Assembly (NCBI GenBank): GCA_018402085.1
Contig: JAGYJM010000002.1
Span: 1,674,001 to 1,738,000, forward strand
Source of the DNA: Flavobacteriales bacterium
GTDB lineage: Bacteria > Bacteroidota > Bacteroidia > Flavobacteriales_D > Sanyastnellaceae
Direction: 5' to 3'
DNA length: 64,000 bases
In this document: positions 1-64,000 of the stretch, piece after piece
How the letters are laid out: every line of letters starts with the position of its first letter
Numbering within the stretch: the first letter of the stretch is position 1
Made by a program: the position numbers and the translations under genes
The notes under the pieces: generated by a model
Database searches by the model: none
Told to the model about the DNA's origin: nothing
Seen by the model: the letters and a program-made list of their open reading frames with translations, nothing else

Positions 1-1
1 T

Positions 2-604
2 CTGTACGATGACAACTACAAAAGCTTTAGTCCGGGAATTCTTACGATGTTGCTGGAGATCCAAACAGCTATTCGGGAGGGCTTTCGCTGGTACTACCCC
101 GGCTATGTGCTTGATCAACCCTCACAATTCAACTACAAGCTTCGTTTAGGGAATTTTCAATATTACAACCCCAACAAGCGCTGGGCTTCTTACGAGCAAT
201 TCAAGGCAACCGAGAGCAAGGCCTATCGATTTAAAGAACGAATCGCTCAGCTCAAAGCACTGCTGATTGCAAAAGGTCTCGCTTTCGAAGAGGTACTATA
301 CCCCTTATTTTCAATGGGCTATGTGCAGTACTGGAATGCCGACTTCCTCAAGTATCCGCTTGTGCTGGCAATTGAAGGGGCTGCTTCTGATGAGATGCTG
401 ATACTCTCTTATGACCTTGACAAAGGGCTTTTTGCAGCAGAAAAGGTGGTTCCGGCGCCGCACTATGAACACCTCGTCAACATGGAGGCCAGCGGTGATT
501 TTCGCCAAGGATCGCGCTATGCCATGCAGTTGCTGATGGTAACAGAACATGTGGCAAGTAGCACCACCCCTGAAATGCTCATGACGCAAATCTGCCCCCT
601 CTAA
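2..604 (+). CDS. Arginyl-tRNA-protein transferase-like protein, 5' partial
   Basis: The reading frame is open from base 2, so the gene starts outside the window. The first ATG at 47 is internal, because the codons before it (LYDDNYKSFSPGILT) continue the same fold. The motifs YDDNYKSFSPG, IREGFRWYYPGYV and the following NYKLRLGN resemble the C-terminal GNAT half of ATE/leucyl-arginyl transferases, where a WYYPGY-like segment follows a FSPG-like turn. Family knowledge suggests transfer of an amino acid from tRNA to a protein N terminus. Bacteroidota homologues are poorly characterised and the substrate is unknown. The catalytic N-terminal cysteine region is not in view, so only a family-level call is possible. 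Confidence 0.6.
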   Translation: MYDDNYKSFSPGILTMLLEIQTAIREGFRWYYPGYVLDQPSQFNYKLRLGNFQYYNPNKRWASYEQFKATESKAYRFKERIAQLKALLIAKGLAFEEVLYPLFSMGYVQYWNADFLKYPLVLAIEGAASDEMLILSYDLDKGLFAAEKVVPAPHYEHLVNMEASGDFRQGSRYAMQLLMVTEHVASSTTPEMLMTQICPL

Positions 605-661
605 ACCATGTGTCTCAGAGGCCGTCTACATTGCTTAACTTCGATGTTTAATCTATAGTTC

Positions 662-1429
662 ATGCGACTGTATTCATGGAACGTGAACGGCATCCGCGCC
701 GTTGTGAAGAAAGGATTTGAACAACAATTCGATGTCAGTATGGGCATGCCTGATGTGCTCTGTCTGCAAGAGACCAAAGCGCAAGATGATCAGGTGGCTG
801 AGGTGCTCAATTCATTGAATTATAAGCTCTACTCAAATGCCGCAGAAAAAAAAGGATACAGCGGTGTAGCGGTGCTTACAAACATCGAGCCCAGAGAAGT
901 GCGGAAAGGAATGGGACTTGAGGCGCATGATCATGAAGGGCGTGTGCTATCACTGCGATTTGATCACTTCTGGCTTGTCACCGTTTACACTCCCAATTCG
1001 CAGAATGAACTGAAGCGCCTGCCCTATCGTAAAGAGTGGGACAAAGCTTTTCTGAATCACCTCAAGAACCTCGAGAAAGATGCGCCTGTGGTTTGCTGCG
1101 GCGACCTGAATGTCGCACATCAGGATATCGACATTGCTCGCCCGAAATCGAATTACAATAAAAGTGCAGGCTACACGCAAGATGAAATCGATGGCCTAAG
1201 TAGCATTCTCAATGAGGGTTTTATCGATAGTTTTCGCTTCTTACACCCAGAGGAGGTTAAGTATTCGTGGTGGTCTTACCGCGCAAAAGCGCGGGATAAG
1301 AATATAGGCTGGCGCATTGACTATTTTCTGGTGAGCGCTGCGCTGGCCGATCAAATCGAAAAAGCGGAAATCCACACGGACATCACCGGCTCAGATCACT
1401 GTCCGATCAGTCTTGAATTGAATCTTTGA
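662..1429 (+). CDS. xth: Exodeoxyribonuclease III (AP endonuclease)
   Basis: 255 residues, the usual length for bacterial ExoIII/ExoA. It opens with SWNVNGIRAV (metal-site Asn) and contains LCLQETKA (metal-site Glu), a CGDLNVAH block (Asp/Asn of the active site) and the closing GSDHCPISLEL (catalytic Asp-His). It removes 3' blocks and incises abasic sites in base excision repair in the cytoplasm. The ATG at 662 gives the canonical N terminus. A TAAC-TTCG box at about 633-640 is a plausible -7 element with a short leader. A GGAT hairpin (1280-1297) lies within the conserved WWSYR...KNIGWRID segment, where residues RAKARD are encoded without changing the family's usual length. Confidence 0.95.
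   Translation: MRLYSWNVNGIRAVVKKGFEQQFDVSMGMPDVLCLQETKAQDDQVAEVLNSLNYKLYSNAAEKKGYSGVAVLTNIEPREVRKGMGLEAHDHEGRVLSLRFDHFWLVTVYTPNSQNELKRLPYRKEWDKAFLNHLKNLEKDAPVVCCGDLNVAHQDIDIARPKSNYNKSAGYTQDEIDGLSSILNEGFIDSFRFLHPEEVKYSWWSYRAKARDKNIGWRIDYFLVSAALADQIEKAEIHTDITGSDHCPISLELNL
1280..1297 (+). repeat. GGAT-hairpin element 1 (inside xth)
   Basis: CGCGC-AAAA-GCGCG followed by GGAT. Starts at codon position 1 of xth and encodes RAKARD. Confidence 0.75.
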
Positions 1430-1451
1430 ATCGTTTCACTAACTTGAATAT

Positions 1452-1805
1452 ATGGAACAGCGCATTAAAAGCTTTGAGGCGTTCTATCCCTATTACCTCA
1501 GTGAGCACAAAGAGCCCGGAACTCGTCGCACGCACTTTCTAGGCACTTCATTTTTCATCGGCTTGTTTTTGTATGCCGTAATATCAAGCTGGTACTGGGC
1601 GATACTTGTGGGTGTTGCGAGCGCTTATGGCATGGCATGGGCTGGGCATTATTTCATCGAGAAGAACAAGCCCGCCACCTTCAGGTACCCTCTCTGGTCA
1701 TTGATGAGTGACTTTAAGCTTTACTTTGATATTCTCAGCGGTAAAGAATCGTTTACTTCAGGCCGCTACGATGCGCTCTCAGAAGATGGTGACGGTACAC
1801 TATAA
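1452..1805 (+). CDS. Mpo1-like / DUF962 small membrane protein
   Basis: 117 residues. The pattern fits the Mpo1-like (DUF962, YGL010w) family: FxAFYPYYLSEH near the N terminus, then TRRTHFLGT, two hydrophobic segments (about residues 31-48 and 50-66) and the AGHYFIEKNKPATFRYPLWSL block. The conserved histidines (HFLGT, GHYF) are kept. In yeast Mpo1 is an iron-dependent dioxygenase of 2-hydroxy fatty acids. Whether the bacterial protein does this is not established. It lies 22 bases after xth on the same strand and may be co-transcribed with it. Confidence 0.85.
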   Translation: MEQRIKSFEAFYPYYLSEHKEPGTRRTHFLGTSFFIGLFLYAVISSWYWAILVGVASAYGMAWAGHYFIEKNKPATFRYPLWSLMSDFKLYFDILSGKESFTSGRYDALSEDGDGTL

Positions 1806-1869
1806 AGTCGCGGTACTGTGATATACCGATAGGGCTTTGTATCTTCGGACATTACCTTAGACCTTCACT

Positions 1870-2916
1870 ATGAGACACTTCTTTCTCACGCTCGCCTTGT
1901 TCGTGGTATCGGCAACCTTGTTTGCTCAATTGGATATCTCCGGTTGCACCAATCCATTCGCCGTCAATTTCAATCCGAATGCGCTTGAAGATAACGGCTC
2001 ATGTGAAAACCACCCCACACTGATAGAACTTAACGCCACACTCGATGAAGCGATTGTGATCGGTACAGGGATCAGCAATGAGCATATGGCCATTGCTAAT
2101 CACGGACCGGTACAGATGGGGCTCAAGATTAACCGCAGGTTCATCTCAGATATTATTCCTGAAAACGGAAATGACTACTTTGCCTGGACTGGCTACAGTC
2201 CGACCAGCTTTAATGACCCTACGCCCGTTCCGGGTCTGGCGCGGTGGGATTTTATTTACAGCTTCAACCTTGGAAACTACACCTTTGAAGACCTTGAAGC
2301 ATACCTGATCATAGATTTTGATCCACTAGACAGCCCGGGGCAGGCAGCTCCTTTCGAGCTGAATATTTCTGAGGTGCTTGATGACCTGAACCAAGACGAC
2401 CTAGCATCACGCCAGGGATCAGAAAACCTCGGCTTCGCCTACTGGCCAGGCCTTGCGGGCCCTGACGCCAACTTGTTCGACCCGATGAACCCTGGAGTCT
2501 ATGACCTCGGGCTTCGCCTTGATAACCAAGGTGGATTCACTCTTGCAGAGGTATCTATCCGTGTGATCGTAGAAGAAGCCATTGAGGGGTGTACCGATCC
2601 TGCGGCGTGCAATTACGATCCTTTGAATAATCTTGAAGACAACTCCTGTGTCTACCCCGAACCCCTTTTAAACTGCGACGGCACATGTGCAAACGACACA
2701 AATAACAACGGTGTTTGCGACGAGAACGAAGTGTACGGATGCATTTATCCAGAGGCTCTAAACTATGACCCGCAGAGCACTTCAGATGATGGTTCGTGCA
2801 TCTTTGAGAGTGTCTGCGGGTCAGATTGTGAGCGCTTCGATGCGGATGGCAATGGGATCGTTCAGGCGAATGATCTCCTACTCTTCCTAACCTTTTACCA
2901 GATTCCTTGCGAGTAA
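1870..2916 (+). CDS. Secreted GCTDP-module protein with Cys-capped EF-hand C terminus
   Basis: 348 residues with a clear signal peptide (about 1-19, ending LFAQ). The mature protein begins with one GCTNP...DNGSC module, followed by a roughly 170-residue globular region without recognisable family motifs. A second GCTDPAACNYDP module comes next, then a thrombospondin-type-3-like DTNNNGVCDENE loop, a third GC..PEALNYDP...DDGSC module and a final single EF-hand (DADGNGIVQANDLLLFL) flanked by cysteines. No T9SS type A or B sorting domain is present. The same ending occurs in the proteins at 17696-22384 and 42691-44697. A TATCTTCG box at about 1839-1846 is a likely promoter. Function unknown. Confidence 0.8.
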   Translation: MRHFFLTLALFVVSATLFAQLDISGCTNPFAVNFNPNALEDNGSCENHPTLIELNATLDEAIVIGTGISNEHMAIANHGPVQMGLKINRRFISDIIPENGNDYFAWTGYSPTSFNDPTPVPGLARWDFIYSFNLGNYTFEDLEAYLIIDFDPLDSPGQAAPFELNISEVLDDLNQDDLASRQGSENLGFAYWPGLAGPDANLFDPMNPGVYDLGLRLDNQGGFTLAEVSIRVIVEEAIEGCTDPAACNYDPLNNLEDNSCVYPEPLLNCDGTCANDTNNNGVCDENEVYGCIYPEALNYDPQSTSDDGSCIFESVCGSDCERFDADGNGIVQANDLLLFLTFYQIPCE

Positions 2917-2925
2917 TCTGACGGA

Positions 2926-3693
2926 TTACTCTTCATTCATAAGAATTGGCGTTTTTCCGTCGGTTATAATCACCTTCGCATTAGGGGAAGTAGCAAGTGC
3001 TCTGAAGGCTTCGATCATTTCAAACTGCAGTACCTGATTGGTCATGCCGCTCGATAGAATGCGCTGTGACTCTGCTACACCTTCCGCCTGAATCATCTTT
3101 CGTTCTGCTTCTTTACGTTCGAGCTGAAGCACAAACTCCATGCGCTGCGCGTCTTGCTCAGCGGAGAGCTTCTCTTCTATCGCTTGCGTCAGCGATTCGG
3201 GCAATACGATGCGCTTCATCAGCACCCGTTCAACGATAATGCCTTTTTCTTCAAGGGTTTTTTCCATTAAGGTCTGCACTTCATCTTCGATCACCGCCCG
3301 CTCACCGGTATGCATATCTTTTGCCATAAAGCGGGCACTTACATCGGCTAATGCGGAGCGGAATACCGGAGAAATCAGGTCTTCTTCATAATTCACACCC
3401 ACCTGACGCAGAAGAAGAGGCACCTTATTTGGATCTACCCGATACAGAATCGAAACCTCGCAACGAATCGTCAGTCCTTCTTTCGAAGGAATCTCGAGGT
3501 TGATCTCTTTGTTGATGTTTCGGGTAGGAACCACCAGGTAAGTTGATAAAAAAGGATTGTACAGGCGCGCTCCTTCAGAAACAGGCTCTCCTACGAGTTT
3601 TCCTACACGGCGCTTTACAGCTATCTCATCTTGTCTGACAACGACGCATCCAGTGAGATAGGTGATGAACAGGGCAGCTATGATCCATCTCAT
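2926..3693 (-). CDS. SPFH/Band 7 (prohibitin-like) lipoprotein
   Basis: The ATG at 3693 gives an N terminus MRWIIAALFITYLTGC with a lipobox (LTGC), so it is preferred over an upstream start 13 codons earlier. Then comes a typical Band 7 domain (about residues 18-200: DEIAVKRRVGK, PTRNINKEI, SVLYRVDP-type strand, LVLMKRIVLPESL) and a short coiled region (LSAEQDAQRMEFVLQLERKEAERKMIQAEG). SPFH proteins form membrane-attached oligomers that organise membrane proteins or proteases. As a lipoprotein this one probably faces the periplasm. It is divergent from the zinc-ribbon gene at 3817 and convergent with the secreted protein ending at 2916. A partner is not evident. Confidence 0.85.
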   Translation of the reverse strand: MRWIIAALFITYLTGCVVVRQDEIAVKRRVGKLVGEPVSEGARLYNPFLSTYLVVPTRNINKEINLEIPSKEGLTIRCEVSILYRVDPNKVPLLLRQVGVNYEEDLISPVFRSALADVSARFMAKDMHTGERAVIEDEVQTLMEKTLEEKGIIVERVLMKRIVLPESLTQAIEEKLSAEQDAQRMEFVLQLERKEAERKMIQAEGVAESQRILSSGMTNQVLQFEMIEAFRALATSPNAKVIITDGKTPILMNEE

Positions 3694-3806
3694 ATACTTA
3701 CGGTTTATGGGGTTAATACACTTGTTTAACAATTCATTAACAAATGTCGTGCCAAAATGCGAGATTTGCTATTCAATCGGATAGTTTTACTATCACACAA
3801 GGACTG

Positions 3807-3814
3807 TAAATTTG
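3807..3814 (+). promoter_or_regulatory. Promoter -7 box TAAATTTG
   Basis: Perfect TAnnTTTG (Bacteroidota -7 consensus), with TTT about 19 bases upstream as a possible -33 element. Five bases separate it from the ATG at 3820 and two from the ATG at 3817, so transcription would start at or in the start codon. Confidence 0.6.
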
Positions 3815-3816
3815 TC

Positions 3817-4044
3817 ATGATGATCGTAATCGCAGGAACCAAATACCGTAAACGCCCTACAGGCGAACCATCCAGGGAAGCGACATACTGCCAGAATTGC
3901 GGTTACTTCTCTCATTTCCGTTCGTTTGAAGTTCGCAACTGGCTTACACTATTCTTCATCCCGGTATTTCCGATTGGTAAATCAAAGCGGGTGCTTCTGT
4001 GTGGGCGGTGTGAAGGTGGTTCATCGCCATTTAACAGCTTTTAG
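3817..4044 (+). CDS. Small zinc-ribbon protein
   Basis: About 75 residues from the tandem ATGs at 3817/3820. A -7 box ending at 3814 makes these the natural start and excludes the longer frame from 3757. Two CxxC pairs (YCQNCG near residue 29 and LCGRCEGG near the C terminus) bracket a hydrophobic stretch (LTLFFIPVFPIGKSKR), the layout of the zinc-ribbon-15 family in Bacteroidota. Likely a small zinc-binding protein of unknown role. It is divergent from the SPFH lipoprotein gene and closed by the strong terminator at 4155-4182. Confidence 0.75.
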   Translation: MMIVIAGTKYRKRPTGEPSREATYCQNCGYFSHFRSFEVRNWLTLFFIPVFPIGKSKRVLLCGRCEGGSSPFNSF

Positions 4045-4154
4045 CAGTGCATTGAGGCTACAGCGCCTTTTTTGGCATAGTGATTGCACCCTTCATAGTA
4101 CAACTGCTATCTGCAGTTGATCTAGGTAACATAGTTATTTTGGTTAAGGTTTGA

Positions 4155-4182
4155 AAAAGGCCCGGAAACGTCCGGGCCTTTT
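4155..4182 (+). terminator. Rho-independent terminator
   Basis: Perfect 12-bp stem AAAAGGCCCGGA / TCCGGGCCTTTT with an AACG loop. It is symmetric, so it could also act on the other strand. On the plus strand it ends the zinc-ribbon transcript. Confidence 0.85.
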
Positions 4183-4218
4183 CTATGGGCACCTTTTGTG
4201 GTTGACGAGCAATCTGGC

Positions 4219-4236
4219 ATCCTGCGCTTTTGCGCA
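4219..4236 (-). repeat. GGAT-hairpin element 2 (intergenic)
   Basis: On the minus strand TGCGC-AAAA-GCGCA then GGAT. It lies between the terminator at 4182 and the acyltransferase start. Confidence 0.75.
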
Positions 4237-4323
4237 GAAAAAAGATTGAAGGGTGAAAGTAAGCGCCATAGAAACGTAACGCTTCCCTGTCGGAATACAC
4301 GTAGACACCTTGTATCTTGCAGC

Positions 4324-5064
4324 ATGCGCAGAAATGTGTTCGGACAACCTGTTTTCATCAAGCGGATGCTCATACTGCTGTTTGGGTTCTTCAGCTGGCC
4401 GCGCTTCAACTTCTTCTACAAGAACCGGATTGAGGGTGCTGAGGTTTTTCGTGAATTACAAGACCGTAACGTTTTGATTGTAAGCAATCATCAAACATAT
4501 TTTGCCGACGTTATTTTCATGTTTCACGTAATCCTTTCGTCACTTGCAGGGCGGCCGAACAACATAAAATACCCTGGTTTTCTCTTCTATCCTAAGCATA
4601 ACATCTACTTTGTTGCCGCTGAAGAAACGATGAAAAGGGGGCTATTGCCCAAAATCATGCGGGCCGGTGGGGCTGTAACCGTAAAGCGCACCTGGCGCAA
4701 AGATGGTCAGCCGGCTCGGCGAGAAGTTGACCCGAGCGATCCCGGAAAAGTAAAAAAGGCGCTTGAAGAAGGCTGGGTCATATCCTTTCCGCAAGGAACG
4801 ACCTCGCCCTGGGTTCCCGGGCGCAAAGGCACTGCACACCTGATCAAGCAAACCGAAGCTGTTGTGGTTCCTGTGGTCATTGACGGTTTTAGGCGTGCTT
4901 TCGACAAACGAGGGCTCGTCAACAAGAAGAAAGGGGTTATTTTGACCATGCGCGTAAAGAAGCCGCTTGAAATTGATTACCAGGCACCTGTGGAAGACAT
5001 CCTGCGGCAAGTGATGCACAGTATAGAGCAGAGTGAAGATTTTTTGCAGGTTCCTGAAACCTGA
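4324..5064 (+). CDS. 1-acyl-sn-glycerol-3-phosphate acyltransferase (PlsC family)
   Basis: About 246 residues from the ATG at 4324. The ORF extends upstream to 4198, but that part is low-complexity, contains a hairpin element and lacks homology cues. The PlsC/LPLAT motifs are present: NHQTYFADV (variant of the catalytic NHxxxxD motif, with Asp at the spaced position), FPQGTTSP (variant of the EGT substrate-binding block) and VPVVIDGFRRAF. An N-terminal hydrophobic segment (FIKRMLILLFGFFSW) probably anchors it to the inner membrane. Predicted role: acyl transfer to a lyso-phospholipid or related acceptor. A TATCTTGC box at 4313-4320 lies only a few bases before the ATG. Confidence 0.8.
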   Translation: MRRNVFGQPVFIKRMLILLFGFFSWPRFNFFYKNRIEGAEVFRELQDRNVLIVSNHQTYFADVIFMFHVILSSLAGRPNNIKYPGFLFYPKHNIYFVAAEETMKRGLLPKIMRAGGAVTVKRTWRKDGQPARREVDPSDPGKVKKALEEGWVISFPQGTTSPWVPGRKGTAHLIKQTEAVVVPVVIDGFRRAFDKRGLVNKKKGVILTMRVKKPLEIDYQAPVEDILRQVMHSIEQSEDFLQVPET

Positions 5065-5163
5065 AGAAGTCTGCCCCCGTAAAGGTAGCTGACAATTATC
5101 TATCTCCCCCTCTGTTGAGAACAGAGCCAAATTTAACCGTACTACTAAAAGATATATTCTGCA

Positions 5164-5310
5164 ATGTTAGAGCATTATAAGGCGGAATTGGGGAAGGTCT
5201 GTTTCGATCCCATCCTTTTTCGCAAAGAACTACGCAAAGCGTTCCGATCACTCGCAGGTGACGAGCGAATGGAATTGAGGGATTGGTTAAAGGACAGTAG
5301 TTACATTTAA
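5164..5310 (+). CDS. 48-residue conserved-looking small protein
   Basis: A short ORF with its own signals: a TATATTCTG box just before the ATG (5164) and a terminator (5333-5363) just after the stop. The peptide starts MLEHYKAELGK, contains VCFDPILFRKELRKAF and ends with WLKDSSYI, charged and mostly helical in character. I recall similar 45-60-residue proteins in Flavobacteriales but cannot name the family. Function unknown. Protein coding is inferred from the tight transcriptional framing, a helix-like pattern and a complete frame. Confidence 0.6.
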   Translation: MLEHYKAELGKVCFDPILFRKELRKAFRSLAGDERMELRDWLKDSSYI

Positions 5311-5332
5311 CCAAGCTACGAGAGAGAGAGGA

Positions 5333-5363
5333 GGCGTTTCCGAATAGGGGACGCCTTTTTTTT
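5333..5363 (+). terminator. Rho-independent terminator after the 48-aa gene
   Basis: Stem GGCGTTTCC / GGGGACGCC (G-T wobbles) with a GAATA loop, followed by eight or more T. Confidence 0.8.
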
Positions 5364-5509
5364 GATTGGTAAAACAAAACGCGGCATCCGTAAAACGCTT
5401 GTCAGACGATCACTCAGATCGCCCATCTTTACCACCGGAGAGCGCTGAAGGTCGCAGAATCCGACGGTGCGGAGCACATTGTTGGAAGACGCGACCTTCT
5501 TTTTTTCGT
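5364..5509 (+). ncRNA. Possible small RNA between two plus-strand terminators
   Basis: About 140 bases between the terminator at 5333-5363 and a second plus-strand terminator-like structure (GAAGGTCGC at 5447-5455 pairing with GCGACCTTC at 5491-5499, then seven T). No credible ORF lies between them. A second terminator with no gene in front implies either a separate small transcript or read-through insurance. No clear promoter box was recognised, so the call is tentative. Confidence 0.3.
5447..5506 (+). terminator. Second plus-strand terminator-like hairpin
   Basis: Nine-base arms GAAGGTCGC/GCGACCTTC with a 35-base interior that can itself fold, followed by a T tract. The T tract is only on the plus strand. 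Confidence 0.55.
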
Positions 5510-5869
5510 CTACTCGAAGGTGATCATCCTTGCCGGCTTTCGTCCGCAAAACCACCAGAGTCCTCCTCCCAGGGCATACATCAATACATCTATGGGGTCA
5601 GCCGTTTTGGAGGCATTTATAGCGGGCATTACGCCTTCAAAAACCAGAGCTGCATAGCCAATCGCTGCAAAGACCATCCAACCGGTGATACGTCCGGCTT
5701 CTCCTTTGATCCATTGCATCGCCTCTTGCGCGAAGGTTAGGATCACAGGCATCGCGAGCAGGTCTGCCAGGTAGCCATCAACAATGGCGTTTACCGATCC
5801 GGCAGAGAAATGCCATGACTTCAGTACGACATAGAGTCCGAAGGTGATATTGAAGAGTGGGGTATGCAT
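5510..5869 (-). CDS. Small multi-pass membrane protein (magnesium-citrate-transporter-like hypothetical)
   Basis: 119 residues from the ATG at 5869. The longer frame from 5935 overlaps the upstream gene and is rejected. Three to four hydrophobic segments are visible, with the features VDGYLADLLAMPVIL and TADPIDVLMYALGGGLWW. These match a short Bacteroidota family often labelled magnesium citrate secondary transporter, a label without experimental support that I know of. It starts two bases after the stop of the zinc-ribbon/TM gene at 5872-6177, so the two are one operon. Confidence 0.65.
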   Translation of the reverse strand: MHTPLFNITFGLYVVLKSWHFSAGSVNAIVDGYLADLLAMPVILTFAQEAMQWIKGEAGRITGWMVFAAIGYAALVFEGVMPAINASKTADPIDVLMYALGGGLWWFCGRKPARMITFE

Positions 5870-5871
5870 CC

Positions 5872-6177
5872 TTAGCCCGGTGTTGCTGCGATCAGCCAGA
5901 GAATAAAAGAAAGCACCACCCAATAAACAAACCAAATGCCTTTCAGCACGACGTAAACGACTTTAACAAAGAGGTTATCTGATTGCTGAATTGAATCAAG
6001 AAACACATCGAACCTGGTCTTTGGCAGTGCAAGGCGTTTCTTTTCGCGATCAGCTTCTTCTTCTTTAAGTCTGCTCTGAGGGTCGAGTGTTGCACCACAG
6101 TTTTCACATCTGTGGACGGGTCCTACGTTCCAGGTGTCGCACTCCGGACATTTACGTTCAATGGTTTCACGACTCAT
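5872..6177 (-). CDS. Zinc-ribbon protein with C-terminal membrane anchor
   Basis: 101 residues. An N-terminal four-cysteine zinc ribbon (CPECDTWNVG...HRCENCG, residues 9-27) is followed by a charged linker (RLKEEEADREKKRLALPKTR) and one C-terminal transmembrane segment (about 74-96, VVYVVLKGIWFVYWVVLSFI). Probably a cytoplasmic zinc ribbon tethered to the inner membrane. Target unknown. A TACCTTTC box on the minus strand just upstream (about 6186-6193) is a likely promoter. Confidence 0.75.
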   Translation of the reverse strand: MSRETIERKCPECDTWNVGPVHRCENCGATLDPQSRLKEEEADREKKRLALPKTRFDVFLDSIQQSDNLFVKVVYVVLKGIWFVYWVVLSFILWLIAATPG

Positions 6178-6203
6178 GCTCCGAAAGGTACAATCCGATT
6201 TTA

Positions 6204-7052
6204 TCAGGCACGCTGATGTTTGACCAATCTCAGGAAAGTTCTGGGCACGCGCGTTTTGATGCTCACGGCCTCTTTTCCAGGCAGTTCAACATCCACTGAA
6301 AAGAAATGCAATCCGAGCCTTCCCATCGGATCGTCGGCTTTTCCTCTTCGGGCATAGCCGGGTACGGGGGTTTGCAGGGCCTCAAGGGTCGAGAACAGCT
6401 CGCTAAAGGCCTCCTTCATCATATCCATTTTGAGCAGGGCAAAATCTTTTCCCTGCACCATCAGTCGAAAAGGAAAGCTCAAGTCTGCTTCATCTTCATT
6501 TCCGGACTTCCGATACTTTGGATCGGCGAGATGTCCGCTATCCGGAAATTGTCCTTTGGCCACAACGTAATACTTCTTGGGAAGTTTATTCCACTGTTCC
6601 TGAAGTCTGACCCTTGTGACCGCAGACTTGGCGACGAGTAATATTCCGCTGGCGTCTTTTGGGAGTTTATTAACGAAAAAGACATCGTCAGCGGTTCCTT
6701 CTTTCTGACGCAAATAACTTCGCACCACAGAGAACGCGCTTCGTTTGCGTTTGTCAGGAGAGGCACTGATCCAACCGGCAGGTTTCTCTACTGCCAGCAA
6801 CTCGTCGTTTTCGAACAGCACGGGAAAGGGCAGTTTACTCACAGCCACTTCTTCTATTTTGCTCTCGGTGTGTACACATACGTCCGAGCCTTCCTTGACG
6901 AATTCATTAGGGAACGTGAGCGGTTTATCATTCACGGTCACATGACCAGACTTGATCATCTGTCGGCCCTTGTTGTTCGAGCGGTACTTCATCTGATCCA
7001 TGACCAGATCGAGAAGTCGTGCTTTCTCTTTCGCTTTGAATGCGTGCTTCAT
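6204..7052 (-). CDS. S4-domain RluA-like pseudouridine synthase homologue lacking the catalytic Asp
   Basis: 282 residues. The N-terminal S4-like RNA-binding part (about 8-70, KARLLDLVMDQMKYRSNNKGRQMIKSG) precedes a PseudoU_synth_2-like domain. The strands FENDELLAVEKPAGW and GILLVAKS are typical of RluA. However, the catalytic block, normally H-R-L-D-x-x-T-S-G, reads N-K-L-P-K-D-A-S-G here (read from the DNA at about 6645-6680 on the minus strand). The essential Asp is therefore Pro and the Arg is Lys. The protein may bind RNA without isomerising uridine. Its -7 box TACTTTTG (7058-7065) is five bases from the ATG, suggesting a leaderless mRNA. Confidence 0.75.
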   Translation of the reverse strand: MKHAFKAKEKARLLDLVMDQMKYRSNNKGRQMIKSGHVTVNDKPLTFPNEFVKEGSDVCVHTESKIEEVAVSKLPFPVLFENDELLAVEKPAGWISASPDKRKRSAFSVVRSYLRQKEGTADDVFFVNKLPKDASGILLVAKSAVTRVRLQEQWNKLPKKYYVVAKGQFPDSGHLADPKYRKSGNEDEADLSFPFRLMVQGKDFALLKMDMMKEAFSELFSTLEALQTPVPGYARRGKADDPMGRLGLHFFSVDVELPGKEAVSIKTRVPRTFLRLVKHQRA

Positions 7053-7057
7053 AAAGG

Positions 7058-7065
7058 CAAAAGTA
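7058..7065 (-). promoter_or_regulatory. Promoter -7 box TACTTTTG, five bases from the start codon
   Basis: Perfect TAnnTTTG on the minus strand, then five bases, then the ATG at 7052. Predicted start of transcription coincides with the start codon. Confidence 0.6.
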
Positions 7066-7114
7066 CATTGTCTTGTGCGAAAGCTATGTACTACCTTCGT
7101 AAGAAAGACTGCTT

Positions 7115-8416
7115 TTGAATATTCCTGAAGTAAATCTGCCGCGTGTTGTTGTTATCGGTGGAGGCTTTGCCGGTCTCCAGATTGTGCGGCGGCTTCGCAA
7201 GCATCCATATCAAGTCGTTCTGATCGATAAGCACAACTATCACACTTTTCAACCCTTGCTTTATCAGGTGGCGACGAGTGGCTTAGAGCCTGATTCTATC
7301 GGCTATCCGATCAGAAAGATTTTTGAAGGGCACCGCAATTTTCTGTTCCGTCTGGCTGAGGTTGCATCTATTGACCCTGAAATTAAGGTCATTGACACTT
7401 CCATCGGAATTCTGCGCTATGATTACCTGGTAGTTGCAACCGGTTCAGACACAAACTTCTTCGGAAACAAAGGCCTGGAAGACTATGCCATGCCGATGAA
7501 ATCAATTCCTGAAGCTCTGAATATCCGCAGCCTACTCTTGCAAAATTTCGAGGAAGCCCTGCTTACCTCAAACCTCAAAGAGCGTGAAGCCCTCATGAAT
7601 GTGGTCATTGTTGGAGCGGGTCCGACCGGCGTTGAGCTCTCCGGAGCGATATCGGAGCTCCGGAAGCACATTCTGCCGCATGACTATCCTGATCTTGACG
7701 TCCGCAGAATGTCTGTGCATCTGATTGAAGCGGGGCCTCGTGTATTACCTGCCATGAGTGAAGAGGCTTCAGAGAATGCTTTACAGGCGTTAAAACGCCT
7801 GGATGTTGAAGTCTGGCTAAACACGATGGTACAAGATTATGACGGGCGTCTGGTGATGACTAAAGACGGAAGAGCCTTTCATACGCGCACATTGATATGG
7901 GCCGCAGGCGTCAAAGGAGTTTCTCCGGACGGCATTCCTGCAGAGAGTTTAGTACGTGGCGGACGGATCGAAGTGAACCGTTATTCTGAGGTACGCGGAT
8001 TACACGATGTATACGCGGTGGGTGATATTGCAATGATGTCAACGGAGGCATACCCTCATGGGCATCCGATGGTGGCATCCGTTGCTATTCAACAAGCCCG
8101 GCATCTCGCGAAGAACTTAATTGCCAAAGGAAAAGATAGAGAAATGGAGCCTTTTGTTTATGATAATCCAGGAGCAATGGCGACCATTGGACGGAACAAA
8201 GCCGTGGTGGATTTGCACCGCTTCAAGTTCAAAGGGGCCTTCGCCTGGCTCGTCTGGATGCTTGTGCACGTAGTTCAGCTTATCGGCTTCAGGAACAAGT
8301 TGCTTGTGATGATTAACTGGACGTGGAACTATGTGAGGTACGCCAGAGATGCCCGCCTGATCATCCGCCCTTACCACCGTTCTGCTGACGCGAACGATAC
8401 TCCTCGGCCATCTTAA
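7115..8416 (+). CDS. ndh: Type II NADH dehydrogenase (NDH-2)
   Basis: 433 residues. No ATG fits. TTG at 7115 is the start, just before the FAD-binding GGGFAG (15-20), with an in-frame TAA at 7100. The second nucleotide-binding motif VGAGPTGVELSG (about 167-178), the YDYLVVATGS linker, VYAVGDIA (FAD) and the C-terminal membrane-binding part (FAWLVWMLVHVVQLIGF) are those of NDH-2. It oxidises NADH and reduces quinone at the inner membrane without proton pumping. A TACCTTCG box at 7091-7098 would give a leader of about 12 bases. The last 56 bases overlap the end of the convergent subtilase gene. Confidence 0.9.
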   Translation: MNIPEVNLPRVVVIGGGFAGLQIVRRLRKHPYQVVLIDKHNYHTFQPLLYQVATSGLEPDSIGYPIRKIFEGHRNFLFRLAEVASIDPEIKVIDTSIGILRYDYLVVATGSDTNFFGNKGLEDYAMPMKSIPEALNIRSLLLQNFEEALLTSNLKEREALMNVVIVGAGPTGVELSGAISELRKHILPHDYPDLDVRRMSVHLIEAGPRVLPAMSEEASENALQALKRLDVEVWLNTMVQDYDGRLVMTKDGRAFHTRTLIWAAGVKGVSPDGIPAESLVRGGRIEVNRYSEVRGLHDVYAVGDIAMMSTEAYPHGHPMVASVAIQQARHLAKNLIAKGKDREMEPFVYDNPGAMATIGRNKAVVDLHRFKFKGAFAWLVWMLVHVVQLIGFRNKLLVMINWTWNYVRYARDARLIIRPYHRSADANDTPRPS

Positions 8417-9971
8417 GGGCATTATAGGCATTGACTACCCCCCCTGTTCTGCTCAGCTTTCTGAAGCGTACTTTTTTGGGCTTCTTCCCGGGACGCTGAA
8501 CTTTCATTTTACCGTACCACGTAAAACTGTTGGTAATAATTTCACGGATATCACTGGCTTCAAGTTCGGGATAATACGACCATACCAGCGCAGCTACACC
8601 ACTCACCACGGGAGCTGCCATGCTCGTGCCGCTGTTGCTGCGGTAGGTATTGTCTGGTGTGGTGCTGTAGATATCATAGCCGGGAGCAAAGATGTCAACT
8701 GATCTACGTCCGTAATTCGTAAAACCTGCCACGAGGCTATCGGCAGATGGTGTGCTTGCACCTACTTCGATCCAGAGAGCGCATCGTTCGCGGGTCTCTT
8801 CATAGACCGGATTGGGGAAGTTATTGCTCTTATCGTTGTTACGAGATGAGTTTCCGGCGGCGTGCACCATGAGAACACCTTTGGAAGCCGCATATGCCAT
8901 CGCTGAATCGACCACGAGCTTATGGGGTGAATAGCTCTTTCCGAAGCTCATATTGATGATCCTGGCTCCATTATCAGCGGCGTACCGAATGGCGTTGGCG
9001 ACATCTTTGTCGCGTTCATCGCCATCGGGTACGGCACGGAGCACCATAATTTTCACGGCTGAAGCAATGCCATTGATGCCCATACCATTATTGCGCTCGG
9101 CACCTATGATCCCGGCGACATGTGTACCGTGGTCAGGACGAGGGCCTTTTACCTGATTAGTTCCGTAGAAACGTTCGTAAGGATTTTCAGGGTTATCTCC
9201 CACCTTCTCGCGTGTATTGAGGCTGAGATTGTAGCTGTAGTTGACTGCATTTCTGAAGTGGCGCAATCCCTCGTCGATTTGTGGCTCCAGATCGTTCTCC
9301 ATAGCCATTGCCATAAAGTCACGGATCATCAGCGCATTATCATCTTGACTATCGAGGGCTTTGACATCTTCAATGGTGTATGGTTCGCCATCGAATACCT
9401 GATCAAGTTGTTGTTTGGCAAAAAAGTAGAAGTCGGCAAGCTGCTCGAACTCTTGAAGATCTTCACGGGCATTCTGGATGCGTTTCGTGTATTGCTCTTT
9501 CATCGAGAGGTAGCGTTCAAAGTTGTCACGCTGCTCGCGGGGCACATCCTTCTTCTCGCTACTCTCAAACTGCTTTTTCAGATCGGCGTAAATGCGAGTA
9601 AACTCCAGGTTGTCATAATGTACTTCACCTCCCGGACCGCTGATGAAGCTCCATCCGTGGATATCATCGATGTAGCCGTTGTTATCGTCATCGATCCCGT
9701 TGTCAGGGATCTCGTCTTTATTGACCCAGATTTGATTACGTAAGTCTTCGTGTTCAATATCGACACCACTATCGATTACTGCGACCACAATGGTATCCGC
9801 CGCTTTTGCGGCGATCAAACGATTATAGGCTTTATTAACGCTGGCTCCTGCCTGTTGGTCTTCTTTCTGATCTGCATTGAACCAGTCACGATTTGACGAC
9901 GGGGAGAACTGTGCATTCGCACTTGAGGCTGACAGGAGACACAAAGTGATAAGAAGCTGAAGAAAACGCAT
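8361..9971 (-). CDS. Secreted subtilisin-like serine protease (S8)
   Basis: 536 residues, signal peptide about 1-20 (ending ANAQ). Catalytic triad: Asp67 in VAVIDSGVD, His284 in DHGTHVAG and Ser450 in SGTSMAAP, with oxyanion Asn in HAAGNSS (about 374). Between Asp and His lies an insertion of about 170 residues rich in charged helices (DLKKQFESSEKKDVPREQ onward), far longer than in subtilisin. There is no T9SS sorting domain and no inhibitor_I9-like propeptide, so it probably stays periplasmic or is lipid-independent. It ends in a basic tail after the protease domain. The minus-strand promoter box TACCTTTG at 10104-10111 implies a leader of about 130 bases with two hairpins. Confidence 0.9.
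   Translation of the reverse strand: MRFLQLLITLCLLSASSANAQFSPSSNRDWFNADQKEDQQAGASVNKAYNRLIAAKAADTIVVAVIDSGVDIEHEDLRNQIWVNKDEIPDNGIDDDNNGYIDDIHGWSFISGPGGEVHYDNLEFTRIYADLKKQFESSEKKDVPREQRDNFERYLSMKEQYTKRIQNAREDLQEFEQLADFYFFAKQQLDQVFDGEPYTIEDVKALDSQDDNALMIRDFMAMAMENDLEPQIDEGLRHFRNAVNYSYNLSLNTREKVGDNPENPYERFYGTNQVKGPRPDHGTHVAGIIGAERNNGMGINGIASAVKIMVLRAVPDGDERDKDVANAIRYAADNGARIINMSFGKSYSPHKLVVDSAMAYAASKGVLMVHAAGNSSRNNDKSNNFPNPVYEETRERCALWIEVGASTPSADSLVAGFTNYGRRSVDIFAPGYDIYSTTPDNTYRSNSGTSMAAPVVSGVAALVWSYYPELEASDIREIITNSFTWYGKMKVQRPGKKPKKVRFRKLSRTGGVVNAYNALKMAEEYRSRQQNGGKGG
9795..9812 (-). repeat. GGAT-hairpin element 3 (inside subtilase)
   Basis: Minus strand GCCGC-AAAA-GCGGC then GGAT. In frame as AAKAAD, just before the catalytic Asp strand. 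Confidence 0.75.
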
Positions 9972-10272
9972 TTCAAATGGGGTGATATAGAAAGTCCCCG
10001 CACATTTGCGAGGACTTCCATAACTAACAACTAAACTTAACCTAACTACTAAACTACTCTTTCGAGCGTTGTGTAGAATAAACCGCTAAGCGGTCTACAT
10101 ATTCAAAGGTACGACACATTTTGAGATTTACCACATATTTCTAAAAGCAAAAGTTCGTTAAAGGACTCCAAAGTATTGATTTACATACACTTAAACCTTT
10201 ATTGACTATACAAATATTCTTTGTTATCAAATTGTGATAAGGAGGTCTTTACTTTGTGGAAAGGAAAAAAGA
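9972..10272. other. Divergent intergenic region with leader hairpins
   Basis: About 300 bases between the subtilase and the response regulator. It holds a near-perfect hairpin (AAGTCC-c-CGCA / TGCG-a-GGACTT, 9992-10017), a small palindrome ACCGC-TAA-GCGGT (10082-10094) and the subtilase promoter box on the minus strand. The rest is AT-rich and probably carries the two-component promoter. No ORF. Confidence 0.6.
10104..10111 (-). promoter_or_regulatory. Subtilase promoter -7 box TACCTTTG
   Basis: Perfect TAnnTTTG on the minus strand. Transcription from here gives a roughly 130-base leader containing the hairpins at 9992-10017 and 10082-10094. Confidence 0.55.
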
Positions 10273-10974
10273 ATGGGAACAGCAATAATAGTTGAAGATG
10301 AGCGCGATATCCGTGAGTTGCTGACTTTACATATGCAGTCTCTGGGCTTTGAAACGGAAGCATTTGCAAACGGGCTGGAGGCCTATGAAAGGGCGTTGGA
10401 GGGCAATTTCGATTTTATGCTTCTCGACCTCAATCTTCCTGGGAAGAACGGCCTTGAAATCTGCAAGGATCTTCGGAGCAAAAACATTGGGCACCCCATT
10501 CTTATGCTTACAGCCCGCGGTGAGGAGTCAGATTTGGTTCGCGGTCTTGAGACAGGAGCTGATGACTACTTATCGAAGCCTTTTCGCATCAATGAACTGA
10601 TCGCACGCACGAAGGCCCTTCTCCGGAGATCAAAGCCAGGGGGAGAGCCGTTCTCTTCAGGTGGTGCCCCTTTGGTTTACGGCAAGCTTGAAATTGACCG
10701 TGAAAAACGAAAAGTCAGCCTTGAAGGCGCGCGTATTGAGCTTACTCCTAAAGAATATGAGCTCTTGCTTTTGCTAGCCAGTCATCCTGGCGTTACATTT
10801 GATCGGAACGAATTGCTTGACCGCGTGTGGAGCTATGATTTTGACGGGTACGAACACACCGTAAACAGCCATATTAACCGTTTACGGTCTAAGATTGAAA
10901 AAGACCCGGCCAGTCCAGCCTATGTATTAACTACATGGGGTGTTGGCTATCGATTCAGAGAGAAGGATGCCTGA
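10273..10974 (+). CDS. OmpR/PhoB-family response regulator
   Basis: 233 residues from the ATG at 10273. An upstream extension of 13 codons is unlike the family. Receiver domain: acidic pair E8-D9, phospho-acceptor Asp52 in LLDLNLPG, Thr80 and Lys102 (YLSKPF). The C-terminal winged helix (about 140-230) has LTPKEYELLLLLASHPG and TVNSHINRLRSKIE, the OmpR/PhoB signature. It overlaps the start of the histidine kinase gene by 8 bases, so the two are a cognate pair. Its targets are unknown. The formate operon lies immediately downstream. Confidence 0.92.
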   Translation: MGTAIIVEDERDIRELLTLHMQSLGFETEAFANGLEAYERALEGNFDFMLLDLNLPGKNGLEICKDLRSKNIGHPILMLTARGEESDLVRGLETGADDYLSKPFRINELIARTKALLRRSKPGGEPFSSGGAPLVYGKLEIDREKRKVSLEGARIELTPKEYELLLLLASHPGVTFDRNELLDRVWSYDFDGYEHTVNSHINRLRSKIEKDPASPAYVLTTWGVGYRFREKDA

Positions 10975-12343
10975 GTTTCGAACGTCCAGTCGGAAGTTGC
11001 TTGCCGTATTTGCGGCGGCTGTCGTGTTGTTTTCGGCAGTCATGCTCTTTGTCAGTTACCGGCAACAGGTTGAACTTTACGAGAAACAAGAGCTGGCGCG
11101 TCTCGAAGGCATTGCCTCTACCCTTGCGCTGCGTATTGAATCTGAAGATATAGAGTACCTTCTTCATCGGTATCCTGAAAAAGATGCTCTCACCCGCTCA
11201 GATCAAGATTCTGTTTATCTGAACATCCATCGGAAGCTGCGAGCAACGCAGGCTATTAATGAACTGTCGACGCCTGTTTATCTACTGCGCTACGCCCCCG
11301 ATCTGGATAAATTCTGCTTTACCGTCACCAGTGCAGATTCGCCATACTGGCTTCACGTTTATGATGACTTTCCGTCACAACTGGCCACAGCCTATAACGA
11401 AGGTGGCCGCATTGAGATGTATCAAGACCGCAATGGCACCTGGTTATCCGCATTCGGACCAGTTAAGAATAAAAGCGGTCAAACGATCTCCGTGTTGCAG
11501 GTGGATGAAAAGTTTGACCGCTTCATCGAAGACGCCCAATCTTCGGCACTTCGCAATAGTGTGACGTCGCTCTTTATTGCTCTTTTCATGCTCGTGATCA
11601 TGTTTTTTGTCATCCAACAATTGACCCAACAGCAGCAGCGCATTCATGATGAAAAAGCGGCATTGGTCGCCCTGCGCACCGAGTTGCTTAGCAACATCAG
11701 CCATGACCTTCGCACGCCGCTTTCAAATGTGCAAGGTTATATCGAAACGGCTCTTTTACGGCTTGATTCAGGCAGTGATGGTGAAGTCAGAAGGTTTTTG
11801 CATATCGGTTTACGCAACACGGAAAAGTTGAGTCGAATGATTGATGAGCTCTTTGAGTTGTCAAAAATCGAAAGCCGGAAACGCACCCCTGAAATCACCA
11901 CTTTCGCTATTGCAGAGCTTCTCTTTGACACCCTTTCCAGTTTCACGATTAAGGCGTCAAAAGCGGGCGTTGAGCTACATTCTGATATACCTGAAGACCT
12001 GCCTGCAGTGAAGGCTGACATCGCCATGATAGACCGGGTTTTGCAAAACACCCTTGGCAATGCGGTACTTTACACCCCGCCCGGCGGCTCTGTTACCATC
12101 AGCGCTGTTCATCAGGGCGACCATGTGCTTGTAGAAATCACCGATACCGGGTCTGGCATCCCGTCTGAGGAATTGCCTAAAGTTTTCGAGCGCTTTCACC
12201 GAAGCGCGAATGCGACCGAAGGTGGAACGGGTCTCGGACTGGCGATTGTAAAGGGAATACTCGATCTACATGGGGCTGCATTCGGAATGGATTCTCAAGA
12301 GGGACAAGGCACGCGATTTTGGTTTCAACTGTCTAAGGCATGA
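10967..12343 (+). CDS. Membrane sensor histidine kinase, cognate to the upstream regulator
   Basis: 458 residues from the ATG at 10967, which overlaps the end of the regulator gene. TM1 is about 11-30 and TM2 about 197-218, bounding a periplasmic sensor domain of some 165 residues without a recognisable name. No HAMP domain is evident. A short coiled coil (QQQQRIHDEKAALVALR) leads into HisKA with the H-box SNISHDLRTPLSN (phospho-His246), then the HATPase_c N, G1 (ITDTGSGIP), F (FERFHR) and G2 (GGTGLGLAIVKG) boxes. It is autophosphorylated and passes phosphate to the OmpR-type regulator. Confidence 0.92.
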   Translation: MPEFRTSSRKLLAVFAAAVVLFSAVMLFVSYRQQVELYEKQELARLEGIASTLALRIESEDIEYLLHRYPEKDALTRSDQDSVYLNIHRKLRATQAINELSTPVYLLRYAPDLDKFCFTVTSADSPYWLHVYDDFPSQLATAYNEGGRIEMYQDRNGTWLSAFGPVKNKSGQTISVLQVDEKFDRFIEDAQSSALRNSVTSLFIALFMLVIMFFVIQQLTQQQQRIHDEKAALVALRTELLSNISHDLRTPLSNVQGYIETALLRLDSGSDGEVRRFLHIGLRNTEKLSRMIDELFELSKIESRKRTPEITTFAIAELLFDTLSSFTIKASKAGVELHSDIPEDLPAVKADIAMIDRVLQNTLGNAVLYTPPGGSVTISAVHQGDHVLVEITDTGSGIPSEELPKVFERFHRSANATEGGTGLGLAIVKGILDLHGAAFGMDSQEGQGTRFWFQLSKA

Positions 12344-12405
12344 GTCGTGTGAATCCGTAGAATTCGTGCTAATTTGCGGCTGCCAATCTGCAAAACCCTT
12401 ACACT

Positions 12406-14076
12406 TTGAAAACAGATCTCGAAATTGCACAGCATGCACAGTTGAAAGACATCCGTGAAATCGCTGCCAACCTGAACATCCAGGAAGATGACCTCGAATT
12501 ATATGGTAAATACAAGGCGAAGCTTCCGCTGTCTGTTTACCGGCCTGAAAAGGCCGGAAGTTCGAAGCTGATCCTGGTCACCGCCATTACCCCCACGCCC
12601 GCAGGCGAAGGAAAAACCACAACTTCAATCGGACTGAATGAGGGGTTAAACAGAATCGGTAAAAAGTCAGTGGTCGTCTTGCGCGAACCCTCACTTGGTC
12701 CTGTATTCGGGATAAAAGGTGGTGCTGCTGGGGGAGGCTATTCACAGGTAGTGCCTATGGAAGACATCAATTTGCACTTCACAGGAGACTTCTCCGCTAT
12801 CGAAAAAGCCAACAATCTGCTGTCTGCATTAATTGACAATAACCTGCAAAGCAGTACACGCTCACTCAACCTCGATCCGCGCAGAATTTACTGGAAACGG
12901 GTGATGGACATGAATGACCGTGCGTTGCGTCAGATCACGATCGGACTTGGCGGTTCAGGCAACGGGATTCCTCGAGAAGACGGCTTTAACATCACGCCGG
13001 CATCAGAGGTAATGGCGATTCTGTGCATGTCAAAAGACCGGAAAGACCTCAAAGAACGGCTCGGGAATATTTTTGTGGGCTACACCTACGATCGCGAGCC
13101 CATTTATGCGCGCGATTTGAAAGCCGAAGGCGCCATGGCCCTTCTGTTGAAAGATGCGATTAAACCAAATCTGGTACAGACCCTCGAGGGAAATCCGGCC
13201 ATCATACACGGTGGTCCTTTTGCCAACATCGCTCAGGGCACCAACACGATCATTGCCACCAAAATGGGAATGTCACTTGCCGACTATACTGTCACTGAAG
13301 CCGGATTTGGAGCCGATCTGGGAGCTGAGAAATTCTTGAATATCAAATGCGGCTATGGCGATCTCAAGCCTGACGCTGTGGTAGTGGTTGCTACCCTGCG
13401 CGCCCTGCGTCACCACGGAGGGGCAGCAAAAGATGAATTCAACAAGCCTGACTTCGGCTTTGTGAAATCCGGCTTTGAAAACCTCCGTAAGCACCTCGAG
13501 AACGTTCAGAAATTCGGATTACAGCCGGTTGTAGCATTGAACCACTTCACGACAGATACGCAAGAAGAAGTAGATTTCGTTATTGACGCCTGCAAACAAC
13601 TGGGCGTGGATGCAGTCGTTAGCCGCGGCTGGGCAAATGGTGGCGCCGGAACCGAAGACCTTGCGCACGCCGTGGTTAAAGCTGCAGAATCTGGTAAATC
13701 AAACTTTAAAGCCTTGTACGACTGGAATCTTAGCGTACAAGATAAAATCGAGATCATCGCAAAAGAAATTTACGGTGCTGACGGGGTCGACTATGACAAA
13801 AAAGCCGAGGCAGGACTAAAAACCATCGAGAAGCTTGGCCTGAATCAGCTCCCGGTGTGTATGGCAAAGACACAAAAATCGCTTTCTGATAACGATAAAC
13901 TCGTGGGCCGCCCCAAAGGGTTTCGCGTCACTGTACGTGAGTTCGAATTTGCTTCCGGTGCCGGATTCATTATTCCTATCCTCGGAAAAATGATGCGCAT
14001 GCCCGGACTGCCAGCCGTGCCCGCTTCTGAAGGAATGGATATCGATGAGCATGGGGTGATTACCGGACTTTCGTGA
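12406..14076 (+). CDS. fhs: Formate-tetrahydrofolate ligase
   Basis: 556 residues, the usual size. The start is TTG at 12406: MKTDLEIAQHA matches the family N terminus and no ATG is available. The P-loop is TPTPAGEGKTTTS (about 62-74), followed by LREPSLGPVFGIKGGAAGGG and, near the end, the PCMAKTQ-like segment VCMAKTQKSLSDN. It makes 10-formyl-THF from formate, THF and ATP in the cytoplasm. The stop overlaps the GTG of fdhD (GTGA), so translation is coupled. Together with the next genes it forms a formate-use operon. Confidence 0.95.
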   Translation: MKTDLEIAQHAQLKDIREIAANLNIQEDDLELYGKYKAKLPLSVYRPEKAGSSKLILVTAITPTPAGEGKTTTSIGLNEGLNRIGKKSVVVLREPSLGPVFGIKGGAAGGGYSQVVPMEDINLHFTGDFSAIEKANNLLSALIDNNLQSSTRSLNLDPRRIYWKRVMDMNDRALRQITIGLGGSGNGIPREDGFNITPASEVMAILCMSKDRKDLKERLGNIFVGYTYDREPIYARDLKAEGAMALLLKDAIKPNLVQTLEGNPAIIHGGPFANIAQGTNTIIATKMGMSLADYTVTEAGFGADLGAEKFLNIKCGYGDLKPDAVVVVATLRALRHHGGAAKDEFNKPDFGFVKSGFENLRKHLENVQKFGLQPVVALNHFTTDTQEEVDFVIDACKQLGVDAVVSRGWANGGAGTEDLAHAVVKAAESGKSNFKALYDWNLSVQDKIEIIAKEIYGADGVDYDKKAEAGLKTIEKLGLNQLPVCMAKTQKSLSDNDKLVGRPKGFRVTVREFEFASGAGFIIPILGKMMRMPGLPAVPASEGMDIDEHGVITGLS

Positions 14077-14846
14077 AGCCTTACCTTCCATACGATGGTG
14101 TAAAAAAGGAAATTGAGCAGGACGATGAGCCTGTCAGTGACCCCCTCGTTGCAGAACGTCCGCTAAGGATTCTCGTAAACAGTGAGCCGTTGAGTGTTAC
14201 CATGCAGACGCCAGGACACGAAACAGAGCTTGTACGAGGGCTCCTGTACAATGAAGACATTTATCGGGGGCCGCATGACCAAATCGAACTGCGCTTTATT
14301 GAAGATCGAAAAGGTATCGTAGATGAAGTGAGGGTGGGTATTCCAGTCAGTCACATCGGCAAGGGATACGCCAATTCAAGGCAACTTCTATCAGTGGCCT
14401 CTTGCGGAATTTGCGGCAGAACAGACTTCCATAGACGAGAGGGTGAGTCACTATCAGGTATTGACCTTTCACCCGCCGTTATCCATCAGTTGTACGCTCA
14501 GATGAACGCTCACCAGTCGCTGTTTGAAGCCACGGGAGGCAGCCACGGTGCCTCATGCTTTGATTTCGAAGGTACCCACCTGACAACCCGTGAAGATATC
14601 GGGCGGCACAATGCGGTTGATAAGGCCATCGGCGCACTTTTACGTACGCGAAAGTTGCAACATGCAAAGATCTTATTAGTAAGTGGGCGGGTGAGCTACG
14701 AGATTGTTTCAAAGTGCTTTATGGCCGGATTGCCGGTACTAGCCTCTGTATCCGCCCCCTCGACCCTTGCCGTTGACTTTGCAAAAGAGCTCGGCATCGC
14801 ACTGTATGCCTTTTGCAGAGGTCGCCGAGTGACGCGGTATGCTTAA
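14073..14846 (+). CDS. fdhD: Formate dehydrogenase accessory sulfurtransferase FdhD
   Basis: 257 residues starting at GTG 14073, overlapping fhs by 4 bases. It carries the loop with the persulfide cysteines SCGICG (Cys111 and Cys114), GGSHGASCFD, REDIGRHNAVDKAIG and the C-terminal LVSGRVSYEIVSKCFMAGLPVLASVSAPS block of the family. FdhD passes sulfur from a cysteine desulfurase to the molybdenum cofactor of formate dehydrogenase. Its presence directly before the molybdoenzyme gene supports a formate-dehydrogenase-like role for that enzyme. Confidence 0.95.
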   Translation: MKPYLPYDGVKKEIEQDDEPVSDPLVAERPLRILVNSEPLSVTMQTPGHETELVRGLLYNEDIYRGPHDQIELRFIEDRKGIVDEVRVGIPVSHIGKGYANSRQLLSVASCGICGRTDFHRREGESLSGIDLSPAVIHQLYAQMNAHQSLFEATGGSHGASCFDFEGTHLTTREDIGRHNAVDKAIGALLRTRKLQHAKILLVSGRVSYEIVSKCFMAGLPVLASVSAPSTLAVDFAKELGIALYAFCRGRRVTRYA

Positions 14847-14869
14847 CTTCGAAGCACGAGAAGTGAACT

Positions 14870-17158
14870 ATGCGAAAAGTACGGATACTGCCCAGTGAAA
14901 ATCTCACAGGGCTGAAGCAAACTGCGCCTTCACATAAGGCGGCCGGAATGAAAGGCGTCACCGTAGCCATGAAGCACCTGAGTCAGGAGCTGGGATTATG
15001 GGACGGTCTTCGGCTCATGGCCAAGGTCAACCAACCCGGTGGCGTTGATTGTCCGGGATGCGCGTGGCCTGACCCGGAGCAACGCTCAAGGCTCTTTGAG
15101 TATTGTGAGAATGGTGCGAAGGCCATTGCTGAAGAGGCCACCCGAAAACGGGTGGATGCTGTATTCTTTGCCCAACACAGCGTCCAGGAGCTCAGCACCT
15201 GGAGCGACTATGAAATTGGAAAATCGGGAAGGATCACGGAACCCATGTACCTCGCTCCTGATAGCTCACATTACACTCCTGTCAGTTGGGATGAAGCACT
15301 TGGCATGATTGCCTCACACCTGAAAGGCATCACACCGGAGAAAGCCGTCTTTTATACATCAGGAAGAACCAGCAATGAAACAGCGTACCTCTATCAATTG
15401 ATGGTTCGGGCCTATGGCACCAATAATATGCCTGACTGTTCTAATATGTGCCATGAATCAAGTGGTGTCGGCCTTAGTGAGACAGTGGGCATCGGCAAGG
15501 GCTCAGTGACATTGCAAGATATTTATGAAGCCGAAGTCATTATGGTGGTCGGACAGAACCCCGGCACCAATCACCCTCGCATGCTCAGTGCCCTGCAAAA
15601 GTGCAAAGTCAATGGGGGAAAGATCATTCATGTCAATCCTTTGCCTGAAGTAGGCACAGAGCGCTTTGTTGATCCGCAGAGTCCACTCGACATTCTCAAG
15701 GGTGGAGCCAAAATTGCTGATCACTGGTTACCTGTGCGCATCAACGGTGATATCGCTCTTTTTAAACTGCTCATGCTTGGGCTACTCGAAGCCGAAGAAC
15801 GGAATCCCGGACATGTTCTTGATCGCGAATTTATTGAGCAGCACACCGAGGGTTTTGATCGCTTCAGACAAGCATTGCTTCAAACAGATAAAGCGCAGGC
15901 ACTCAAAGACTGCGGACTCACAGAAGCTGAGCTCAAACCGGTGATTGAAGCACTCGCTGAAAAGCGAAAGATTATCATTTGCTGGGCTATGGGGATCACC
16001 CAGCAGCGAAACGGTGTGCAGAATGTGCGAGAAATTGTCAACCTTCTGCTTATGAAAGGCAGCATAGGTAAGCCAGGTGCCGGTACGTGTCCGGTACGCG
16101 GACACAGCAATGTGCAGGGTGACCGTACGATGGGTATTTATGAAAAGCCGGCTGCGTCTTTCCTCGATGCGCTTGACCGCCACCATCAGATCGATAGTCC
16201 TAAAGAATACGGTTTTGACACTGTTGAAGCCATCGAAGCTATGAACCAGGGTGAGGTATCATTCTTCATGGGAATGGGAGGAAACTTCATTTCAGCAACG
16301 CCTGATACTCAGCTTACAGGTGAAGCCATGCAGAAGTGTGACCTTACAGTGCAGGTCAGCACCAAATTGAACAGATCACACCTTGTAACGGGTAAAAAAG
16401 CACTTATCCTTCCCTGCCTCGGACGCACTGAACAGGATGTGCAAAATGGCAAAATGCAATTTCAAACGGTAGAGAACTCGATGGGGGTGGTTCACCGAAC
16501 GAAAGGCAGCATCGCCCCTGCCTCAGCGCACCTGAAGAGTGAAGTAAGCATTGTGTGTGGTATTGCGCGCCTGCTCATCGGCGAAACCGCTGCCTTGCAA
16601 TGGTCAATGTGGGAACACGATTACGATAAAATTCGTGAACAAATTGAGGCTGTAATCCCTGGTTTTGATGACTTCAATCGCCGGGTAAGAAACCCACAGG
16701 GCTTTCTCTTACCCAATGGCGCCCGTGAACGACAGTTCAACACACCAAACGCTAAGGCCAATTTCTCTGTGAACGAATTGCCTCCGGTCGATCCGCAAGA
16801 AGCTCGCTTCGTTATGATGACCATACGGTCGCATGACCAATACAATACCACCATCTACGGATTGAATGACCGCTACCGAGGTGTGATCAATGAGCGAAGA
16901 GTGGTGCTCATGAACAAAGAAGACATGCAGCAACTCGGAATCAAAGAACGCGAACTGGTGGATCTCGAAAGCATTTTTAAGGGTGAAAGACGGCACGCTC
17001 CATCCTTTCATGCAGTTCCATATAACATCCCACGCTTCTGCGTGGCTACCTACTTCCCGGAAGCAAATCCACTCGTACCACTCAAAAGCACCGCTAAGTG
17101 GAGCAATACACCTTCGAGCAAGTTTGTAGAAGTCAATATTCTGAAAAAGTCGATATGA
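14870..17158 (+). CDS. FdhF/YdeP-family molybdopterin oxidoreductase
   Basis: 762 residues, close to E. coli YdeP. CPGCAWPDP (about residue 61) is the family motif in place of a full 4Fe-4S site. It is followed by FFAQHSVQEL, TSGRTSNETAYLYQLMVRA, MCHESSG (active-site neighbourhood), the MGPVRGHSNVQGDRTMG-like segment and a C-terminal dinucleotide-binding domain (SHDQYNTTIYGLNDRYRG). There is no selenocysteine or Cys in the usual SeCys position. Family knowledge points to a formate-dehydrogenase-like cytoplasmic enzyme of unsettled substrate. FdhD next door favours formate. It overlaps the DUF2834 gene by 4 bases (ATGA). A GGAT hairpin sits at 15140. Confidence 0.88.
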   Translation: MRKVRILPSENLTGLKQTAPSHKAAGMKGVTVAMKHLSQELGLWDGLRLMAKVNQPGGVDCPGCAWPDPEQRSRLFEYCENGAKAIAEEATRKRVDAVFFAQHSVQELSTWSDYEIGKSGRITEPMYLAPDSSHYTPVSWDEALGMIASHLKGITPEKAVFYTSGRTSNETAYLYQLMVRAYGTNNMPDCSNMCHESSGVGLSETVGIGKGSVTLQDIYEAEVIMVVGQNPGTNHPRMLSALQKCKVNGGKIIHVNPLPEVGTERFVDPQSPLDILKGGAKIADHWLPVRINGDIALFKLLMLGLLEAEERNPGHVLDREFIEQHTEGFDRFRQALLQTDKAQALKDCGLTEAELKPVIEALAEKRKIIICWAMGITQQRNGVQNVREIVNLLLMKGSIGKPGAGTCPVRGHSNVQGDRTMGIYEKPAASFLDALDRHHQIDSPKEYGFDTVEAIEAMNQGEVSFFMGMGGNFISATPDTQLTGEAMQKCDLTVQVSTKLNRSHLVTGKKALILPCLGRTEQDVQNGKMQFQTVENSMGVVHRTKGSIAPASAHLKSEVSIVCGIARLLIGETAALQWSMWEHDYDKIREQIEAVIPGFDDFNRRVRNPQGFLLPNGARERQFNTPNAKANFSVNELPPVDPQEARFVMMTIRSHDQYNTTIYGLNDRYRGVINERRVVLMNKEDMQQLGIKERELVDLESIFKGERRHAPSFHAVPYNIPRFCVATYFPEANPLVPLKSTAKWSNTPSSKFVEVNILKKSI
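15140..15157 (+). repeat. GGAT-hairpin element 4 (inside FdhF/YdeP gene)
   Basis: ACCCG-AAAA-CGGGT then GGAT. Same reading frame as the other sense copies, encoding TRKRVD in a conserved stretch of the family. Confidence 0.7.
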
Positions 17159-17475
17159 AAGTTTTCTATCTGATATTGACGGCGGTCGGCCTAGTTCTTC
17201 CGTACACAGAGCTCATTCCGTTTATCATCGAGCACGACAGCGATATGGTCTACCTTTTTTCGCGCCCTTTTGAAGAACACGCCACCGCTTTCTTCGCTTA
17301 TGACCTGTTTATCGCAGGAACCGCGGCCGCTGCGTTCATTATTCATGAAGGACGAAAACAATCTGTCAAAGGCTGGGGATGGTGCATAGCAGGCATCTTT
17401 GCAGTTGGTGTGTGCTTCGGACTCCCCCTGTTTCTGTACTTGCGCGAGCGACAGGCTAATCAGCTAAATAGTTAA
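17155..17475 (+). CDS. DUF2834 membrane protein
   Basis: 106 residues from the ATG at 17155, which overlaps the previous stop. The longer frame starting at 17098 lies inside the molybdoenzyme and is rejected. Three hydrophobic segments are visible (about 2-20, 48-64 and 74-95), in the DUF2834 pattern VGLVLPYTELIPFI, FFAYDLFIAGTAA and GLPLFLYLRER. It may anchor or supply a membrane partner to the molybdoenzyme, but nothing proves this. Confidence 0.8.
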   Translation: MKVFYLILTAVGLVLPYTELIPFIIEHDSDMVYLFSRPFEEHATAFFAYDLFIAGTAAAAFIIHEGRKQSVKGWGWCIAGIFAVGVCFGLPLFLYLRERQANQLNS

Positions 17476-17583
17476 AGACCTGCGGCCTTGAAACGCAAGG
17501 ATTGAAAGGCGCTTGTAGGTTTTCATCAAAAGTTCGATCTTCTATTTTTGCCATTTTTTTGTGCCCGATTTCTCTTTTCTCTC

Positions 17584-17601
17584 TGCGCAAAAGCGCAGGA
17601 T
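17584..17601 (+). repeat. GGAT-hairpin element 5 (intergenic)
   Basis: TGCGC-AAAA-GCGCA then GGAT, between the DUF2834 stop and the minus-strand terminator. Confidence 0.75.
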
Positions 17602-17638
17602 GCGAACGCGCTCAGATGACCCGTAAAATTCTCTGAAT

Positions 17639-17668
17639 AAAAAGGCGCGACCTTTAACGGCCGCGCCT
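17639..17668 (-). terminator. Terminator of the giant repeat-protein gene
   Basis: On the minus strand AGGCGCGGCC-GTTAAA-GGTCGCGCCT followed by a T tract (complement of 17639-17643). Confidence 0.8.
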
Positions 17669-17695
17669 CTGCACAGGATTATCTGTTTAGAATGA

Positions 17696-20600
17696 TCAGT
17701 CTGAACAAGTCAGACCAAAGAATGTGAGGAAAAATAGCAAGTCGTTAGAGTCAACTTCGCCGTTGTGGTCGAAGTCTCCAGGACAAGTAATGTCGTTCGG
17801 GAAGAAACATGAACCATCATCGTACACCGCATTCGGGTCATAATTTTCTGCCAAAGGATAAGCACAGCCTGAACAACTCATGATCTCACATGAACCGTCA
17901 TCATCAGTAGCGTCAGGATCGAAATTGCAAGCAAAAGCATAAGTGCATCCCGGAATTTCGTCTACATCACACACTCCGTCATTGTCACAGTCCTGAACGC
18001 AGTTACCCTCGCAGTCAAACCCAGGGTCTGCAAACACACATGATCCGTCATCATCAATCGCTTCAGCATCAAAGTTACAGGCAGCAGGATCTGTGCAACC
18101 TGCCGGCGGCGTCGAATTAGGAGCTCCCGGAGTGCCTCCACTCACAAATGATGCCTGCCAATTCTCTCCAAGCGCATTGTCGCTGTTTATGTCTGTAAGC
18201 TCGAGACTCGGACAACCACCGTCCGCTGCAGACGGCCAGGTACCACCGTCATCGTATGGCACTTCATCAATAATGTTGCCGAATGGATCGGTCAGGACAA
18301 TGGTCTCACCGGTATTGTTAATACCTCCTGTGGCCCATTCAAAGACCTGGTAGCCATTTCCCGAATAAGACGCAGCATTGATAGTCAATACAATGTATTC
18401 ACCTGCAGCAATGGATGTCTCCGCAGGGAAGGCAAAGTCAATCGCCTGGCTAATGGTATATCCCTCAAGATCAATGGCATTTGCGCCATTATTGAAGAGC
18501 TCAAAAAACTCGAAATCGGAATCAGGTCCCTGGTCTGTGCAAGGGTTGTAGTGAATTTCAGTAATCACAATGTCCGCTAACTCAAAGATACAGGAGCCGT
18601 CATCGTTGTTGGCATCCGGATTGAAGTTGATTGCTTCAAGGTCAGTGCAGCCTGAGATGACGCATGACCCGTCATCAATCGTGGCCGATGGATCAAAATT
18701 ATCTGCGTCCGGGTTCGTACAACCGGCGCAGGAATCGAACTCACATGAGCCATCGTCACAGCCCGCGGCCGCGTCGAAGTTGCAGGCGGTAGGATCCGTG
18801 CAGCCCGCTGTGTCGGTGCCACCGCAGTTGCCGCAGGCATCGAGTTGGAGGCAGGAGCCATCGTCGATAGTGGCGGCAGGATCAAAGTTGCAGGCCGTTC
18901 CATCGGTACAACCTGCGCAGGAATCGAACTCACATGAGCCATCGTCACAGCCCGCGGCAGCGTCGAAGTTGCAGGCAGAAGGATCGGTGCAGCCCGCTGT
19001 GTCGGTGCCGCCGCAGTTGCCGCAGGCATCGAGTTGGAGGCAGGAGCCATCGTCGATCGTGGCGGCAGGATCAAAGTTGCAGGCCGTTGGATCGGTACAA
19101 CCTGCGCAGGAGTCGAACTCACATGAGCCATCGTCACAGCCCGCGGCCGCATCGAAGTTGCAGGCAGAAGGATCCGTGCAGCCCGCCGTGTCGGTGCCGC
19201 CGCAGTTGCCGCAGGCATCGAGTTGGAGGCAGGAGCCATCGTCGATCGTGGCGGTAGGATCAAAGTTGCAGGCCGTTGGATCGGTACAACCGGCGCAGGA
19301 GTCGAACTCACATGAGCCATCGTCACAGCCCGCAGCAGCGTCGAAGTTGCAGGCAGAAGGATCCGTGCAGCCCGCTGTGTCGGTGCCGCCGCAGTTGCCG
19401 CAGGCATCGAGTTGGAGGCAGGAGCCATCGTCGATCGTGGCGGCAGGATCAAAGTTGCAGGCCGTTGGATCGGTACAACCGGCGCAGGAGTCGAACTCAC
19501 ATGAGCCATCGTCACAGCCCGCAGCAGCGTCGAAGTTGCAGGCAGAAGGATCGGTGCAGCCCGCTGTGTCGGTGCCGCCGCAGTTGCCGCAGGCATCGAG
19601 TTGGAGGCAGGAGCCATCGTCGATCGTGGCGGCAGGATCAAAGTTGCAGGCCGTTGGATCGGTACAACCTGCGCAGGAGTCGAACTCACATGAGCCATCG
19701 TCACAGCCCGCGGCCGCGTCGAAGTTGCAGGCAGAAGGGTCCGTGCAGCCCGCTGTGTCGGTGCCGCCGCAGTTGCCGCAGGCATCGAGTTGGAGGCAGG
19801 AGCCATCGTCGATCGTGGCGGCAGGATCAAAGTTGCAGGCCGTTGGATCGGTACAACCGGCGCAGGAGTCGAACTCACATGAGCCATCGTCACAGCCCGA
19901 GGCCGCGTCGAAGTTGCAGGCAGAAGGATCGGTGCAGCCCGCTGTGTCGGTGCCACCGCAGTTGCCGCAGGCATCGAGTTGGAGGCAGGAGCCATCGTCG
20001 ATCGTGGCGGCAGGATCAAAGTTGCAGGCCGTTGGATCGGTACAACCTGCGCAGGAGTCGAACTCACATGAGCCATCGTCACAGCCTGCGGCCGCATCGA
20101 AGTTGCAGGCAGAAGGATCGGTGCAGCCCGCCGTGTCGGTGCCGCCGCAGTTGCCGCAGGCATCGAGTTGGAGGCAGGAGCCATCGTCGATCGTGGCGGC
20201 AGGATCAAAGTTGCATGCCGTTGGATCGGTACAACCTGCGCAGGAGTCGAACTCACATGAGCCATCGTCACAGCCCGCGGCCGCATCGAAGTTGCAGGCA
20301 GAAGGATCGGTGCAGCCCGCCGTGTCGGTGCCGCCGCAGTTGCCGCAGGCATCGAGTTGGAGGCAGGAGCCATCGTCGATCGTGGCGGCAGGATCAAAGT
20401 TGCATGCCGTTGGATCGGTACAACCGGCGCAGGAGTCGAACTCACATGAGCCATCGTCACAGCCCGCGGCAGCGTCGAAGTTGCAGGCAGAAGGGTCCGT
20501 GCAGCCCGCTGTGTCGGTGCCACCGCAGTTGCCGCAGGCATCGAGTTGGAGGCAGGAGCCATCGTCGATCGTGGCGGCAGGATCAAAGTTGCAGGCCGTT

Positions 20601-22384
20601 GGATCGGTACAACCTGCGCAGGAGTCGAACTCACATGAGCCATCGTCACAGCCCGCGGCCGCGTCGAAGTTGCAGGCAGAAGGATCGGTGCAGCCCGCTG
20701 TGTCGGTGCCACCGCAGTTGCCGCAGGCATCGAGTTGGAGGCAGGAGCCATCGTCGATCGTGGCGGCAGGATCAAAGTTGCAGGCCGTTGGATCGGTACA
20801 ACCTGCGCAGGAGTCGAACTCACATGAGCCATCGTCACAGCCCGCGGCCGCGTCGAAGTTGCAGGCAGAAGGATCGGTGCAGCCCGGGAATACGCAAGCA
20901 TCATCACATGTAGCGTTGGGGTCAAAATTACATGCGCCTGGGTTGGTGCATCCAGCCACTCCACTGAATCCAACAGTAACGGGATTCGTTGTTTTGGTGC
21001 ACCCGGAGTTATCTTGAGCCGTCACAGAGTAAGTTCCTGGAGCAACACTAAAAACTCCTGTGGGCTGAAAGTTTTCACCATCAATTGAGAAAGTAATTCC
21101 GCCGCTGCCCCCGAATCCTTGTGCCACAACGAAGCCATTGTCGACCTCCGGGCAGGTGGCGTCGGACGATCCCGTAATTGCTACCTGGATAGGAGTTGGC
21201 TGTGTAATCGCAAATGTGTTGCTTACCGCAGTGCAACCGTTTGCGTCTTGTGCATAAACCACATAAGTTCCGGGCGCTAATCCGTCAAGCTCATTGCCAG
21301 ATTGATTGAGGTCATCGGGAGCCAAGCCAATCGAGATGGGTTCTGTACCCCCCACAATCTGTAGTATAACTTGTCCATCGCCGGCACCGTTACAGGAAAC
21401 ATTGATCACTTGATCAATGACGAGATCGAAAGGGTCGGCTTCAGGTATTATCACCTGGGTTTGAACAGAACATCCCTGACCGTCTTGAACTAACAAATCA
21501 TAGGTACCGGAAGAGAGGTTACTGAAGGTTTGATTCAAGAGAGGGTTACCGTCATTGAGTGTATAGCTCACAGCACCTTGTCCGCCATTAGCAACTACCG
21601 TAAAGCCGCCGTTATCATCACCTTCGCAGGTAGGTATGGTGATGATGATGTCATCAATAACGAGTGTACAATCAAAGGTGCAGCTTCCGTCGTCAGTTGT
21701 GGCATTAGGATCAAAATTAGATGCATTAGGGTCTGTGCAACCAAATACGGCGCCGGGGTCAGAGCTAAAGGGGAGTTGCAGGAAGAACTGCCCGTTACTG
21801 TTATCGCCTTCAGGGAAGAGTTGTACATTGATGAATCCATCAACGACACCATCCGTAGTAAACTGACCGATAAGGACTTTAAGGTCAGCACCGGCGATTC
21901 CATTTTCGCTATTCTCTCCGAAGATGGTAAACCATGACCCACCGAATTGGCCGTCAATAATGATGCTATTTCCAGCAGAGAAATCTGTGAGCCAGGGATC
22001 CGTTTGTGACTCAACGGCGGAGACTTCATTACCGGGATCATTTTGAGATGCTCGTCCGATGGTCACGAAGCTATCGAATTCGACCTCAGGAAAAACGGGG
22101 AAAAGTGCGGGGTTGATTGCGGTTCCGATCTGACCTCCGAAAGGATTCTGGTAAAAGGAAGTGGTCGTTCTCACTTCAAGTTCTTCGCCGGCGAAGCCGT
22201 AAATAGAAGAAACGAAATCTGTTTCATTCTGGCAATTGACAAACAATCGGTAAGTGGTCATTCCATCGATTGCGGGAATAACGCCACCAGTATGTTCTTG
22301 AAAAACTTCGAGTGATACTCCGGTCACCTGACCACGGGAGAAAAGTGCGCAGCAAAGGCTGAGCAGGAGCAGAAAATTCTTCAT
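17696..22384 (-). CDS. Giant secreted Cys-rich repeat protein with SprB-like repeats, lamin-tail domain and EF-hand C terminus
   Basis: 1562 residues. Signal peptide about 1-18 (ending FSRGQ). Next comes an N-terminal domain of about 200 residues without a name, one GCTDPNASNFDP module and three SprB-like repeats (each with an APGTY- or SSGTYDL-type strand). After these follow some 24 GCTDP modules arranged as eleven 63-residue units. Each unit has a 27-residue half ending DSCA and a 36-residue half ending with the CGNCGGTDTA block. Then come a lamin-tail-like domain (ADIVITEIHYNP...), more GCTDP modules with a DCDNDGVCDVDE loop and the Cys-capped EF-hand (DFDHNGEVDSNDLLFFLTFFG). All modules have even cysteines and Asp-rich turns, suggesting a disulfide- and Ca-stabilised stalk. 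No T9SS domain seen. Confidence 0.88.
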   Translation of the reverse strand: MKNFLLLLSLCCALFSRGQVTGVSLEVFQEHTGGVIPAIDGMTTYRLFVNCQNETDFVSSIYGFAGEELEVRTTTSFYQNPFGGQIGTAINPALFPVFPEVEFDSFVTIGRASQNDPGNEVSAVESQTDPWLTDFSAGNSIIIDGQFGGSWFTIFGENSENGIAGADLKVLIGQFTTDGVVDGFINVQLFPEGDNSNGQFFLQLPFSSDPGAVFGCTDPNASNFDPNATTDDGSCTFDCTLVIDDIIITIPTCEGDDNGGFTVVANGGQGAVSYTLNDGNPLLNQTFSNLSSGTYDLLVQDGQGCSVQTQVIIPEADPFDLVIDQVINVSCNGAGDGQVILQIVGGTEPISIGLAPDDLNQSGNELDGLAPGTYVVYAQDANGCTAVSNTFAITQPTPIQVAITGSSDATCPEVDNGFVVAQGFGGSGGITFSIDGENFQPTGVFSVAPGTYSVTAQDNSGCTKTTNPVTVGFSGVAGCTNPGACNFDPNATCDDACVFPGCTDPSACNFDAAAGCDDGSCEFDSCAGCTDPTACNFDPAATIDDGSCLQLDACGNCGGTDTAGCTDPSACNFDAAAGCDDGSCEFDSCAGCTDPTACNFDPAATIDDGSCLQLDACGNCGGTDTAGCTDPSACNFDAAAGCDDGSCEFDSCAGCTDPTACNFDPAATIDDGSCLQLDACGNCGGTDTAGCTDPSACNFDAAAGCDDGSCEFDSCAGCTDPTACNFDPAATIDDGSCLQLDACGNCGGTDTAGCTDPSACNFDAAAGCDDGSCEFDSCAGCTDPTACNFDPAATIDDGSCLQLDACGNCGGTDTAGCTDPSACNFDAASGCDDGSCEFDSCAGCTDPTACNFDPAATIDDGSCLQLDACGNCGGTDTAGCTDPSACNFDAAAGCDDGSCEFDSCAGCTDPTACNFDPAATIDDGSCLQLDACGNCGGTDTAGCTDPSACNFDAAAGCDDGSCEFDSCAGCTDPTACNFDPAATIDDGSCLQLDACGNCGGTDTAGCTDPSACNFDAAAGCDDGSCEFDSCAGCTDPTACNFDPTATIDDGSCLQLDACGNCGGTDTAGCTDPSACNFDAAAGCDDGSCEFDSCAGCTDPTACNFDPAATIDDGSCLQLDACGNCGGTDTAGCTDPSACNFDAAAGCDDGSCEFDSCAGCTDGTACNFDPAATIDDGSCLQLDACGNCGGTDTAGCTDPTACNFDAAAGCDDGSCEFDSCAGCTNPDADNFDPSATIDDGSCVISGCTDLEAINFNPDANNDDGSCIFELADIVITEIHYNPCTDQGPDSDFEFFELFNNGANAIDLEGYTISQAIDFAFPAETSIAAGEYIVLTINAASYSGNGYQVFEWATGGINNTGETIVLTDPFGNIIDEVPYDDGGTWPSAADGGCPSLELTDINSDNALGENWQASFVSGGTPGAPNSTPPAGCTDPAACNFDAEAIDDDGSCVFADPGFDCEGNCVQDCDNDGVCDVDEIPGCTYAFACNFDPDATDDDGSCEIMSCSGCAYPLAENYDPNAVYDDGSCFFPNDITCPGDFDHNGEVDSNDLLFFLTFFGLTCSD
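18800..20884 (-). repeat. Eleven tandem 189-bp repeats (minisatellite-like) in the giant gene
   Basis: The marker for the CGGTDTA block recurs about every 189 bases from about 18810 to about 20700 (eleven copies), and copies differ at only a few bases (for example GCGGCC/GCAGCG/GAGGCC in one place). The period is a multiple of three, so units can be gained or lost without a frameshift. Long open frames on both strands here are by-products of this periodicity. Confidence 0.9.
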
Positions 22385-22728
22385 CCTGTAATGATTTGGT
22401 TAAGGAAAGATGAAGATAAAGAAAAATGAGCTGAATTCCTTTCTTTGTTAGATAAGAAGCATGAATGTCAGGTTGAATCGTCAACCATTCAGCGAGAAAT
22501 GGTGCCTTTCTTTGAGTTTCTATTGAAGTTCAAGGATATTATTTTTATTTTAAACAAATGAAAATCAATACATTAACCTTCTCAACAAGTGGTTTTGCAT
22601 TTCTCGGATCTCAGTAATTAATGGGTTTGAGCTGCCTGTTTGAACTACTGTAAGAAAGTGATCTCTTGAACACTGCCAGATTTCAGGCTGCTGAAAGCTA
22701 TGAAGTTGCAGGCATCGAGATAAGGGAG
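22385..22728. other. Intergenic region, promoter of the giant gene
   Basis: 344 AT-rich bases between the giant gene and the histidine kinase end. A TATCTTCA box on the minus strand about 25-35 bases before the ATG at 22384 is the likely promoter. No ORF, hairpin or repeat of note. Confidence 0.5.
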
Positions 22729-24006
22729 TTAACTGAACGTCACTGCGAAAGTGCTTCCCTTACCCTGCTGACTGCTCACTTTAATTTGCCCTCCATTTTG
22801 CTTCACTAATTGTTCAGTCAGCAGTAATCCGATGCCGGCTCCCTTCTCTCCTTCCGTGCCTGACCGTCCGGAAGCGACCCGGTCAAAGAGTTTTTCGAGG
22901 TCAGCGGATGACATGCCAACTCCATAATCAATGACTTGAATGGTCGTTTGGTTCTGGTTGTACTGTTCGGCTAGCATTTTAATGGTGGCACCCCGGGGTG
23001 AATACTTGATGGCATTATGGAGCAGATTACGCAAGACAATTGACATTTGCTCCTTATTACAATTCAGTTTGAGGTCTTTTGCTTCGATTGAAATCTTCAC
23101 ATTTTTCTTTTCGGCGAAGAACTCGACATCTTTAGCTGCTCGCCGCAGCATGCTTTCCACATCAACATCAGCTCTGCCAGATTCGCTACCTTGAAGTTCG
23201 GCTCTGGACCATATTAAGACATCTTCGAGAATTGACATGGCTGCGGTGGTAGAATCCAATAAGTCTTTCTCGAGGTTCAGGCGTTCGGCATCTTTTAGGT
23301 CGAGTTTATGCATAACACCGAGGTAGCCCTTCACATTTCCGAGCGGGGCTCTCAGGTCATGGGAAAGCACGGAGAAGATGCTCTTGAGCTGTTTGTTCTG
23401 CATCTCGAGCTGTTCTCTCTGTTTGTCTAGTTCGTTCTCTTGTTTTTTCACCTTAAACCGAATGAAGCCAAGAAGAACAGAGAAGAAGAGGATGGATATC
23501 ACATAGGAGAATGTGTTATCAATGATACGTTCATCGTCACTGAGATAGGTTTCAACGATTGCTTCCGGATTAGTGCGCTCCAGCGCGCCCAATCCGGTAA
23601 AGAGCATGAGATGGAGTAAGATGATAACCGGGTATACCTTTGGCTTAACAATTGCAATAATCGAGATGAGAATGGGAATAGAGACCAATAGGACAGGGCC
23701 TTTACTGCCGTCATTCAGGAAGTAAGTTGCAATCAACCCGGAGTACCCTAAAGCGGCTAGTGGCAGCCAACTCCAATTGTATAATTTTTTGAAGCGGCTT
23801 CGGTAAAACGTAATGGAGAGTATCACGAGCGCCGGAATCAAGACATAATTTGGTTCGACCAGTCCGAGAAACAAATTCAGTCCAACTCCCGAAATAACAA
23901 ACAGCACCGAGCAACCGAGGACGAGGTTCAAGGTCTGCTGTTCAGTATTTGCACCGGTATGGTGGCCGGTGAGAAAGGCCTGTATTTGAGCGATGAAATT
24001 ATTCAC
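22729..24006 (-). CDS. Orphan membrane histidine kinase
   Basis: 425 residues starting with GTG at 24006. Six or so hydrophobic segments fill residues about 28-185 (LVLGCSVLFVISGVGL to YVISILFFSVLLGF). A coiled coil (KVKKQENELDKQREQLEMQNKQLK) leads to HisKA (FSVLSHDLRAPLGNVKG, phospho-His) and HATPase_c (NLLHNAIKYSP, VIDYGVGMS, KGAGIGLLLTEQLVKQNGG). There is no periplasmic domain, so it may sense a membrane or cytoplasmic cue. No response regulator is adjacent. Confidence 0.9.
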   Translation of the reverse strand: MNNFIAQIQAFLTGHHTGANTEQQTLNLVLGCSVLFVISGVGLNLFLGLVEPNYVLIPALVILSITFYRSRFKKLYNWSWLPLAALGYSGLIATYFLNDGSKGPVLLVSIPILISIIAIVKPKVYPVIILLHLMLFTGLGALERTNPEAIVETYLSDDERIIDNTFSYVISILFFSVLLGFIRFKVKKQENELDKQREQLEMQNKQLKSIFSVLSHDLRAPLGNVKGYLGVMHKLDLKDAERLNLEKDLLDSTTAAMSILEDVLIWSRAELQGSESGRADVDVESMLRRAAKDVEFFAEKKNVKISIEAKDLKLNCNKEQMSIVLRNLLHNAIKYSPRGATIKMLAEQYNQNQTTIQVIDYGVGMSSADLEKLFDRVASGRSGTEGEKGAGIGLLLTEQLVKQNGGQIKVSSQQGKGSTFAVTFS

Positions 24007-24083
24007 GTAAACAATCGAGCAAGTACATCAAAAATCAGGAATAAGCGCGTAATCGCACCCCTCCTTTTTTTGTAGCCGGCGTC

Positions 24084-25565
24084 CTACAAACTTCCCTGCG
24101 CGCTTAGCTCTGCCTCCATGATCCGGAGAAGCTTCACCATTGCTGTGGTATCCTGATGACAATATTGTTCGAGATTCTCGCCCAGCCTCTTTTTCACTAT
24201 CGGATCAGAGGTGCGCAGCATTTCTTCGAAGGTAGTTGCGGCTTCATACCCGTTGCTGACTTCAAGTTGAGCGTAATCGTTTTCGGGAGAAAACGCGTGA
24301 ATGACTTTCTTGAGCGATGAGGTGCCGTTCATGTGGTCTTTGTAGAGCCACTGATTCCTGAAAGGTTCTTGAATATCAACGAGTTTGCTGATTGCGTCGT
24401 CAATAGATTCTTTGATGCCGGGTACCAGGCGTTTGAGCTGTTTCAAAATCATCCTTTCATTGGCAGCATCGTAGACAACGACAGAAGCGACCTCCTCGAG
24501 TGCTTTCAGGAGCGATTCAGCTAAAAGGTGCAAGTTAACATCCCTCGCTTTTGCGAGGAAATGAAAGACCTCGAAGGGTTCACCCTGCGCTTCTTGACGG
24601 CGCACTGAGAACTGAAAAGGCAATTGCTGCAGCGGCGCCATTCCCTGTTGGATTGGAAAAACAGGACCAAATGATTCGAAATCAAGAAAAGCAACCGGCC
24701 ACTGTACCTTTTTGTACCAATTTCGCAATTCTCCGAGTTGGATCATAGCTCTTTGAGAGCGCCAGGCCTCAACCTGTTTAAGCTGTGAGGGTGTTTGCAA
24801 TCTACGGGCGGGAACTTCAGTCATTTCTTCGTATCCCTCTTTGAGCAACTCCCATTCGAGACCTTCATTGCCGGTCAAATGCAGAACCGACCGAGGGTTT
24901 TGCAATCGTCCCCAGCAGTGTTGAACAAACGGGCAAGGGTAAGGATTCTTACATTGCGGACCTATTGGTACAATGGGCGTATCGGCTACCTGTTGCAAAT
25001 CTTTAAGTCTCGACAAAATTTCTTGCGCTTCGGTTCGAAGTGCTTCGGCATGTTTCGTCAGATCGGTAAACTGGATAAATTCAGAGTGAGCCTGCCGGGC
25101 AGATATTCGGATAGAATTTCCGACGTGAGCCAACTCAATTGTCACCTGAGGAAATCGCTTATTGAGGGTTTCAAGCATGAACGCTGCAGCGAGGCGTGTT
25201 CGTTTCTTAATACCACGAGCTGCCCTTACCAACATGACCTTGCAGCATCCATTTTCAATTACGAGCACATCGGCAGAAATCCTCATCCCCTCCACCTCGA
25301 TCATGGGATCAAACAGCAGTGTATCTCCGCGGCCAAGCGCTGCTTCGGTTCGCGCAATGCGTTGTTTAAACTCTTCACCTTCTTTGAAGCAGTGGGTTCC
25401 TTTACCGCACACCTCAATCAAGGCATTTCTCAGATCAGCCTGGTTATAGTGATAAGCTGTTCGGGGCGAAGCATTGCGTTCTCCGGGGCTATGCATACTT
25501 AACCAAGCCGCCTTGTGACATCGCGAAGCTTTGAGGAAGACCGAGCGATCGATGACCAGTGCCAT
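24084..25565 (-). CDS. DUF2779 protein (Cas4-like plus RNase H-like exonuclease domains)
   Basis: 493 residues. The N-terminal half starts FLKASRCHKAAWL and ends with a Cys cluster (CKNPYPCPFVQHCW, about 210-223) like the iron-sulfur site of Cas4-type nucleases. The C-terminal DUF2779 half has FLDFESFGPVFP (metal-site Asp-x-Glu), LPFQFSV, VVVYDAANERMILKQL and a final CHQDTTAMV. Family knowledge suggests a nucleic-acid-processing enzyme, but no activity is proven for it. Its ATG shares one base with the stop of the upstream T9SS adhesin (TGATG), an unexpected coupling. A GGAT hairpin is at 24540-24557. Confidence 0.85.
   Translation of the reverse strand: MALVIDRSVFLKASRCHKAAWLSMHSPGERNASPRTAYHYNQADLRNALIEVCGKGTHCFKEGEEFKQRIARTEAALGRGDTLLFDPMIEVEGMRISADVLVIENGCCKVMLVRAARGIKKRTRLAAAFMLETLNKRFPQVTIELAHVGNSIRISARQAHSEFIQFTDLTKHAEALRTEAQEILSRLKDLQQVADTPIVPIGPQCKNPYPCPFVQHCWGRLQNPRSVLHLTGNEGLEWELLKEGYEEMTEVPARRLQTPSQLKQVEAWRSQRAMIQLGELRNWYKKVQWPVAFLDFESFGPVFPIQQGMAPLQQLPFQFSVRRQEAQGEPFEVFHFLAKARDVNLHLLAESLLKALEEVASVVVYDAANERMILKQLKRLVPGIKESIDDAISKLVDIQEPFRNQWLYKDHMNGTSSLKKVIHAFSPENDYAQLEVSNGYEAATTFEEMLRTSDPIVKKRLGENLEQYCHQDTTAMVKLLRIMEAELSAQGSL
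24540..24557 (-). repeat. GGAT-hairpin element 6 (inside DUF2779 gene)
   Basis: Minus strand CTCGC-AAAA-GCGAG then GGAT. In frame as LAKARD. Confidence 0.75.
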
Positions 25566-28500
25566 CAGCGTATGAGTATTACTGTACCCTTACGCTCAAA
25601 TGAATTGTTTCTGATTCCCACCGCCTCAATGACCCAATTATACACTTCATTCTGTCCATAATATGCCCCTCCATTCACTTCACCGAGCCACGGTTCATCA
25701 ATAGATTCGCTGTAAAACACGAGTTCACCCCAGCGATTGTATATCCACAATTTAAAGCTCCGGATGCTGTGCCCTTCAGCCTTGAAGACATCATTGACAC
25801 CATCGCCATCTGGGGTAAATGCATTCGGCACGAAGATGTCCATTTCAGGATTGAACACCCCAAAAATAGAATCACGACACCCAAACGCTGTCTCTGCTGT
25901 GAGGGTAATTACCTGAGTTCCGTTGGTCAGGAATTCGTGCGTAGGTTCGAATTCTTCGATTATTGTACCATCATCGAAATCCCATGTGAAGGAAGCGTCT
26001 TGCGGAAAACTGGTGTTAAACGTTTCGATACCCCAGCCATCGGTGTATGAGAAGTCAAAAGAAGCGTTGACCTGATCTACAGACACTGCAACGGATTCTT
26101 CAGCTATTTGAAGGCAAGCATCGATGACCGTTACGGTATAAGATTGAGATTCTTGCGGACTCACGGTTATAGAAGGCTGCGATTGACCACCGGGCATCCA
26201 GATGTACTGATAAGAGCCAATCGGGTTAACGACTTCCACATTAAGATTGACGGACTCACCCCTGCATATAAGGGTGTCAACGGTAATCAGAAGCTGGGGT
26301 GGATTTTCGGGAATGGTGATCTGGATCTGATCTGTGGTCGTATTACCGCATGCGTCTTCGATCATTACTTCAGCCATGAGGTTTCCATTGGCCGTAAACT
26401 CTAAGGTGGGGCTGTTGCTTTCAGCTTCATTTTCATTTACGAACCAGTCATAAATGTACTCACCTACCCCGCCCTCGGGAGCTGCATAAAGGGCAACTTC
26501 TTCCTGGCACGGCACGAGCAGATCACTTCCCAGGTCAACCGATAGCGGTACCGGCGGCACATTTACCAGAAGCTCGTCACCACCTGTAAAGCCGCAGGCA
26601 TCAGTAACCAGTAGTTCAATACTGGTATTTTCATCGGTTTGGAGCAGCAAATTGTCGTCAAACGATACTTCCTCACCGCTTTCGATCCATGTGTAAGCAT
26701 AAGGCCCGGTGCCTCCCTCAATGGCGGGTTCAATATTGGAAACATCGAGACATGTGACGATTAGGTCTTGACCGAGATCAACGCTGATAATGTCAGGCGC
26801 AATTCCAATATTCAACTCGGCAGATGCCACGTTACCACATTCGTCAGTGACAATGAGAGCAACTCCGACTTCGCTATCAGGGGTCACACTGAAGAATTCT
26901 TCATCGCTCACTGTGCCATCATCAGCACTCCAGCTAAACGTATAATCACCTACTCCACCACTAAGAGATTCAGGTTCAATGGCTGTGGCTGTCAGGCATG
27001 GCGTTTCAAAATCAGCAGGGAGTACCAGATCAATGGGTGTAGGAGTAAGCTCAACAGTGACCTGATCTGACTGTATGTTGCCACATTCATCTTCAACCGT
27101 CAGCATGACCGTTTGGGCGTCATTTACAACAACTTCAATGCTTTCGGCGCTTCCCTGGTCTGTACCGTTGACCGTCCATTGATACGTAAATGCACCTATT
27201 CCGCCTGATACTTCGAGGGGTTGGAGCTCGATTGACTCCTGGCATGGCGCCTCGAGACCATCAGGCAAGTTGACAATTACTTCGACACTGGCAAAGGTAT
27301 ATTGAAGTTCATCGGTACCGGTAGCGCCGCATCCATCGGTCACCTGGAGAGTGAGGCTTCCTTCCTGGTCAGGGTCATACTCAACCTGTGCCTGCTGGCT
27401 GATTTCATTACCTTGTGGATCATACCAAACATAGGTGTACTCTCCATTACCTCCGCTTGCATCAGCTGTTCCTTCAACGAAGGTCAGACAGTCGATTTCG
27501 ATAGGTCCTCCGGCATCCGGGATAAGGGGATAATAGGTCTGTACTTCGACCGTGACTTCAGTTTCTACGGGTTCAACGCCACATGTATCTGATACCGTAA
27601 CGCTGTAGCTTGAAGTACTGCCGGGGCTCACCGTCAGCTCAGGTCCGCTTGTGCCATCTTCCCACACATAGGTATACAATCCATAGCCGCCGGAGGCTTC
27701 AGCCTGGAGGGTTGCGGTTTCATTGCAATCTATAAAGAGGTCATCAGCGTTCAACAAGAGGGGTTCAGGCTCTGCGATATATACGGTTTCGATTTGTTCT
27801 TGTACAATGAGGCATTCTCCCCCTCCTGTGTAGGTGAAAATGATGCTTTCAACGCCTTCTGTTTCACCATCAAGGAAAGCTGTGATCGGGATAACAACCT
27901 CATTGATTCCCGGCGGAAACACAATCTCGCCAGGAATTTCGGAGAAGTCTACGCCATTTTCAGCAGTGCCACCCACGTCAATTTGTAAGATCTCTTCCGG
28001 CAGGTTTTGTCCGTTCCGGATAAAAATCAACTCACTGGTACCACACCCCTCGTAGATCGTACTATCGTTGAGTCCGATTTCACCAATATTCAAGCTAACA
28101 TCGAGCGTAGGAGTGTAGAAACTATTCTCTTCAAAGAACACGGCGCTGTCAAGTCCGGTGTCACCTGCATCAGCAACCGCAATTTTAATATGATACGTCT
28201 CTCCGCAGGTGAGCCCGCCATAAGCAGCCTGCAGCGGGACTGTAAAACCGTCGAACTCCACGCTATTTGGATCACCATTGTTTGTATTAATCACATAGAA
28301 CTCACAGTTCGTGCACCCCATATCGTTGTTTCCGGCATTGACGTTATCAATGGTCACCGGCAATGTGGTGCCCGGAATAATGGCAATATTTTCAGCATTA
28401 TTTGAGAACGGGCCGTTGATACCTGGGCCGCTTAAAAAGAAGCCGAAAGCGTCGTTAAAGCTGGAAAACACAAACTCGGGATATTCTTCGCTTGCCCAGA

Positions 28501-28918
28501 CATAATTGAACACCACACTGTCACCTTGTGCAACGAAATCGAACTCAATCACCGCTGCATCATTGAGGGTGAAGAATGGGTTTGCCTGTGCGAGATCAGG
28601 GTCAGAAACGCCAAAATTCCCGCCGCCCAGAGTGGTGCCTCCACCATTATTTGGGCTATTTGCCACGGCTACACTTCCGCTAGAGATAATCATTCCACCA
28701 TCGAAATTGACACCGCAATTCGTGCATTCGAACGAACCTATCTGTTCATCACCTCCTGTGTAGGTTATGTTACTGACCTGTGCTCCTACATCGAGGATAA
28801 GGTTCACTGCATCAGCAGGAGTCGTTCCGGGGTCAGCAACGAGCTGTGCATGAAGCCAAAAAGGCATCAGAAGTGCAATACAAGAGAACAATCGTTTTCG
28901 AACAACGGACTGTGTCAT
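25565..28918 (-). CDS. T9SS type B adhesin-like protein with choice-of-anchor L and PKD-like repeats
   Basis: 1117 residues from the ATG at 28918 (two codons inside a TTG-start frame). Signal peptide ends LHAQ. The N-terminal choice-of-anchor L domain (about 25-270, FECTNCGVNFDGG, WASEEYPEFVFSSFNDAFGFFLSG) is followed by Calx-beta-like sequence, about six Ig/PKD-like repeats with the CGN/CGATG pattern (each near 80 residues), a PKD domain (FTWDFDDGT) and a C-terminal CHU_C/type B sorting domain (VPNAFTPDGDGVNDVFK...WGELVFYSE). Predicted to be exported by Sec, passed through T9SS and bound to the cell surface. Likely adhesion or gliding function. Confidence 0.9.
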   Translation of the reverse strand: MTQSVVRKRLFSCIALLMPFWLHAQLVADPGTTPADAVNLILDVGAQVSNITYTGGDEQIGSFECTNCGVNFDGGMIISSGSVAVANSPNNGGGTTLGGGNFGVSDPDLAQANPFFTLNDAAVIEFDFVAQGDSVVFNYVWASEEYPEFVFSSFNDAFGFFLSGPGINGPFSNNAENIAIIPGTTLPVTIDNVNAGNNDMGCTNCEFYVINTNNGDPNSVEFDGFTVPLQAAYGGLTCGETYHIKIAVADAGDTGLDSAVFFEENSFYTPTLDVSLNIGEIGLNDSTIYEGCGTSELIFIRNGQNLPEEILQIDVGGTAENGVDFSEIPGEIVFPPGINEVVIPITAFLDGETEGVESIIFTYTGGGECLIVQEQIETVYIAEPEPLLLNADDLFIDCNETATLQAEASGGYGLYTYVWEDGTSGPELTVSPGSTSSYSVTVSDTCGVEPVETEVTVEVQTYYPLIPDAGGPIEIDCLTFVEGTADASGGNGEYTYVWYDPQGNEISQQAQVEYDPDQEGSLTLQVTDGCGATGTDELQYTFASVEVIVNLPDGLEAPCQESIELQPLEVSGGIGAFTYQWTVNGTDQGSAESIEVVVNDAQTVMLTVEDECGNIQSDQVTVELTPTPIDLVLPADFETPCLTATAIEPESLSGGVGDYTFSWSADDGTVSDEEFFSVTPDSEVGVALIVTDECGNVASAELNIGIAPDIISVDLGQDLIVTCLDVSNIEPAIEGGTGPYAYTWIESGEEVSFDDNLLLQTDENTSIELLVTDACGFTGGDELLVNVPPVPLSVDLGSDLLVPCQEEVALYAAPEGGVGEYIYDWFVNENEAESNSPTLEFTANGNLMAEVMIEDACGNTTTDQIQITIPENPPQLLITVDTLICRGESVNLNVEVVNPIGSYQYIWMPGGQSQPSITVSPQESQSYTVTVIDACLQIAEESVAVSVDQVNASFDFSYTDGWGIETFNTSFPQDASFTWDFDDGTIIEEFEPTHEFLTNGTQVITLTAETAFGCRDSIFGVFNPEMDIFVPNAFTPDGDGVNDVFKAEGHSIRSFKLWIYNRWGELVFYSESIDEPWLGEVNGGAYYGQNEVYNWVIEAVGIRNNSFERKGTVILIR

Positions 28919-28995
28919 GAGCAATAGGTGCGTTAGCTATTTAAGGTTATCATAATGACACAATTAGCCGGTGTAAGGTTGCATCGGGTAGGTGT

Positions 28996-31677
28996 TCATC
29001 TATGAATGGTTACTGTTCCTTTAAGTACCTGGTCAGTACCACCAACCCAAAGGATAAAGAAATACGTTCCATCGCTCACATCCTGAGCAGCCCAATTGTT
29101 TCTGCTGCCATAATCATCGTCTTCATAAACCAGGGCTCCCCACCGATTGCGCACCTCGAGTCGCGAGTCAGGAAAGAATTCGAGACTTTCAAAGCTAAAT
29201 GTATCATTCACTCCATCTTGATTCGGTGAAAACACATTCGGTGCGTTCACCTGGCAAGGAATGAGTTCTGTCACTGCGCTTGCTTCATCACCACAGAGGC
29301 CTTCAAATTCGTAGAAAATCTCAAACACCCCTTGCTCGGCAGCTACAAGATCTATCATACCTGAATCCCCATTTATACATCCGTTGCAATCTGGTGAAGA
29401 CCATTCACCCCCGGGCTGTGCAGCTGTTAGATCAAAGGTTCCAGCATCCAGGCAAATCTGCTCGGGAACTGTGAAACTTGCATCCGCCTGATCGAGTACT
29501 TCAACCGTGACCTCATCGATATCGTTGCATACCCCTTCTATAGTATAGGTGACCACAAAGCTTCCTGCTTCAGAAGCAGCGGGATCGAATATTCCCTGAT
29601 CATTGAGACAGCTGCCGCAACTTGCTTCCCAGACCCCCATCGGATCTTCACTCACCAGCTGAACCGGGTTGCCTGTCTCACACAAAGGCGGCACTTCTGA
29701 AATATCGGCATCGACCTGGGCAGAAATCTCAAGCTCGATGGAGGTAGGTACTGAGCAGAAACTATCAAAATCATAAGTTACGTTAACGGTTCCGGGGCCT
29801 GCGGAAGTCGCATCTAGCAGACCTGAATCGGAATCGATACAGCCACCGCAGGACGCTGTCCAAAAGCCCCCACTTTCGCTCGCCACCAACTGCACCATTT
29901 CATCTTCGCAGAAAGGAGGCACAGACTCGATCGCCGCAGAGAGCGTTTCGTCGATTTCGATGGTAAGGGTTTCGGTGATCGGACAGCTCTCACCTGCGGT
30001 GTAAGAAATGGTATACACACCAGGTGAAAGTCCGGCCGGGTCAAATAAACCCTCAGGTGAAATACACCCAATGCAGTCTGCTTCCCACACACCTCCTTCT
30101 TCATTTGCGATCAACTGCACCGGTTCATTCTCTGCGCAAAGTGCTGCAGGAGTTTCAAAACTAAGCTGCGGAGGTGCCTGTATTACCAGTTGCACAGAGT
30201 CGATAACCGGTCCGCACACGCCCTCAATTTCATAGTATACGAAGTAACTGCCTTCGCTTACGACGTCTACATTGAAAACCCCTTCCGGGTTCATACAATC
30301 ACCACATGAGGCCGTCCAAACTCCACCCGGTTCTGTTGACGATACCACGGCTGTGGTATCGTAGGTACACAGTAAGTCTGGTGCAGAGAGTTCAAAGTCG
30401 ACCAACTCTTGTGCGATGTCAATGTAAACGGAGTCAATGAGGAAGGCACCTTCAAACGGAGAAGGGTCATCGCCACCCGGATCTTCCACAAATTCGTCAA
30501 CGCAAAATGTAGCAGTTCCAATGCTGCCAGAGTTTAGGGTTGCCGTAGCTATGGTCGTACCTTCGTAAGAGATGGTAAAGTTAGCACCGTTCCAGCCATC
30601 ACCGAATGAGTCGAGCATTTGTAAGGTAAAACAATCATTAGCGAGGCATACATTGCCGCTGAAACCTGCTCCACCAGTTGCCACCGTCACACCACCGCTA
30701 TTAATAAGGTTCCAACTGACCTCTGAAGGCCAAGAGCCTTCTGAAACATTAACCTGGTAATTTTCACAGCCATCGCCCCCAGGAGCCTGTCCGCATAAGT
30801 CGTAGTTGAGCACTGCATAGTAGGTTGCGGCGCTGTCAGGACAAACCTCAACAAGGTCAGTTCCGAGCTCAGCACCTTGTCCGTCAAACCAAGTGAGTGT
30901 TCCATCGGGATCTCCTGCGGGTACAAAGCGCCACGCCTCATTGGAAGTACTCCAATTACCGGTATTTCTTCCGGGTGGTGTAAAGCCAACGGTTCCGCTA
31001 CCGTTTTGAATTCCGATGAGAGAATTTCCTGAGTTCCAACCTGCACAGGGCGGTTTGTTTACGACATAAACATCGATGACGTTGGTTCCTTCGTAGAGTA
31101 CGATTTGTGAAGAGCTCTGCACACTAGAGCAGCTGAACATACATACGTTGTCAAAGCTCGTCACAAAACGACGGCAAGGCTCTTCTCCGTAGACCTGCCA
31201 TCGAATATTGCCGCAAGAGCCCGGATCAATATCATGGTATGGCGCAAAAATCGCATTGGTAGGCAGACCGGGATTTGGGTTAGCCTGGTTAAAGCTCCAC
31301 GGGCAAAATCCATTGGCTTCTCCGGCGTTGAAGGTGATCAATCCATTCGACCCCAGCACGGCACTGGTATACGTTTGGCCGAAAAAACAGAAGGAGAAAT
31401 CCATCGGTATGAGAGCAGACCAGGTATCATCTATGGTACTGATCACCACATTGCCTGCATTTAAAGGATAAGGCGGGGTTGCATCTTCAATCTCTTCTAT
31501 GCTGTACGTGTTGGTGGCATTGATCGACGGATAGGTTCCACTGAGTGTAACACACTCATTGCAAGGCACATTGAGCGTATCTTCAAGGTTCAGAATATTT
31601 TCGAATACGCAATCGGGTTGCGCGAAAGAAGTGAAGGCCGTCAAAGAGAGGCCCGCCAGTGTATAGAAACGTTTCAT
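28996..31677 (-). CDS. T9SS type B protein with five two-Cys repeats
   Basis: 893 residues. Signal peptide about 1-19 (ending SFAQ). An N-terminal domain of about 240 residues contains SNGLITFN and LIGIQNGSG (nidogen/BACON-like pattern). It is followed by a cell-surface FDSFGDGWNG-type segment (LDSFGDGWNGANFTISY). Five repeats of about 75-80 residues then follow, each with a GG-x-W-x(2-5)-C-x-x-C-[ILM] core (for example GGVWTASCGDC). It ends with a type B sorting domain (VFSPNQDGVNDTFSF...WGALVYEDD). A TACCTTTT box on the minus strand just before the ATG suggests its own promoter. Surface-exposed, function unknown. Confidence 0.88.
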   Translation of the reverse strand: MKRFYTLAGLSLTAFTSFAQPDCVFENILNLEDTLNVPCNECVTLSGTYPSINATNTYSIEEIEDATPPYPLNAGNVVISTIDDTWSALIPMDFSFCFFGQTYTSAVLGSNGLITFNAGEANGFCPWSFNQANPNPGLPTNAIFAPYHDIDPGSCGNIRWQVYGEEPCRRFVTSFDNVCMFSCSSVQSSSQIVLYEGTNVIDVYVVNKPPCAGWNSGNSLIGIQNGSGTVGFTPPGRNTGNWSTSNEAWRFVPAGDPDGTLTWFDGQGAELGTDLVEVCPDSAATYYAVLNYDLCGQAPGGDGCENYQVNVSEGSWPSEVSWNLINSGGVTVATGGAGFSGNVCLANDCFTLQMLDSFGDGWNGANFTISYEGTTIATATLNSGSIGTATFCVDEFVEDPGGDDPSPFEGAFLIDSVYIDIAQELVDFELSAPDLLCTYDTTAVVSSTEPGGVWTASCGDCMNPEGVFNVDVVSEGSYFVYYEIEGVCGPVIDSVQLVIQAPPQLSFETPAALCAENEPVQLIANEEGGVWEADCIGCISPEGLFDPAGLSPGVYTISYTAGESCPITETLTIEIDETLSAAIESVPPFCEDEMVQLVASESGGFWTASCGGCIDSDSGLLDATSAGPGTVNVTYDFDSFCSVPTSIELEISAQVDADISEVPPLCETGNPVQLVSEDPMGVWEASCGSCLNDQGIFDPAASEAGSFVVTYTIEGVCNDIDEVTVEVLDQADASFTVPEQICLDAGTFDLTAAQPGGEWSSPDCNGCINGDSGMIDLVAAEQGVFEIFYEFEGLCGDEASAVTELIPCQVNAPNVFSPNQDGVNDTFSFESLEFFPDSRLEVRNRWGALVYEDDDYGSRNNWAAQDVSDGTYFFILWVGGTDQVLKGTVTIHR

Positions 31678-31743
31678 TCAGGTCCGGTTCGAAATCGTGA
31701 AAAGGTACGAAACTCTGATTATTTCCAAATTATGTCGTTGCAC

Positions 31744-33498
31744 CTATCGAAGCAGTAGCCTCTTGGCGATCATTTGTCCGTTGAGAAGAGCAGCGATGAC
31801 AACATAAGCCCCCGGAGAGTATCCAGCAAGGTCTACACGGTAGCGCATTTGCTGCTGCTTATCTAATTGTTCAGTGACTGCCTGTATTTGCTTACCGCCG
31901 TTATCAATCAAGGTGAGTGATTCCAGTGGTTCGTTTAATTCGATGACCACTTCATTCACGGCGGGATTCGGATAGAGTTGCATGGTTTCGGGGGGTGTTT
32001 CACGAATGGTGGTTGTTATGTCACGACTCCAATGACCGCTTCCGGAAAGGCACTTCAGCCGCACCACACGCAGTTCTTCATTCGTCTGCTCCAGGATAGG
32101 GCTGTGCCATGCTTCAGCAACAATCGAATCCGGATACACCTGCAATAAACCATAGCCATGCCCTATAAAATCGCTGAAGAGATGATGTGGATTCGCTTCA
32201 TAACTAATAGATACCAAGGTATCATGCAGTGCTTCTGTGAGGGGCTCCTGTTCATTGAGGTTTCCGCGGCTTATACTTGCGGGCAGAAACTCAACCCCTA
32301 CCGCACCTTCACCGCTTTCAGTGTCATAGCTGAGGTTGTCATATGGGTCTTCGATGAGGTCGATTGCCATTGTGATATGCGCATCGCCGCTCAACACCAC
32401 GTTATTGACTACCTGCTGTTGCCTGAAGAAATGAAGCAAACTGTCTCGTGATACCGTGTAGCCGTCCCAGCTATTGCTATCAAACACCTCTCCATCATTA
32501 GGAACAAGGCTCAACAGGGCCGGATCAATGCCCGTGGTATACCACCCTCCCATCATCTTTTGATTTCCGATGATTCTCCATGTGGCTTCGCTTTCATCGT
32601 AGGCCTGCTGCAGCCATTGACGCTGCACCGTTCCGAGTAAAGACGGAGCACCACCGATCAAGTCATCGTCTCGATGCAATGTGATATCTGCAGTAATCAG
32701 GGTAGCGAGTTCTCCAAAAGCATATACTCGGTATAACTTCAGCGTATCATCTTGATCAGGTTCTACCGGAACATAATCAAAAAAAGCAGTGGCACCAGCC
32801 CCTGGAAAATCCGGGTCGAGATCATGGTTGTCCCACATAAAGATCATCGTATGTTGTTGGCGCATTGCGCGTAACTCGGGATCCATGAGATAGTAACGGT
32901 GACGTTCTCTCCACTCATCTTCAGTGACCGGCACCTCCGGATAGGGCTCAGGTACCAGCACCTGCTCATCTTCATCAACAAAATCATAGATGTAATCTCC
33001 GAGATGCAGCACAAAATGAAGTTCTTCGCGCTCCGCAATGCGTCCGTACGCATTGAAATAACCACTGTACACGCTTGAACAAGACGCTACTGCGAACGTC
33101 AACGAATCTGTAACATCCGGCAGTTTTCTGCCGCGCCCTGTTGCTGAAAACTGATCATTCAGACTGAAACGGTAATAATAACGCTCATTCTGAGTTAAGC
33201 CCGTGATACGAACTTTTGCTGTATGCTTGCTCTCAGGCGATGTGTTAACCGTTCCTGAAGCCTCAAGCGTAGCAAAATCAGACTGCAATGACACCTGCCA
33301 ATTAAGCGTAACTGCTTCCTGCAGAGTTGTGTCAACACACGTCCAGATCACAAAACCGTCTGCTCCGGGATCTCCACTGGCTACACCGAAATGAAAGGGG
33401 GTATGCAAAAGGTCTTTCTCTATGTGCGGAGGGAGCTCGATCTGCGCCTGCAGGGCATACTGCGTCAAAAGCAGCGTATATATGACGATGTATTTCAT
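31744..33498 (-). CDS. PhoD-like secreted phosphatase/phosphodiesterase with T9SS type A domain
   Basis: 584 residues from the ATG at 33498. The frame extends to 33741 but would then overlap the lipocalin gene and start upstream of a TACCTTCG promoter box. Signal peptide about 1-18 (ending LQAQ). An N-terminal Fn-like domain (FGVASGDPGADGFVIWT) precedes the PhoD metallophosphatase core: HLGDYIYDF, MFMWDNHDLDPDFPG, IGNQKMMGGW, VVLSGDAHITMAIDL. It ends with a type A sorting domain (LYPNPAVNEVVIEL...AGYSPGAYVV). Calcium/iron-dependent PhoD enzymes release phosphate from phosphodiesters and phosphomonoesters. A GGAT hairpin is at 33115-33132. Confidence 0.9.
   Translation of the reverse strand: MKYIVIYTLLLTQYALQAQIELPPHIEKDLLHTPFHFGVASGDPGADGFVIWTCVDTTLQEAVTLNWQVSLQSDFATLEASGTVNTSPESKHTAKVRITGLTQNERYYYRFSLNDQFSATGRGRKLPDVTDSLTFAVASCSSVYSGYFNAYGRIAEREELHFVLHLGDYIYDFVDEDEQVLVPEPYPEVPVTEDEWRERHRYYLMDPELRAMRQQHTMIFMWDNHDLDPDFPGAGATAFFDYVPVEPDQDDTLKLYRVYAFGELATLITADITLHRDDDLIGGAPSLLGTVQRQWLQQAYDESEATWRIIGNQKMMGGWYTTGIDPALLSLVPNDGEVFDSNSWDGYTVSRDSLLHFFRQQQVVNNVVLSGDAHITMAIDLIEDPYDNLSYDTESGEGAVGVEFLPASISRGNLNEQEPLTEALHDTLVSISYEANPHHLFSDFIGHGYGLLQVYPDSIVAEAWHSPILEQTNEELRVVRLKCLSGSGHWSRDITTTIRETPPETMQLYPNPAVNEVVIELNEPLESLTLIDNGGKQIQAVTEQLDKQQQMRYRVDLAGYSPGAYVVIAALLNGQMIAKRLLLR
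33115..33132 (-). repeat. GGAT-hairpin element 7 (inside PhoD gene)
   Basis: Minus strand GGCAG-AAAA-CTGCC then GGAT. In frame as GRKLPD. Confidence 0.7.
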
Positions 33499-33634
33499 AC
33501 GTTTAGCTGTTATCGTGTCGAAGGTAAGCAATACGAAGGTGGAAAACGGGGGATGACAGAACTCTCTGACGTACTTAACAAAGATCAATAAGATTTGAAA
33601 GCGATCGATAGGGCAATTGTCGTAATTTGCTGTT

Positions 33635-34186
33635 ATGCGAACACTTATGCTGAAATTCATGAAAACCAGGCTCCTTGCTCCTGTCGGGGTGCTCTGTTTT
33701 TTCTCTTGTGGAGAGCCGGCTCGCGAGCTTCCGACCGTCAATGAAGTGAAACTCGATCGGTATACCGGTCAATGGTATGAGATCGCCAGGCTCCCCAACA
33801 GCTTTGAGAAAAACCTCAAGTGCGTTACGGCTACCTACAGCATCAACGATGACGGCAGTATTAAAGTAACGAATGCGGGTATCAATACAGAAAGCGGTGA
33901 ACGTGAAGTAGCCAATGGCAAAGCCAAAGTTCCCGAGCCGGAAGCTTACCCGGGTCGGTTAAAAGTCACCTTCTTCTGGCCGTTCAGTGGAGATTACTAC
34001 ATCATTGACCTTGATGAAGACTACGGATGGGCACTCGTGGGTTCACCTGACCGCGACTACCTCTGGATTCTGTCGCGTAAGAAAATCATCAGTGATGACC
34101 TGAAAAATCAACTGCTGGAAAAAGCCGCCGGATTAGGTTTCGACACGGCGGCGCTTCACTTTCCTGAGCAAGATTGCAACGTTTAA
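33635..34186 (+). CDS. blc: Lipocalin (Blc-like) lipoprotein
   Basis: 183 residues from the ATG at 33635. Alternative ATGs at 33647 and 33659 keep the lipobox (CFFSC, about Cys25). Lipocalin motifs: YTGQWYEIARLPNSFEKNL (GxW block), YSINDDGSIKV, YIIDLDEDYGWALVGSPDRDYLWILSR. Blc proteins bind fatty acids or lysophospholipids at the outer membrane. A TAATTTG box at 33623-33629 is five bases from the first ATG, so the mRNA may be leaderless. If so, the longer start is used. Confidence 0.88.
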   Translation: MRTLMLKFMKTRLLAPVGVLCFFSCGEPARELPTVNEVKLDRYTGQWYEIARLPNSFEKNLKCVTATYSINDDGSIKVTNAGINTESGEREVANGKAKVPEPEAYPGRLKVTFFWPFSGDYYIIDLDEDYGWALVGSPDRDYLWILSRKKIISDDLKNQLLEKAAGLGFDTAALHFPEQDCNV

Positions 34187-34349
34187 TAAGGTGCATCCGT
34201 AAAAAAGATTGTTGCATTTTTAAAGTCAAGGCACATTGAATGCATTGAAATTTATATTTTCGAATTTCAAGAGGGACATATCCTTTGCCTATTAAATTGT
34301 TGGAACGAAATAAATCTTATTCCGCTGCCCCATCCGGGGCATCCCCGTT

Positions 34350-34919
34350 ATGGTCTACGAACTTCTGATAGAGCTGGAAGCCATTGAACCGGTGATCTGG
34401 CGCCGTATTCGTGTGGATTCTCAAATGACGATGCGTGAGTTTCACCACACCATCCAAATCGCGATGGGATGGGAAGACTGCCATCTTTACTGCTTCTCCA
34501 CCGAAGATGAGAAAATCACCCAGATCGAATTTCTGGAAACTGATGACTTTTTAGAGGATCACGAACACACCCTCGGTGAATTCCTGCATCAACCCGGAGA
34601 CCACCTGGTCTACACCTATGATTTTGGAGACGATTGGCGTCACAAGATTCTGCTGGAAAAAATCGTCGAAGATGACGGAGTGCTTCCTCGCTGTCTCGAT
34701 GGAAAGCGAAACGCCCCGCCTGAAGATGTGGGTGGCATTCCCGGTTACCTTCAATTTGTGAAGGTACTCGGCAACCCGAAATTGCCCGAGTACGACGAGC
34801 AAATCGAATGGTACGGAAGTCTTTACGACCCCGAACTGTTCAGAATTGAAATCATCAATGAAGACCTCGAGGCCCTCGAAGACTACATTGACTCGCTAGA
34901 CGAAGACTGGCTTTTCTGA
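34350..34919 (+). CDS. pRiA4b ORF-3-like protein
   Basis: 189 residues. The sequence follows the plasmid pRiA4b ORF-3 family: an N-terminal YELLIELEAIEPVIWRRI, MGWEDCHLYCF, VYTYDFGDDWRHKI, then DGKRNAPPEDVGG. These proteins are widespread, often near mobile elements or alone, and no biochemical role is established. No transposase lies near, so nothing here suggests mobility. It ends 13 bases before the exonuclease gene, forming a probable two-gene unit. Confidence 0.9.
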   Translation: MVYELLIELEAIEPVIWRRIRVDSQMTMREFHHTIQIAMGWEDCHLYCFSTEDEKITQIEFLETDDFLEDHEHTLGEFLHQPGDHLVYTYDFGDDWRHKILLEKIVEDDGVLPRCLDGKRNAPPEDVGGIPGYLQFVKVLGNPKLPEYDEQIEWYGSLYDPELFRIEIINEDLEALEDYIDSLDEDWLF

Positions 34920-34932
34920 TTCCCGGAGCACG

Positions 34933-35487
34933 TTGAATTTTGTTGTTTTTGACCTTGAAGCCACCTGCTGGCGATTGCGAAAGCCACCCCGTCAGGAGGT
35001 GATTGAAATTGGCGCCACCATGCTCAATCCTGAAGGAAAGCGCATCAGCGAATTCGCCGCCTTTGTACGTCCGGTGCAAAACCCTCAGCTCTCCTCTTTC
35101 TGCAAAGAGCTCACCTCCATAGAGCAGCATCACATTGACCGTGCAGATGATTTTGCAGAGGTGATCGGTGCATTTGAAGATTGGCTGAACGGCCAGAAAG
35201 CCCTGATGTGCAGTTGGGGAGATTATGACAAAAAACAACTGCTCATGGATGCTGAAATCCACAACCTGGAGTTGCCTTGGCTCAAAGACTACCTCTGCCT
35301 GAAACTCAGTCATGCCCGCCTCCTCAAACTCCGCGAACCGGTGGGCGTCAAAACGGCACTTGAATTTTCAGGTATGAATTTCGAAGGGCAAAGCCACAGG
35401 GCCATTGAAGATGCCCGTAACACAAGCCGGCTTTTGGAACATCACTTTGACGAGTGGCGTGAACTCTTCAAGGTCATAGCTCAATAG
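34933..35487 (+). CDS. DnaQ-like 3'-5' exonuclease (ERI-1 type)
   Basis: 184 residues, start TTG at 34933 (no ATG fits). The DEDDh exonuclease motifs are visible: Exo I VFDLEATCW, Exo II around SWGDYDKKQLL and Exo III GQSHRAIEDARNTSRLL. The DLEATCW start resembles eukaryotic ERI-1/Snp exonucleases rather than the epsilon proofreader. It likely trims 3' ends of RNA or DNA. It follows the pRiA4b-like gene. The last 7 bases overlap the end of the DUF721 gene on the other strand. Confidence 0.88.
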   Translation: MNFVVFDLEATCWRLRKPPRQEVIEIGATMLNPEGKRISEFAAFVRPVQNPQLSSFCKELTSIEQHHIDRADDFAEVIGAFEDWLNGQKALMCSWGDYDKKQLLMDAEIHNLELPWLKDYLCLKLSHARLLKLREPVGVKTALEFSGMNFEGQSHRAIEDARNTSRLLEHHFDEWRELFKVIAQ

Positions 35488-35774
35488 ATCTCAATGCGTT
35501 CAATCGCCTCAAACCCCATCTCCTCGTTAAGGTTTCTGATGATTTGCTCTTTTGCGTACGAGAATTCCTCCTTCATGACTGCGCTATCCATCTCAACCTT
35601 TAAAGTCTTCTGATAGACCTTAAGGGAGCGCGTTTTTTTAGCTACCACCTCACCCATGGCACGCTGCCAGGCTTCTGAAATATCCAGCTCTCGCATGCGA
35701 TCTTCCATCCGGTATACTTTGAGAAGGTCTTTCAACACTTCACCCAGTGATTGTTCATTGCTCTTACGTGCCAT
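35481..35774 (-). CDS. DUF721/DciA-like protein
   Basis: 97 residues: ARKSNEQSLGEVLKDLLKVYRM, then AWQRAMGEVVAKKTRSLKVYQKTLKVEMDSAVMKEEFSYAKEQI, the DUF721 layout in which W-x-x-x-x-G starts the KH-like fold. In many bacteria DciA loads the replicative helicase. It overlaps the end of recF by 11 bases, so the two are translated from one mRNA, a common pairing in Bacteroidota. Confidence 0.88.
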   Translation of the reverse strand: MARKSNEQSLGEVLKDLLKVYRMEDRMRELDISEAWQRAMGEVVAKKTRSLKVYQKTLKVEMDSAVMKEEFSYAKEQIIRNLNEEMGFEAIERIEIY

Positions 35775-36891
35775 TGCTTTCGGTTAGTGCTTCATTGAGA
35801 AGCGTTCCCTGGTGGATCTTGAATATTCTGAGGTCTGCACCTATTGCACGAAACAACGAAGGAATGCGCTCTGAATGGGTATCGGTAATGAAAATCTGTC
35901 CGAAATCCTGTCTGCTGACCAACTCCATCAGTGCCGCTACCCGTTTGTCGTCGATTTTATCAAAAATATCATCGAGCAATAGCACCGGCTTCACTCCTGT
36001 GGCCTGTTCGATGAACGTGCTTTGAGCGAGTTTAAGTGCAATAAGATAGGTTTTCTGCTGCCCCTGGGATCCATAGCGTTTTACCGGGTGGCCATTGATG
36101 TTGAAACAGAGCTCATCTTTATGAATGCCCTGCGTTGTGCGACGGGCCTGACGATCAGCCGATCGTGAACTCTCGAGAATTTCTTCTGTAGCGTGCGCAT
36201 GCAGCTCGCTTTCATAAAACAGACTTACTTCTTCAGCACCACCACTTACCTGTTGGTGAATTTCGTTAAATACGGGTGTAAACGATTCTACAAACGCAGC
36301 GCGCTGCTGGTGGATGTAATCACCAGGTGCAGTAAGCCGGCTGTCCCATGCATATAAACTCTCCTCATCGTAAGTTCGATTTTCGGCAAAAAAACGAAGC
36401 AGGTTGTTGCGCTGCTGCAGCGCCCGGTTATAATCGAGCAGACTATCAAGGTATTTTCGATCATACTGCGAAATGATCCCGTCAAGAAACTTTCGCCTCA
36501 CTTCACTCCCCTCTTTGATAAGGTCAATGTCGTTTGGTGTTAGAAACACCGCCGGGTAACGCCCTATGTGATCGGCAAGACGACCGTACTCTTTGTCATT
36601 GCGCTTAAACTGTTTTTTCTGACCTACTTTCAAGCCCAGGTGCAGCTTGTCACCATCCCCGTGCTTTTGCACGGTAGCCTGAAGCATCATGAAAGGTTGA
36701 TCATACCGCACGTTCTGCGAATCAATCGGATTCAGATAACTCTTGCAGAAACACAGGTAGTAAATGGCATCGAGCACACTGGTTTTTCCTGAGCCATTAT
36801 CGCCTACAAAGCAGTTGACCTCCGGCGAAAAACCAAACGAAGCCTCTTCATAATTGCGAAAGTTGACCAGAGAAAGTGATTGATAGATCAA
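35764..36891 (-). CDS. recF: DNA replication/repair protein RecF
   Basis: About 375 residues starting at TTG 36891, which gives the canonical N terminus MIYQSLSLVNFRNY. The upstream frame to 36912 lies in the promoter box and is not used. Walker A is GDNGSGKTS (about 30-38), the signature YGSQGQQKTYLIALKLAQ near the C terminus and Walker B PVLLLDDIFDKID. RecF binds ssDNA-dsDNA junctions and helps load RecA at gaps. Immediately divergent from the TPR gene. GGAT hairpin at 36655-36673. Confidence 0.93.
   Translation of the reverse strand: MIYQSLSLVNFRNYEEASFGFSPEVNCFVGDNGSGKTSVLDAIYYLCFCKSYLNPIDSQNVRYDQPFMMLQATVQKHGDGDKLHLGLKVGQKKQFKRNDKEYGRLADHIGRYPAVFLTPNDIDLIKEGSEVRRKFLDGIISQYDRKYLDSLLDYNRALQQRNNLLRFFAENRTYDEESLYAWDSRLTAPGDYIHQQRAAFVESFTPVFNEIHQQVSGGAEEVSLFYESELHAHATEEILESSRSADRQARRTTQGIHKDELCFNINGHPVKRYGSQGQQKTYLIALKLAQSTFIEQATGVKPVLLLDDIFDKIDDKRVAALMELVSRQDFGQIFITDTHSERIPSLFRAIGADLRIFKIHQGTLLNEALTESNGT
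36655..36673 (-). repeat. GGAT-hairpin element 8 (inside recF)
   Basis: Minus strand CGTGC-AAAA-GCACG, with one extra stem pair (CCGTGC/GCACGG), then GGAT. The GAT remains an in-frame Asp codon. Confidence 0.7.
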
Positions 36892-36909
36892 AACGACAAA
36901 AATTTCAAA

Positions 36910-36917
36910 CAAAGGTA
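36910..36917 (-). promoter_or_regulatory. recF promoter -7 box TACCTTTG
   Basis: Perfect TAnnTTTG on the minus strand, about 18 bases before the TTG start at 36891. It overlaps the longer candidate frame and so decides the start. Confidence 0.6.
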
Positions 36918-36966
36918 GCCGATCAGTCGGAGTTCACGAAGCCGCCGAGCGATTGTAAAAAAAGCC

Positions 36967-36974
36967 TATTTTTG
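36967..36974 (+). promoter_or_regulatory. TPR-gene promoter -7 box TATTTTTG
   Basis: Perfect TAnnTTTG, about 22 bases before the ATG at 36996. Heads the TPR-ribH-asnB unit, divergent from recF. Confidence 0.6.
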
Positions 36975-36995
36975 CCCCTCGCAAAGAGACTAGCT

Positions 36996-37685
36996 ATGGC
37001 GAAAAAGAAAGATCAGGAAGAAGTAATCGTTGACGTTAAAGAGGTTTACACCAAAACCGAACTCTTCGTTGACCGCAATCGCAAACTGCTTACCACGGTG
37101 CTTGCCGTGATCGTAGGCGTTGTAGCGCTGGGTGCAGCCTATTACTACCTTGTGCTCAAGCCACAAGAGCAAAACGCGGCACAAGATTCCTGGAAAGCGG
37201 AGCAATACTTCGAGATTGACTCAACTGACCTAGCCTTGTTTGGTGACGGACTCTATCCGGGTCTTGAAGATGTCACCAGCGAGCACTCAGGAACGAAAGC
37301 AGCAGCGCGTTCACACTATCAGTTGGGCATTGTGGCACGTGACCGTGGAAATTTTGACGAAGCAATCAGTCACTTCGAAAAAGCTGATATGAACGATGAG
37401 GTGATCCATGTACTGGCCCTCGGTAACATTGGCGATTGCCAGGTTGAGCTCGGTGAATATGAAAGCGCGGCTAAGTCGTTTGCAAAAGCAGCAAGTGCGG
37501 CAAAAGGCACCAACGCTGAGCCAATGACCGCCCCGCTGATGCATTTCAAGGCCGGTATTGCTTTTATGGAGCTTGACGATGTAGACGATGCCATCAAGCA
37601 TTTTGAAACCATCGTTGAAGATTATCCTGAAGCACAGATGCACGGCGATGCACAACGCTATGCTGCTTACCTCGGACGGAAGTAA
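36996..37685 (+). CDS. Membrane-anchored TPR protein (YfgM-like)
   Basis: 229 residues from the ATG at 36996. The longer frame starts inside recF. The cytoplasmic N terminus (MAKKKDQEEVIVDVKEVYTKTE) is followed by one transmembrane segment (about 37-57, LLTTVLAVIVGVVALGAAYYYL) and TPR-like helix pairs (AAARSHYQLGIVARDRGNFDEAISHFEKAD; ALGNIGDCQVELGEYESAAKSFAKA; HFKAGIAFMELDDVDDAIKHFETIVEDYPEA). This is the YfgM/DUF2133-like layout of a periplasmic helper of protein export. It is 5 bases before ribH. Confidence 0.85.
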   Translation: MAKKKDQEEVIVDVKEVYTKTELFVDRNRKLLTTVLAVIVGVVALGAAYYYLVLKPQEQNAAQDSWKAEQYFEIDSTDLALFGDGLYPGLEDVTSEHSGTKAAARSHYQLGIVARDRGNFDEAISHFEKADMNDEVIHVLALGNIGDCQVELGEYESAAKSFAKAASAAKGTNAEPMTAPLMHFKAGIAFMELDDVDDAIKHFETIVEDYPEAQMHGDAQRYAAYLGRK

Positions 37686-37690
37686 CGCAT

Positions 37691-38209
37691 ATGGCGACGG
37701 TAGAACAGAATTTATCCGATTATGATCCCGAGCAACTTCCCGATGCCTCTTCTATGCGCATCGGGATTGTTGTTTCTGAATGGAATCATGAAATCACGAA
37801 TCGCCTGTTGCAAGGTGCTCATGAAGTGCTCAAAACTGCCGGTGTCAACGAAGAAGAACTTCAGGTAATTCACGTTCCGGGAAGTTTCGAATTGCCCACC
37901 GGAGCTGCCTTTCTCCTTGACCATTACGAGGTACAAGGCGTCATTGCACTCGGGTCTGTGATCCGTGGCGAAACGGCACACTTTGACTTCGTTTGTCAGG
38001 GGGTCGCTCAAGGCATCAAAGACGTCGCACTCAAATACCTTCGTCCGGTCATATTCGGCGTATTAACCGATGATAACAAGCAGCAAAGCATTGACCGATC
38101 CGGGGGCAAACACGGCAATAAGGGCACAGAGGCGGCAGTCGCCTGCCTCAAAATGATTGCCATACAAAAGCAAATGCGCTCCAGTTGGGGCCCTGGATTT
38201 AAGCTCTGA
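37691..38209 (+). CDS. ribH: 6,7-dimethyl-8-ribityllumazine synthase
   Basis: 172 residues. Conserved blocks: GIVVSEWNHEITNRLLQGA, VPGSFELPTGAAFLL, VIALGSVIRGETAHFDFVCQGVAQG (catalytic His97) and PVIFGVLTDDNKQQSIDRSGG. It condenses 5-amino-6-ribitylamino-uracil with dihydroxybutanone phosphate to give the riboflavin precursor, as an icosahedral or pentameric enzyme. It is between the TPR gene and asnB with gaps of 5 and 2 bases, so a single transcript is likely. No other rib gene is in the window. Confidence 0.96.
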   Translation: MATVEQNLSDYDPEQLPDASSMRIGIVVSEWNHEITNRLLQGAHEVLKTAGVNEEELQVIHVPGSFELPTGAAFLLDHYEVQGVIALGSVIRGETAHFDFVCQGVAQGIKDVALKYLRPVIFGVLTDDNKQQSIDRSGGKHGNKGTEAAVACLKMIAIQKQMRSSWGPGFKL

Positions 38210-38211
38210 CC

Positions 38212-40050
38212 GTGTGCGGCTTTACCGGTACATTTGCATACGATCAGGCAGTTCTCAACGAAAACACTAAGGTTCGGGTAGCTGCCCTCGGTGTAAAGCT
38301 CTTTCATCGCGGACCCGACGACCAGGGCTTCTGGTCTGACCAGCGCTGCGCCGTATCTCACCGAAGGTTAGCCGTCATCGACCCTGATCCTCGGTCTTCG
38401 CAGCCTTTTCTTTCTGCAGACCGCCGATATGTACTTGTTTTTAATGGTGAAATTTACAACCACCTTGAGCTGCGAAAAAAACTCGAAACTCAAGGATGCA
38501 CATTTACCACAAGCTCCGATACAGAAGTCTTATTGCAACTGCTCATACGCGAGGGCAAACGTGCCCTCCCGCAACTGAATGGCTGCTTTGCGCTCGCGCT
38601 CTATGACGCGCAAAACAACTCGATGCTGCTCGCACGTGACCGCATGGGCATCAACCCGCTCTGGTACAGAATTGATCAGGGCTTGTTTAATTTTGCTTCC
38701 GAAAGAAAAGCGCTGCACTACCCTGCTCCGGGTCAGCTCTCTGAGCGAGCCCTCGCATGGTACCTCCGTTTCGGCTACATTCCTGCTCCATTCACCATTC
38801 ATCGGGGTACGTTTAAACTTTTACCCGGTCACCTCATCGAGGTGCGTGAAGGAGTAGTTGAAGAGCCCCAACAATGGTATGACCCCACAGAGCTTACCGA
38901 AGGCGATGACCGTGCGAAGCATCTTCGTGAACTTCTTGAAATTGCAGTGAGCGACAGGCTGATCGCTGATGTGCCTGTAGGTACCTTCCTCAGTGGGGGT
39001 ATTGACTCTACCATCGTTACAGCGCTCGCGGCCAAACACCATCCAAAACTGAAGTCTTTCAGCATCGGTTTCGCCGATCAGCCCCTGCTTGATGAGTCGG
39101 CGTATGCGCTTATGGCTGCAAAGCATATTGGTTCAGACCACCATCATTTTCAGCTCAGCGCAAAAGCGCTGGATGCGTCAGTGCACACCTTCATTGAAAG
39201 CCTGGATGAACCTTTCGCCGACTCGAGCGGCATTGCAGTAGGATTTCTGGCTGCTGAAACCCGAAAGTACGTCACCGTTGCCCTCAGCGGCGATGGTGCC
39301 GATGAGCTTTTTGGCGGATACCGTAAACACAGGGCACATGCCATGGCTGCGCAGATGCCATCCGCCGCTTTTGCGGCGCCTAAATTATTAACCGTTAGCT
39401 TCAGGAAAGCCTTCAACCGTGAAAGCCACTTCGGCAATAAAATGCGACAACTGGATCGCCTGACTTCTGGTGCCTTACTCAATGCAACTGACCGATACAA
39501 TGCCTGGGCTGCCTTCGTTGAACCTGCCGAACTCAAGGCGTTGATGCCCGGTCGATCGCCTGCCTCACTGCCGTTTGAAATGCATAACGGAGATCCGTTA
39601 AATGCCATTCTGTTTGCTGATCAGTTGGTGGTGCTGCCAAACGACATGTTAACCAAAGTTGACCTGATGAGCATGCGGCACAGCCTCGAAGTGCGCACTC
39701 CTTTTCTCGATCATCGCATAATCGCCTTTGCGAACCGACTGCCGGCAAAGGCGAAATTTGACCGCTCACAAGGGAAGAAAATTCTACGGGAAGCCTGCGC
39801 AGACCTGGTACCCAAGGGTTTCTTTGACCGACCGAAAAAGGGATTCGAGGTACCTCTGATGGCTATCTTGCAAAATTCTTTCAGCGATGAAATAGAACAA
39901 CTCGCTTCGAGTGAAAGGCTTCATAATTCACCGCTTAACAAAGAAGCGATAAAAACAATTTGCACTGCATGGCGCAGAGGTGAGCGCCGGCTGACTCAGG
40001 TTGTGTGGCACCTTTTTGTGCTGGATGAATGGCTCAAGCGAAATACCTGA
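38212..40050 (+). CDS. asnB: Asparagine synthetase (glutamine-hydrolysing)
   Basis: 612 residues, GTG start so that Cys2 becomes the N-terminal nucleophile (MCGFTGTF). The glutaminase half contains FHRGPDDQG, LVFNGEIYNHLELR and FALALYD. The synthetase half has the PP-loop SGGIDS (261-266), DEPFADSSG and FGGYRKHRAHAMA. It makes asparagine (or amidates another carboxylate, as with many family members) from glutamine and ATP. It carries two GGAT hairpins of opposite orientation about 200 bases apart (39157 and 39360). It follows ribH by 2 bases. Confidence 0.9.
   Translation: MCGFTGTFAYDQAVLNENTKVRVAALGVKLFHRGPDDQGFWSDQRCAVSHRRLAVIDPDPRSSQPFLSADRRYVLVFNGEIYNHLELRKKLETQGCTFTTSSDTEVLLQLLIREGKRALPQLNGCFALALYDAQNNSMLLARDRMGINPLWYRIDQGLFNFASERKALHYPAPGQLSERALAWYLRFGYIPAPFTIHRGTFKLLPGHLIEVREGVVEEPQQWYDPTELTEGDDRAKHLRELLEIAVSDRLIADVPVGTFLSGGIDSTIVTALAAKHHPKLKSFSIGFADQPLLDESAYALMAAKHIGSDHHHFQLSAKALDASVHTFIESLDEPFADSSGIAVGFLAAETRKYVTVALSGDGADELFGGYRKHRAHAMAAQMPSAAFAAPKLLTVSFRKAFNRESHFGNKMRQLDRLTSGALLNATDRYNAWAAFVEPAELKALMPGRSPASLPFEMHNGDPLNAILFADQLVVLPNDMLTKVDLMSMRHSLEVRTPFLDHRIIAFANRLPAKAKFDRSQGKKILREACADLVPKGFFDRPKKGFEVPLMAILQNSFSDEIEQLASSERLHNSPLNKEAIKTICTAWRRGERRLTQVVWHLFVLDEWLKRNT
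39157..39174 (+). repeat. GGAT-hairpin element 9 (inside asnB)
   Basis: AGCGC-AAAA-GCGCT then GGAT. In frame as SAKALD. Confidence 0.75.
39360..39377 (-). repeat. GGAT-hairpin element 10 (inside asnB, antisense)
   Basis: Minus strand GCCGC-AAAA-GCGGC then GGAT. On the coding strand it encodes part of PSAAFAAP. Confidence 0.7.
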
Positions 40051-40086
40051 CGAAAGACATCACAGAAAGCATTTTCTTTGCAAGTA

Positions 40087-41613
40087 ATGACGTGGATTCT
40101 CAGGCAATGGCAAGCGCACCCGCTGCGCACAGTGATGACGGCTGCGCTAACTCTTCGGCTCCTCGCCGTATTCACTGCGCCGGGCTACCTGATGCACGAT
40201 GATCATTTCCTGGTGGTGGAAGCTGCTGCAAGCTGGGCTGACGGAGCCGACTACAATAACTGGCTGCCATGGAATATGACCGGTGAAAAGCAGCCACATC
40301 CGGCAAATTTTGCCTATGTAGGCACGCAGTATGCACTTTTTGAGGCTCTGAATGCAGTTGGCATTGACCACCCTCAATCGCAGATGATCGTCATACGATT
40401 GGTGCATGCTCTGTACAGCCTCTTTATTGTGTGGTTCGGCTTCTTGATTGTCAGAAAGATCAGTACTGAGCGCAACGCGGCTCTGGCCGGACTCCTGCTT
40501 GCAGTATTGGCTATTATGCCCAACTTTTCTGTCCGTCAGCTTGTTGAAATGACCTGCATTCCTCCACTTCTCTGGGCAACATGGGTGCTCGTCAGGCGTA
40601 TGGAAGCACCACGGTGGCAGGATTACCTGATTGCAGGTATTGGTATCGGACTCGCAACCGGCTTCCGTTTTCAGTGTGGCGTATTTGGTGTGGGCTTCGG
40701 ATTGGCCTTATTGTTCATGCAGCGCTGGAAAGGAGCCCTCATGCTCGGAGCTTCTTCGCTTTTATTCTTCGCATTAGCGCAGATACAGGATGTCTTCATC
40801 TGGGGTGAGCCTTTCACTCAATTAAGGGCCTACATTGACTACAACGATGCGAACTCAGGTAATTATCCGAATGGCCCCTGGTACATGTATATCTTGACCC
40901 TAATCGGCTTTCTGGTTCCTCCGCTCAGCATGATGATGCTCTTCGGGTACTTCTATATCGGGCGAAAACACCTGCTGGTATTTTTACCCTCACTGGCTTT
41001 TTTCATCTTCCACTCAGCTTTTCCGAATAAACAAGAGCGCTTCATTTTTCCGGTCATCCCTTATGTGGTGATGCTCGGCGTCATAGGCTGGCATCACCTG
41101 GTACAACATTCAAAATGGTGGAAAGAACGCATAAGTCTGCAGAAGAGCATGTGGCTCATGTTCTGGATTATTAATTCGCTGGCTCTCGTTCTCCTTACAT
41201 TCACTTATGGAAAGCGCGCACGTGTTGAGTCAATGACCTACCTCTACGAACAGGGCGACCTGCAGAACTTCATGATCGTTTTCAATGAGAGTGGCGCAAT
41301 GCCGCCACAGTACTACAGTGGCAGCTGGATCAGCTACTATTGGTTCGAGCCGGGTAAAACAGATCTGGAAAAACACAGCAAGACCATCTGCCGTGTGCAA
41401 GACCGCCGTCCGATGCCCAATTACATCGTATTCTATGGCGGTGAGCAAGATGATGAGGAGGTACGGCGTTTCAAAGAACACTACCCTAGTATGCGTTTTG
41501 AGCACACCGAAGACCCCGGTCTGCTTGATCAGATTTTGCATTACCTGAACCCAATCAACAGCCTCGAAACCGCCTACATTTACAAGGTAGACCCTCTTGA
41601 TTTTTGTGAATGA
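40087..41613 (+). CDS. GT39-like membrane glycosyltransferase (mannosyltransferase-like)
   Basis: About 508 residues from the ATG at 40087. A TTG three codons earlier is possible. Roughly ten transmembrane segments are seen. The first periplasmic loop contains HDDHFLVVEAAASWADGADYNNWLPW, the place where GT-C enzymes keep their catalytic Asp. Later PNGPWYMYILTLIGFL and FPNKQERFIFPVIPYVVML resemble the GPI/ALG mannosyltransferase family. Probably transfers a sugar from a polyprenyl carrier to an unknown acceptor outside the membrane. A TTTTCTTTG promoter-like box ends 7 bases before the ATG. A long C-terminal soluble tail (about 100 residues) follows. Confidence 0.8.
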   Translation: MTWILRQWQAHPLRTVMTAALTLRLLAVFTAPGYLMHDDHFLVVEAAASWADGADYNNWLPWNMTGEKQPHPANFAYVGTQYALFEALNAVGIDHPQSQMIVIRLVHALYSLFIVWFGFLIVRKISTERNAALAGLLLAVLAIMPNFSVRQLVEMTCIPPLLWATWVLVRRMEAPRWQDYLIAGIGIGLATGFRFQCGVFGVGFGLALLFMQRWKGALMLGASSLLFFALAQIQDVFIWGEPFTQLRAYIDYNDANSGNYPNGPWYMYILTLIGFLVPPLSMMMLFGYFYIGRKHLLVFLPSLAFFIFHSAFPNKQERFIFPVIPYVVMLGVIGWHHLVQHSKWWKERISLQKSMWLMFWIINSLALVLLTFTYGKRARVESMTYLYEQGDLQNFMIVFNESGAMPPQYYSGSWISYYWFEPGKTDLEKHSKTICRVQDRRPMPNYIVFYGGEQDDEEVRRFKEHYPSMRFEHTEDPGLLDQILHYLNPINSLETAYIYKVDPLDFCE

Positions 41614-41676
41614 TGCCGTTTTGTCTCAGTCACTTGAAATAAGGAATTGCTATCTTCCCGATAGTTTTTCAGCCAC

Positions 41677-42348
41677 ATGCCATATTTTACTCCCGACTTT
41701 CACCAGTTCTTCATTGAACTAGCAGCGAATAACCACAAAGACTGGTTTCACGTAAATAAGAAACGTTACGAAAACGATGTTAAGCAGCCTTTCGAACACT
41801 TCATACAAGATGTCCTGAACGCCCTCTCGGAAGAGGGCGAAACGATCGAGATCAAGGCAAAAGATGCCATTTTCAGAATCAACCGCGACATTCGCTTCTC
41901 GAAAGATAAAAACCCCTATAAGCTGCAGCGATCGGCCATTTGTTCGAGGTACGGCCGCAAAGATAAGTCGTACCCAGGGGGCATCTACATTGATCTGGGT
42001 CCGGAGAAATGCTGGATTGGAGGAGGCGCTTACTTTCTCGATAAAGATCAGCTGTACGATATGCGCGACCTCATGAGCAAGAAGCCCGACGTTTTTCAGG
42101 AAGCCATCAACGATTCTGCGTTTCGCGAGCTATATGGCGAGCTGAAAGGAGAGAAAAACAAAGTGCTTCCGAAAGAATTCAAGTCAGCAGCTGAGTCCCT
42201 TCCAGAGCTCTATAACAAGCAGTTCTATTACATGAATGAACACGAGCCGGATCTCATTTTCAGTGATGACCTGCTCGAGCTGACACTTAAGCATTGGCGA
42301 GCAGCAAAGAAACTTGAGCGTTTTCTGGTTGAAGCCATCGTTCAATAG
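41677..42348 (+). CDS. DUF2461 protein
   Basis: 223 residues: FHQFFIELAANNHKDWFHVNKKRYE, DAIFRINRDIRFSKDKNPYK, GIYIDLGPEKCWIGGGAYF and YNKQFYYMNEHEPDLIF match the DUF2461 (TIGR02453) family. It is common in Bacteroidota and other phyla. No biochemical function is established. A TATCTTCC box at about 41650-41657 may be its promoter. Confidence 0.93.
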   Translation: MPYFTPDFHQFFIELAANNHKDWFHVNKKRYENDVKQPFEHFIQDVLNALSEEGETIEIKAKDAIFRINRDIRFSKDKNPYKLQRSAICSRYGRKDKSYPGGIYIDLGPEKCWIGGGAYFLDKDQLYDMRDLMSKKPDVFQEAINDSAFRELYGELKGEKNKVLPKEFKSAAESLPELYNKQFYYMNEHEPDLIFSDDLLELTLKHWRAAKKLERFLVEAIVQ

Positions 42349-42690
42349 TACTGGCCCTTAGCTAGGATAAGATGCAATGCGAAAGCATTGGATGCTAATA
42401 TGCACCTGACGAAGAAGGGTGCGTTGCCGTGAACTTCGGTTGTTCAGTGCCGCCCCGCGAACGATGGCGGGCCCGCCCCCGCCGCCACCACGTGGCTAAG
42501 TTCGGAAGCAAACCAACACGGCGAAAGTCCTGTTTCACCAACGCTGCAATCAGTTTTATACATGAGCTGTAGACAAAAGAATAACTGTTTCGCTACCCTC
42601 CACATGTGCAAAAAAGCATTGTGAGCCTGTGGCTGTCCCATAGACCCAAAAAACAGCGTAAGGATGCTCGGCAAGAACCAACCGCCATCC
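42349..42690. other. Unassigned intergenic region, GC-rich and possibly structured
   Basis: 342 bases between convergent genes. It holds GGAT hairpin 11 at 42376-42393, the perfect palindrome GGCGGGCCCGCC (about 42467-42478) and on the plus strand short blocks that loosely recall a cobalamin riboswitch (a GCCCCGCGAAC block and an AAGTTCGGAAGC block). The conserved set is incomplete and no plus-strand gene follows. A minus-strand frame from 42743 is not convincing. Best treated as a possible RNA or decayed element. Confidence 0.35.
42376..42393 (+). repeat. GGAT-hairpin element 11 (intergenic)
   Basis: AATGC-GAAA-GCATT then GGAT. One more pair (C-G) flanks the stem. Confidence 0.6.
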
Positions 42691-44697
42691 TCACTCACAA
42701 GCCTCACCAAACTGGGATAGCACCACGAGAATATCTGCCGCATTCACCGTACCATCGGCGTTTACATCCGCAATACAGGTGGTTGGCAAGGTCACACATT
42801 GCTGCAGGTCAGTATCGAATGTAGTGCCTTCACCGCAATAGATGGCGGGCTCAACACCTATGCATTGTCCGAGCGCTTCGTCCCAGACAGTATTAGGGCC
42901 ACAGACATCTTCACAATTTTCGTTTTCATCACAAATGCCGTCTCCGTCTGAATCGTACAGGCAATTGCCTTCACAATCGAGGTAAGGCTCTGCAGGAAAG
43001 GTGCAACTGCCATCGTCTGTGGTAGCTTCAGGGTCGTAATTGCATGCCATATTATCGGTACAACCAGGAATCTCGGTAAACAGGCACACGCCGTTCAGCG
43101 CTATGCTGAGATCATACCCTGCTCCTGCTGAAGCATCCCAGCCATTCAAAAGGTCGAGCGTCCAGTCACCGTTACCCGTAAGACCTTCAGCAGCAAGGTT
43201 GACCGTTGCCGTGTAAGTTCCGTTATCGTTGCTTTGCCACGCTGCCGGGAGAACGGCATAATTACCGATCGAATTGCAGCCCAGGCTGAGGTTGAATCCA
43301 CCCCATTCAGTACAGTTGCCGTTTGGATCCGTAATCGCAAAAACAGCATCAGCCGGCCAGCTGCCGTCGCCCCCCTCATTGGTCCAGTTTAAGGTGATAT
43401 CTGCTGAAACCAATGATCCGGTTCCGTTCTGAATAAGCGATGAAGCTGCACCACCGCTGAGGGATGCTGTCAGAGATATGGCATTGTCACAATTACAATC
43501 AAATCCGGAAGGCGCAAATATGCAGCTGCCATCGTCGCATTGCGCCGCGGCATCGTAGTTGCAGGCTGTCGGATCCGTGCATCCTGCCGCAGCCGCTGCA
43601 ATAAAATCGACCACAGACTGCCGTATCGCAGGAAGTTGCGCGTAGAGGTTATCGCTCGGACAAGCCGTCGTGTTTACGTCGCGGTGTCCGGAAATACGGG
43701 GCAACACCTGCACCCCAAAGGCCTGTGTCTGGATGTCATCACTGCTTAGCGGGTCAAAGCTCTTGAAGTCGTACCACCAACCGAGCAGTTCGTAGAGCTT
43801 ATCGAGCTGTGGCGCTGTGGCAAGTTCCACATCGAGGTTACCGAGGAAACAAATGCCAATCGACTCGTCATTCGACGCCCCTGCATGCGCCGCACGCACA
43901 TCCACCTCCGGGAGCTGCGGGTTGTAGCGCCCCTGGTACAGATTGCCGTATTTATCCAGCAGGTAATTGTAGCCAATGTCTGCCCAGCCGAGGGTGTTCA
44001 CGTGGTAGTTCCAATACGATTGCACAATGGCGGCGCCGTCAGTGTATGTCTGCGGACTGGCTCCGTGGTGAATGAGAGTATGGGTCGGACTGATATTCGA
44101 GACGGAATAAGTTGTCAGCACACTTGTGCAGCTTGCCGAACCTCCGCACCAGTCTTCTCGGGGAATCATAACCGGAAAGTCAAGGCATGAATCGCTTCGT
44201 GGCGTCGGGGATGATGCGGGAGATCGGTCACCCTCGTTGTTGAACAGGTTCACTTCGATATACTGCACCCCCACCGGAAAGAAAAGATCAAGTTCAATAA
44301 CCTCGTGAGAGGTGGCATCCCAGGTGAACAGCGCATTTGTACGGTACATCTCCCCTGCCACTTCATCCGGAGCATATTTCGTTGTGGCGTGCTGCCAGTC
44401 GCTTACCGCTCCATCTTTCTCTGTGCGCCAGCGCACCCGAAAATCACCCACCGTTTCCACAGGGTAAGGCGTGCGAAAACCGATACCGAAACATGAAAAA
44501 GGAGACTCAGGCTGCAGACTAACCCTGTAGTTCACCCCGCCACTGAGCGGCGTTGAACAGATATAGTCTGTTCCTCCGGTTGTGTAAAGCGATGGCTGCA
44601 CCTGTTGGATGAACGTTGAAGAAACATCGCTTTGTCGTTGTGCGATCAGTGATACCAAGCAAAGAGCTAAAAAAAATGTCAGAAATAGGCGTCGCAT
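42691..44697 (-). CDS. Secreted PGRP-type N-acetylmuramoyl-L-alanine amidase with GCTDP modules and EF-hand C terminus
   Basis: About 668 residues from the ATG at 44697, which gives the signal peptide MRRLFLTFFLALCLVSLIAQ. An N-terminal region of about 120 residues precedes an Amidase_2/PGRP domain (about 140-330) with the zinc ligands in LIHHGA, GHRDVNTTACPSD (His and Cys). Then come GCTDPTACNYDAAA, a beta-rich domain of about 140 residues, a second GCTDNMACNYDP module, a DSDGDGICDENE TSP3-like loop and the Cys-capped EF-hand DVNADGTVNAADILVVLSQFG. It cleaves the amide between MurNAc and the stem peptide. A zinc-binding secreted lysin or cell-wall enzyme is likely. The start codon lies in an inverted repeat. 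Confidence 0.85.
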   Translation of the reverse strand: MRRLFLTFFLALCLVSLIAQRQSDVSSTFIQQVQPSLYTTGGTDYICSTPLSGGVNYRVSLQPESPFSCFGIGFRTPYPVETVGDFRVRWRTEKDGAVSDWQHATTKYAPDEVAGEMYRTNALFTWDATSHEVIELDLFFPVGVQYIEVNLFNNEGDRSPASSPTPRSDSCLDFPVMIPREDWCGGSASCTSVLTTYSVSNISPTHTLIHHGASPQTYTDGAAIVQSYWNYHVNTLGWADIGYNYLLDKYGNLYQGRYNPQLPEVDVRAAHAGASNDESIGICFLGNLDVELATAPQLDKLYELLGWWYDFKSFDPLSSDDIQTQAFGVQVLPRISGHRDVNTTACPSDNLYAQLPAIRQSVVDFIAAAAAGCTDPTACNYDAAAQCDDGSCIFAPSGFDCNCDNAISLTASLSGGAASSLIQNGTGSLVSADITLNWTNEGGDGSWPADAVFAITDPNGNCTEWGGFNLSLGCNSIGNYAVLPAAWQSNDNGTYTATVNLAAEGLTGNGDWTLDLLNGWDASAGAGYDLSIALNGVCLFTEIPGCTDNMACNYDPEATTDDGSCTFPAEPYLDCEGNCLYDSDGDGICDENENCEDVCGPNTVWDEALGQCIGVEPAIYCGEGTTFDTDLQQCVTLPTTCIADVNADGTVNAADILVVLSQFGEACE

Positions 44698-44757
44698 AAG
44701 GTCAACTTTAGCCATTGGAAGATAAGCAGATAATAGCAATTTTAAACTTGACCTTAT
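44696..44757. promoter_or_regulatory. 15-bp inverted repeat around the amidase promoter and start codon
   Basis: ATAAGGTCAACTTTA (44696-44710) faces its reverse complement (44743-44757) with one mismatch and a 32-base gap. The minus-strand promoter-like box TATCTTCC (44717-44724) lies in the gap and the ATG in the left arm. Could be an operator or an mRNA hairpin. Confidence 0.4.
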
Positions 44758-45053
44758 CTATTCTCTGCTCTCTCCCTATTAAGTTTTGATTCATAAGAAG
44801 ATGACGGCCTGAATACAAATTATGGGCTCGAAACAATCTTCTTCCTCTTCCGGATTAAGTTTACAAGGCACCGAAATAAAACAACCTGGCCCAAAAGCTC
44901 AAGAAGAGGTTTACCTCAGGTATACTTCAATCGCCATAAATAAAGCATTGAGTATTCGTAGTTAACAAATACTTAACGCTCATCAAATCAACTTATGACA
45001 TCTTTGCCTTTTTGATTTCAGCTAGTTTAACTAAGGTAAACAATCATTCAGAA
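44758..45053. other. Divergent intergenic region
   Basis: About 300 AT-rich bases between the amidase and the exported-protein gene. ATCTTTG at about 45000-45007 may be the -7 box of the plus-strand locus, consistent with the GTG at 45054 as its first start. Otherwise nothing recognisable. Confidence 0.4.
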
Positions 45054-45509
45054 GTGAAGTGCATTTGGGCAATATTGGTAAACATCCTTCCTACGGTGCT
45101 ATTAGCCCAGGGTGAACCTTTGCCAGCGCGACAGGTTGACACTGTCTATTTAGCTTCCTGGGTGACGGTATGGGAGCAAATCGAGGCCGAACGTCTAGCA
45201 GCTGAGGCTGCCTTTGATGCCGGTGACCAAGTATCTGCCTCAGGTCACCTCTTGGCCATGCGAGATTTACATCAGCCTCATCGAGAAGAAATGCTGGACA
45301 TGACCCGCCGTAGTAACGGGAAACTCTTCTTGCCCGCCACCTTTCAGGAAATCGAAGCTTGTCGATACACTTGTGCCAGAATGACAGCGGTCAGTGAGGC
45401 GATTTACTGGATGGAGTTTTTGACGGATTGGCAGGACCGACAATCCCTTCCTCCTCATCCGGAGAAGTGTGCATGTATGCGATGCTCAATTAAGAAAGCC
45501 AGGAAATGA
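45054..45509 (+). CDS. Small exported protein of unknown function
   Basis: About 151 residues from GTG 45054, which gives a signal-peptide-like start (VKCIWAILVNILPTVLLAQ). A TTG frame from 45012 would start in the promoter region. The mature part is helical (WEQIEAERLAAEAAFDAGDQ; GHLLAMRDLHQPHREEML) and ends with four cysteines (ACRYTCARM...CACMRCSIKK). No family recognised. Its stop overlaps the ATG of the TonB receptor gene (ATGA), so the two are translated together, suggesting a periplasmic or outer-membrane partner of the receptor. Confidence 0.6.
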   Translation: MKCIWAILVNILPTVLLAQGEPLPARQVDTVYLASWVTVWEQIEAERLAAEAAFDAGDQVSASGHLLAMRDLHQPHREEMLDMTRRSNGKLFLPATFQEIEACRYTCARMTAVSEAIYWMEFLTDWQDRQSLPPHPEKCACMRCSIKKARK

Positions 45510-48484
45510 AGGCTCTATTGGTTACACTTAGCCTGTTTTGCGTGCTGGCCGTGCAGGCCCAGACAGGGGCTGTCCGGGGAGTAGTTGCAGATGCCTCAGG
45601 AACCTTGCCAGGTGCGGCAGTGATGATCAAGGAACTTCCTGGAACAGGTGAAGCAACCGATGTACAAGGTCGATTTGAACTCCAGACTATTTCACCAGGT
45701 TCGTATACACTCGTAGCCTCCTACATTGGTTACCAGACATTAGAAATGCCCGTAACAGTCAAGAATGGCAAGCTTACTGATGTTGGCACTGTTAAGCTCA
45801 GCGAAGGCATTCATCTTGAAGAAGCTGTGGTGACCGGCAAACTTAAAAGTTCTGAAGCGCGCGCCATCAATATGACGCGAATGGACAGGAAGATCGTCAA
45901 TATAATCGCGGCAGATGGGATTGGTAAGTTACCTGACCGTAATGTAGCGGAGGCAGTACAGCGAGTGCCTGCTGTAGCACTCGAGCGAGATCATGGAGAA
46001 GGCCGGTTTGTTTCAGTGCGCGGAACACCACGTGACTGGAGTTCAAGCCTGATCAATAATGACCGACTCCCTGTTGCAGACGAAGAAGGTACCTCTCGTA
46101 CCATGGCTTATGATGTATTTCCCGTGGAGCTCATTGAATACGTGATTCTTGCAAAAGCCTTGACGCCTGACATCGAGGGTGATGCCATTGGAGGTTCCAT
46201 CAACTTCCTTACCAAGGCCGCTCCGGATGATCGCGTTGCGATGATCACCCTTGGCGGCGGTTACAATTTTCAGGCGCAGAAACCCGTACAGAGCTTCAGC
46301 CTCATCTATGGAAACCGATCCAAAGACAAGCGCTTTGGTTACCTCGTTACGGGTGCATTATGGAATCGTCACTATGGCACTGACAGCTATGAACTAGTGT
46401 ACGGTTCAAACTACAGCCACGGCATCAACCGCCTGGAACTTCGAGACTACCTTGGTTTGCGCACAACGATGGGTCTAACGGGGTCTGCTGAGTATCAAGT
46501 CAACGATAAAACACGGATCTACGCCAAAGGGATCTACGGACGAATGCGAGATGACGAGCAGAATCGTAAAACCCTCTTCCGCTATGCTACAGGAGCAGGG
46601 AAAACGGTTTCATTGCAGAACATCAATAGCATTATGAATTCTCGGATCTTCGGCGGTGAGATCGGTGCAGATTTGACCTTGACTGACCGTACTAACCTCA
46701 AAATTAGGGCGGCCCACTATGACAACCAATTCAGGTATGGAAACGTGCCTTATCGCAATGATGACCCGCGCAATGGGTATTTCGTCGTTGAATTTGAAAC
46801 GAGAAACCTGGTCTATCAAGACATGGTTTACCTCGATCAAGCCGGCAACTACCTGGGAAATCCGCAGATAACGGAGAATGGATTCGAGCTACCACCACCT
46901 TCGAACGCCTTTACACTCGAAAAGCTGATTGGTGAAGATCACCCGCTTGGCGGTGATCCGTGGGACGCTATCATTCCTCAGCCCTTTCTAACGATGCCGC
47001 AAACGAATCCGGCAAGAGATAATCTCCAGCCATCTGATTTCGAATTCGTGGGCGCTTACACTGAACTTCGTGAAAGGAACGAACGTGACCCAATCGTCTT
47101 GCAAGCGGACCTGGAACACAGGGTGTCACCGATTTTCGATATAAAATTCGGGGGTAAACTGCGCATGAAAGAAGGCGCTCATATGCTTGGCCTGCATCAA
47201 TGGAACCAGCGCTTTGATGTAACCAACCAATCCATCTCAATGACCAATTTCGAGCTTGAAACGATTGACCAAGGTGGTTTTTTGCACGAACATGGTCAAC
47301 CTTATGATGATTTGCTGATGCCTTTTCTCAGCGCAGAAGCGCTGGATGGGTTTCTCGACACCATGAATGATTCGATATTCGACGAGGCCGTTGATGGCGG
47401 ACACCCTGCCATTGAACTAATTTACGGATCTTCTTTCAGGTATGAAGAAAATGTAGCCGCCACTTACGGAATGTTTGAATACGGAGTGACCGAGAAGATT
47501 GACATCATCGCAGGGGTACGTGCCGAATACACAGAAACACGGCTTTGGTCAGACACGGTGTTCTGGAACCAATATAATGACCAAATCGGTCTGATCCCTT
47601 CATCTGAAGTGATGGCAACCAACGACTACTGGTCTGTTCTTCCATCGCTGCACCTCAAGTATCGTCCAACAAGACTTAGCAATCTTCGTTTCGCATTCAC
47701 ACGCTCGTTTCGACGTCCCAATTTCAATGAAATGAAGCCTGGTGAAGCCATTAAAGATTTTACCAACCTGCAGTTTCTATTCGGCAACCGAAACCTGCGC
47801 CCCACATACTCTTGGAACTATGATCTGATGTACGAGTATTTCTTCGGAAATGTCGGTCTTGCCAGTGCAGGTATTTTCTACAAGGATGTCAAGGATCATA
47901 TTTTCGCAACTAACGCAGGAGATGCTGATCCTGCTAAGGGTATCATTTACAAATCGTACCGGAATGCCGAACGCAGCTGGGTTGCCGGCGCAGAGTTCCA
48001 GATTAATCGCAGGCTCAACTTCCTTCCGGGGTTTCTCTCTGGTTTCGGGATCAACAGCAACATAACAATCATTCGGTCTGAGATGAAGGTACCCGGACGT
48101 CCGGGTGCACAACCTTTGCCCCGCCAGGCTGATCTGCTCTTCAACGCTGCTATCTTCTATGAAACGGACCGCTTAAATGCACGTCTCGCGTTGAATTATA
48201 AAGGTCCTTACCTTATCGAACTAAATCTTGCGGCAGTAGAAGATCCAGTCACCGGAGCTCAGGAGCTACTCCATCAAGACACAGACTACGACATTTTCAT
48301 GGACGCCTTCACGAGCCTTGACTTCGCAGCCAACTATGACATCGGCTCAAAGCTTGGGTTGTTTGTTGAATTGAATAATCTGCTAAATGCCCCTTTGAAG
48401 ATTTACCGAGGGGAAGAATGGCGCGTCATGCAGGTTGAATATTATCATATCCGCGGACAAGCTGGTTTACGATTAAAGTTTTAA
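45506..48484 (+). CDS. TonB-dependent outer-membrane receptor
   Basis: 992 residues, signal peptide about 1-18 (ending VQAQ). A CarboxypepD_reg-like domain follows (about 20-105, GAVRGVVADASGTLPGAAV... GSYTLVASYIGYQ). The plug domain (about 115-235, RNVAEAVQRVPAVALERDHGEGRFVSVRG) is of the FeCB/iron-citrate-like Bacteroidota type. The barrel occupies the rest, ending ...YYHIRGQAGLRLKF with a terminal Phe. No SusD partner is next to it. Together with the secreted phosphodiesterase and LamG protein downstream it forms a substrate-uptake locus. Confidence 0.93.
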   Translation: MKALLVTLSLFCVLAVQAQTGAVRGVVADASGTLPGAAVMIKELPGTGEATDVQGRFELQTISPGSYTLVASYIGYQTLEMPVTVKNGKLTDVGTVKLSEGIHLEEAVVTGKLKSSEARAINMTRMDRKIVNIIAADGIGKLPDRNVAEAVQRVPAVALERDHGEGRFVSVRGTPRDWSSSLINNDRLPVADEEGTSRTMAYDVFPVELIEYVILAKALTPDIEGDAIGGSINFLTKAAPDDRVAMITLGGGYNFQAQKPVQSFSLIYGNRSKDKRFGYLVTGALWNRHYGTDSYELVYGSNYSHGINRLELRDYLGLRTTMGLTGSAEYQVNDKTRIYAKGIYGRMRDDEQNRKTLFRYATGAGKTVSLQNINSIMNSRIFGGEIGADLTLTDRTNLKIRAAHYDNQFRYGNVPYRNDDPRNGYFVVEFETRNLVYQDMVYLDQAGNYLGNPQITENGFELPPPSNAFTLEKLIGEDHPLGGDPWDAIIPQPFLTMPQTNPARDNLQPSDFEFVGAYTELRERNERDPIVLQADLEHRVSPIFDIKFGGKLRMKEGAHMLGLHQWNQRFDVTNQSISMTNFELETIDQGGFLHEHGQPYDDLLMPFLSAEALDGFLDTMNDSIFDEAVDGGHPAIELIYGSSFRYEENVAATYGMFEYGVTEKIDIIAGVRAEYTETRLWSDTVFWNQYNDQIGLIPSSEVMATNDYWSVLPSLHLKYRPTRLSNLRFAFTRSFRRPNFNEMKPGEAIKDFTNLQFLFGNRNLRPTYSWNYDLMYEYFFGNVGLASAGIFYKDVKDHIFATNAGDADPAKGIIYKSYRNAERSWVAGAEFQINRRLNFLPGFLSGFGINSNITIIRSEMKVPGRPGAQPLPRQADLLFNAAIFYETDRLNARLALNYKGPYLIELNLAAVEDPVTGAQELLHQDTDYDIFMDAFTSLDFAANYDIGSKLGLFVELNNLLNAPLKIYRGEEWRVMQVEYYHIRGQAGLRLKF
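47330..47347 (+). repeat. GGAT-hairpin element 12 (inside TonB receptor gene)
   Basis: AGCGC-AGAA-GCGCT then GGAT. In frame as SAEALD. Confidence 0.65.
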
Positions 48485-48505
48485 ATTTACCATAAACATC
48501 TAACA

Positions 48506-49735
48506 ATGAAGACCTTAACATCCTTTTTCGTCTTTGTCACCCTCGCATCCTGCGCTTTTGCGCAGCAAGAGCCCAAAGTACTCTTCATCGGCATTGACGG
48601 TGTCCGAAGCGACGCATTGATTCAAGCCAACACGCCTAACCTCGACGACCTGATGTCCAACGGACTGTACACTTATGACAGCTGGCATTTAGGTGTAACG
48701 GTATCAGCTCCAAGCTGGTCTTCAATGCTCACCGGTGTTTGGGAAGCAAAACACAATATTTACAACAACAGCTACACAGGGAGTAACTACGATGAATATC
48801 CATACTTTCCAACCCGCGCAAAGGAATACAAACCCGACCTTAAAGCGGTTGAAGTGACAAGCTGGGGCCCCATGTCAGACATTTCAAACGGTGGATCTGT
48901 ATATAACAGTGGCTGGGATCAGGCAATTCTCGTGCCTACCGATGATGTGATCCTTTCAACCGCCCAAACCCAACTGCTTGACCCAGATCTTGACATTCTC
49001 TTTGTTCACTTCGATGATGTTGATGTTGTTGGTCATGGCAATGGCTTTGCCCCGGACATCTCAATTTACATGAACCAAATCGAGTATATCGATAACCAAA
49101 TTGGCCAACTTCTCAATTCTCTTTATTCTCGAGTCAATTATGAAGATGAAGATTGGTTGATTCTGCTCACTACCGACCATGGTGGTATTGGTTTCGGTCA
49201 TGGAGGTAATACCGATACCGAACGTCATATTTGGTGGATCGCGAGTGGCCCGTCACTCCCGAATGGTGTGCAGATTACTGGAAGCGACCCGGGAAGCTAC
49301 ATGCTAGGCAATGCAGATGAAGCAGTTATAGACGAAGTGCCAGTATTGACTGATATTGCAGTAACTGCATTGGATCACATCCTCAAAGACCTTGACGTAG
49401 ACCCTGAAACCGTAACCGCATGGGATTTAGACGGTAAATCCTGGTTGGATTTCAACACCTACATCCTGGGGAGCAATTCAGCTCCTGGTGCCTTTGAAGT
49501 CTATCCGAATCCGAACAATGGTCTATTCACAGCCATTTTCCCTGTAAGTACTGGTGAAACCACGATATGCACACTCACCGATTTATCCGGCCGCGTTTTA
49601 TCGTCAAATCAGGTAATCGGAAATGGTCTACGCACTCAAGTGCAATTTGATTTCAGTTCGTTGAAGTCCGGCCACTATATTTTGTCTTTACAAACTTCAG
49701 ATCATTTACTTACTCGTAAAGTGATTATAAAATAA
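48506..49735 (+). CDS. Secreted alkaline-phosphatase-superfamily phosphodiesterase (NPP-like) with T9SS type A domain
   Basis: 409 residues, signal peptide ending CAFAQ (its codons form a GGAT hairpin on the other strand). The catalytic metal sites of the nucleotide pyrophosphatase family are visible: FIGIDGVRSDAL (Asp), SAPSWSSML (nucleophile region), FVHFDDVDVVGHG and LLTTDHGGIGFGHGG (Asp/His ligands). The C terminus is a type A sorting domain (YPNPNNGLFTAIF...LSGRVLSSN...SLKSGHYILSLQTS). It would be exported and anchored at the surface. It is 22 bases behind the TonB receptor gene. Substrate not evident: possibly a phosphodiester. Confidence 0.88.
   Translation: MKTLTSFFVFVTLASCAFAQQEPKVLFIGIDGVRSDALIQANTPNLDDLMSNGLYTYDSWHLGVTVSAPSWSSMLTGVWEAKHNIYNNSYTGSNYDEYPYFPTRAKEYKPDLKAVEVTSWGPMSDISNGGSVYNSGWDQAILVPTDDVILSTAQTQLLDPDLDILFVHFDDVDVVGHGNGFAPDISIYMNQIEYIDNQIGQLLNSLYSRVNYEDEDWLILLTTDHGGIGFGHGGNTDTERHIWWIASGPSLPNGVQITGSDPGSYMLGNADEAVIDEVPVLTDIAVTALDHILKDLDVDPETVTAWDLDGKSWLDFNTYILGSNSAPGAFEVYPNPNNGLFTAIFPVSTGETTICTLTDLSGRVLSSNQVIGNGLRTQVQFDFSSLKSGHYILSLQTSDHLLTRKVIIK
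48547..48564 (-). repeat. GGAT-hairpin element 13 (inside phosphodiesterase signal peptide)
   Basis: Minus strand TGCGC-AAAA-GCGCA then GGAT. Coding strand gives SCAFAQ at the signal-peptide cleavage site. Confidence 0.75.
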
Positions 49736-49747
49736 AACCAACTGAAC

Positions 49748-52700
49748 ATGCGTTGTTTTTTCTTAATTTTGTTGGGCTGGGCCGCAGCGTCGTCAACTAT
49801 TGCTCAAGGGAGTGGTCTAAGTGCCTATTTTGACGGTGACAATTACATCTCCTGCGGCAACAGCGAAGCCCTGCGTCCCACGGATGCACTTACCGTTGAA
49901 GCTTGGGTCAAGCCAGAGGCCTTCACAGAAAACTGGACGGGTCTCTTCACCTACCTTCAAGACAATACCGTGAATGAATCAGGCTATGGCATGGTATGGC
50001 TTGATGATGATAAAGTATGTCTTTACGTGATGACCGAAGATGCACCAGCCAACTACTGGAATGATGCTCCGGGCGTTACCGTTCCAACCGGTCAGTGGTC
50101 TCATGTAGCCGGCACCTACGATGGAGAGGAAATTCGTATGTACCTCAATGGTATTCTTATGGAGACTTACCCGCTCACCGGCTCCATCGATTGGGAATTC
50201 GAACCTTTGGAGTTCAGAATCGGATCATTTTATGACGACAATGAAGATGTTCGGTACAATGGAGAGTTAGATGAAGTGCGGATATGGAACGTAGCACGCA
50301 CTGAAGGAGAAATTCGCGGAGGAATGTGCAGTAAGGTAGAAGGAAATGCGCCTGGGCTACTAGCTTATTGGGACTTTGATCTTCTTGATGGTGGCACATT
50401 CGAAGATCTAAGCCCTGCCAATAACGATGGTGTTGTAAGTCCGACTTTTCTAGAAAACATACACTCTCTTACCAGCACAGCACCGGTCGGTGATATCAGT
50501 AGCTTCGTCTATGGCGCAGATCTCAGCGGCGAGATCATCGACTTGATCTCCGCAAACGGCAGTGCGGTATCTCTTGAAATCCTTGACGGAAATGAGGGAC
50601 TTCACCTCTACGCAATCTCTGAAGCCCCGAACAGCAACGGAGGTTTTCAGCTTCCCGAAGCTCCGAATTACTTCGGTATTTATCATCTGGGCTCCGGCAC
50701 GATGATCTCCTCTTTTGAAATGGGCTATTCAGCCTATCCTGAGTTACAGTCCGAAGAAGATCTTTTGAGTCTCTATTACCGCAGTGATCCCGGTACACCA
50801 ATCTGGACAGATCTTTCAGCTCCTGTAGATACAGATAATGACCTTCTCAGCCTAACGATTTCCTTGTCAGGCGAATTTGCCCCGGGGATTACTTACACCG
50901 AGTGCACTTCGCCCACAGACCTTGAAATGATCAACGTGAGCAATACATCGGCCTCGATAGGCTGGACGCCTGGATCGTCAAGTACCACCAATGTCGAATG
51001 GGGCCTTGCAGGGTTTGATCAAGGTGAAGGAAACCTGATAGAACTTAATATCATGAATCCAGTAACGATCGAAGGACTCATGGCTGAAACAACCTACGAA
51101 ATCTACGTACAGGATACCTGCGTAGGTGCAGGAGCGAGTGCATGGATCGGCCCTCTTACTTTCACCACCACAAGTCAACCGGCATTTCAGACATCAGGTG
51201 CCGGCACTGCGATGCTCTTCACAGGTACGCAGTATATGGAAGTCGAAGGCAACCTCACGCTTCAGCCTGAAACCAGTATGACAATCGAAGCATGGATACG
51301 TCCGAACTTCTTCCTACAAGACTTCACTGGCCTTGTCACTTATCTGCAAGACAACGGGAGCAATGAATCCGGCTACGGTCTCGTTTACAATAACGGAAAG
51401 GTGCGCATGTTCATGATGACTGAAGAATATGGTGCCAACGCATGGAATAACGCACCGGGTGCAGAGGTAGAAACGGGTAAGTGGTCACACATTGCCGGCA
51501 CCTATGACGGTGAGAGCATCCGCTTCTATCTAAACGGGCACCTTATCGAAGAGCAATTCGCTGGAGGCGACATCGACTGGGAATTCGAACCGCTCGCATT
51601 GGCAATAGGCACCTTCCTGGACGATAACGAAGATGTTCGCTATCTCGGATCAATCGATGAAATCCGAATATGGGAGGAGGCACGAAGCGAAGAAGAGATT
51701 CGCGATAAAATGTGCGAAAAGCTTAGCGGAGAAGAAAGCGGCTTGCTTGCATATTGGCAGCTTAATGATGGCTATGGCACAGAGGAAATTTTTGATATGA
51801 GTGCCAACGGACATGATGGTATTCCGGCAGATGATTTCAATCCTCAGGTCAATTGGGTCACCTCCGGAGCGTACATCGGAGATACAAGCGTTCATGTGTA
51901 TGCACAGGAATGGTCGGCTGAGTCTCTGACCATTGAAAGCGCTTTCGGTGAAGGTACCATAAGCAATATCAATGGTGCGGGGGGTGGTGTACACCTCTAC
52001 CTGGTGGAAGGTCCACCAAACTTCACCAATGGACTCTCATCCATAGATGAGAACCAGCACTACTTCGGCGCTTTCCTGACTACTTTTGGCACAAATTCAG
52101 AGTTCGTATATGACTATGGTGATTTCCCCGAAGCCCTTGAGGTCGAAGAAGACCTGAATCTTGCGAATCGTGTGAGTAATGCCCTTGAGCTGTGGAATCT
52201 ATCAACGAGTGTCACAGATTCTGAAAATGACCTCGTCACACTACCCTTGTCAACCCCACGCGAGCTGTACCTTCAAAATGTCGATTTTATCTGCCCACCG
52301 CCTTTTAACATTGGGAGTGACAATATTGACTTCAACGGAGTAGACCTGATCTGGGAAGGAGAAGCCGGCCAGTCATTTAACCTTGAGTTCGGTGAAATCG
52401 GTTACTTGCAAGGATTTGGCACGGAAATTAACGGCATCGAAGGCGGCAGTGTTAATCTAACTGACCTGGAAGATCAAACAGGTTATGAATTCTATATACA
52501 ATCTGATTGCGGTGATGACTTCAGCCCTTTTGTGGGTCCCATTCCCTTCAACACATTGATCTGTCAACCATCAACCGGTTTTGAAGTCATTGACGCTACA
52601 AGCACAGAAATCGTCATCGACTGGAACCCCGGAATAGGTGATAGTTTCATCGTAGAATGGGGTGTGAGCGGCTTCTCCCCGGGTACAGGAGTATCCACAC

Positions 52701-53089
52701 CGGTGGATGCCCCACCCGCGACAATCGGACCACTACCGGCCAATTCAGAATTTGACTTCTATATCGTTGACCTGTGCGGTGAATCGGCTGAAAGCAGCTA
52801 CTATGGCCCATTCAATGGCAGCACGCTTCCTGTGTCATTGAATGAGCGGCCTGCTGCTGATGCTTTCAGGGTATTTCCAAATCCTACGACAAACACAATC
52901 CACATACTGCCTGTACAATCGGAAGCGATCCGGTCAATCCGTATATATGAATTAAGCGGTCGCGAGATAATGCAGCAAATGGCGTACAACGGCCGCTCGA
53001 TAGACGTTTCAGCGCTAGCCGCTGGAATGTACGTTCTGTCTATCGAAACTGCCATGGGTATGAGCACCGTATCTTTTGTAAAGCTATAG
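49748..53089 (+). CDS. Secreted LamG protein with fibronectin-like repeats and T9SS type A domain
   Basis: 1113 residues, signal peptide ending STIAQ. Two LamG/laminin-G-3 domains (about 25-215 and 490-680) carry LTVEAWVKPEAF and SMTIEAWIRPNF with WSHVAGTYDGEEIRMYLNG blocks. Each is followed by a beta-rich domain and a fibronectin-III-like domain (the pattern W-x-P-G-x(4)-[FY]-x-V/L-E-W/F-G). It ends with a type A sorting domain (FRVFPNPTTNTIHIL...LSGREIMQQ...LAAGMYVLSIET). Sugar- or protein-binding surface protein, last gene of the TonB-receptor locus. Confidence 0.88.
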   Translation: MRCFFLILLGWAAASSTIAQGSGLSAYFDGDNYISCGNSEALRPTDALTVEAWVKPEAFTENWTGLFTYLQDNTVNESGYGMVWLDDDKVCLYVMTEDAPANYWNDAPGVTVPTGQWSHVAGTYDGEEIRMYLNGILMETYPLTGSIDWEFEPLEFRIGSFYDDNEDVRYNGELDEVRIWNVARTEGEIRGGMCSKVEGNAPGLLAYWDFDLLDGGTFEDLSPANNDGVVSPTFLENIHSLTSTAPVGDISSFVYGADLSGEIIDLISANGSAVSLEILDGNEGLHLYAISEAPNSNGGFQLPEAPNYFGIYHLGSGTMISSFEMGYSAYPELQSEEDLLSLYYRSDPGTPIWTDLSAPVDTDNDLLSLTISLSGEFAPGITYTECTSPTDLEMINVSNTSASIGWTPGSSSTTNVEWGLAGFDQGEGNLIELNIMNPVTIEGLMAETTYEIYVQDTCVGAGASAWIGPLTFTTTSQPAFQTSGAGTAMLFTGTQYMEVEGNLTLQPETSMTIEAWIRPNFFLQDFTGLVTYLQDNGSNESGYGLVYNNGKVRMFMMTEEYGANAWNNAPGAEVETGKWSHIAGTYDGESIRFYLNGHLIEEQFAGGDIDWEFEPLALAIGTFLDDNEDVRYLGSIDEIRIWEEARSEEEIRDKMCEKLSGEESGLLAYWQLNDGYGTEEIFDMSANGHDGIPADDFNPQVNWVTSGAYIGDTSVHVYAQEWSAESLTIESAFGEGTISNINGAGGGVHLYLVEGPPNFTNGLSSIDENQHYFGAFLTTFGTNSEFVYDYGDFPEALEVEEDLNLANRVSNALELWNLSTSVTDSENDLVTLPLSTPRELYLQNVDFICPPPFNIGSDNIDFNGVDLIWEGEAGQSFNLEFGEIGYLQGFGTEINGIEGGSVNLTDLEDQTGYEFYIQSDCGDDFSPFVGPIPFNTLICQPSTGFEVIDATSTEIVIDWNPGIGDSFIVEWGVSGFSPGTGVSTPVDAPPATIGPLPANSEFDFYIVDLCGESAESSYYGPFNGSTLPVSLNERPAADAFRVFPNPTTNTIHILPVQSEAIRSIRIYELSGREIMQQMAYNGRSIDVSALAAGMYVLSIETAMGMSTVSFVKL

Positions 53090-53226
53090 CGACGTTGAAT
53101 ATTCGATAAATGGATCTACATTTTGGGGTAAAGTACTTTCCTGGTTCCATTTTCTGAGCAGCCAGACAATGGAGAATACATGGCAGAGCGCTGGATCAAG
53201 CAGTAATGCATTCTATATCGTAAATT

Positions 53227-53256
53227 AAAAAAGGCAGCGCATTCGCTGCCTTTTTT
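53227..53256 (-). terminator. Bidirectional terminator after tRNA-Arg
   Basis: AAAAAAGGCAGCG / CGCTGCCTTTTTT with a CATT-type loop. It ends the minus-strand tRNA-Arg transcript and may also stop plus-strand read-through. Confidence 0.8.
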
Positions 53257-53258
53257 CG

Positions 53259-53330
53259 TAGCCCCGCCCAGAATCGAACCGGGATCTTAGGTTCCGGAGA
53301 CCTACGTACTATCCATTGTACTACGGGGCC
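53259..53330 (-). tRNA. tRNA-Arg (anticodon CCG)
   Basis: 72 bases on the minus strand, CCA not encoded. Acceptor GGCCCCG pairs with CGGGGCT (one G-T). The anticodon stem TAGGT/ACCTA holds the 7-base loop CTCCGGA with anticodon CCG. The T arm contains GGTTCGATTC. It reads CGG codons. TACTTTCG just upstream on the minus strand is a likely promoter box. Confidence 0.92.
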
Positions 53331-53383
53331 ATATCTGCGAAAGTACCAATTTCGACCTTCGCTAAATGAAATAAACCGTTACG

Positions 53384-53412
53384 AAAAAGCCCCCGTGCAC
53401 GAGGGCTTTTTT
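53384..53412 (-). terminator. Terminator after tRNA-His
   Basis: AAAAAGCCC...GGGCTTTTTT with inner GTGCAC. It lies between tRNA-His and tRNA-Arg, so the two tRNAs are transcribed separately. Confidence 0.75.
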
Positions 53413-53419
53413 CGCTGTG

Positions 53420-53494
<75 letters not shown>

Positions 53495-53571
53495 ATAAAT
53501 TTGGGTGCGCAAAGTAACAAATATTCTTGTTTACTTGCAATGCATAACTTCGCGCTTTAGCGCAATTGCCG

Positions 53572-54732
53572 ATGGCTTCCACCGATTCCCTCCACATCCT
53601 CTTCATTGCCAGTTGGTTCCCCAACAGGAAGCAACTCACGCTTGGTAATTTTGTGAAACGGCACGCCCTCGCTGTCAGTCAAAAAAACAGGGTTTCTGTG
53701 GTGCATATTGTGCCGGATCCGGAGGTACAACAAGACCAATGGGTTATCTCCGAAAATGGAAATTACCGAGAATTTGTGCTGTACCATAAAACCTCTAAAC
53801 CAGAGTGGCTCTTTCGTTCTGTGCACTTCAAGAGAGCAATGAAAACCCTCCAGGCTGATCATGACCTGACACCGGATGTCATTCACCTCAACGTGATCTA
53901 TCCGGCGGGGCAGCACGCCCTCTCTCTTCAGAAACGGTACAACGTACCCGTCGTAGTGACCGAACACTGGACCGGCTACCATGAATCAACCCATAACAAA
54001 ATTCGTCCGTGGCAACGAAAGATGATGCAAAAAATCAGCCGCAAAGCAGCCATGATTTGTCCGGTCAGCGCACACCTCGGTGAAGCTATGAAGCGCCACG
54101 GCATCGAAGCTCCCATGACCGTTATCCCTAATGTAGTGAACACAGACCTCTTCGATCTGCGTCAGGTTCCACTTAAAAACAAACGACCGCATTTTCTGCA
54201 CGTCTCGTCATTGTTTGATGAACATAAAAATGTATCCGGACTCCTGCGTGGCTTTGGTCGCCTGCTCGCCAACCATCCGGATGCCTTTCTCGAAGTACTC
54301 GGTGATGGTGACCCAGAGCCACACCGTGCTTACTCTGATCAACTTGGTATCCCCGAAAAAAACATCTCCTTCGCAGGTGAACAGTCGCTTGAAACGATTG
54401 CCACTAAAATGCAAGAATGCAGTGCCCTCGTACTCTTCAGTAATTATGAAAACCTGCCTTGTGTGATCGGTGAAGCGTGGGCCTGTGGCACACCGGTCAT
54501 CAGCACCGACGTCGGCGGCATCGCAGAGCATCTCGATGAACAGCGAGGCTACCTCATTCCCAAAGGTGACGAAGCCGAGCTCACCCTTGCTATGAGCTAC
54601 CTCATCCGACAGCCCGGGCGTTTTGATCCCGCGGCACTGCGCGCATATGCCGTCAAACAATTCAGCGTAATGGCTATCGCCGAAGCCTATGACCGCGTTT
54701 ACCAGTCTGCAATAAACCCAGCGTCCTCATGA
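53572..54732 (+). CDS. GT4-family glycosyltransferase
   Basis: 386 residues from the ATG at 53572 (a TTG two codons earlier is possible). The N-terminal GT-B half starts ILFIASWFPNRKQLTLGNFVKRHA. The C-terminal half has VIPNVVNTDLF, the donor-binding HVSSLFDEHKNVSGLLRGF and the EX7E region SNYENLPCVIGEAWACGTPVISTDVGGIAE. It transfers a sugar from a nucleotide donor to a polysaccharide or lipid carrier. It ends overlapping the flippase gene by 4 bases (ATGA), so the two belong to one polysaccharide unit. Confidence 0.9.
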   Translation: MASTDSLHILFIASWFPNRKQLTLGNFVKRHALAVSQKNRVSVVHIVPDPEVQQDQWVISENGNYREFVLYHKTSKPEWLFRSVHFKRAMKTLQADHDLTPDVIHLNVIYPAGQHALSLQKRYNVPVVVTEHWTGYHESTHNKIRPWQRKMMQKISRKAAMICPVSAHLGEAMKRHGIEAPMTVIPNVVNTDLFDLRQVPLKNKRPHFLHVSSLFDEHKNVSGLLRGFGRLLANHPDAFLEVLGDGDPEPHRAYSDQLGIPEKNISFAGEQSLETIATKMQECSALVLFSNYENLPCVIGEAWACGTPVISTDVGGIAEHLDEQRGYLIPKGDEAELTLAMSYLIRQPGRFDPAALRAYAVKQFSVMAIAEAYDRVYQSAINPASS

Positions 54733-56000
54733 TCCGCTCGGTGGCGGCATCTTTTGTGGCGCGCATTGCAGTCATGTTCCTCACGCTTGCCGTGGTGGTC
54801 ATGATCACCCGTACGCTAGGTGATGAAGGCCAAGGTACTGCGGCGCTCATCCAACTCGGAGTGCTGCTCATCGTATCGGTCACCAATTTTATAGCCGGCG
54901 GAGCGGTTGTCTTTCTTGCGCCACGATTTGCTCCGAGAGACTTGCTATTGCCGGCCTATCTGTGGTCAGTGATGGTAGCGCTTGGGTTCTACGCACTCTT
55001 TAGCATCTTCCCGGTTGTTCCGGAGGGCTATGAAGCTGAAGTGGTATTGCTCGGCTTCATCCAGGCCCTGTTCACTTTCCACATGCAGGTATTGATGGGC
55101 TTTGAGCAAATCAGGAAATTCAACATTGCCGTAACCGTCCAGGCTGCGGTGCTGTGTATCACCGTGGCTTCGGGCTTTTACCTTACCGAAACACCGAACA
55201 TCCACGTGTATGTAAATGCACTCTTTGCCTCCTTCGGAGTAACCTACTTGTTGACCGTAGCTTTAAGCATCCGCCGCTTTCGCGGCGCAAAACAACTCAG
55301 TCCGAAGAAAGCTCTCATCGAACTCTGGAAATACGGCAAATTCGCTCAGAGCGGAAATATCCTGCAACTGCTGAACTACCGTTCAAACCTGTACCTGCTT
55401 GAACGTCTGATGGTGAACGGACGTGGAGCGGTGGGGCTCTTCAGCATCGGCCTTTATGCCGGCGAGGCGATTTGGAATGTAGGTAAAAGTCTCTCACTCG
55501 TGCAGCATGCCCGCATCAGCAACTCAAATGACCCTGGTTACAATCGCAAGCTCACCCTGAGTTTTCTCTTTTTAAGCGCTTCCTCTTCACTGGTTCTGAT
55601 TACTCTGATGCTGTTGCTGCCCGAACGTTTTTACCTCGCCATTTTCGGCGCTGAAATGTCAGGTCTGCATCGGGTGCTCGAATGGATGTCTCCGGGGATT
55701 TTTGCCAATGCGTGCTCTATGATCTTTGCGCATCACTTTTCAGGTTCGGGCAAGCACTCGCGGAATACGATCGGATCTGCGGTCGGACTCATTGCGCTGC
55801 TGATATCCGCATTCGGACTGATACCAAAGTTTGGCGTTGCGGGTGCCGCCATTAGCGCTAGCATCGGTTACAGTGCGCAGTTATTGGCGATGTGGTTCAT
55901 GTTTGTGAGAAGTGAAAAAATCGCCTGGTACGCCATCATACCACCGCGTGAATGGATCACTGCCGCCTTAAACGACCTGCTGAAACGTTCAAAGAAGTGA
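54729..56000 (+). CDS. Polysaccharide flippase (Wzx/MATE-like)
   Basis: 423 residues with 12 predicted hydrophobic segments. The N terminus MIRSVAASFVARIAVMFLTLAVVVMITRTLGDEGQGT and the later FGVAGAAISASIGYSAQLLAMW are typical of polysaccharide-biosynthesis flippases (MOP superfamily). It probably moves an undecaprenyl-linked sugar unit across the inner membrane. It overlaps the upstream glycosyltransferase gene. The last 12 bases overlap the end of bshB1 on the other strand. GGAT hairpin at 55269-55286. Confidence 0.87.
   Translation: MIRSVAASFVARIAVMFLTLAVVVMITRTLGDEGQGTAALIQLGVLLIVSVTNFIAGGAVVFLAPRFAPRDLLLPAYLWSVMVALGFYALFSIFPVVPEGYEAEVVLLGFIQALFTFHMQVLMGFEQIRKFNIAVTVQAAVLCITVASGFYLTETPNIHVYVNALFASFGVTYLLTVALSIRRFRGAKQLSPKKALIELWKYGKFAQSGNILQLLNYRSNLYLLERLMVNGRGAVGLFSIGLYAGEAIWNVGKSLSLVQHARISNSNDPGYNRKLTLSFLFLSASSSLVLITLMLLLPERFYLAIFGAEMSGLHRVLEWMSPGIFANACSMIFAHHFSGSGKHSRNTIGSAVGLIALLISAFGLIPKFGVAGAAISASIGYSAQLLAMWFMFVRSEKIAWYAIIPPREWITAALNDLLKRSKK
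55269..55286 (-). repeat. GGAT-hairpin element 14 (inside flippase gene)
   Basis: Minus strand GCCGC-GAAA-GCGGC then GGAT. On the coding strand it is IRRFRG, a different frame from the other antisense copies. Confidence 0.65.
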
Positions 56001-56705
56001 CGTAAGGTCGTTCGTGCCGATATACCTTGAGCTGGTGAACCCTTCACCATAAAGGGCTCCTATCGGTCTTCCCAATTGCATCGCACGTGACTTCAAAAAG
56101 TCGAAAAACTCTTCGCCTGATATCGGTGTCTGCGGCTCTTCTGAATTGGGGTCGTAAAACTGGCTTGAGAACGCACGTACAGCCTCCATTTTCACCTCAA
56201 AGAAATCACTGATATCAGTTACAATGTGCGGCTTTGCGAAGTAGTCTTGTAAATAATGATAGAGTGCCTTCGGACGCCAGGCATCTTGCGGTTCGCCTTC
56301 ATAGTGTGTTTCTACTCGGCGCAAACCCGAAAGAAAAGCAGCTTCAGCCACCAGTTTTGCCCCCCTCCCATGATCGGGGTGTCGGTCAGTTTCAGAGTTG
56401 GCAAGCACTACATCCGGACGATACTGGCGGATCATTTGAATGACGCGAAGTACATTATGTTCGTCATGCGCAAAGAACCCGTCGCGCATGTGCAACTGCT
56501 CCCTTACAGAAACGCCGAGTACCTGAGCCGCCTTAGCAGCTTCCAAATCGCGAAGGTCAGCACTGCCTCTGCTCCCCAACTCGCCGCGAGTAAGGTCAAC
56601 GATGCCCACTTTTCTACCGGAAGCGATCAATGAAGCTACCGTTCCTCCGGCAGAAATCTCTACATCATCGGGGTGTGCCCCGAATGCCATGACATCAAGC
56701 TTCAA
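55989..56705 (-). CDS. bshB1: Bacillithiol biosynthesis deacetylase BshB1
   Basis: 238 residues. PIG-L/LmbE-type zinc motifs: AHPDDVEISAGG (His11, Asp13-14), VDLTRGELGSRG and RHPDHGRGAKLVAEAAF (His). The C-terminal part is specific for BshB1 (EVKMEAVRAFSSQFYDPNSEEP, GEGFTSSRYIG). It deacetylates GlcNAc-malate to GlcN-malate, the second step of bacillithiol synthesis. Its start is 3 bases after the end of the glutathione peroxidase gene, so they are one unit: a bacillithiol-linked thiol peroxidase is plausible. Confidence 0.92.
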   Translation of the reverse strand: MKLDVMAFGAHPDDVEISAGGTVASLIASGRKVGIVDLTRGELGSRGSADLRDLEAAKAAQVLGVSVREQLHMRDGFFAHDEHNVLRVIQMIRQYRPDVVLANSETDRHPDHGRGAKLVAEAAFLSGLRRVETHYEGEPQDAWRPKALYHYLQDYFAKPHIVTDISDFFEVKMEAVRAFSSQFYDPNSEEPQTPISGEEFFDFLKSRAMQLGRPIGALYGEGFTSSRYIGTNDLTSLL

Positions 56706-56708
56706 ACC

Positions 56709-57311
56709 TCAACTGTTAATCCAGTCAATAACTTCAGGGTCAATCGGAGCGCTCTGTGGCGAAACATCTTTCACGAGCTCACCATCTTCGTTCACCAGAA
56801 ACTTGTGAAAGTTCCATTGCACTTCGAAGTCACCCACGCCATTCTGCTCTTTGTTTGTGAGCCAGCGGTAGATGGGATGTTGCCCATCGCCTTTGACTTT
56901 AATCTTAGTCATCATAGGAAATGTAACCCCATAATTCTTTTCACAAAACGTCGCAATCTCATCATTCGTTCCCGGCTCTTGTCCGGCAAAATCATTAGAA
57001 GGAAAACCTAAAATCTCAAAGGTATCGCCTCCATACGATTCGTACAGCTCTTGCAACTGAGCGTATTGTGGAGTAAGTCCGCACTCAGATGCGGTGTTAA
57101 CAATCATTACCTTCTTTCCCTTAAGCGAAGACAGATCAAATGTCTCACCGTCAAGGGTTTCAATTGAAAAATCATGTAGTGTATTCATAGGGGTCGTGCT
57201 AACGGTGGAGCTTAGAGATGGTTCATCCAGCAAATCAACGCCTGACATCCCGAGCAGTGAACATGCGAAGACCGGCAGCGCCAGCCATTGAAGAAAGTGT
57301 GGTCTTTTCAT
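56709..57311 (-). CDS. Glutathione-peroxidase-family thiol peroxidase
   Basis: 200 residues from the ATG at 57311 (a GTG is one codon before). A hydrophobic N terminus (about 5-22, HFLQWLALPVFACSLLG) with no clean lipobox suggests export. The core has the peroxidatic Cys in NTASECGLT, the resolving Cys in FCEKNYGVTF, LGFPSNDFAGQEPG and FEVQWNFHKFLV. Cys-type GPx proteins in bacteria usually run on thioredoxin or bacillithiol-type thiols rather than glutathione. The TACTTTTG box (57317-57324) is five bases from the ATG. bshB1 follows directly. Confidence 0.9.
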   Translation of the reverse strand: MKRPHFLQWLALPVFACSLLGMSGVDLLDEPSLSSTVSTTPMNTLHDFSIETLDGETFDLSSLKGKKVMIVNTASECGLTPQYAQLQELYESYGGDTFEILGFPSNDFAGQEPGTNDEIATFCEKNYGVTFPMMTKIKVKGDGQHPIYRWLTNKEQNGVGDFEVQWNFHKFLVNEDGELVKDVSPQSAPIDPEVIDWINS

Positions 57312-57316
57312 CACGT

Positions 57317-57324
57317 CAAAAGTA
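57317..57324 (-). promoter_or_regulatory. Promoter -7 box TACTTTTG, five bases from the start codon
   Basis: Perfect TAnnTTTG on the minus strand with TTG about 21 bases further upstream. Predicts a leaderless gpx-bshB1 mRNA. Confidence 0.6.
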
Positions 57325-57437
57325 AAACAAATGCTTTCGCCGGCACAATGTTCTCCGCACCCACTGCATTCAAGTTATTGAGGTGGTTCTTGTGTAGAAC
57401 TAATTGGTACTTTCTGCGTAAAGTGAAAACGGAAACC

Positions 57438-57445
57438 TACCTTTG
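57438..57445 (+). promoter_or_regulatory. Promoter -7 box TACCTTTG of the M23/LysM gene
   Basis: Perfect TAnnTTTG, 14 bases before the ATG at 57460. Confidence 0.6.
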
Positions 57446-57459
57446 AGAACCTGCAAGTT

Positions 57460-58326
57460 ATGTTGAGAAGCATGAAAATTACCCTGCTCCTCCCTGCGAT
57501 AGCATTTTTTTACTGCGCAAAAGCGCAGGATATCGGGGGCGGTTACGAAGAGAGTATCCTTGAGCGCGAGGCGCACGCGGCTGCTACTGAAGAAGAAGAA
57601 TTTTGGGACATTAACGACAGTCTCTATCACATTCCCGCGTACGATATGTACTGCCTTTGGGATACCCGCAACATACACGCCTACGACTTTGACTACCGGG
57701 AGTTACGCGACACCCTTCAGATTTCGCTTCGTTACGATTCATGCGATTATGCCACACCCTTCTTTGGCCGCATTACCTCTGATTTCGGTGAGCGAGGATC
57801 TCGCTACCATTATGGCATTGACATCAAACTTTACCGGGGTGATCCCGTGTTGGTCGCCTTTGAAGGAATGGTGCGGATTTCGCAATATTCCTCAAGCTAC
57901 GGCAATGTAGTGGTCGTGCGTCATCCAAACGGGCTTGAAACGCTCTACGCTCATTTATCTGCGCGAAAGTGTAAACCCGGTGATTATGTGCAGGCAGGCG
58001 AAGTGATTGGACTGGGAGGCAATACCGGCCGCAGCACAGGAAGCCACCTTCATTTTGAATGCCGTTACAGAGGCGAACCTATTGACCCCAATACCATCAT
58101 TGACTGGGAAAGCGGCGCGCTCAATATTGACGTGCTCGACCTTAATCCACAACATTTCGCCTACCTGAAAGAGGCACGGGCCATCAAATACCACAGAATC
58201 CGATCGGGAGATACCCTATCACGCATCGCCAGAAAGTACGGAACCAGCGTGCGCTCACTCTGCAAGCTCAACAACATGCGTCAGAACAGCACGATTTATG
58301 CCGGACGAAGTATTCGGGTGAGGTGA
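57460..58326 (+). CDS. M23 peptidase with C-terminal LysM domain
   Basis: 288 residues (or 284 from the ATG at 57472). Signal peptide about 1-22 ending CAKAQ. The M23 domain has YHYGIDIKL (HxxxD), VVRHPNGLETLYAHLS and GSHLHFECRYRG (HxH), with a Gly-rich GGNTGRSTGS linker. The LysM domain (about 244-288, YHRIRSGDTLSRIARKYGTS...INNMRQNSTIYAGRSIRV pattern) binds peptidoglycan. It is probably a DD- or LD-endopeptidase or a scaffold of cell division. GGAT hairpin 15 overlaps the signal-peptide end. Confidence 0.9.
   Translation: MLRSMKITLLLPAIAFFYCAKAQDIGGGYEESILEREAHAAATEEEEFWDINDSLYHIPAYDMYCLWDTRNIHAYDFDYRELRDTLQISLRYDSCDYATPFFGRITSDFGERGSRYHYGIDIKLYRGDPVLVAFEGMVRISQYSSSYGNVVVVRHPNGLETLYAHLSARKCKPGDYVQAGEVIGLGGNTGRSTGSHLHFECRYRGEPIDPNTIIDWESGALNIDVLDLNPQHFAYLKEARAIKYHRIRSGDTLSRIARKYGTSVRSLCKLNNMRQNSTIYAGRSIRVR
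57514..57531 (+). repeat. GGAT-hairpin element 15 (inside M23 signal peptide)
   Basis: TGCGC-AAAA-GCGCA then GGAT. In frame as CAKAQD at the cleavage site. Confidence 0.75.
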
Positions 58327-58339
58327 TCCGGTTTTTCTT

Positions 58340-58407
58340 GGTGTTCCTCAGAGGTATTCGTACCTTAAGAGAACAATGGCAGTTTACAGGTTGTTACTCT
58401 GCCATTG
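58340..58407 (+). promoter_or_regulatory. Carotenoid-operon promoter and 5' leader hairpin
   Basis: TTG (58339-58341), a 20-base gap and TACCTTAA (about 58360-58369) form a promoter. The leader holds a perfect 9-bp stem CAATGGCAG (58374-58382) / CTGCCATTG (58399-58407) with a 16-base loop, about 27 bases before the crtI start. Confidence 0.5.
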
Positions 58408-58434
58408 AAATCAATACCCTCTAAAAGGACAACT

Positions 58435-59943
58435 ATGCCCTCTTCCATTGCTGTTATAGGTTCAGGTTTCGCAGGTCTCGCGGCAGCCACCACGCTGGCT
58501 GACATGGGTCATTCAGTGATCGTTTATGAGAAAAACGACCAGGCCGGTGGTCGTGCCCGTGTGTTTGAGCAAGACGGCTTCAAATTTGACATGGGGCCAA
58601 GTTGGTACTGGATGCCTGATGTCTTTGAAGATTATTTCCGACGTTTTGGGAAAAAAGTGACTGACTACTATGAACTAAAGCGATTAGACCCGAGTTACCG
58701 TGTCTACTTTGAAGATGGCCCTGTAGACATTCCCGCAGATTTTGAGGCGCTCAAAGTATGGTTTGATTCAATTGAGCCGGGAAGCAGCAAACACCTCGAG
58801 ACCTTCATGAAAGAAGCAGAGGTGAAGTACGATATTGGCATGAGTAAATTTGTTTTCAAGCCAAGCCACAATGTATTCGAATTTGCTGAACTCAACATCG
58901 CGAAAGACGCACTGAAACTGCACTTATTCAAGTCATTCAGTAGCTACATACGCAAGTACTTTCGCAACCCGAAACTCTTGCAACTCCTTGAATTCCCTGT
59001 GCTCTTTCTGGGGGCTAAACCCGAAAAAACACCCGCACTCTACTCTCTCATGAACTATGCCGATAGCAAGCTCGGCACCTGGTACCCCATGGGGGGTATG
59101 CACGAGATCGTGAAGGCGATGGTATTACTGGCTGAAGAAAAAGGAGTGAAATTTCGCTACAACAGTGCCGTCACCGGTATTGAAAAGAATGGAAGACAAG
59201 TGAAAGCCGTCTTGGTCAACAATGGAGAACGTCACGCTTGCGATGCCGTAGTGGCAGCAGCTGACTATCATCATGTTGACCAACACATCCTGCCGTCAGG
59301 CAGTAAGAATTACGACGAAAAGTACTGGGACAAACGCACCATGTCACCTTCATCATTACTCTTCTACCTTGCTGTAGATCAGAAAATTGATGGCCTCAAA
59401 CACCACAACCTTTTCTTTGATACTGACTTCGGTCAACATGCCACAGAGATCTACGATACAAAAGAATGGCCTGAACAGCCCCTCTTTTATGTTTGCGTAC
59501 CTTCAAAAACAGATCCTTCGGTGGCTCCGGAAGGCAAAGAAAACATCTTCATACTGATCCCTGTCGCTCCGGGAATGCAAGAAACAAATGATACCAGAAA
59601 CCACTACTATAACATGGTCATGGATCGCCTTGCCACCCACCTCGGCACCGAAGTCCGCCCGCATGTAACCTACAAGCGGAGCTACGCTCACAAAGAGTTC
59701 ATCAATGACTATAACGCCTTTAAAGGCAACGCATACGGACTGGCCAACACACTTGACCAAACGGCCTTCCTGAAACCCAAACTGAAGAGCAAGAAGCTTG
59801 ATAATTTCTACTTTGCCGGACAGCTCACTACCCCCGGCCCCGGTGTACCTCCCAGCCTTATCAGTGGTCAGGTTGCTGCACATGAATTGAACAAGACCCT
59901 TTCCAAAAAGGTTGAAGTAGTAGTCGAAGAAACAACCACCTGA
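58435..59943 (+). CDS. crtI: Phytoene desaturase (CrtI type)
   Basis: 502 residues from the ATG at 58435. The upstream TTG at 58405 falls in the leader. FAD-binding GSGFAGLAAA and EKNDQAGGRA at the N terminus, GPSWYWMPDVFEDYFRRFG and the C-terminal YFAGQLTTPGPGVPPSLISGQ block are typical of CrtI. It desaturates phytoene to lycopene or neurosporene. The stop and the crtB ATG share one base (TGATG). First gene of the carotenoid operon. Confidence 0.9.
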   Translation: MPSSIAVIGSGFAGLAAATTLADMGHSVIVYEKNDQAGGRARVFEQDGFKFDMGPSWYWMPDVFEDYFRRFGKKVTDYYELKRLDPSYRVYFEDGPVDIPADFEALKVWFDSIEPGSSKHLETFMKEAEVKYDIGMSKFVFKPSHNVFEFAELNIAKDALKLHLFKSFSSYIRKYFRNPKLLQLLEFPVLFLGAKPEKTPALYSLMNYADSKLGTWYPMGGMHEIVKAMVLLAEEKGVKFRYNSAVTGIEKNGRQVKAVLVNNGERHACDAVVAAADYHHVDQHILPSGSKNYDEKYWDKRTMSPSSLLFYLAVDQKIDGLKHHNLFFDTDFGQHATEIYDTKEWPEQPLFYVCVPSKTDPSVAPEGKENIFILIPVAPGMQETNDTRNHYYNMVMDRLATHLGTEVRPHVTYKRSYAHKEFINDYNAFKGNAYGLANTLDQTAFLKPKLKSKKLDNFYFAGQLTTPGPGVPPSLISGQVAAHELNKTLSKKVEVVVEETTT

Positions 59944-60779
59944 TGAAAGAACTATTTGACAAAGTTTCGCTATCCTGCAGTGTGAAAACTACCCGCTCTT
60001 ACAGCACGTCGTTTTCATTGGGTATTCGTTTCCTGCAAAAAGAATTCAGAGACCCGATCTATGCAGTTTATGGTTTCGTTCGCTTCGCAGATGAAATCGT
60101 AGATACCTTTCACGATTACGACAAAACGAAGTTGTTTGAGCGTTTCGTAGAAGATACATGGAGCGCTATCGATGAGCGAATCAGCATGAATCCGATTCTG
60201 AATGCCTTTCAATGGGCCTACCACAAATACAATATCGATCGTGAACATGTAGAGACCTTCCTGAAAAGCATGGAAATGGATCTCCACGAAACCGAATACG
60301 ACCGCGATGGTTACGAAGAGTACATTCTGGGCTCTGCAGAGGTGGTTGGCTTAATGTGTTTGCGCGTCTTTACTGAAGGCGATGATAAACTCTACCACCA
60401 TCTGTATCCATATGCACGGAGGTTGGGAGCTGCTTTCCAAAAAATCAATTTCCTGCGCGACCTGCACGCTGACTTTAAAGAACTCGGACGCGCCTACTTC
60501 CCCGGACTAGATGTGGAGGAGTTTGATGAGCCAACCAAGAAACGCATCGAACAAGAAATTGAAAACGATTTCCTCGAGGCGTACAAAGGCATTGTGCAAC
60601 TGCCCAAAAACGCCCGCTTAGGGGTATATGTGGCCTACGTGTATTACTTTCGATTGTTCCGCAAAATTCAGGCGCTGCCCAGCAATCGCGTGCTTGAAGA
60701 ACGCGTTCGAATCAATAATAAGCGGAAGGTGGCCCTCTTTATCAGTTCATACTTCCGCCATAGTTTGAACCTGATCTGA
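59943..60779 (+). CDS. crtB: Phytoene synthase (CrtB)
   Basis: 278 residues, within the usual 280-310. The prenyl-synthase motifs DEIVDTF (first Asp-rich) and RDLHADFKELGRAYFP (second Asp motif) are intact. It condenses two geranylgeranyl-PP into phytoene. Translationally coupled to crtI by TGATG. It is followed by the unknown gene at 60779, which shares the last base of the crtB stop. Confidence 0.93.
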   Translation: MKELFDKVSLSCSVKTTRSYSTSFSLGIRFLQKEFRDPIYAVYGFVRFADEIVDTFHDYDKTKLFERFVEDTWSAIDERISMNPILNAFQWAYHKYNIDREHVETFLKSMEMDLHETEYDRDGYEEYILGSAEVVGLMCLRVFTEGDDKLYHHLYPYARRLGAAFQKINFLRDLHADFKELGRAYFPGLDVEEFDEPTKKRIEQEIENDFLEAYKGIVQLPKNARLGVYVAYVYYFRLFRKIQALPSNRVLEERVRINNKRKVALFISSYFRHSLNLI

Positions 60780-61288
60780 TGATGCCCCCACTCTTATTCC
60801 TTCTCTCAATGCTGTATATGTTTGGTGGCGAAAACGCCGAACTGAACGCCTGCAGAGAAGCCTACTTCAATACAACATCTGAAAAAGATGTACAGCATCT
60901 GCTTAGCATCAGTGGGCGAATCTGCGAAAAAGAACCCGCAGCTTTGGCTTATCAAGGCGCCGCATTGGCAATGAAAGCCGACTATGCGGTGAACCCTTAC
61001 AAGAAATGGTCTTATTTCAATGACGGTAAAGACAAGATTGAAGAAGCGGTCAAACGTCAGCCAAGCAATGCTGAAATCCGCTTCCTCCGGTTGGGAATTC
61101 AGCTATTCACACCCTCATTTCTGGGATACGACGAAGCCATTGATGAAGATGTCGACCTCATCTGTGCAGCACTCAAAAAAGGCTGGATGATGGAAAATAC
61201 AGACTTCAGAAAGCGAATCATCGGTTTTATGCTGACTTATGCTAAACTCAGCAGCGTGCAGCGAAATGAACTTGAACTCTTGAAATGA
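60779..61288 (+). CDS. Conserved hypothetical protein in the carotenoid operon
   Basis: 169 residues with a probable signal peptide or anchor (MMPPLLFLLSMLYMFGG). The rest is helical and TPR-like (YQGAALAMKADYAV, VKRQPSNAEIRFLRLGIQL, YDEAIDEDVDLICAALKKG). It overlaps crtB by one base and idi by four bases (ATGA at 61285), so translation is tightly coupled. I believe similar genes occur in Flavobacteriales carotenoid clusters but cannot confirm it. Possibly a periplasmic or membrane-bound scaffold. No catalytic motif. Confidence 0.6.
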   Translation: MMPPLLFLLSMLYMFGGENAELNACREAYFNTTSEKDVQHLLSISGRICEKEPAALAYQGAALAMKADYAVNPYKKWSYFNDGKDKIEEAVKRQPSNAEIRFLRLGIQLFTPSFLGYDEAIDEDVDLICAALKKGWMMENTDFRKRIIGFMLTYAKLSSVQRNELELLK

Positions 61289-61809
61289 GCAACATCGATC
61301 AGGTCGTCCTTGTTGACGAAAATGACAATCCCATAGGCACTATGGAGAAGCTCGAAGCACATCAAAAAGGAGTGCTTCACCGCGCTTTCTCGGTATTCAT
61401 CTTCAATTCTAAGGGTGAAATGCTCATTCACCAAAGAGCCCTCGGTAAATACCACAGCGGCGGTTTGTGGACCAACACCTGCTGCAGTCACCCACGACCA
61501 CATGAAGACACCGAAGCTGCCGCCAACCGCAGATTGAGCGAAGAAATGGGCATGCAGGCTCCGCTCAAACACAGCTTCTCATTTGTGTACAAAAGCGCCT
61601 TCGTAAACAACCTCACAGAACACGAATTTGACCACGTATTCACAGGAACTACTGACGCAGCACCCGTGCCCAACCCTTCAGAAGTCATGGATTGGCGATA
61701 TGTGACATTGAAACTGCTCGACCGTGAAATCGAAAACAATCCGGAGCAGTTTACCACCTGGTTCCGAATCTGCTACCCTAAAGTCCGAAATTCACTGCTC
61801 GTTAAGTGA
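61285..61809 (+). CDS. idi: Isopentenyl-diphosphate delta-isomerase
   Basis: 174 residues, Nudix fold of type I IDI. TNTCCSHPRPHEDTEAAANRRLSEEMG has the catalytic Cys and the Nudix glutamates, with HEFDHVFTG and FTTWFRICYP near the end. It interconverts IPP and DMAPP, feeding the carotenoid pathway. It overlaps the unknown gene upstream and crtD downstream (GTGA). Confidence 0.94.
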   Translation: MSNIDQVVLVDENDNPIGTMEKLEAHQKGVLHRAFSVFIFNSKGEMLIHQRALGKYHSGGLWTNTCCSHPRPHEDTEAAANRRLSEEMGMQAPLKHSFSFVYKSAFVNNLTEHEFDHVFTGTTDAAPVPNPSEVMDWRYVTLKLLDREIENNPEQFTTWFRICYPKVRNSLLVK

Positions 61810-63266
61810 AAAAAGTAGTCATTATCGGTGCTGGTATCGGTGGTCTTGCCACCGCATTGCGCCTGAAAAGGCGCGGTTGCGACGTAACCGTGCTCGAGCA
61901 AGCTGATACGCCCGGGGGCAAACTCAACGAATTCAGACAAACAGGCTTCCGCTTCGATGCAGGCCCCTCATTATTCACCCTGCCTTCTCTTGTGCAAGAA
62001 CTGCTGGCCGAAGATGCCGGGCGCTTCACTTTTCACAAGCTTGATCGTTCTTGCCATTATTTCTGGGACGACGGCACTCGATTCACCGCCTGGGCCGACA
62101 AGAAAAAGCTGTCTGATGAGATACAGAAGGTTTTTCAGGTTGACCCGGCCCCTACCCTTCAACACCTTAAGAAAAGTGAGTTCCTCTACCGGTACACGGC
62201 CAAACTCTTCATGGAACGCTCCTTGCACAAGATTGGCTCTTACCTCTCAAAAGACGTCTGGGACGCTTTTGTACGGGTGCATCGTCTCCAGCTGAACGAA
62301 TCAATGGATGAGGTGAACCGTAAGCGACTCAATCACCCCAAGCTGGTTCAGCTTTTCAACCGCTACGCCACCTACAATGGTTCTGATCCCTACCGCGCAC
62401 CGGGTGTGCTCAACATCATACCCCACCTCGAGCATAACATCGGTACTTTCTTTCCGCGCGGAGGAATGTACCAGATTACACAATCCATCTACCAGACTGC
62501 CAAAGCCAAAGGAGTCAAGTTTCATTTCAATGAAGGAGCCACGCGCATTGAGGTCAATCAGAAAAAGGTATCTTTTGTTGAAAGCGCAAAACATCGCTAT
62601 CCAGCTGATATTGTTGTGTCGAATGCGGATGTGGTGCCTACCTACCGCTATCTGATGAAAGACCAGGAACAGCCCGAAAAGATTCTCAGCCGAGAGAGGT
62701 CGAGCTCTGCACTCATCTTCTACTGGGGCATCCAACGCGAATTTCCCCAATTACATCTGCACAACATACTCTTCAGTGACAACTACCAGCAAGAGTTCGA
62801 GCACCTTTTCAAAGGAGATCACCCTTTTGAAGACCCTACAGTCTACATCAATATCACCTCGAAATGCCAGCCTAAAGACGCACCCTCGGGCATGGAAAAC
62901 TGGTTTGTGATGATCAACGTTCCGGCGAATACAGGTCAAGACTGGTCAAAGTGGATACCTGTCTTGCGCAAAGCCATCATAGAGAAGATCAACAAGAACC
63001 TGAATACGGATATCGAGCCACTCATCGTGACTGAGCACCGTCTCGATCCGCTATCGATTGAGTCGAAAACAGGTAGCTACCAGGGTGCACTCTATGGCAC
63101 CAGCTCGAATGACAAGATGGCCGCCTTTTTACGTCACCCTAATTTCTCAAGCAAAATCAAAGGGCTGTATTTCTGCGGCGGTAGCGTGCACCCCGGTGGC
63201 GGTATTCCACTATGTTTACTGTCTGCAAGAATAGTGGATGATCTAAGCGCCAAGGCACATGAATAA
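61806..63266 (+). CDS. crtD: CrtD-like carotenoid 3,4-desaturase
   Basis: 486 residues, GTG start at 61806. FAD motif IGAGIGGLATALRLK and EQADTPGGKLNE; C-terminal YFCGGSVHPGGGIPLCLLSAR. It is a second CrtI-family enzyme, and NGSDPYRAPGVLNIIPHLE with the C-terminal block matches CrtD/CrtI-paralogue desaturases of Bacteroidota that act on hydroxylated carotenoids. By family knowledge it would introduce the 3',4' double bond. The exact substrate is inference from the CruF neighbour. It overlaps cruF by 8 bases. Confidence 0.82.
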   Translation: MKKVVIIGAGIGGLATALRLKRRGCDVTVLEQADTPGGKLNEFRQTGFRFDAGPSLFTLPSLVQELLAEDAGRFTFHKLDRSCHYFWDDGTRFTAWADKKKLSDEIQKVFQVDPAPTLQHLKKSEFLYRYTAKLFMERSLHKIGSYLSKDVWDAFVRVHRLQLNESMDEVNRKRLNHPKLVQLFNRYATYNGSDPYRAPGVLNIIPHLEHNIGTFFPRGGMYQITQSIYQTAKAKGVKFHFNEGATRIEVNQKKVSFVESAKHRYPADIVVSNADVVPTYRYLMKDQEQPEKILSRERSSSALIFYWGIQREFPQLHLHNILFSDNYQQEFEHLFKGDHPFEDPTVYINITSKCQPKDAPSGMENWFVMINVPANTGQDWSKWIPVLRKAIIEKINKNLNTDIEPLIVTEHRLDPLSIESKTGSYQGALYGTSSNDKMAAFLRHPNFSSKIKGLYFCGGSVHPGGGIPLCLLSARIVDDLSAKAHE

Positions 63267-63891
63267 GCTGACCAAAGAACAAGTTTCAATTGGTGTGATG
63301 GCTATTCTTCATGCAGTAGGCATCATGGGCTTGTCTTTGCCTGATGAATACAGGCAGTGGTTTGTGCCCCTCACACCGCTCAACCTGGTCATTTCAGCCT
63401 TCTTTGTGCTCCGCCATGAAAGAAGTCCAAAATGGGGCTTGTTCGCCCTTGTCGCCGTCTTAGCCTACAGTGTGGAGGCACTCGGCATTCATACAGGATG
63501 GCCTTTTGGTGACTACTGGTACGGTTCGCCCCTGGGCCCGCACCTCTTTGAAGTTCCGATCCTGATTGGCCTGCTCTGGCTCCTGCTGCTGAATGGTGCC
63601 GCACATTGGGCCAGGCGAATCACAAAAAGCAAAGGCGGGCAAGTCGTTATCGTAGCTGGTATGATGGTCGCACTTGATTTCCTGATCGAACCGGTGGCCG
63701 TTGAATTAAACTTCTGGACCTGGTACGGCGTCGATATTCCCCTGACAAACTATGCCGGCTGGTTCGGAACTGCACTCATCCTTGCCGCCTTGCTGCAAAC
63801 GAATCCTAAATTTGGAAACAACCGCGTTGCAGGCTTGTTCTTCTGGATACAAACTGCTTTCTTCCTCGCATTAAACATTTTGTTGCAATGA
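63259..63891 (+). CDS. cruF: CruF-like carotenoid 1',2'-hydratase
   Basis: 210 residues with about seven hydrophobic segments: AILHAVGIMGLSL, TPLNLVISAFFVL, HTGWPFGDYWYGSPLGP, DFLIEPVAVELNFWTW. These are the DUF422/CruF signatures (GxxFGxYxY- and DxxxEPV-type blocks). It hydrates the psi end of gamma-carotene. Together with CrtD and CrtZ it points to myxol/saproxanthin-type xanthophylls. The stop overlaps crtZ (ATGA). Confidence 0.88.
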   Translation: MNKLTKEQVSIGVMAILHAVGIMGLSLPDEYRQWFVPLTPLNLVISAFFVLRHERSPKWGLFALVAVLAYSVEALGIHTGWPFGDYWYGSPLGPHLFEVPILIGLLWLLLLNGAAHWARRITKSKGGQVVIVAGMMVALDFLIEPVAVELNFWTWYGVDIPLTNYAGWFGTALILAALLQTNPKFGNNRVAGLFFWIQTAFFLALNILLQ

Positions 63892-64000
63892 GCGCAGCAC
63901 TTATCATCACAGGCACCTTTTTCTTCATGGAATTCATGGCGTGGTTCACCCATAAATACGTCATGCACGGTTTTATGTGGTATTTCCACCGTGACCATCA
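63888..64000 (+). CDS. crtZ: Beta-carotene hydroxylase (CrtZ-like), 3' partial
   Basis: The ATG at 63888 overlaps the cruF stop and the frame stays open to the window end (37 codons). The N terminus contains the di-iron histidine blocks of the fatty-acid-hydroxylase/CrtZ family, THKYVMHGFMWYFHRDHH-type. It adds 3-hydroxyl groups to beta-ionone rings. The C-terminal half, with more His motifs, lies beyond the window. Confidence 0.88.
   Translation, partial: MSAALIITGTFFFMEFMAWFTHKYVMHGFMWYFHRDH

Follow-up and report, generated by a model that had tools for sequence, protein, structure and literature searches.

A string of near-identical cysteine-rich beads, with signs of concerted evolution, in a probably secreted modular protein of a Flavobacteriales bacterium

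The stretch of DNA analysed here, which we call the window, is 64 kb long and corresponds to positions 1674001-1738000 of contig C2 in a two-contig, 3.78-Mb Flavobacteriales genome (G000). On its minus strand lies an open reading frame with an ATG start (17696-22384; G000:C2:1691699-1696384) that encodes a modular protein of 1562 residues. The N-terminus, as read from the sequence, probably resembles a signal peptide, and the protein is thus probably secreted. This leader and a domain of ~195 residues with no named function make up residues 1–214 (21743-22384). The domain has relatives in other proteins of the family; Pfam gave no match for the window member and a best E-value of 0.046 among 13 members, a profile search of the PDB gave a best E-value of 1, and a model built from 3 sequences (pLDDT 50) was not usable. 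Residues 215–477 (20954-21742) hold the first module of the GCTD type and then a region that is SprB-like in orthologues, with PF13573 (SprB) called in those of G001 and G034 and neither in the window protein nor in the orthologue of G002. There follow, at the array's upstream edge, a diverged module of 23 residues (residues 478–500; 20885-20953), then eleven near-identical units of 189 bp (residues 501–1193; 18806-20884) and, at the downstream edge, a decayed twelfth unit (18617-18805) that differs from the eleven by 55–59 bases. The remainder comprises a Lamin tail domain (PF00932, E = 1.8e-18; residues 1270–1377, 18254-18577), three further GCTD-type modules (residues 1429–1526; 17807-18100) and a Cys-flanked dockerin-like tail (residues 1529–1562; 17699-17800) with the stop codon directly after it. 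The window protein matched 0 NCBIfam families. A neighbouring gene (25565-28924, minus strand) encodes a 1119-residue protein that has a choice-of-anchor L domain (NF038133) and, narrowly below the cut-off (32.9 of 35 bits), a type IX type B tail.

Tandem Repeats Finder, run on the whole window, places the array at 18717-20886 with a period of 189, 11.5 copies, 97% matches and a score of 4060. The only other row scores 52, and the repeat is thus well beyond chance. The eleven full units differ pairwise at 0–10 of 189 bases, units 1 and 2 being identical, and 12 of the 16 variable columns are silent (counted by eye). The original prediction of eleven near-identical 189-bp units in a 1562-residue protein is borne out by both the repeat search and the unit alignment. 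Each 63-residue unit consists of a 27-residue and a 36-residue module, and the accompanying claim of even cysteines holds for the unit, which has 10, but not for the single module, which has 5. Because the differences between units concentrate at the third codon positions of the 17696-22384 frame (mean 0.070, versus 0.009 at first and 0.003 at second positions), this frame is under coding constraint. The same codon-position pattern agrees with the earlier view that the long open frames in other phases (815, 798 and 545 residues) are side effects.

An array of this regularity could have been produced by the assembly itself, through over-collapse or duplication of reads, and indeed the draft contigs of three relatives (G007, G016 and G003) end within the array. 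We consider this very improbable for the window, where the array lies inside a 3.48-Mb contig of a genome in only 2 contigs and its 11 units comprise 10 distinct sequences, while a relative assembled as a single 4.1-Mb contig has a still longer array. A short-read artefact, named at the outset as a possible undoing of the finding, is accordingly unlikely.

The module, which we refer to as a bead, has a 21-residue core, GCTDxxAxNYxxxAxxDDGSC, with cysteines at positions 2 and 21 and usually more. From all loci collected we obtained 736 distinct modules with a pattern that demanded G1, C2, N9 and C21 and restricted positions 3, 4, 7 and 10, so that the conservation of these positions is partly by construction. 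Freely kept are A14 (717 of 736), D17 (651), D18 (640), G19 (633) and S20 (643); D11 is kept in 538. A cysteine at position 8 is present in 508 modules, and 441 of these have a further cysteine at position 16 or in the linker, compared to 129 of the 228 in which C8 is missing (odds ratio 5.05, p = 1.7e-18, a value overstated by the relatedness of the modules). We read these cysteines as a putative C2–C21 disulfide with an optional second bridge, the pairing being predicted from their co-occurrence. AlphaFold2 gave a pLDDT of 95.1 and a pTM of 0.65 for three beads, so that structure prediction, proposed earlier as a check, returns beads that fold confidently in a relative orientation that is uncertain.

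We found no dedicated Pfam or NCBIfam model for the bead: the window protein and its three-bead segment pass the cut-off only for the lamin tail domain, and NCBIfam searched with 35 three-bead segments gave a best E-value of 0.014, in 1 of the 35. Other matches were taken as chance or compositional. The window protein itself matched PF15025 at E = 1e-4, short of the cut-off, and one other protein, at locus L098, matched PF22416 on a module stretch (28.9 bits against a cut-off of 27, with no stretch passing alone). Of the 35 three-bead segments, 11 matched DUF4468 (best E = 1.1e-4) and 5 matched PsaN (best E = 8.9e-4), the window segment matching neither. A literature title search for GCTDP and DDGSC found nothing related.

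A profile of the bead searched against the PDB matched seven sequences up to an E-value of 10, and five of these are MPEG1 (perforin-2), one protein in several versions, at E-values of 9e-4 to 2e-3; the next match was at 0.81. The matching segment is described, in the available part of PMC6989145, as a truncated EGF-like domain at a hinge point between domains. The bead resembles this module (PDB 6u2j, 6sb3) in its core, GCTDxxxxNFxxxAxxDDGSC in MPEG1, and in the spacing from first to last cysteine, which is the same. In contrast to the window beads, the MPEG1 module is present in a single copy, forms the hinge of a pore former and is without C8. Foldseek searches of the PDB with the three-bead model returned 0 matches at E ≤ 10, which is weak evidence for such a very small fold, and a VIA-align search with the beads had no matches. 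Against viral models Foldseek gave 23 matches, 13 of them at E ≤ 0.001, and there were weak matches to giant-virus MACPF proteins (1.3 Å over 27 columns and 1.0 Å over 24 columns, with E-values of 0.036 and 5.3). On the viral models, single beads superpose at 0.3–1.3 Å over 22–27 columns, whereas the 13 best, longer alignments superpose at 5.3–13.9 Å. Because single beads superpose tightly and long stretches do not, the modelled bead string may be flexible; the superpositions suit such a chain no less well than a stiff rod.

The array DNA matches 74 places in G000, its own locus included, and GCTD modules are found there in proteins of up to 3203 residues, often between other stretches. When the three-bead profile was run against 296 genomes sampled evenly across the phylum, 15 matched at E ≤ 1e-6. 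Since E-values below 1e-16 were limited to G000, G007 and G044, the other 12 having one match each between 1e-8 and 1e-6, dense bead arrays look like a trait of the window's family. We also noted clusters of large frames, exceeding 3000 residues at the largest, at loci L086-L088 and L098 (G000:C2 754-821 kb and 2752-2772 kb), in which GCTD triplets are separated by spacing stretches of ~300–340 residues; the one protein of these clusters that was scanned has glycine-rich domains (PF21722). Several adjacent large frames in these clusters overlap out of phase, which may reflect frameshifts or indels in the assembly.

These properties of the beads could also be explained if the array were mainly a surface for binding metal or matrix, or for cross-linking, that acted by valency towards calcium, mineral, polysaccharide or, through disulfides, other proteins, with its length being secondary. 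The acidic residues kept at positions 11, 17 and 18 fit such a surface, as do the odd number of cysteines per bead and the many G000 proteins in which modules stand between other stretches rather than only in long strings. However, the 10 cysteines of a unit permit full internal pairing, and the relative in MPEG1 is described, in the part of PMC6989145 available, as an inter-domain hinge. We regard a primarily binding array as unlikely and favour a role of the bead string as a spacer.

A whole-protein search over 60 genomes (one genome per species, G000 included) matched 59 of them through shared modules, N-terminal stretches or lamin-tail stretches, and orthologues were chosen by genomic position. 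The window gene is flanked by genes for formate-THF ligase, FdhD and an FdhF/YdeP-type protein on one side and by a histidine kinase gene on the other. The same layout is found in G002, in G001 and, on the FdhF side, in G034; profile searches confirmed the histidine kinase in G002, as well as FdhF-type genes in both G001 and G034, and G001 and G002 are collinear across the region. The neighbours in G007, G016 and G017 were judged by reading alone, and no synteny was seen at the module-array locus of G003. Counted with one pattern throughout, the window protein has 30 modules, and its orthologues have 60 in G002 (2426 residues, from a single contig), 16 in G001 (1014 residues, from a draft of 80 contigs in which the modules may be collapsed) and 10 in G034 (907 residues). 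The 27 + 36 unit is present 11 times in the window, 23 times in G002, 3 times in G001 and once in G034, so that this spacing recurs in the syntenic orthologues, while the sequence of the unit is species-specific. Four more orthologues also have modules but are seen in part, with incomplete or uncertain counts, as the contigs of G007, G016 and G003 stop within the array and that of G017 begins shortly before it. It had been proposed that a period of 189 bp, by keeping the frame, lets the copy number change; between species this holds, the module count at the syntenic locus ranging from 10 to 60. Beside the orthologue, G002 and G001 also have two other GCTD proteins with a tail like that of the window protein (L073 4009-8986 and L074 9467-13688) that are absent beside the window gene, and one of these adjoining proteins differs in length between the two species (768 versus 516 residues).

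Comparison of the units points to their having been exchanged. The eleven window units have a mean pS of 0.102 and a pN of 0.0050 (ratio 0.049), compared to a pS in the N-terminal part of the same gene of 0.342 between the congeners G001 and G002 and of 0.784 between the window and G002. Because the unit pS is lower than both, the shared ancestry or evening-out of the units appears to postdate the nearest species splits compared, although the units would not all be fresh copies. In a four-gamete test 20 of 36 informative site pairs were incompatible, the silent variants being scrambled among the units as expected from repeated exchange; some of the incompatible pairs can also stem from recurrent mutation. 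Units inside the window array differ on average by 0.027, versus 0.279–0.345 to the arrays of six other species. We saw no clear trend of unit difference with distance along the window array. The near-identity, the pS values, the four-gamete test and the interspecies comparison together uphold the original prediction of recent expansion or homogenisation.

In a tree of 49 units the labels need 9 changes, compared to a mean of 24.0 when shuffled. Units 1 and 2 of G001 pair by position with those of G002 (support 100/99 each), while 21 of the 23 G002 units and one G001 unit fall in one set (86/90, below the star threshold); edge units that retain orthology and inner units that lose it are a prediction of unequal exchange. 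The units of G001, G002, G003 and G017 do not form single clades. In G002, four pairs of units two positions apart have no more than 2 differences between them, a probable sign of dimer duplications. The window units need 2 changes, one unit of L100, another G000 locus, lying loosely among them on a long branch. Exchange between the window array and L100 was considered, and the evidence on it is divided: the tree joins them, but protein distance gives no support (0.224 for L100 versus 0.206 for the orthologues). GC-biased gene conversion was likewise considered, as the GC content at fourfold sites is 0.72 in the window array versus 0.43 elsewhere in the gene; as a general cause of the GC-rich array it is ruled out by the other species, of which 6 of 7 have lower GC in the array than in the rest of the gene, with G016 higher.

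Taken at the level of sequence, the window gene thus shows what we interpret as concerted evolution by unequal recombination, as in the 'Periscope' proteins, here seen between species. Periscope proteins, including SasG, Rib, Sgo_0707 and CdrA, are described in the available part of PMC8201768 as having tandem, near-identical folded repeats of >50 residues whose DNA identity permits recombination and whose copy number varies. The window array resembles them in its 63-residue units with 0–10 differences in 189 bases among 11 (threshold as in the available part of PMC8201768). Unlike Periscope repeats, the window beads are of 27 and 36 residues, have disulfide-type cysteines and belong to a protein with a dockerin-like end. 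Repeat number varies here between species at a syntenic locus, in Periscope proteins between strains. Periscope proteins, moreover, are elongated rods that carry an N-terminal ligand-binding domain on a surface anchor, whereas the window protein is known by its sequence and the predicted fold of its beads. By analogy, we propose that it may work like a Periscope protein, as a candidate member of the class.

We hypothesize that the window gene encodes a secreted modular protein in which the string of disulfide beads is an in-frame adjustable spacer resized by unequal recombination, and we hold this to be the probable explanation overall. The string would space the unnamed N-terminal domain and the SprB-like region from the dockerin-like C-terminal tail. 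The two-bead, 63-residue unit would be old, but unequal recombination within the array would repeatedly remove, restore and homogenise its DNA copies, such that copy number and length drift while selection holds the amino acid sequence. The length of the spacer would then set the reach of the N-terminal part from a surface or matrix, where the protein is presumed to lie. The best-supported part of this proposal is the homogenisation and in-frame resizing of the bead string, for which recombination is the likely route; spacing is the most likely use of the string, and a role in setting stalk length, as first suggested for the array, is plausible. Alternatively, array length could be unselected, the expansion and contraction of the DNA repeats being incidental and a harmless bead being tolerated under purifying selection against misfolding alone. 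Copy numbers that differ widely at one locus, down to 10 modules and a single 27 + 36 unit in G034, and the many module-rich genes in G000 are compatible with this. Nevertheless, each bead is under strong constraint (pN/pS 0.014–0.17), and no orthologue lacks modules, whether among the four complete ones or the four known in part; we therefore think it rather improbable that length is free of selection and retain the adjustable spacer.

The last residues of the protein form a single dockerin-type repeat flanked by cysteines, and a profile of the tail matched the PDB with a best E-value of 1.9e-12. The tail has the calcium-loop repeat motif of type I dockerins (e.g. 2y3n, 1ohz); in contrast to these, it is a single repeat, is flanked by cysteines and stands at the very end of the protein, and two tandem repeats and a cohesin were not found. 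Some other G000 proteins have two dockerin repeats where the window protein has one. The cohesin family PF00963 had 0 matches in G000, and the control search matched in 1 of 14 genomes, which leaves room for a diverged partner. G000 has 91 tail matches at E ≤ 1e-3, merged by hand, with the last repeat of each frame kept, to 74 places, and a stop codon follows within 5 residues in 67 of them and not in 7. Across the 60 genomes the tail is present in all 37 members of the window's family (f1, G000 included), with 1–110 matches, and in 3 of the 23 others, with one match each. Among 199 genomes of the order it was found in 50 of 51 family members versus 14 of 148 others (1–3 matches), where 115 genomes without a match were assigned to other families from a kinship-ordered list. 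Two more proteins in the window, at 1861-2916 (plus strand) and 42691-44757 (minus strand), have a dockerin-like tail together with GCTD-type modules, and the latter contains an N-acetylmuramoyl-L-alanine amidase domain (PF01510, E = 1.2e-11).

The dockerin-like tail resembles the type IX secretion (T9SS) type A sorting domain TIGR04183, which has 144 matches in G000, in that both stand at the C-terminus of many proteins there. The window protein is unlike type A cargo: it is without TIGR04183, its gene is not among the 144 places, and it has the dockerin-like tail instead. Among the loci examined, the module-bearing proteins of L081, L083, L091, L096 and L099 do end in a TIGR04183 tail. On C2, which has 71 dockerin-like tails and 136 type IX tails, no dockerin-like tail has a type IX tail within 1.5 kb on the same strand; on C1, a type IX tail lies 0.9 kb upstream of one of the three dockerin-like tails, on the same strand and outside the latter's own 283-residue frame. 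Thus, in the ~74 tail-bearing proteins of G000 the tail is not in one frame with a type IX tail. The tail may have a docking or sorting role. We tentatively suggest, as a possibility we would rate below even chances, that the tail is a lineage-specific sorting or docking signal on ~74 proteins that operates beside the type IX tail through a receptor other than a known cohesin, with arrays as spacers to the working domains and beads as recombination handles for domain swaps; the last is suggested because the lamin tail domain was called in the window protein and not in its three orthologues G002, G001 and G034.

The array alone is a good but ordinary case of a known process, and it is the link to perforin-2 and the family-wide tail that raise its interest. 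If our interpretation is right, a class described, in the available part of PMC8201768, mainly from human colonisers would gain a protein of variable length under concerted evolution, from a Flavobacteriales family represented here mostly by drafts and MAGs, and a bacterial bead for which neither Pfam nor NCBIfam has a dedicated model would be linked to a module that serves as the hinge in an immune pore former. The result on the tail may matter more than the array, as a family-specific tail poses the testable question of how the cell places dozens of proteins that have no type IX tail, and of what binds them.
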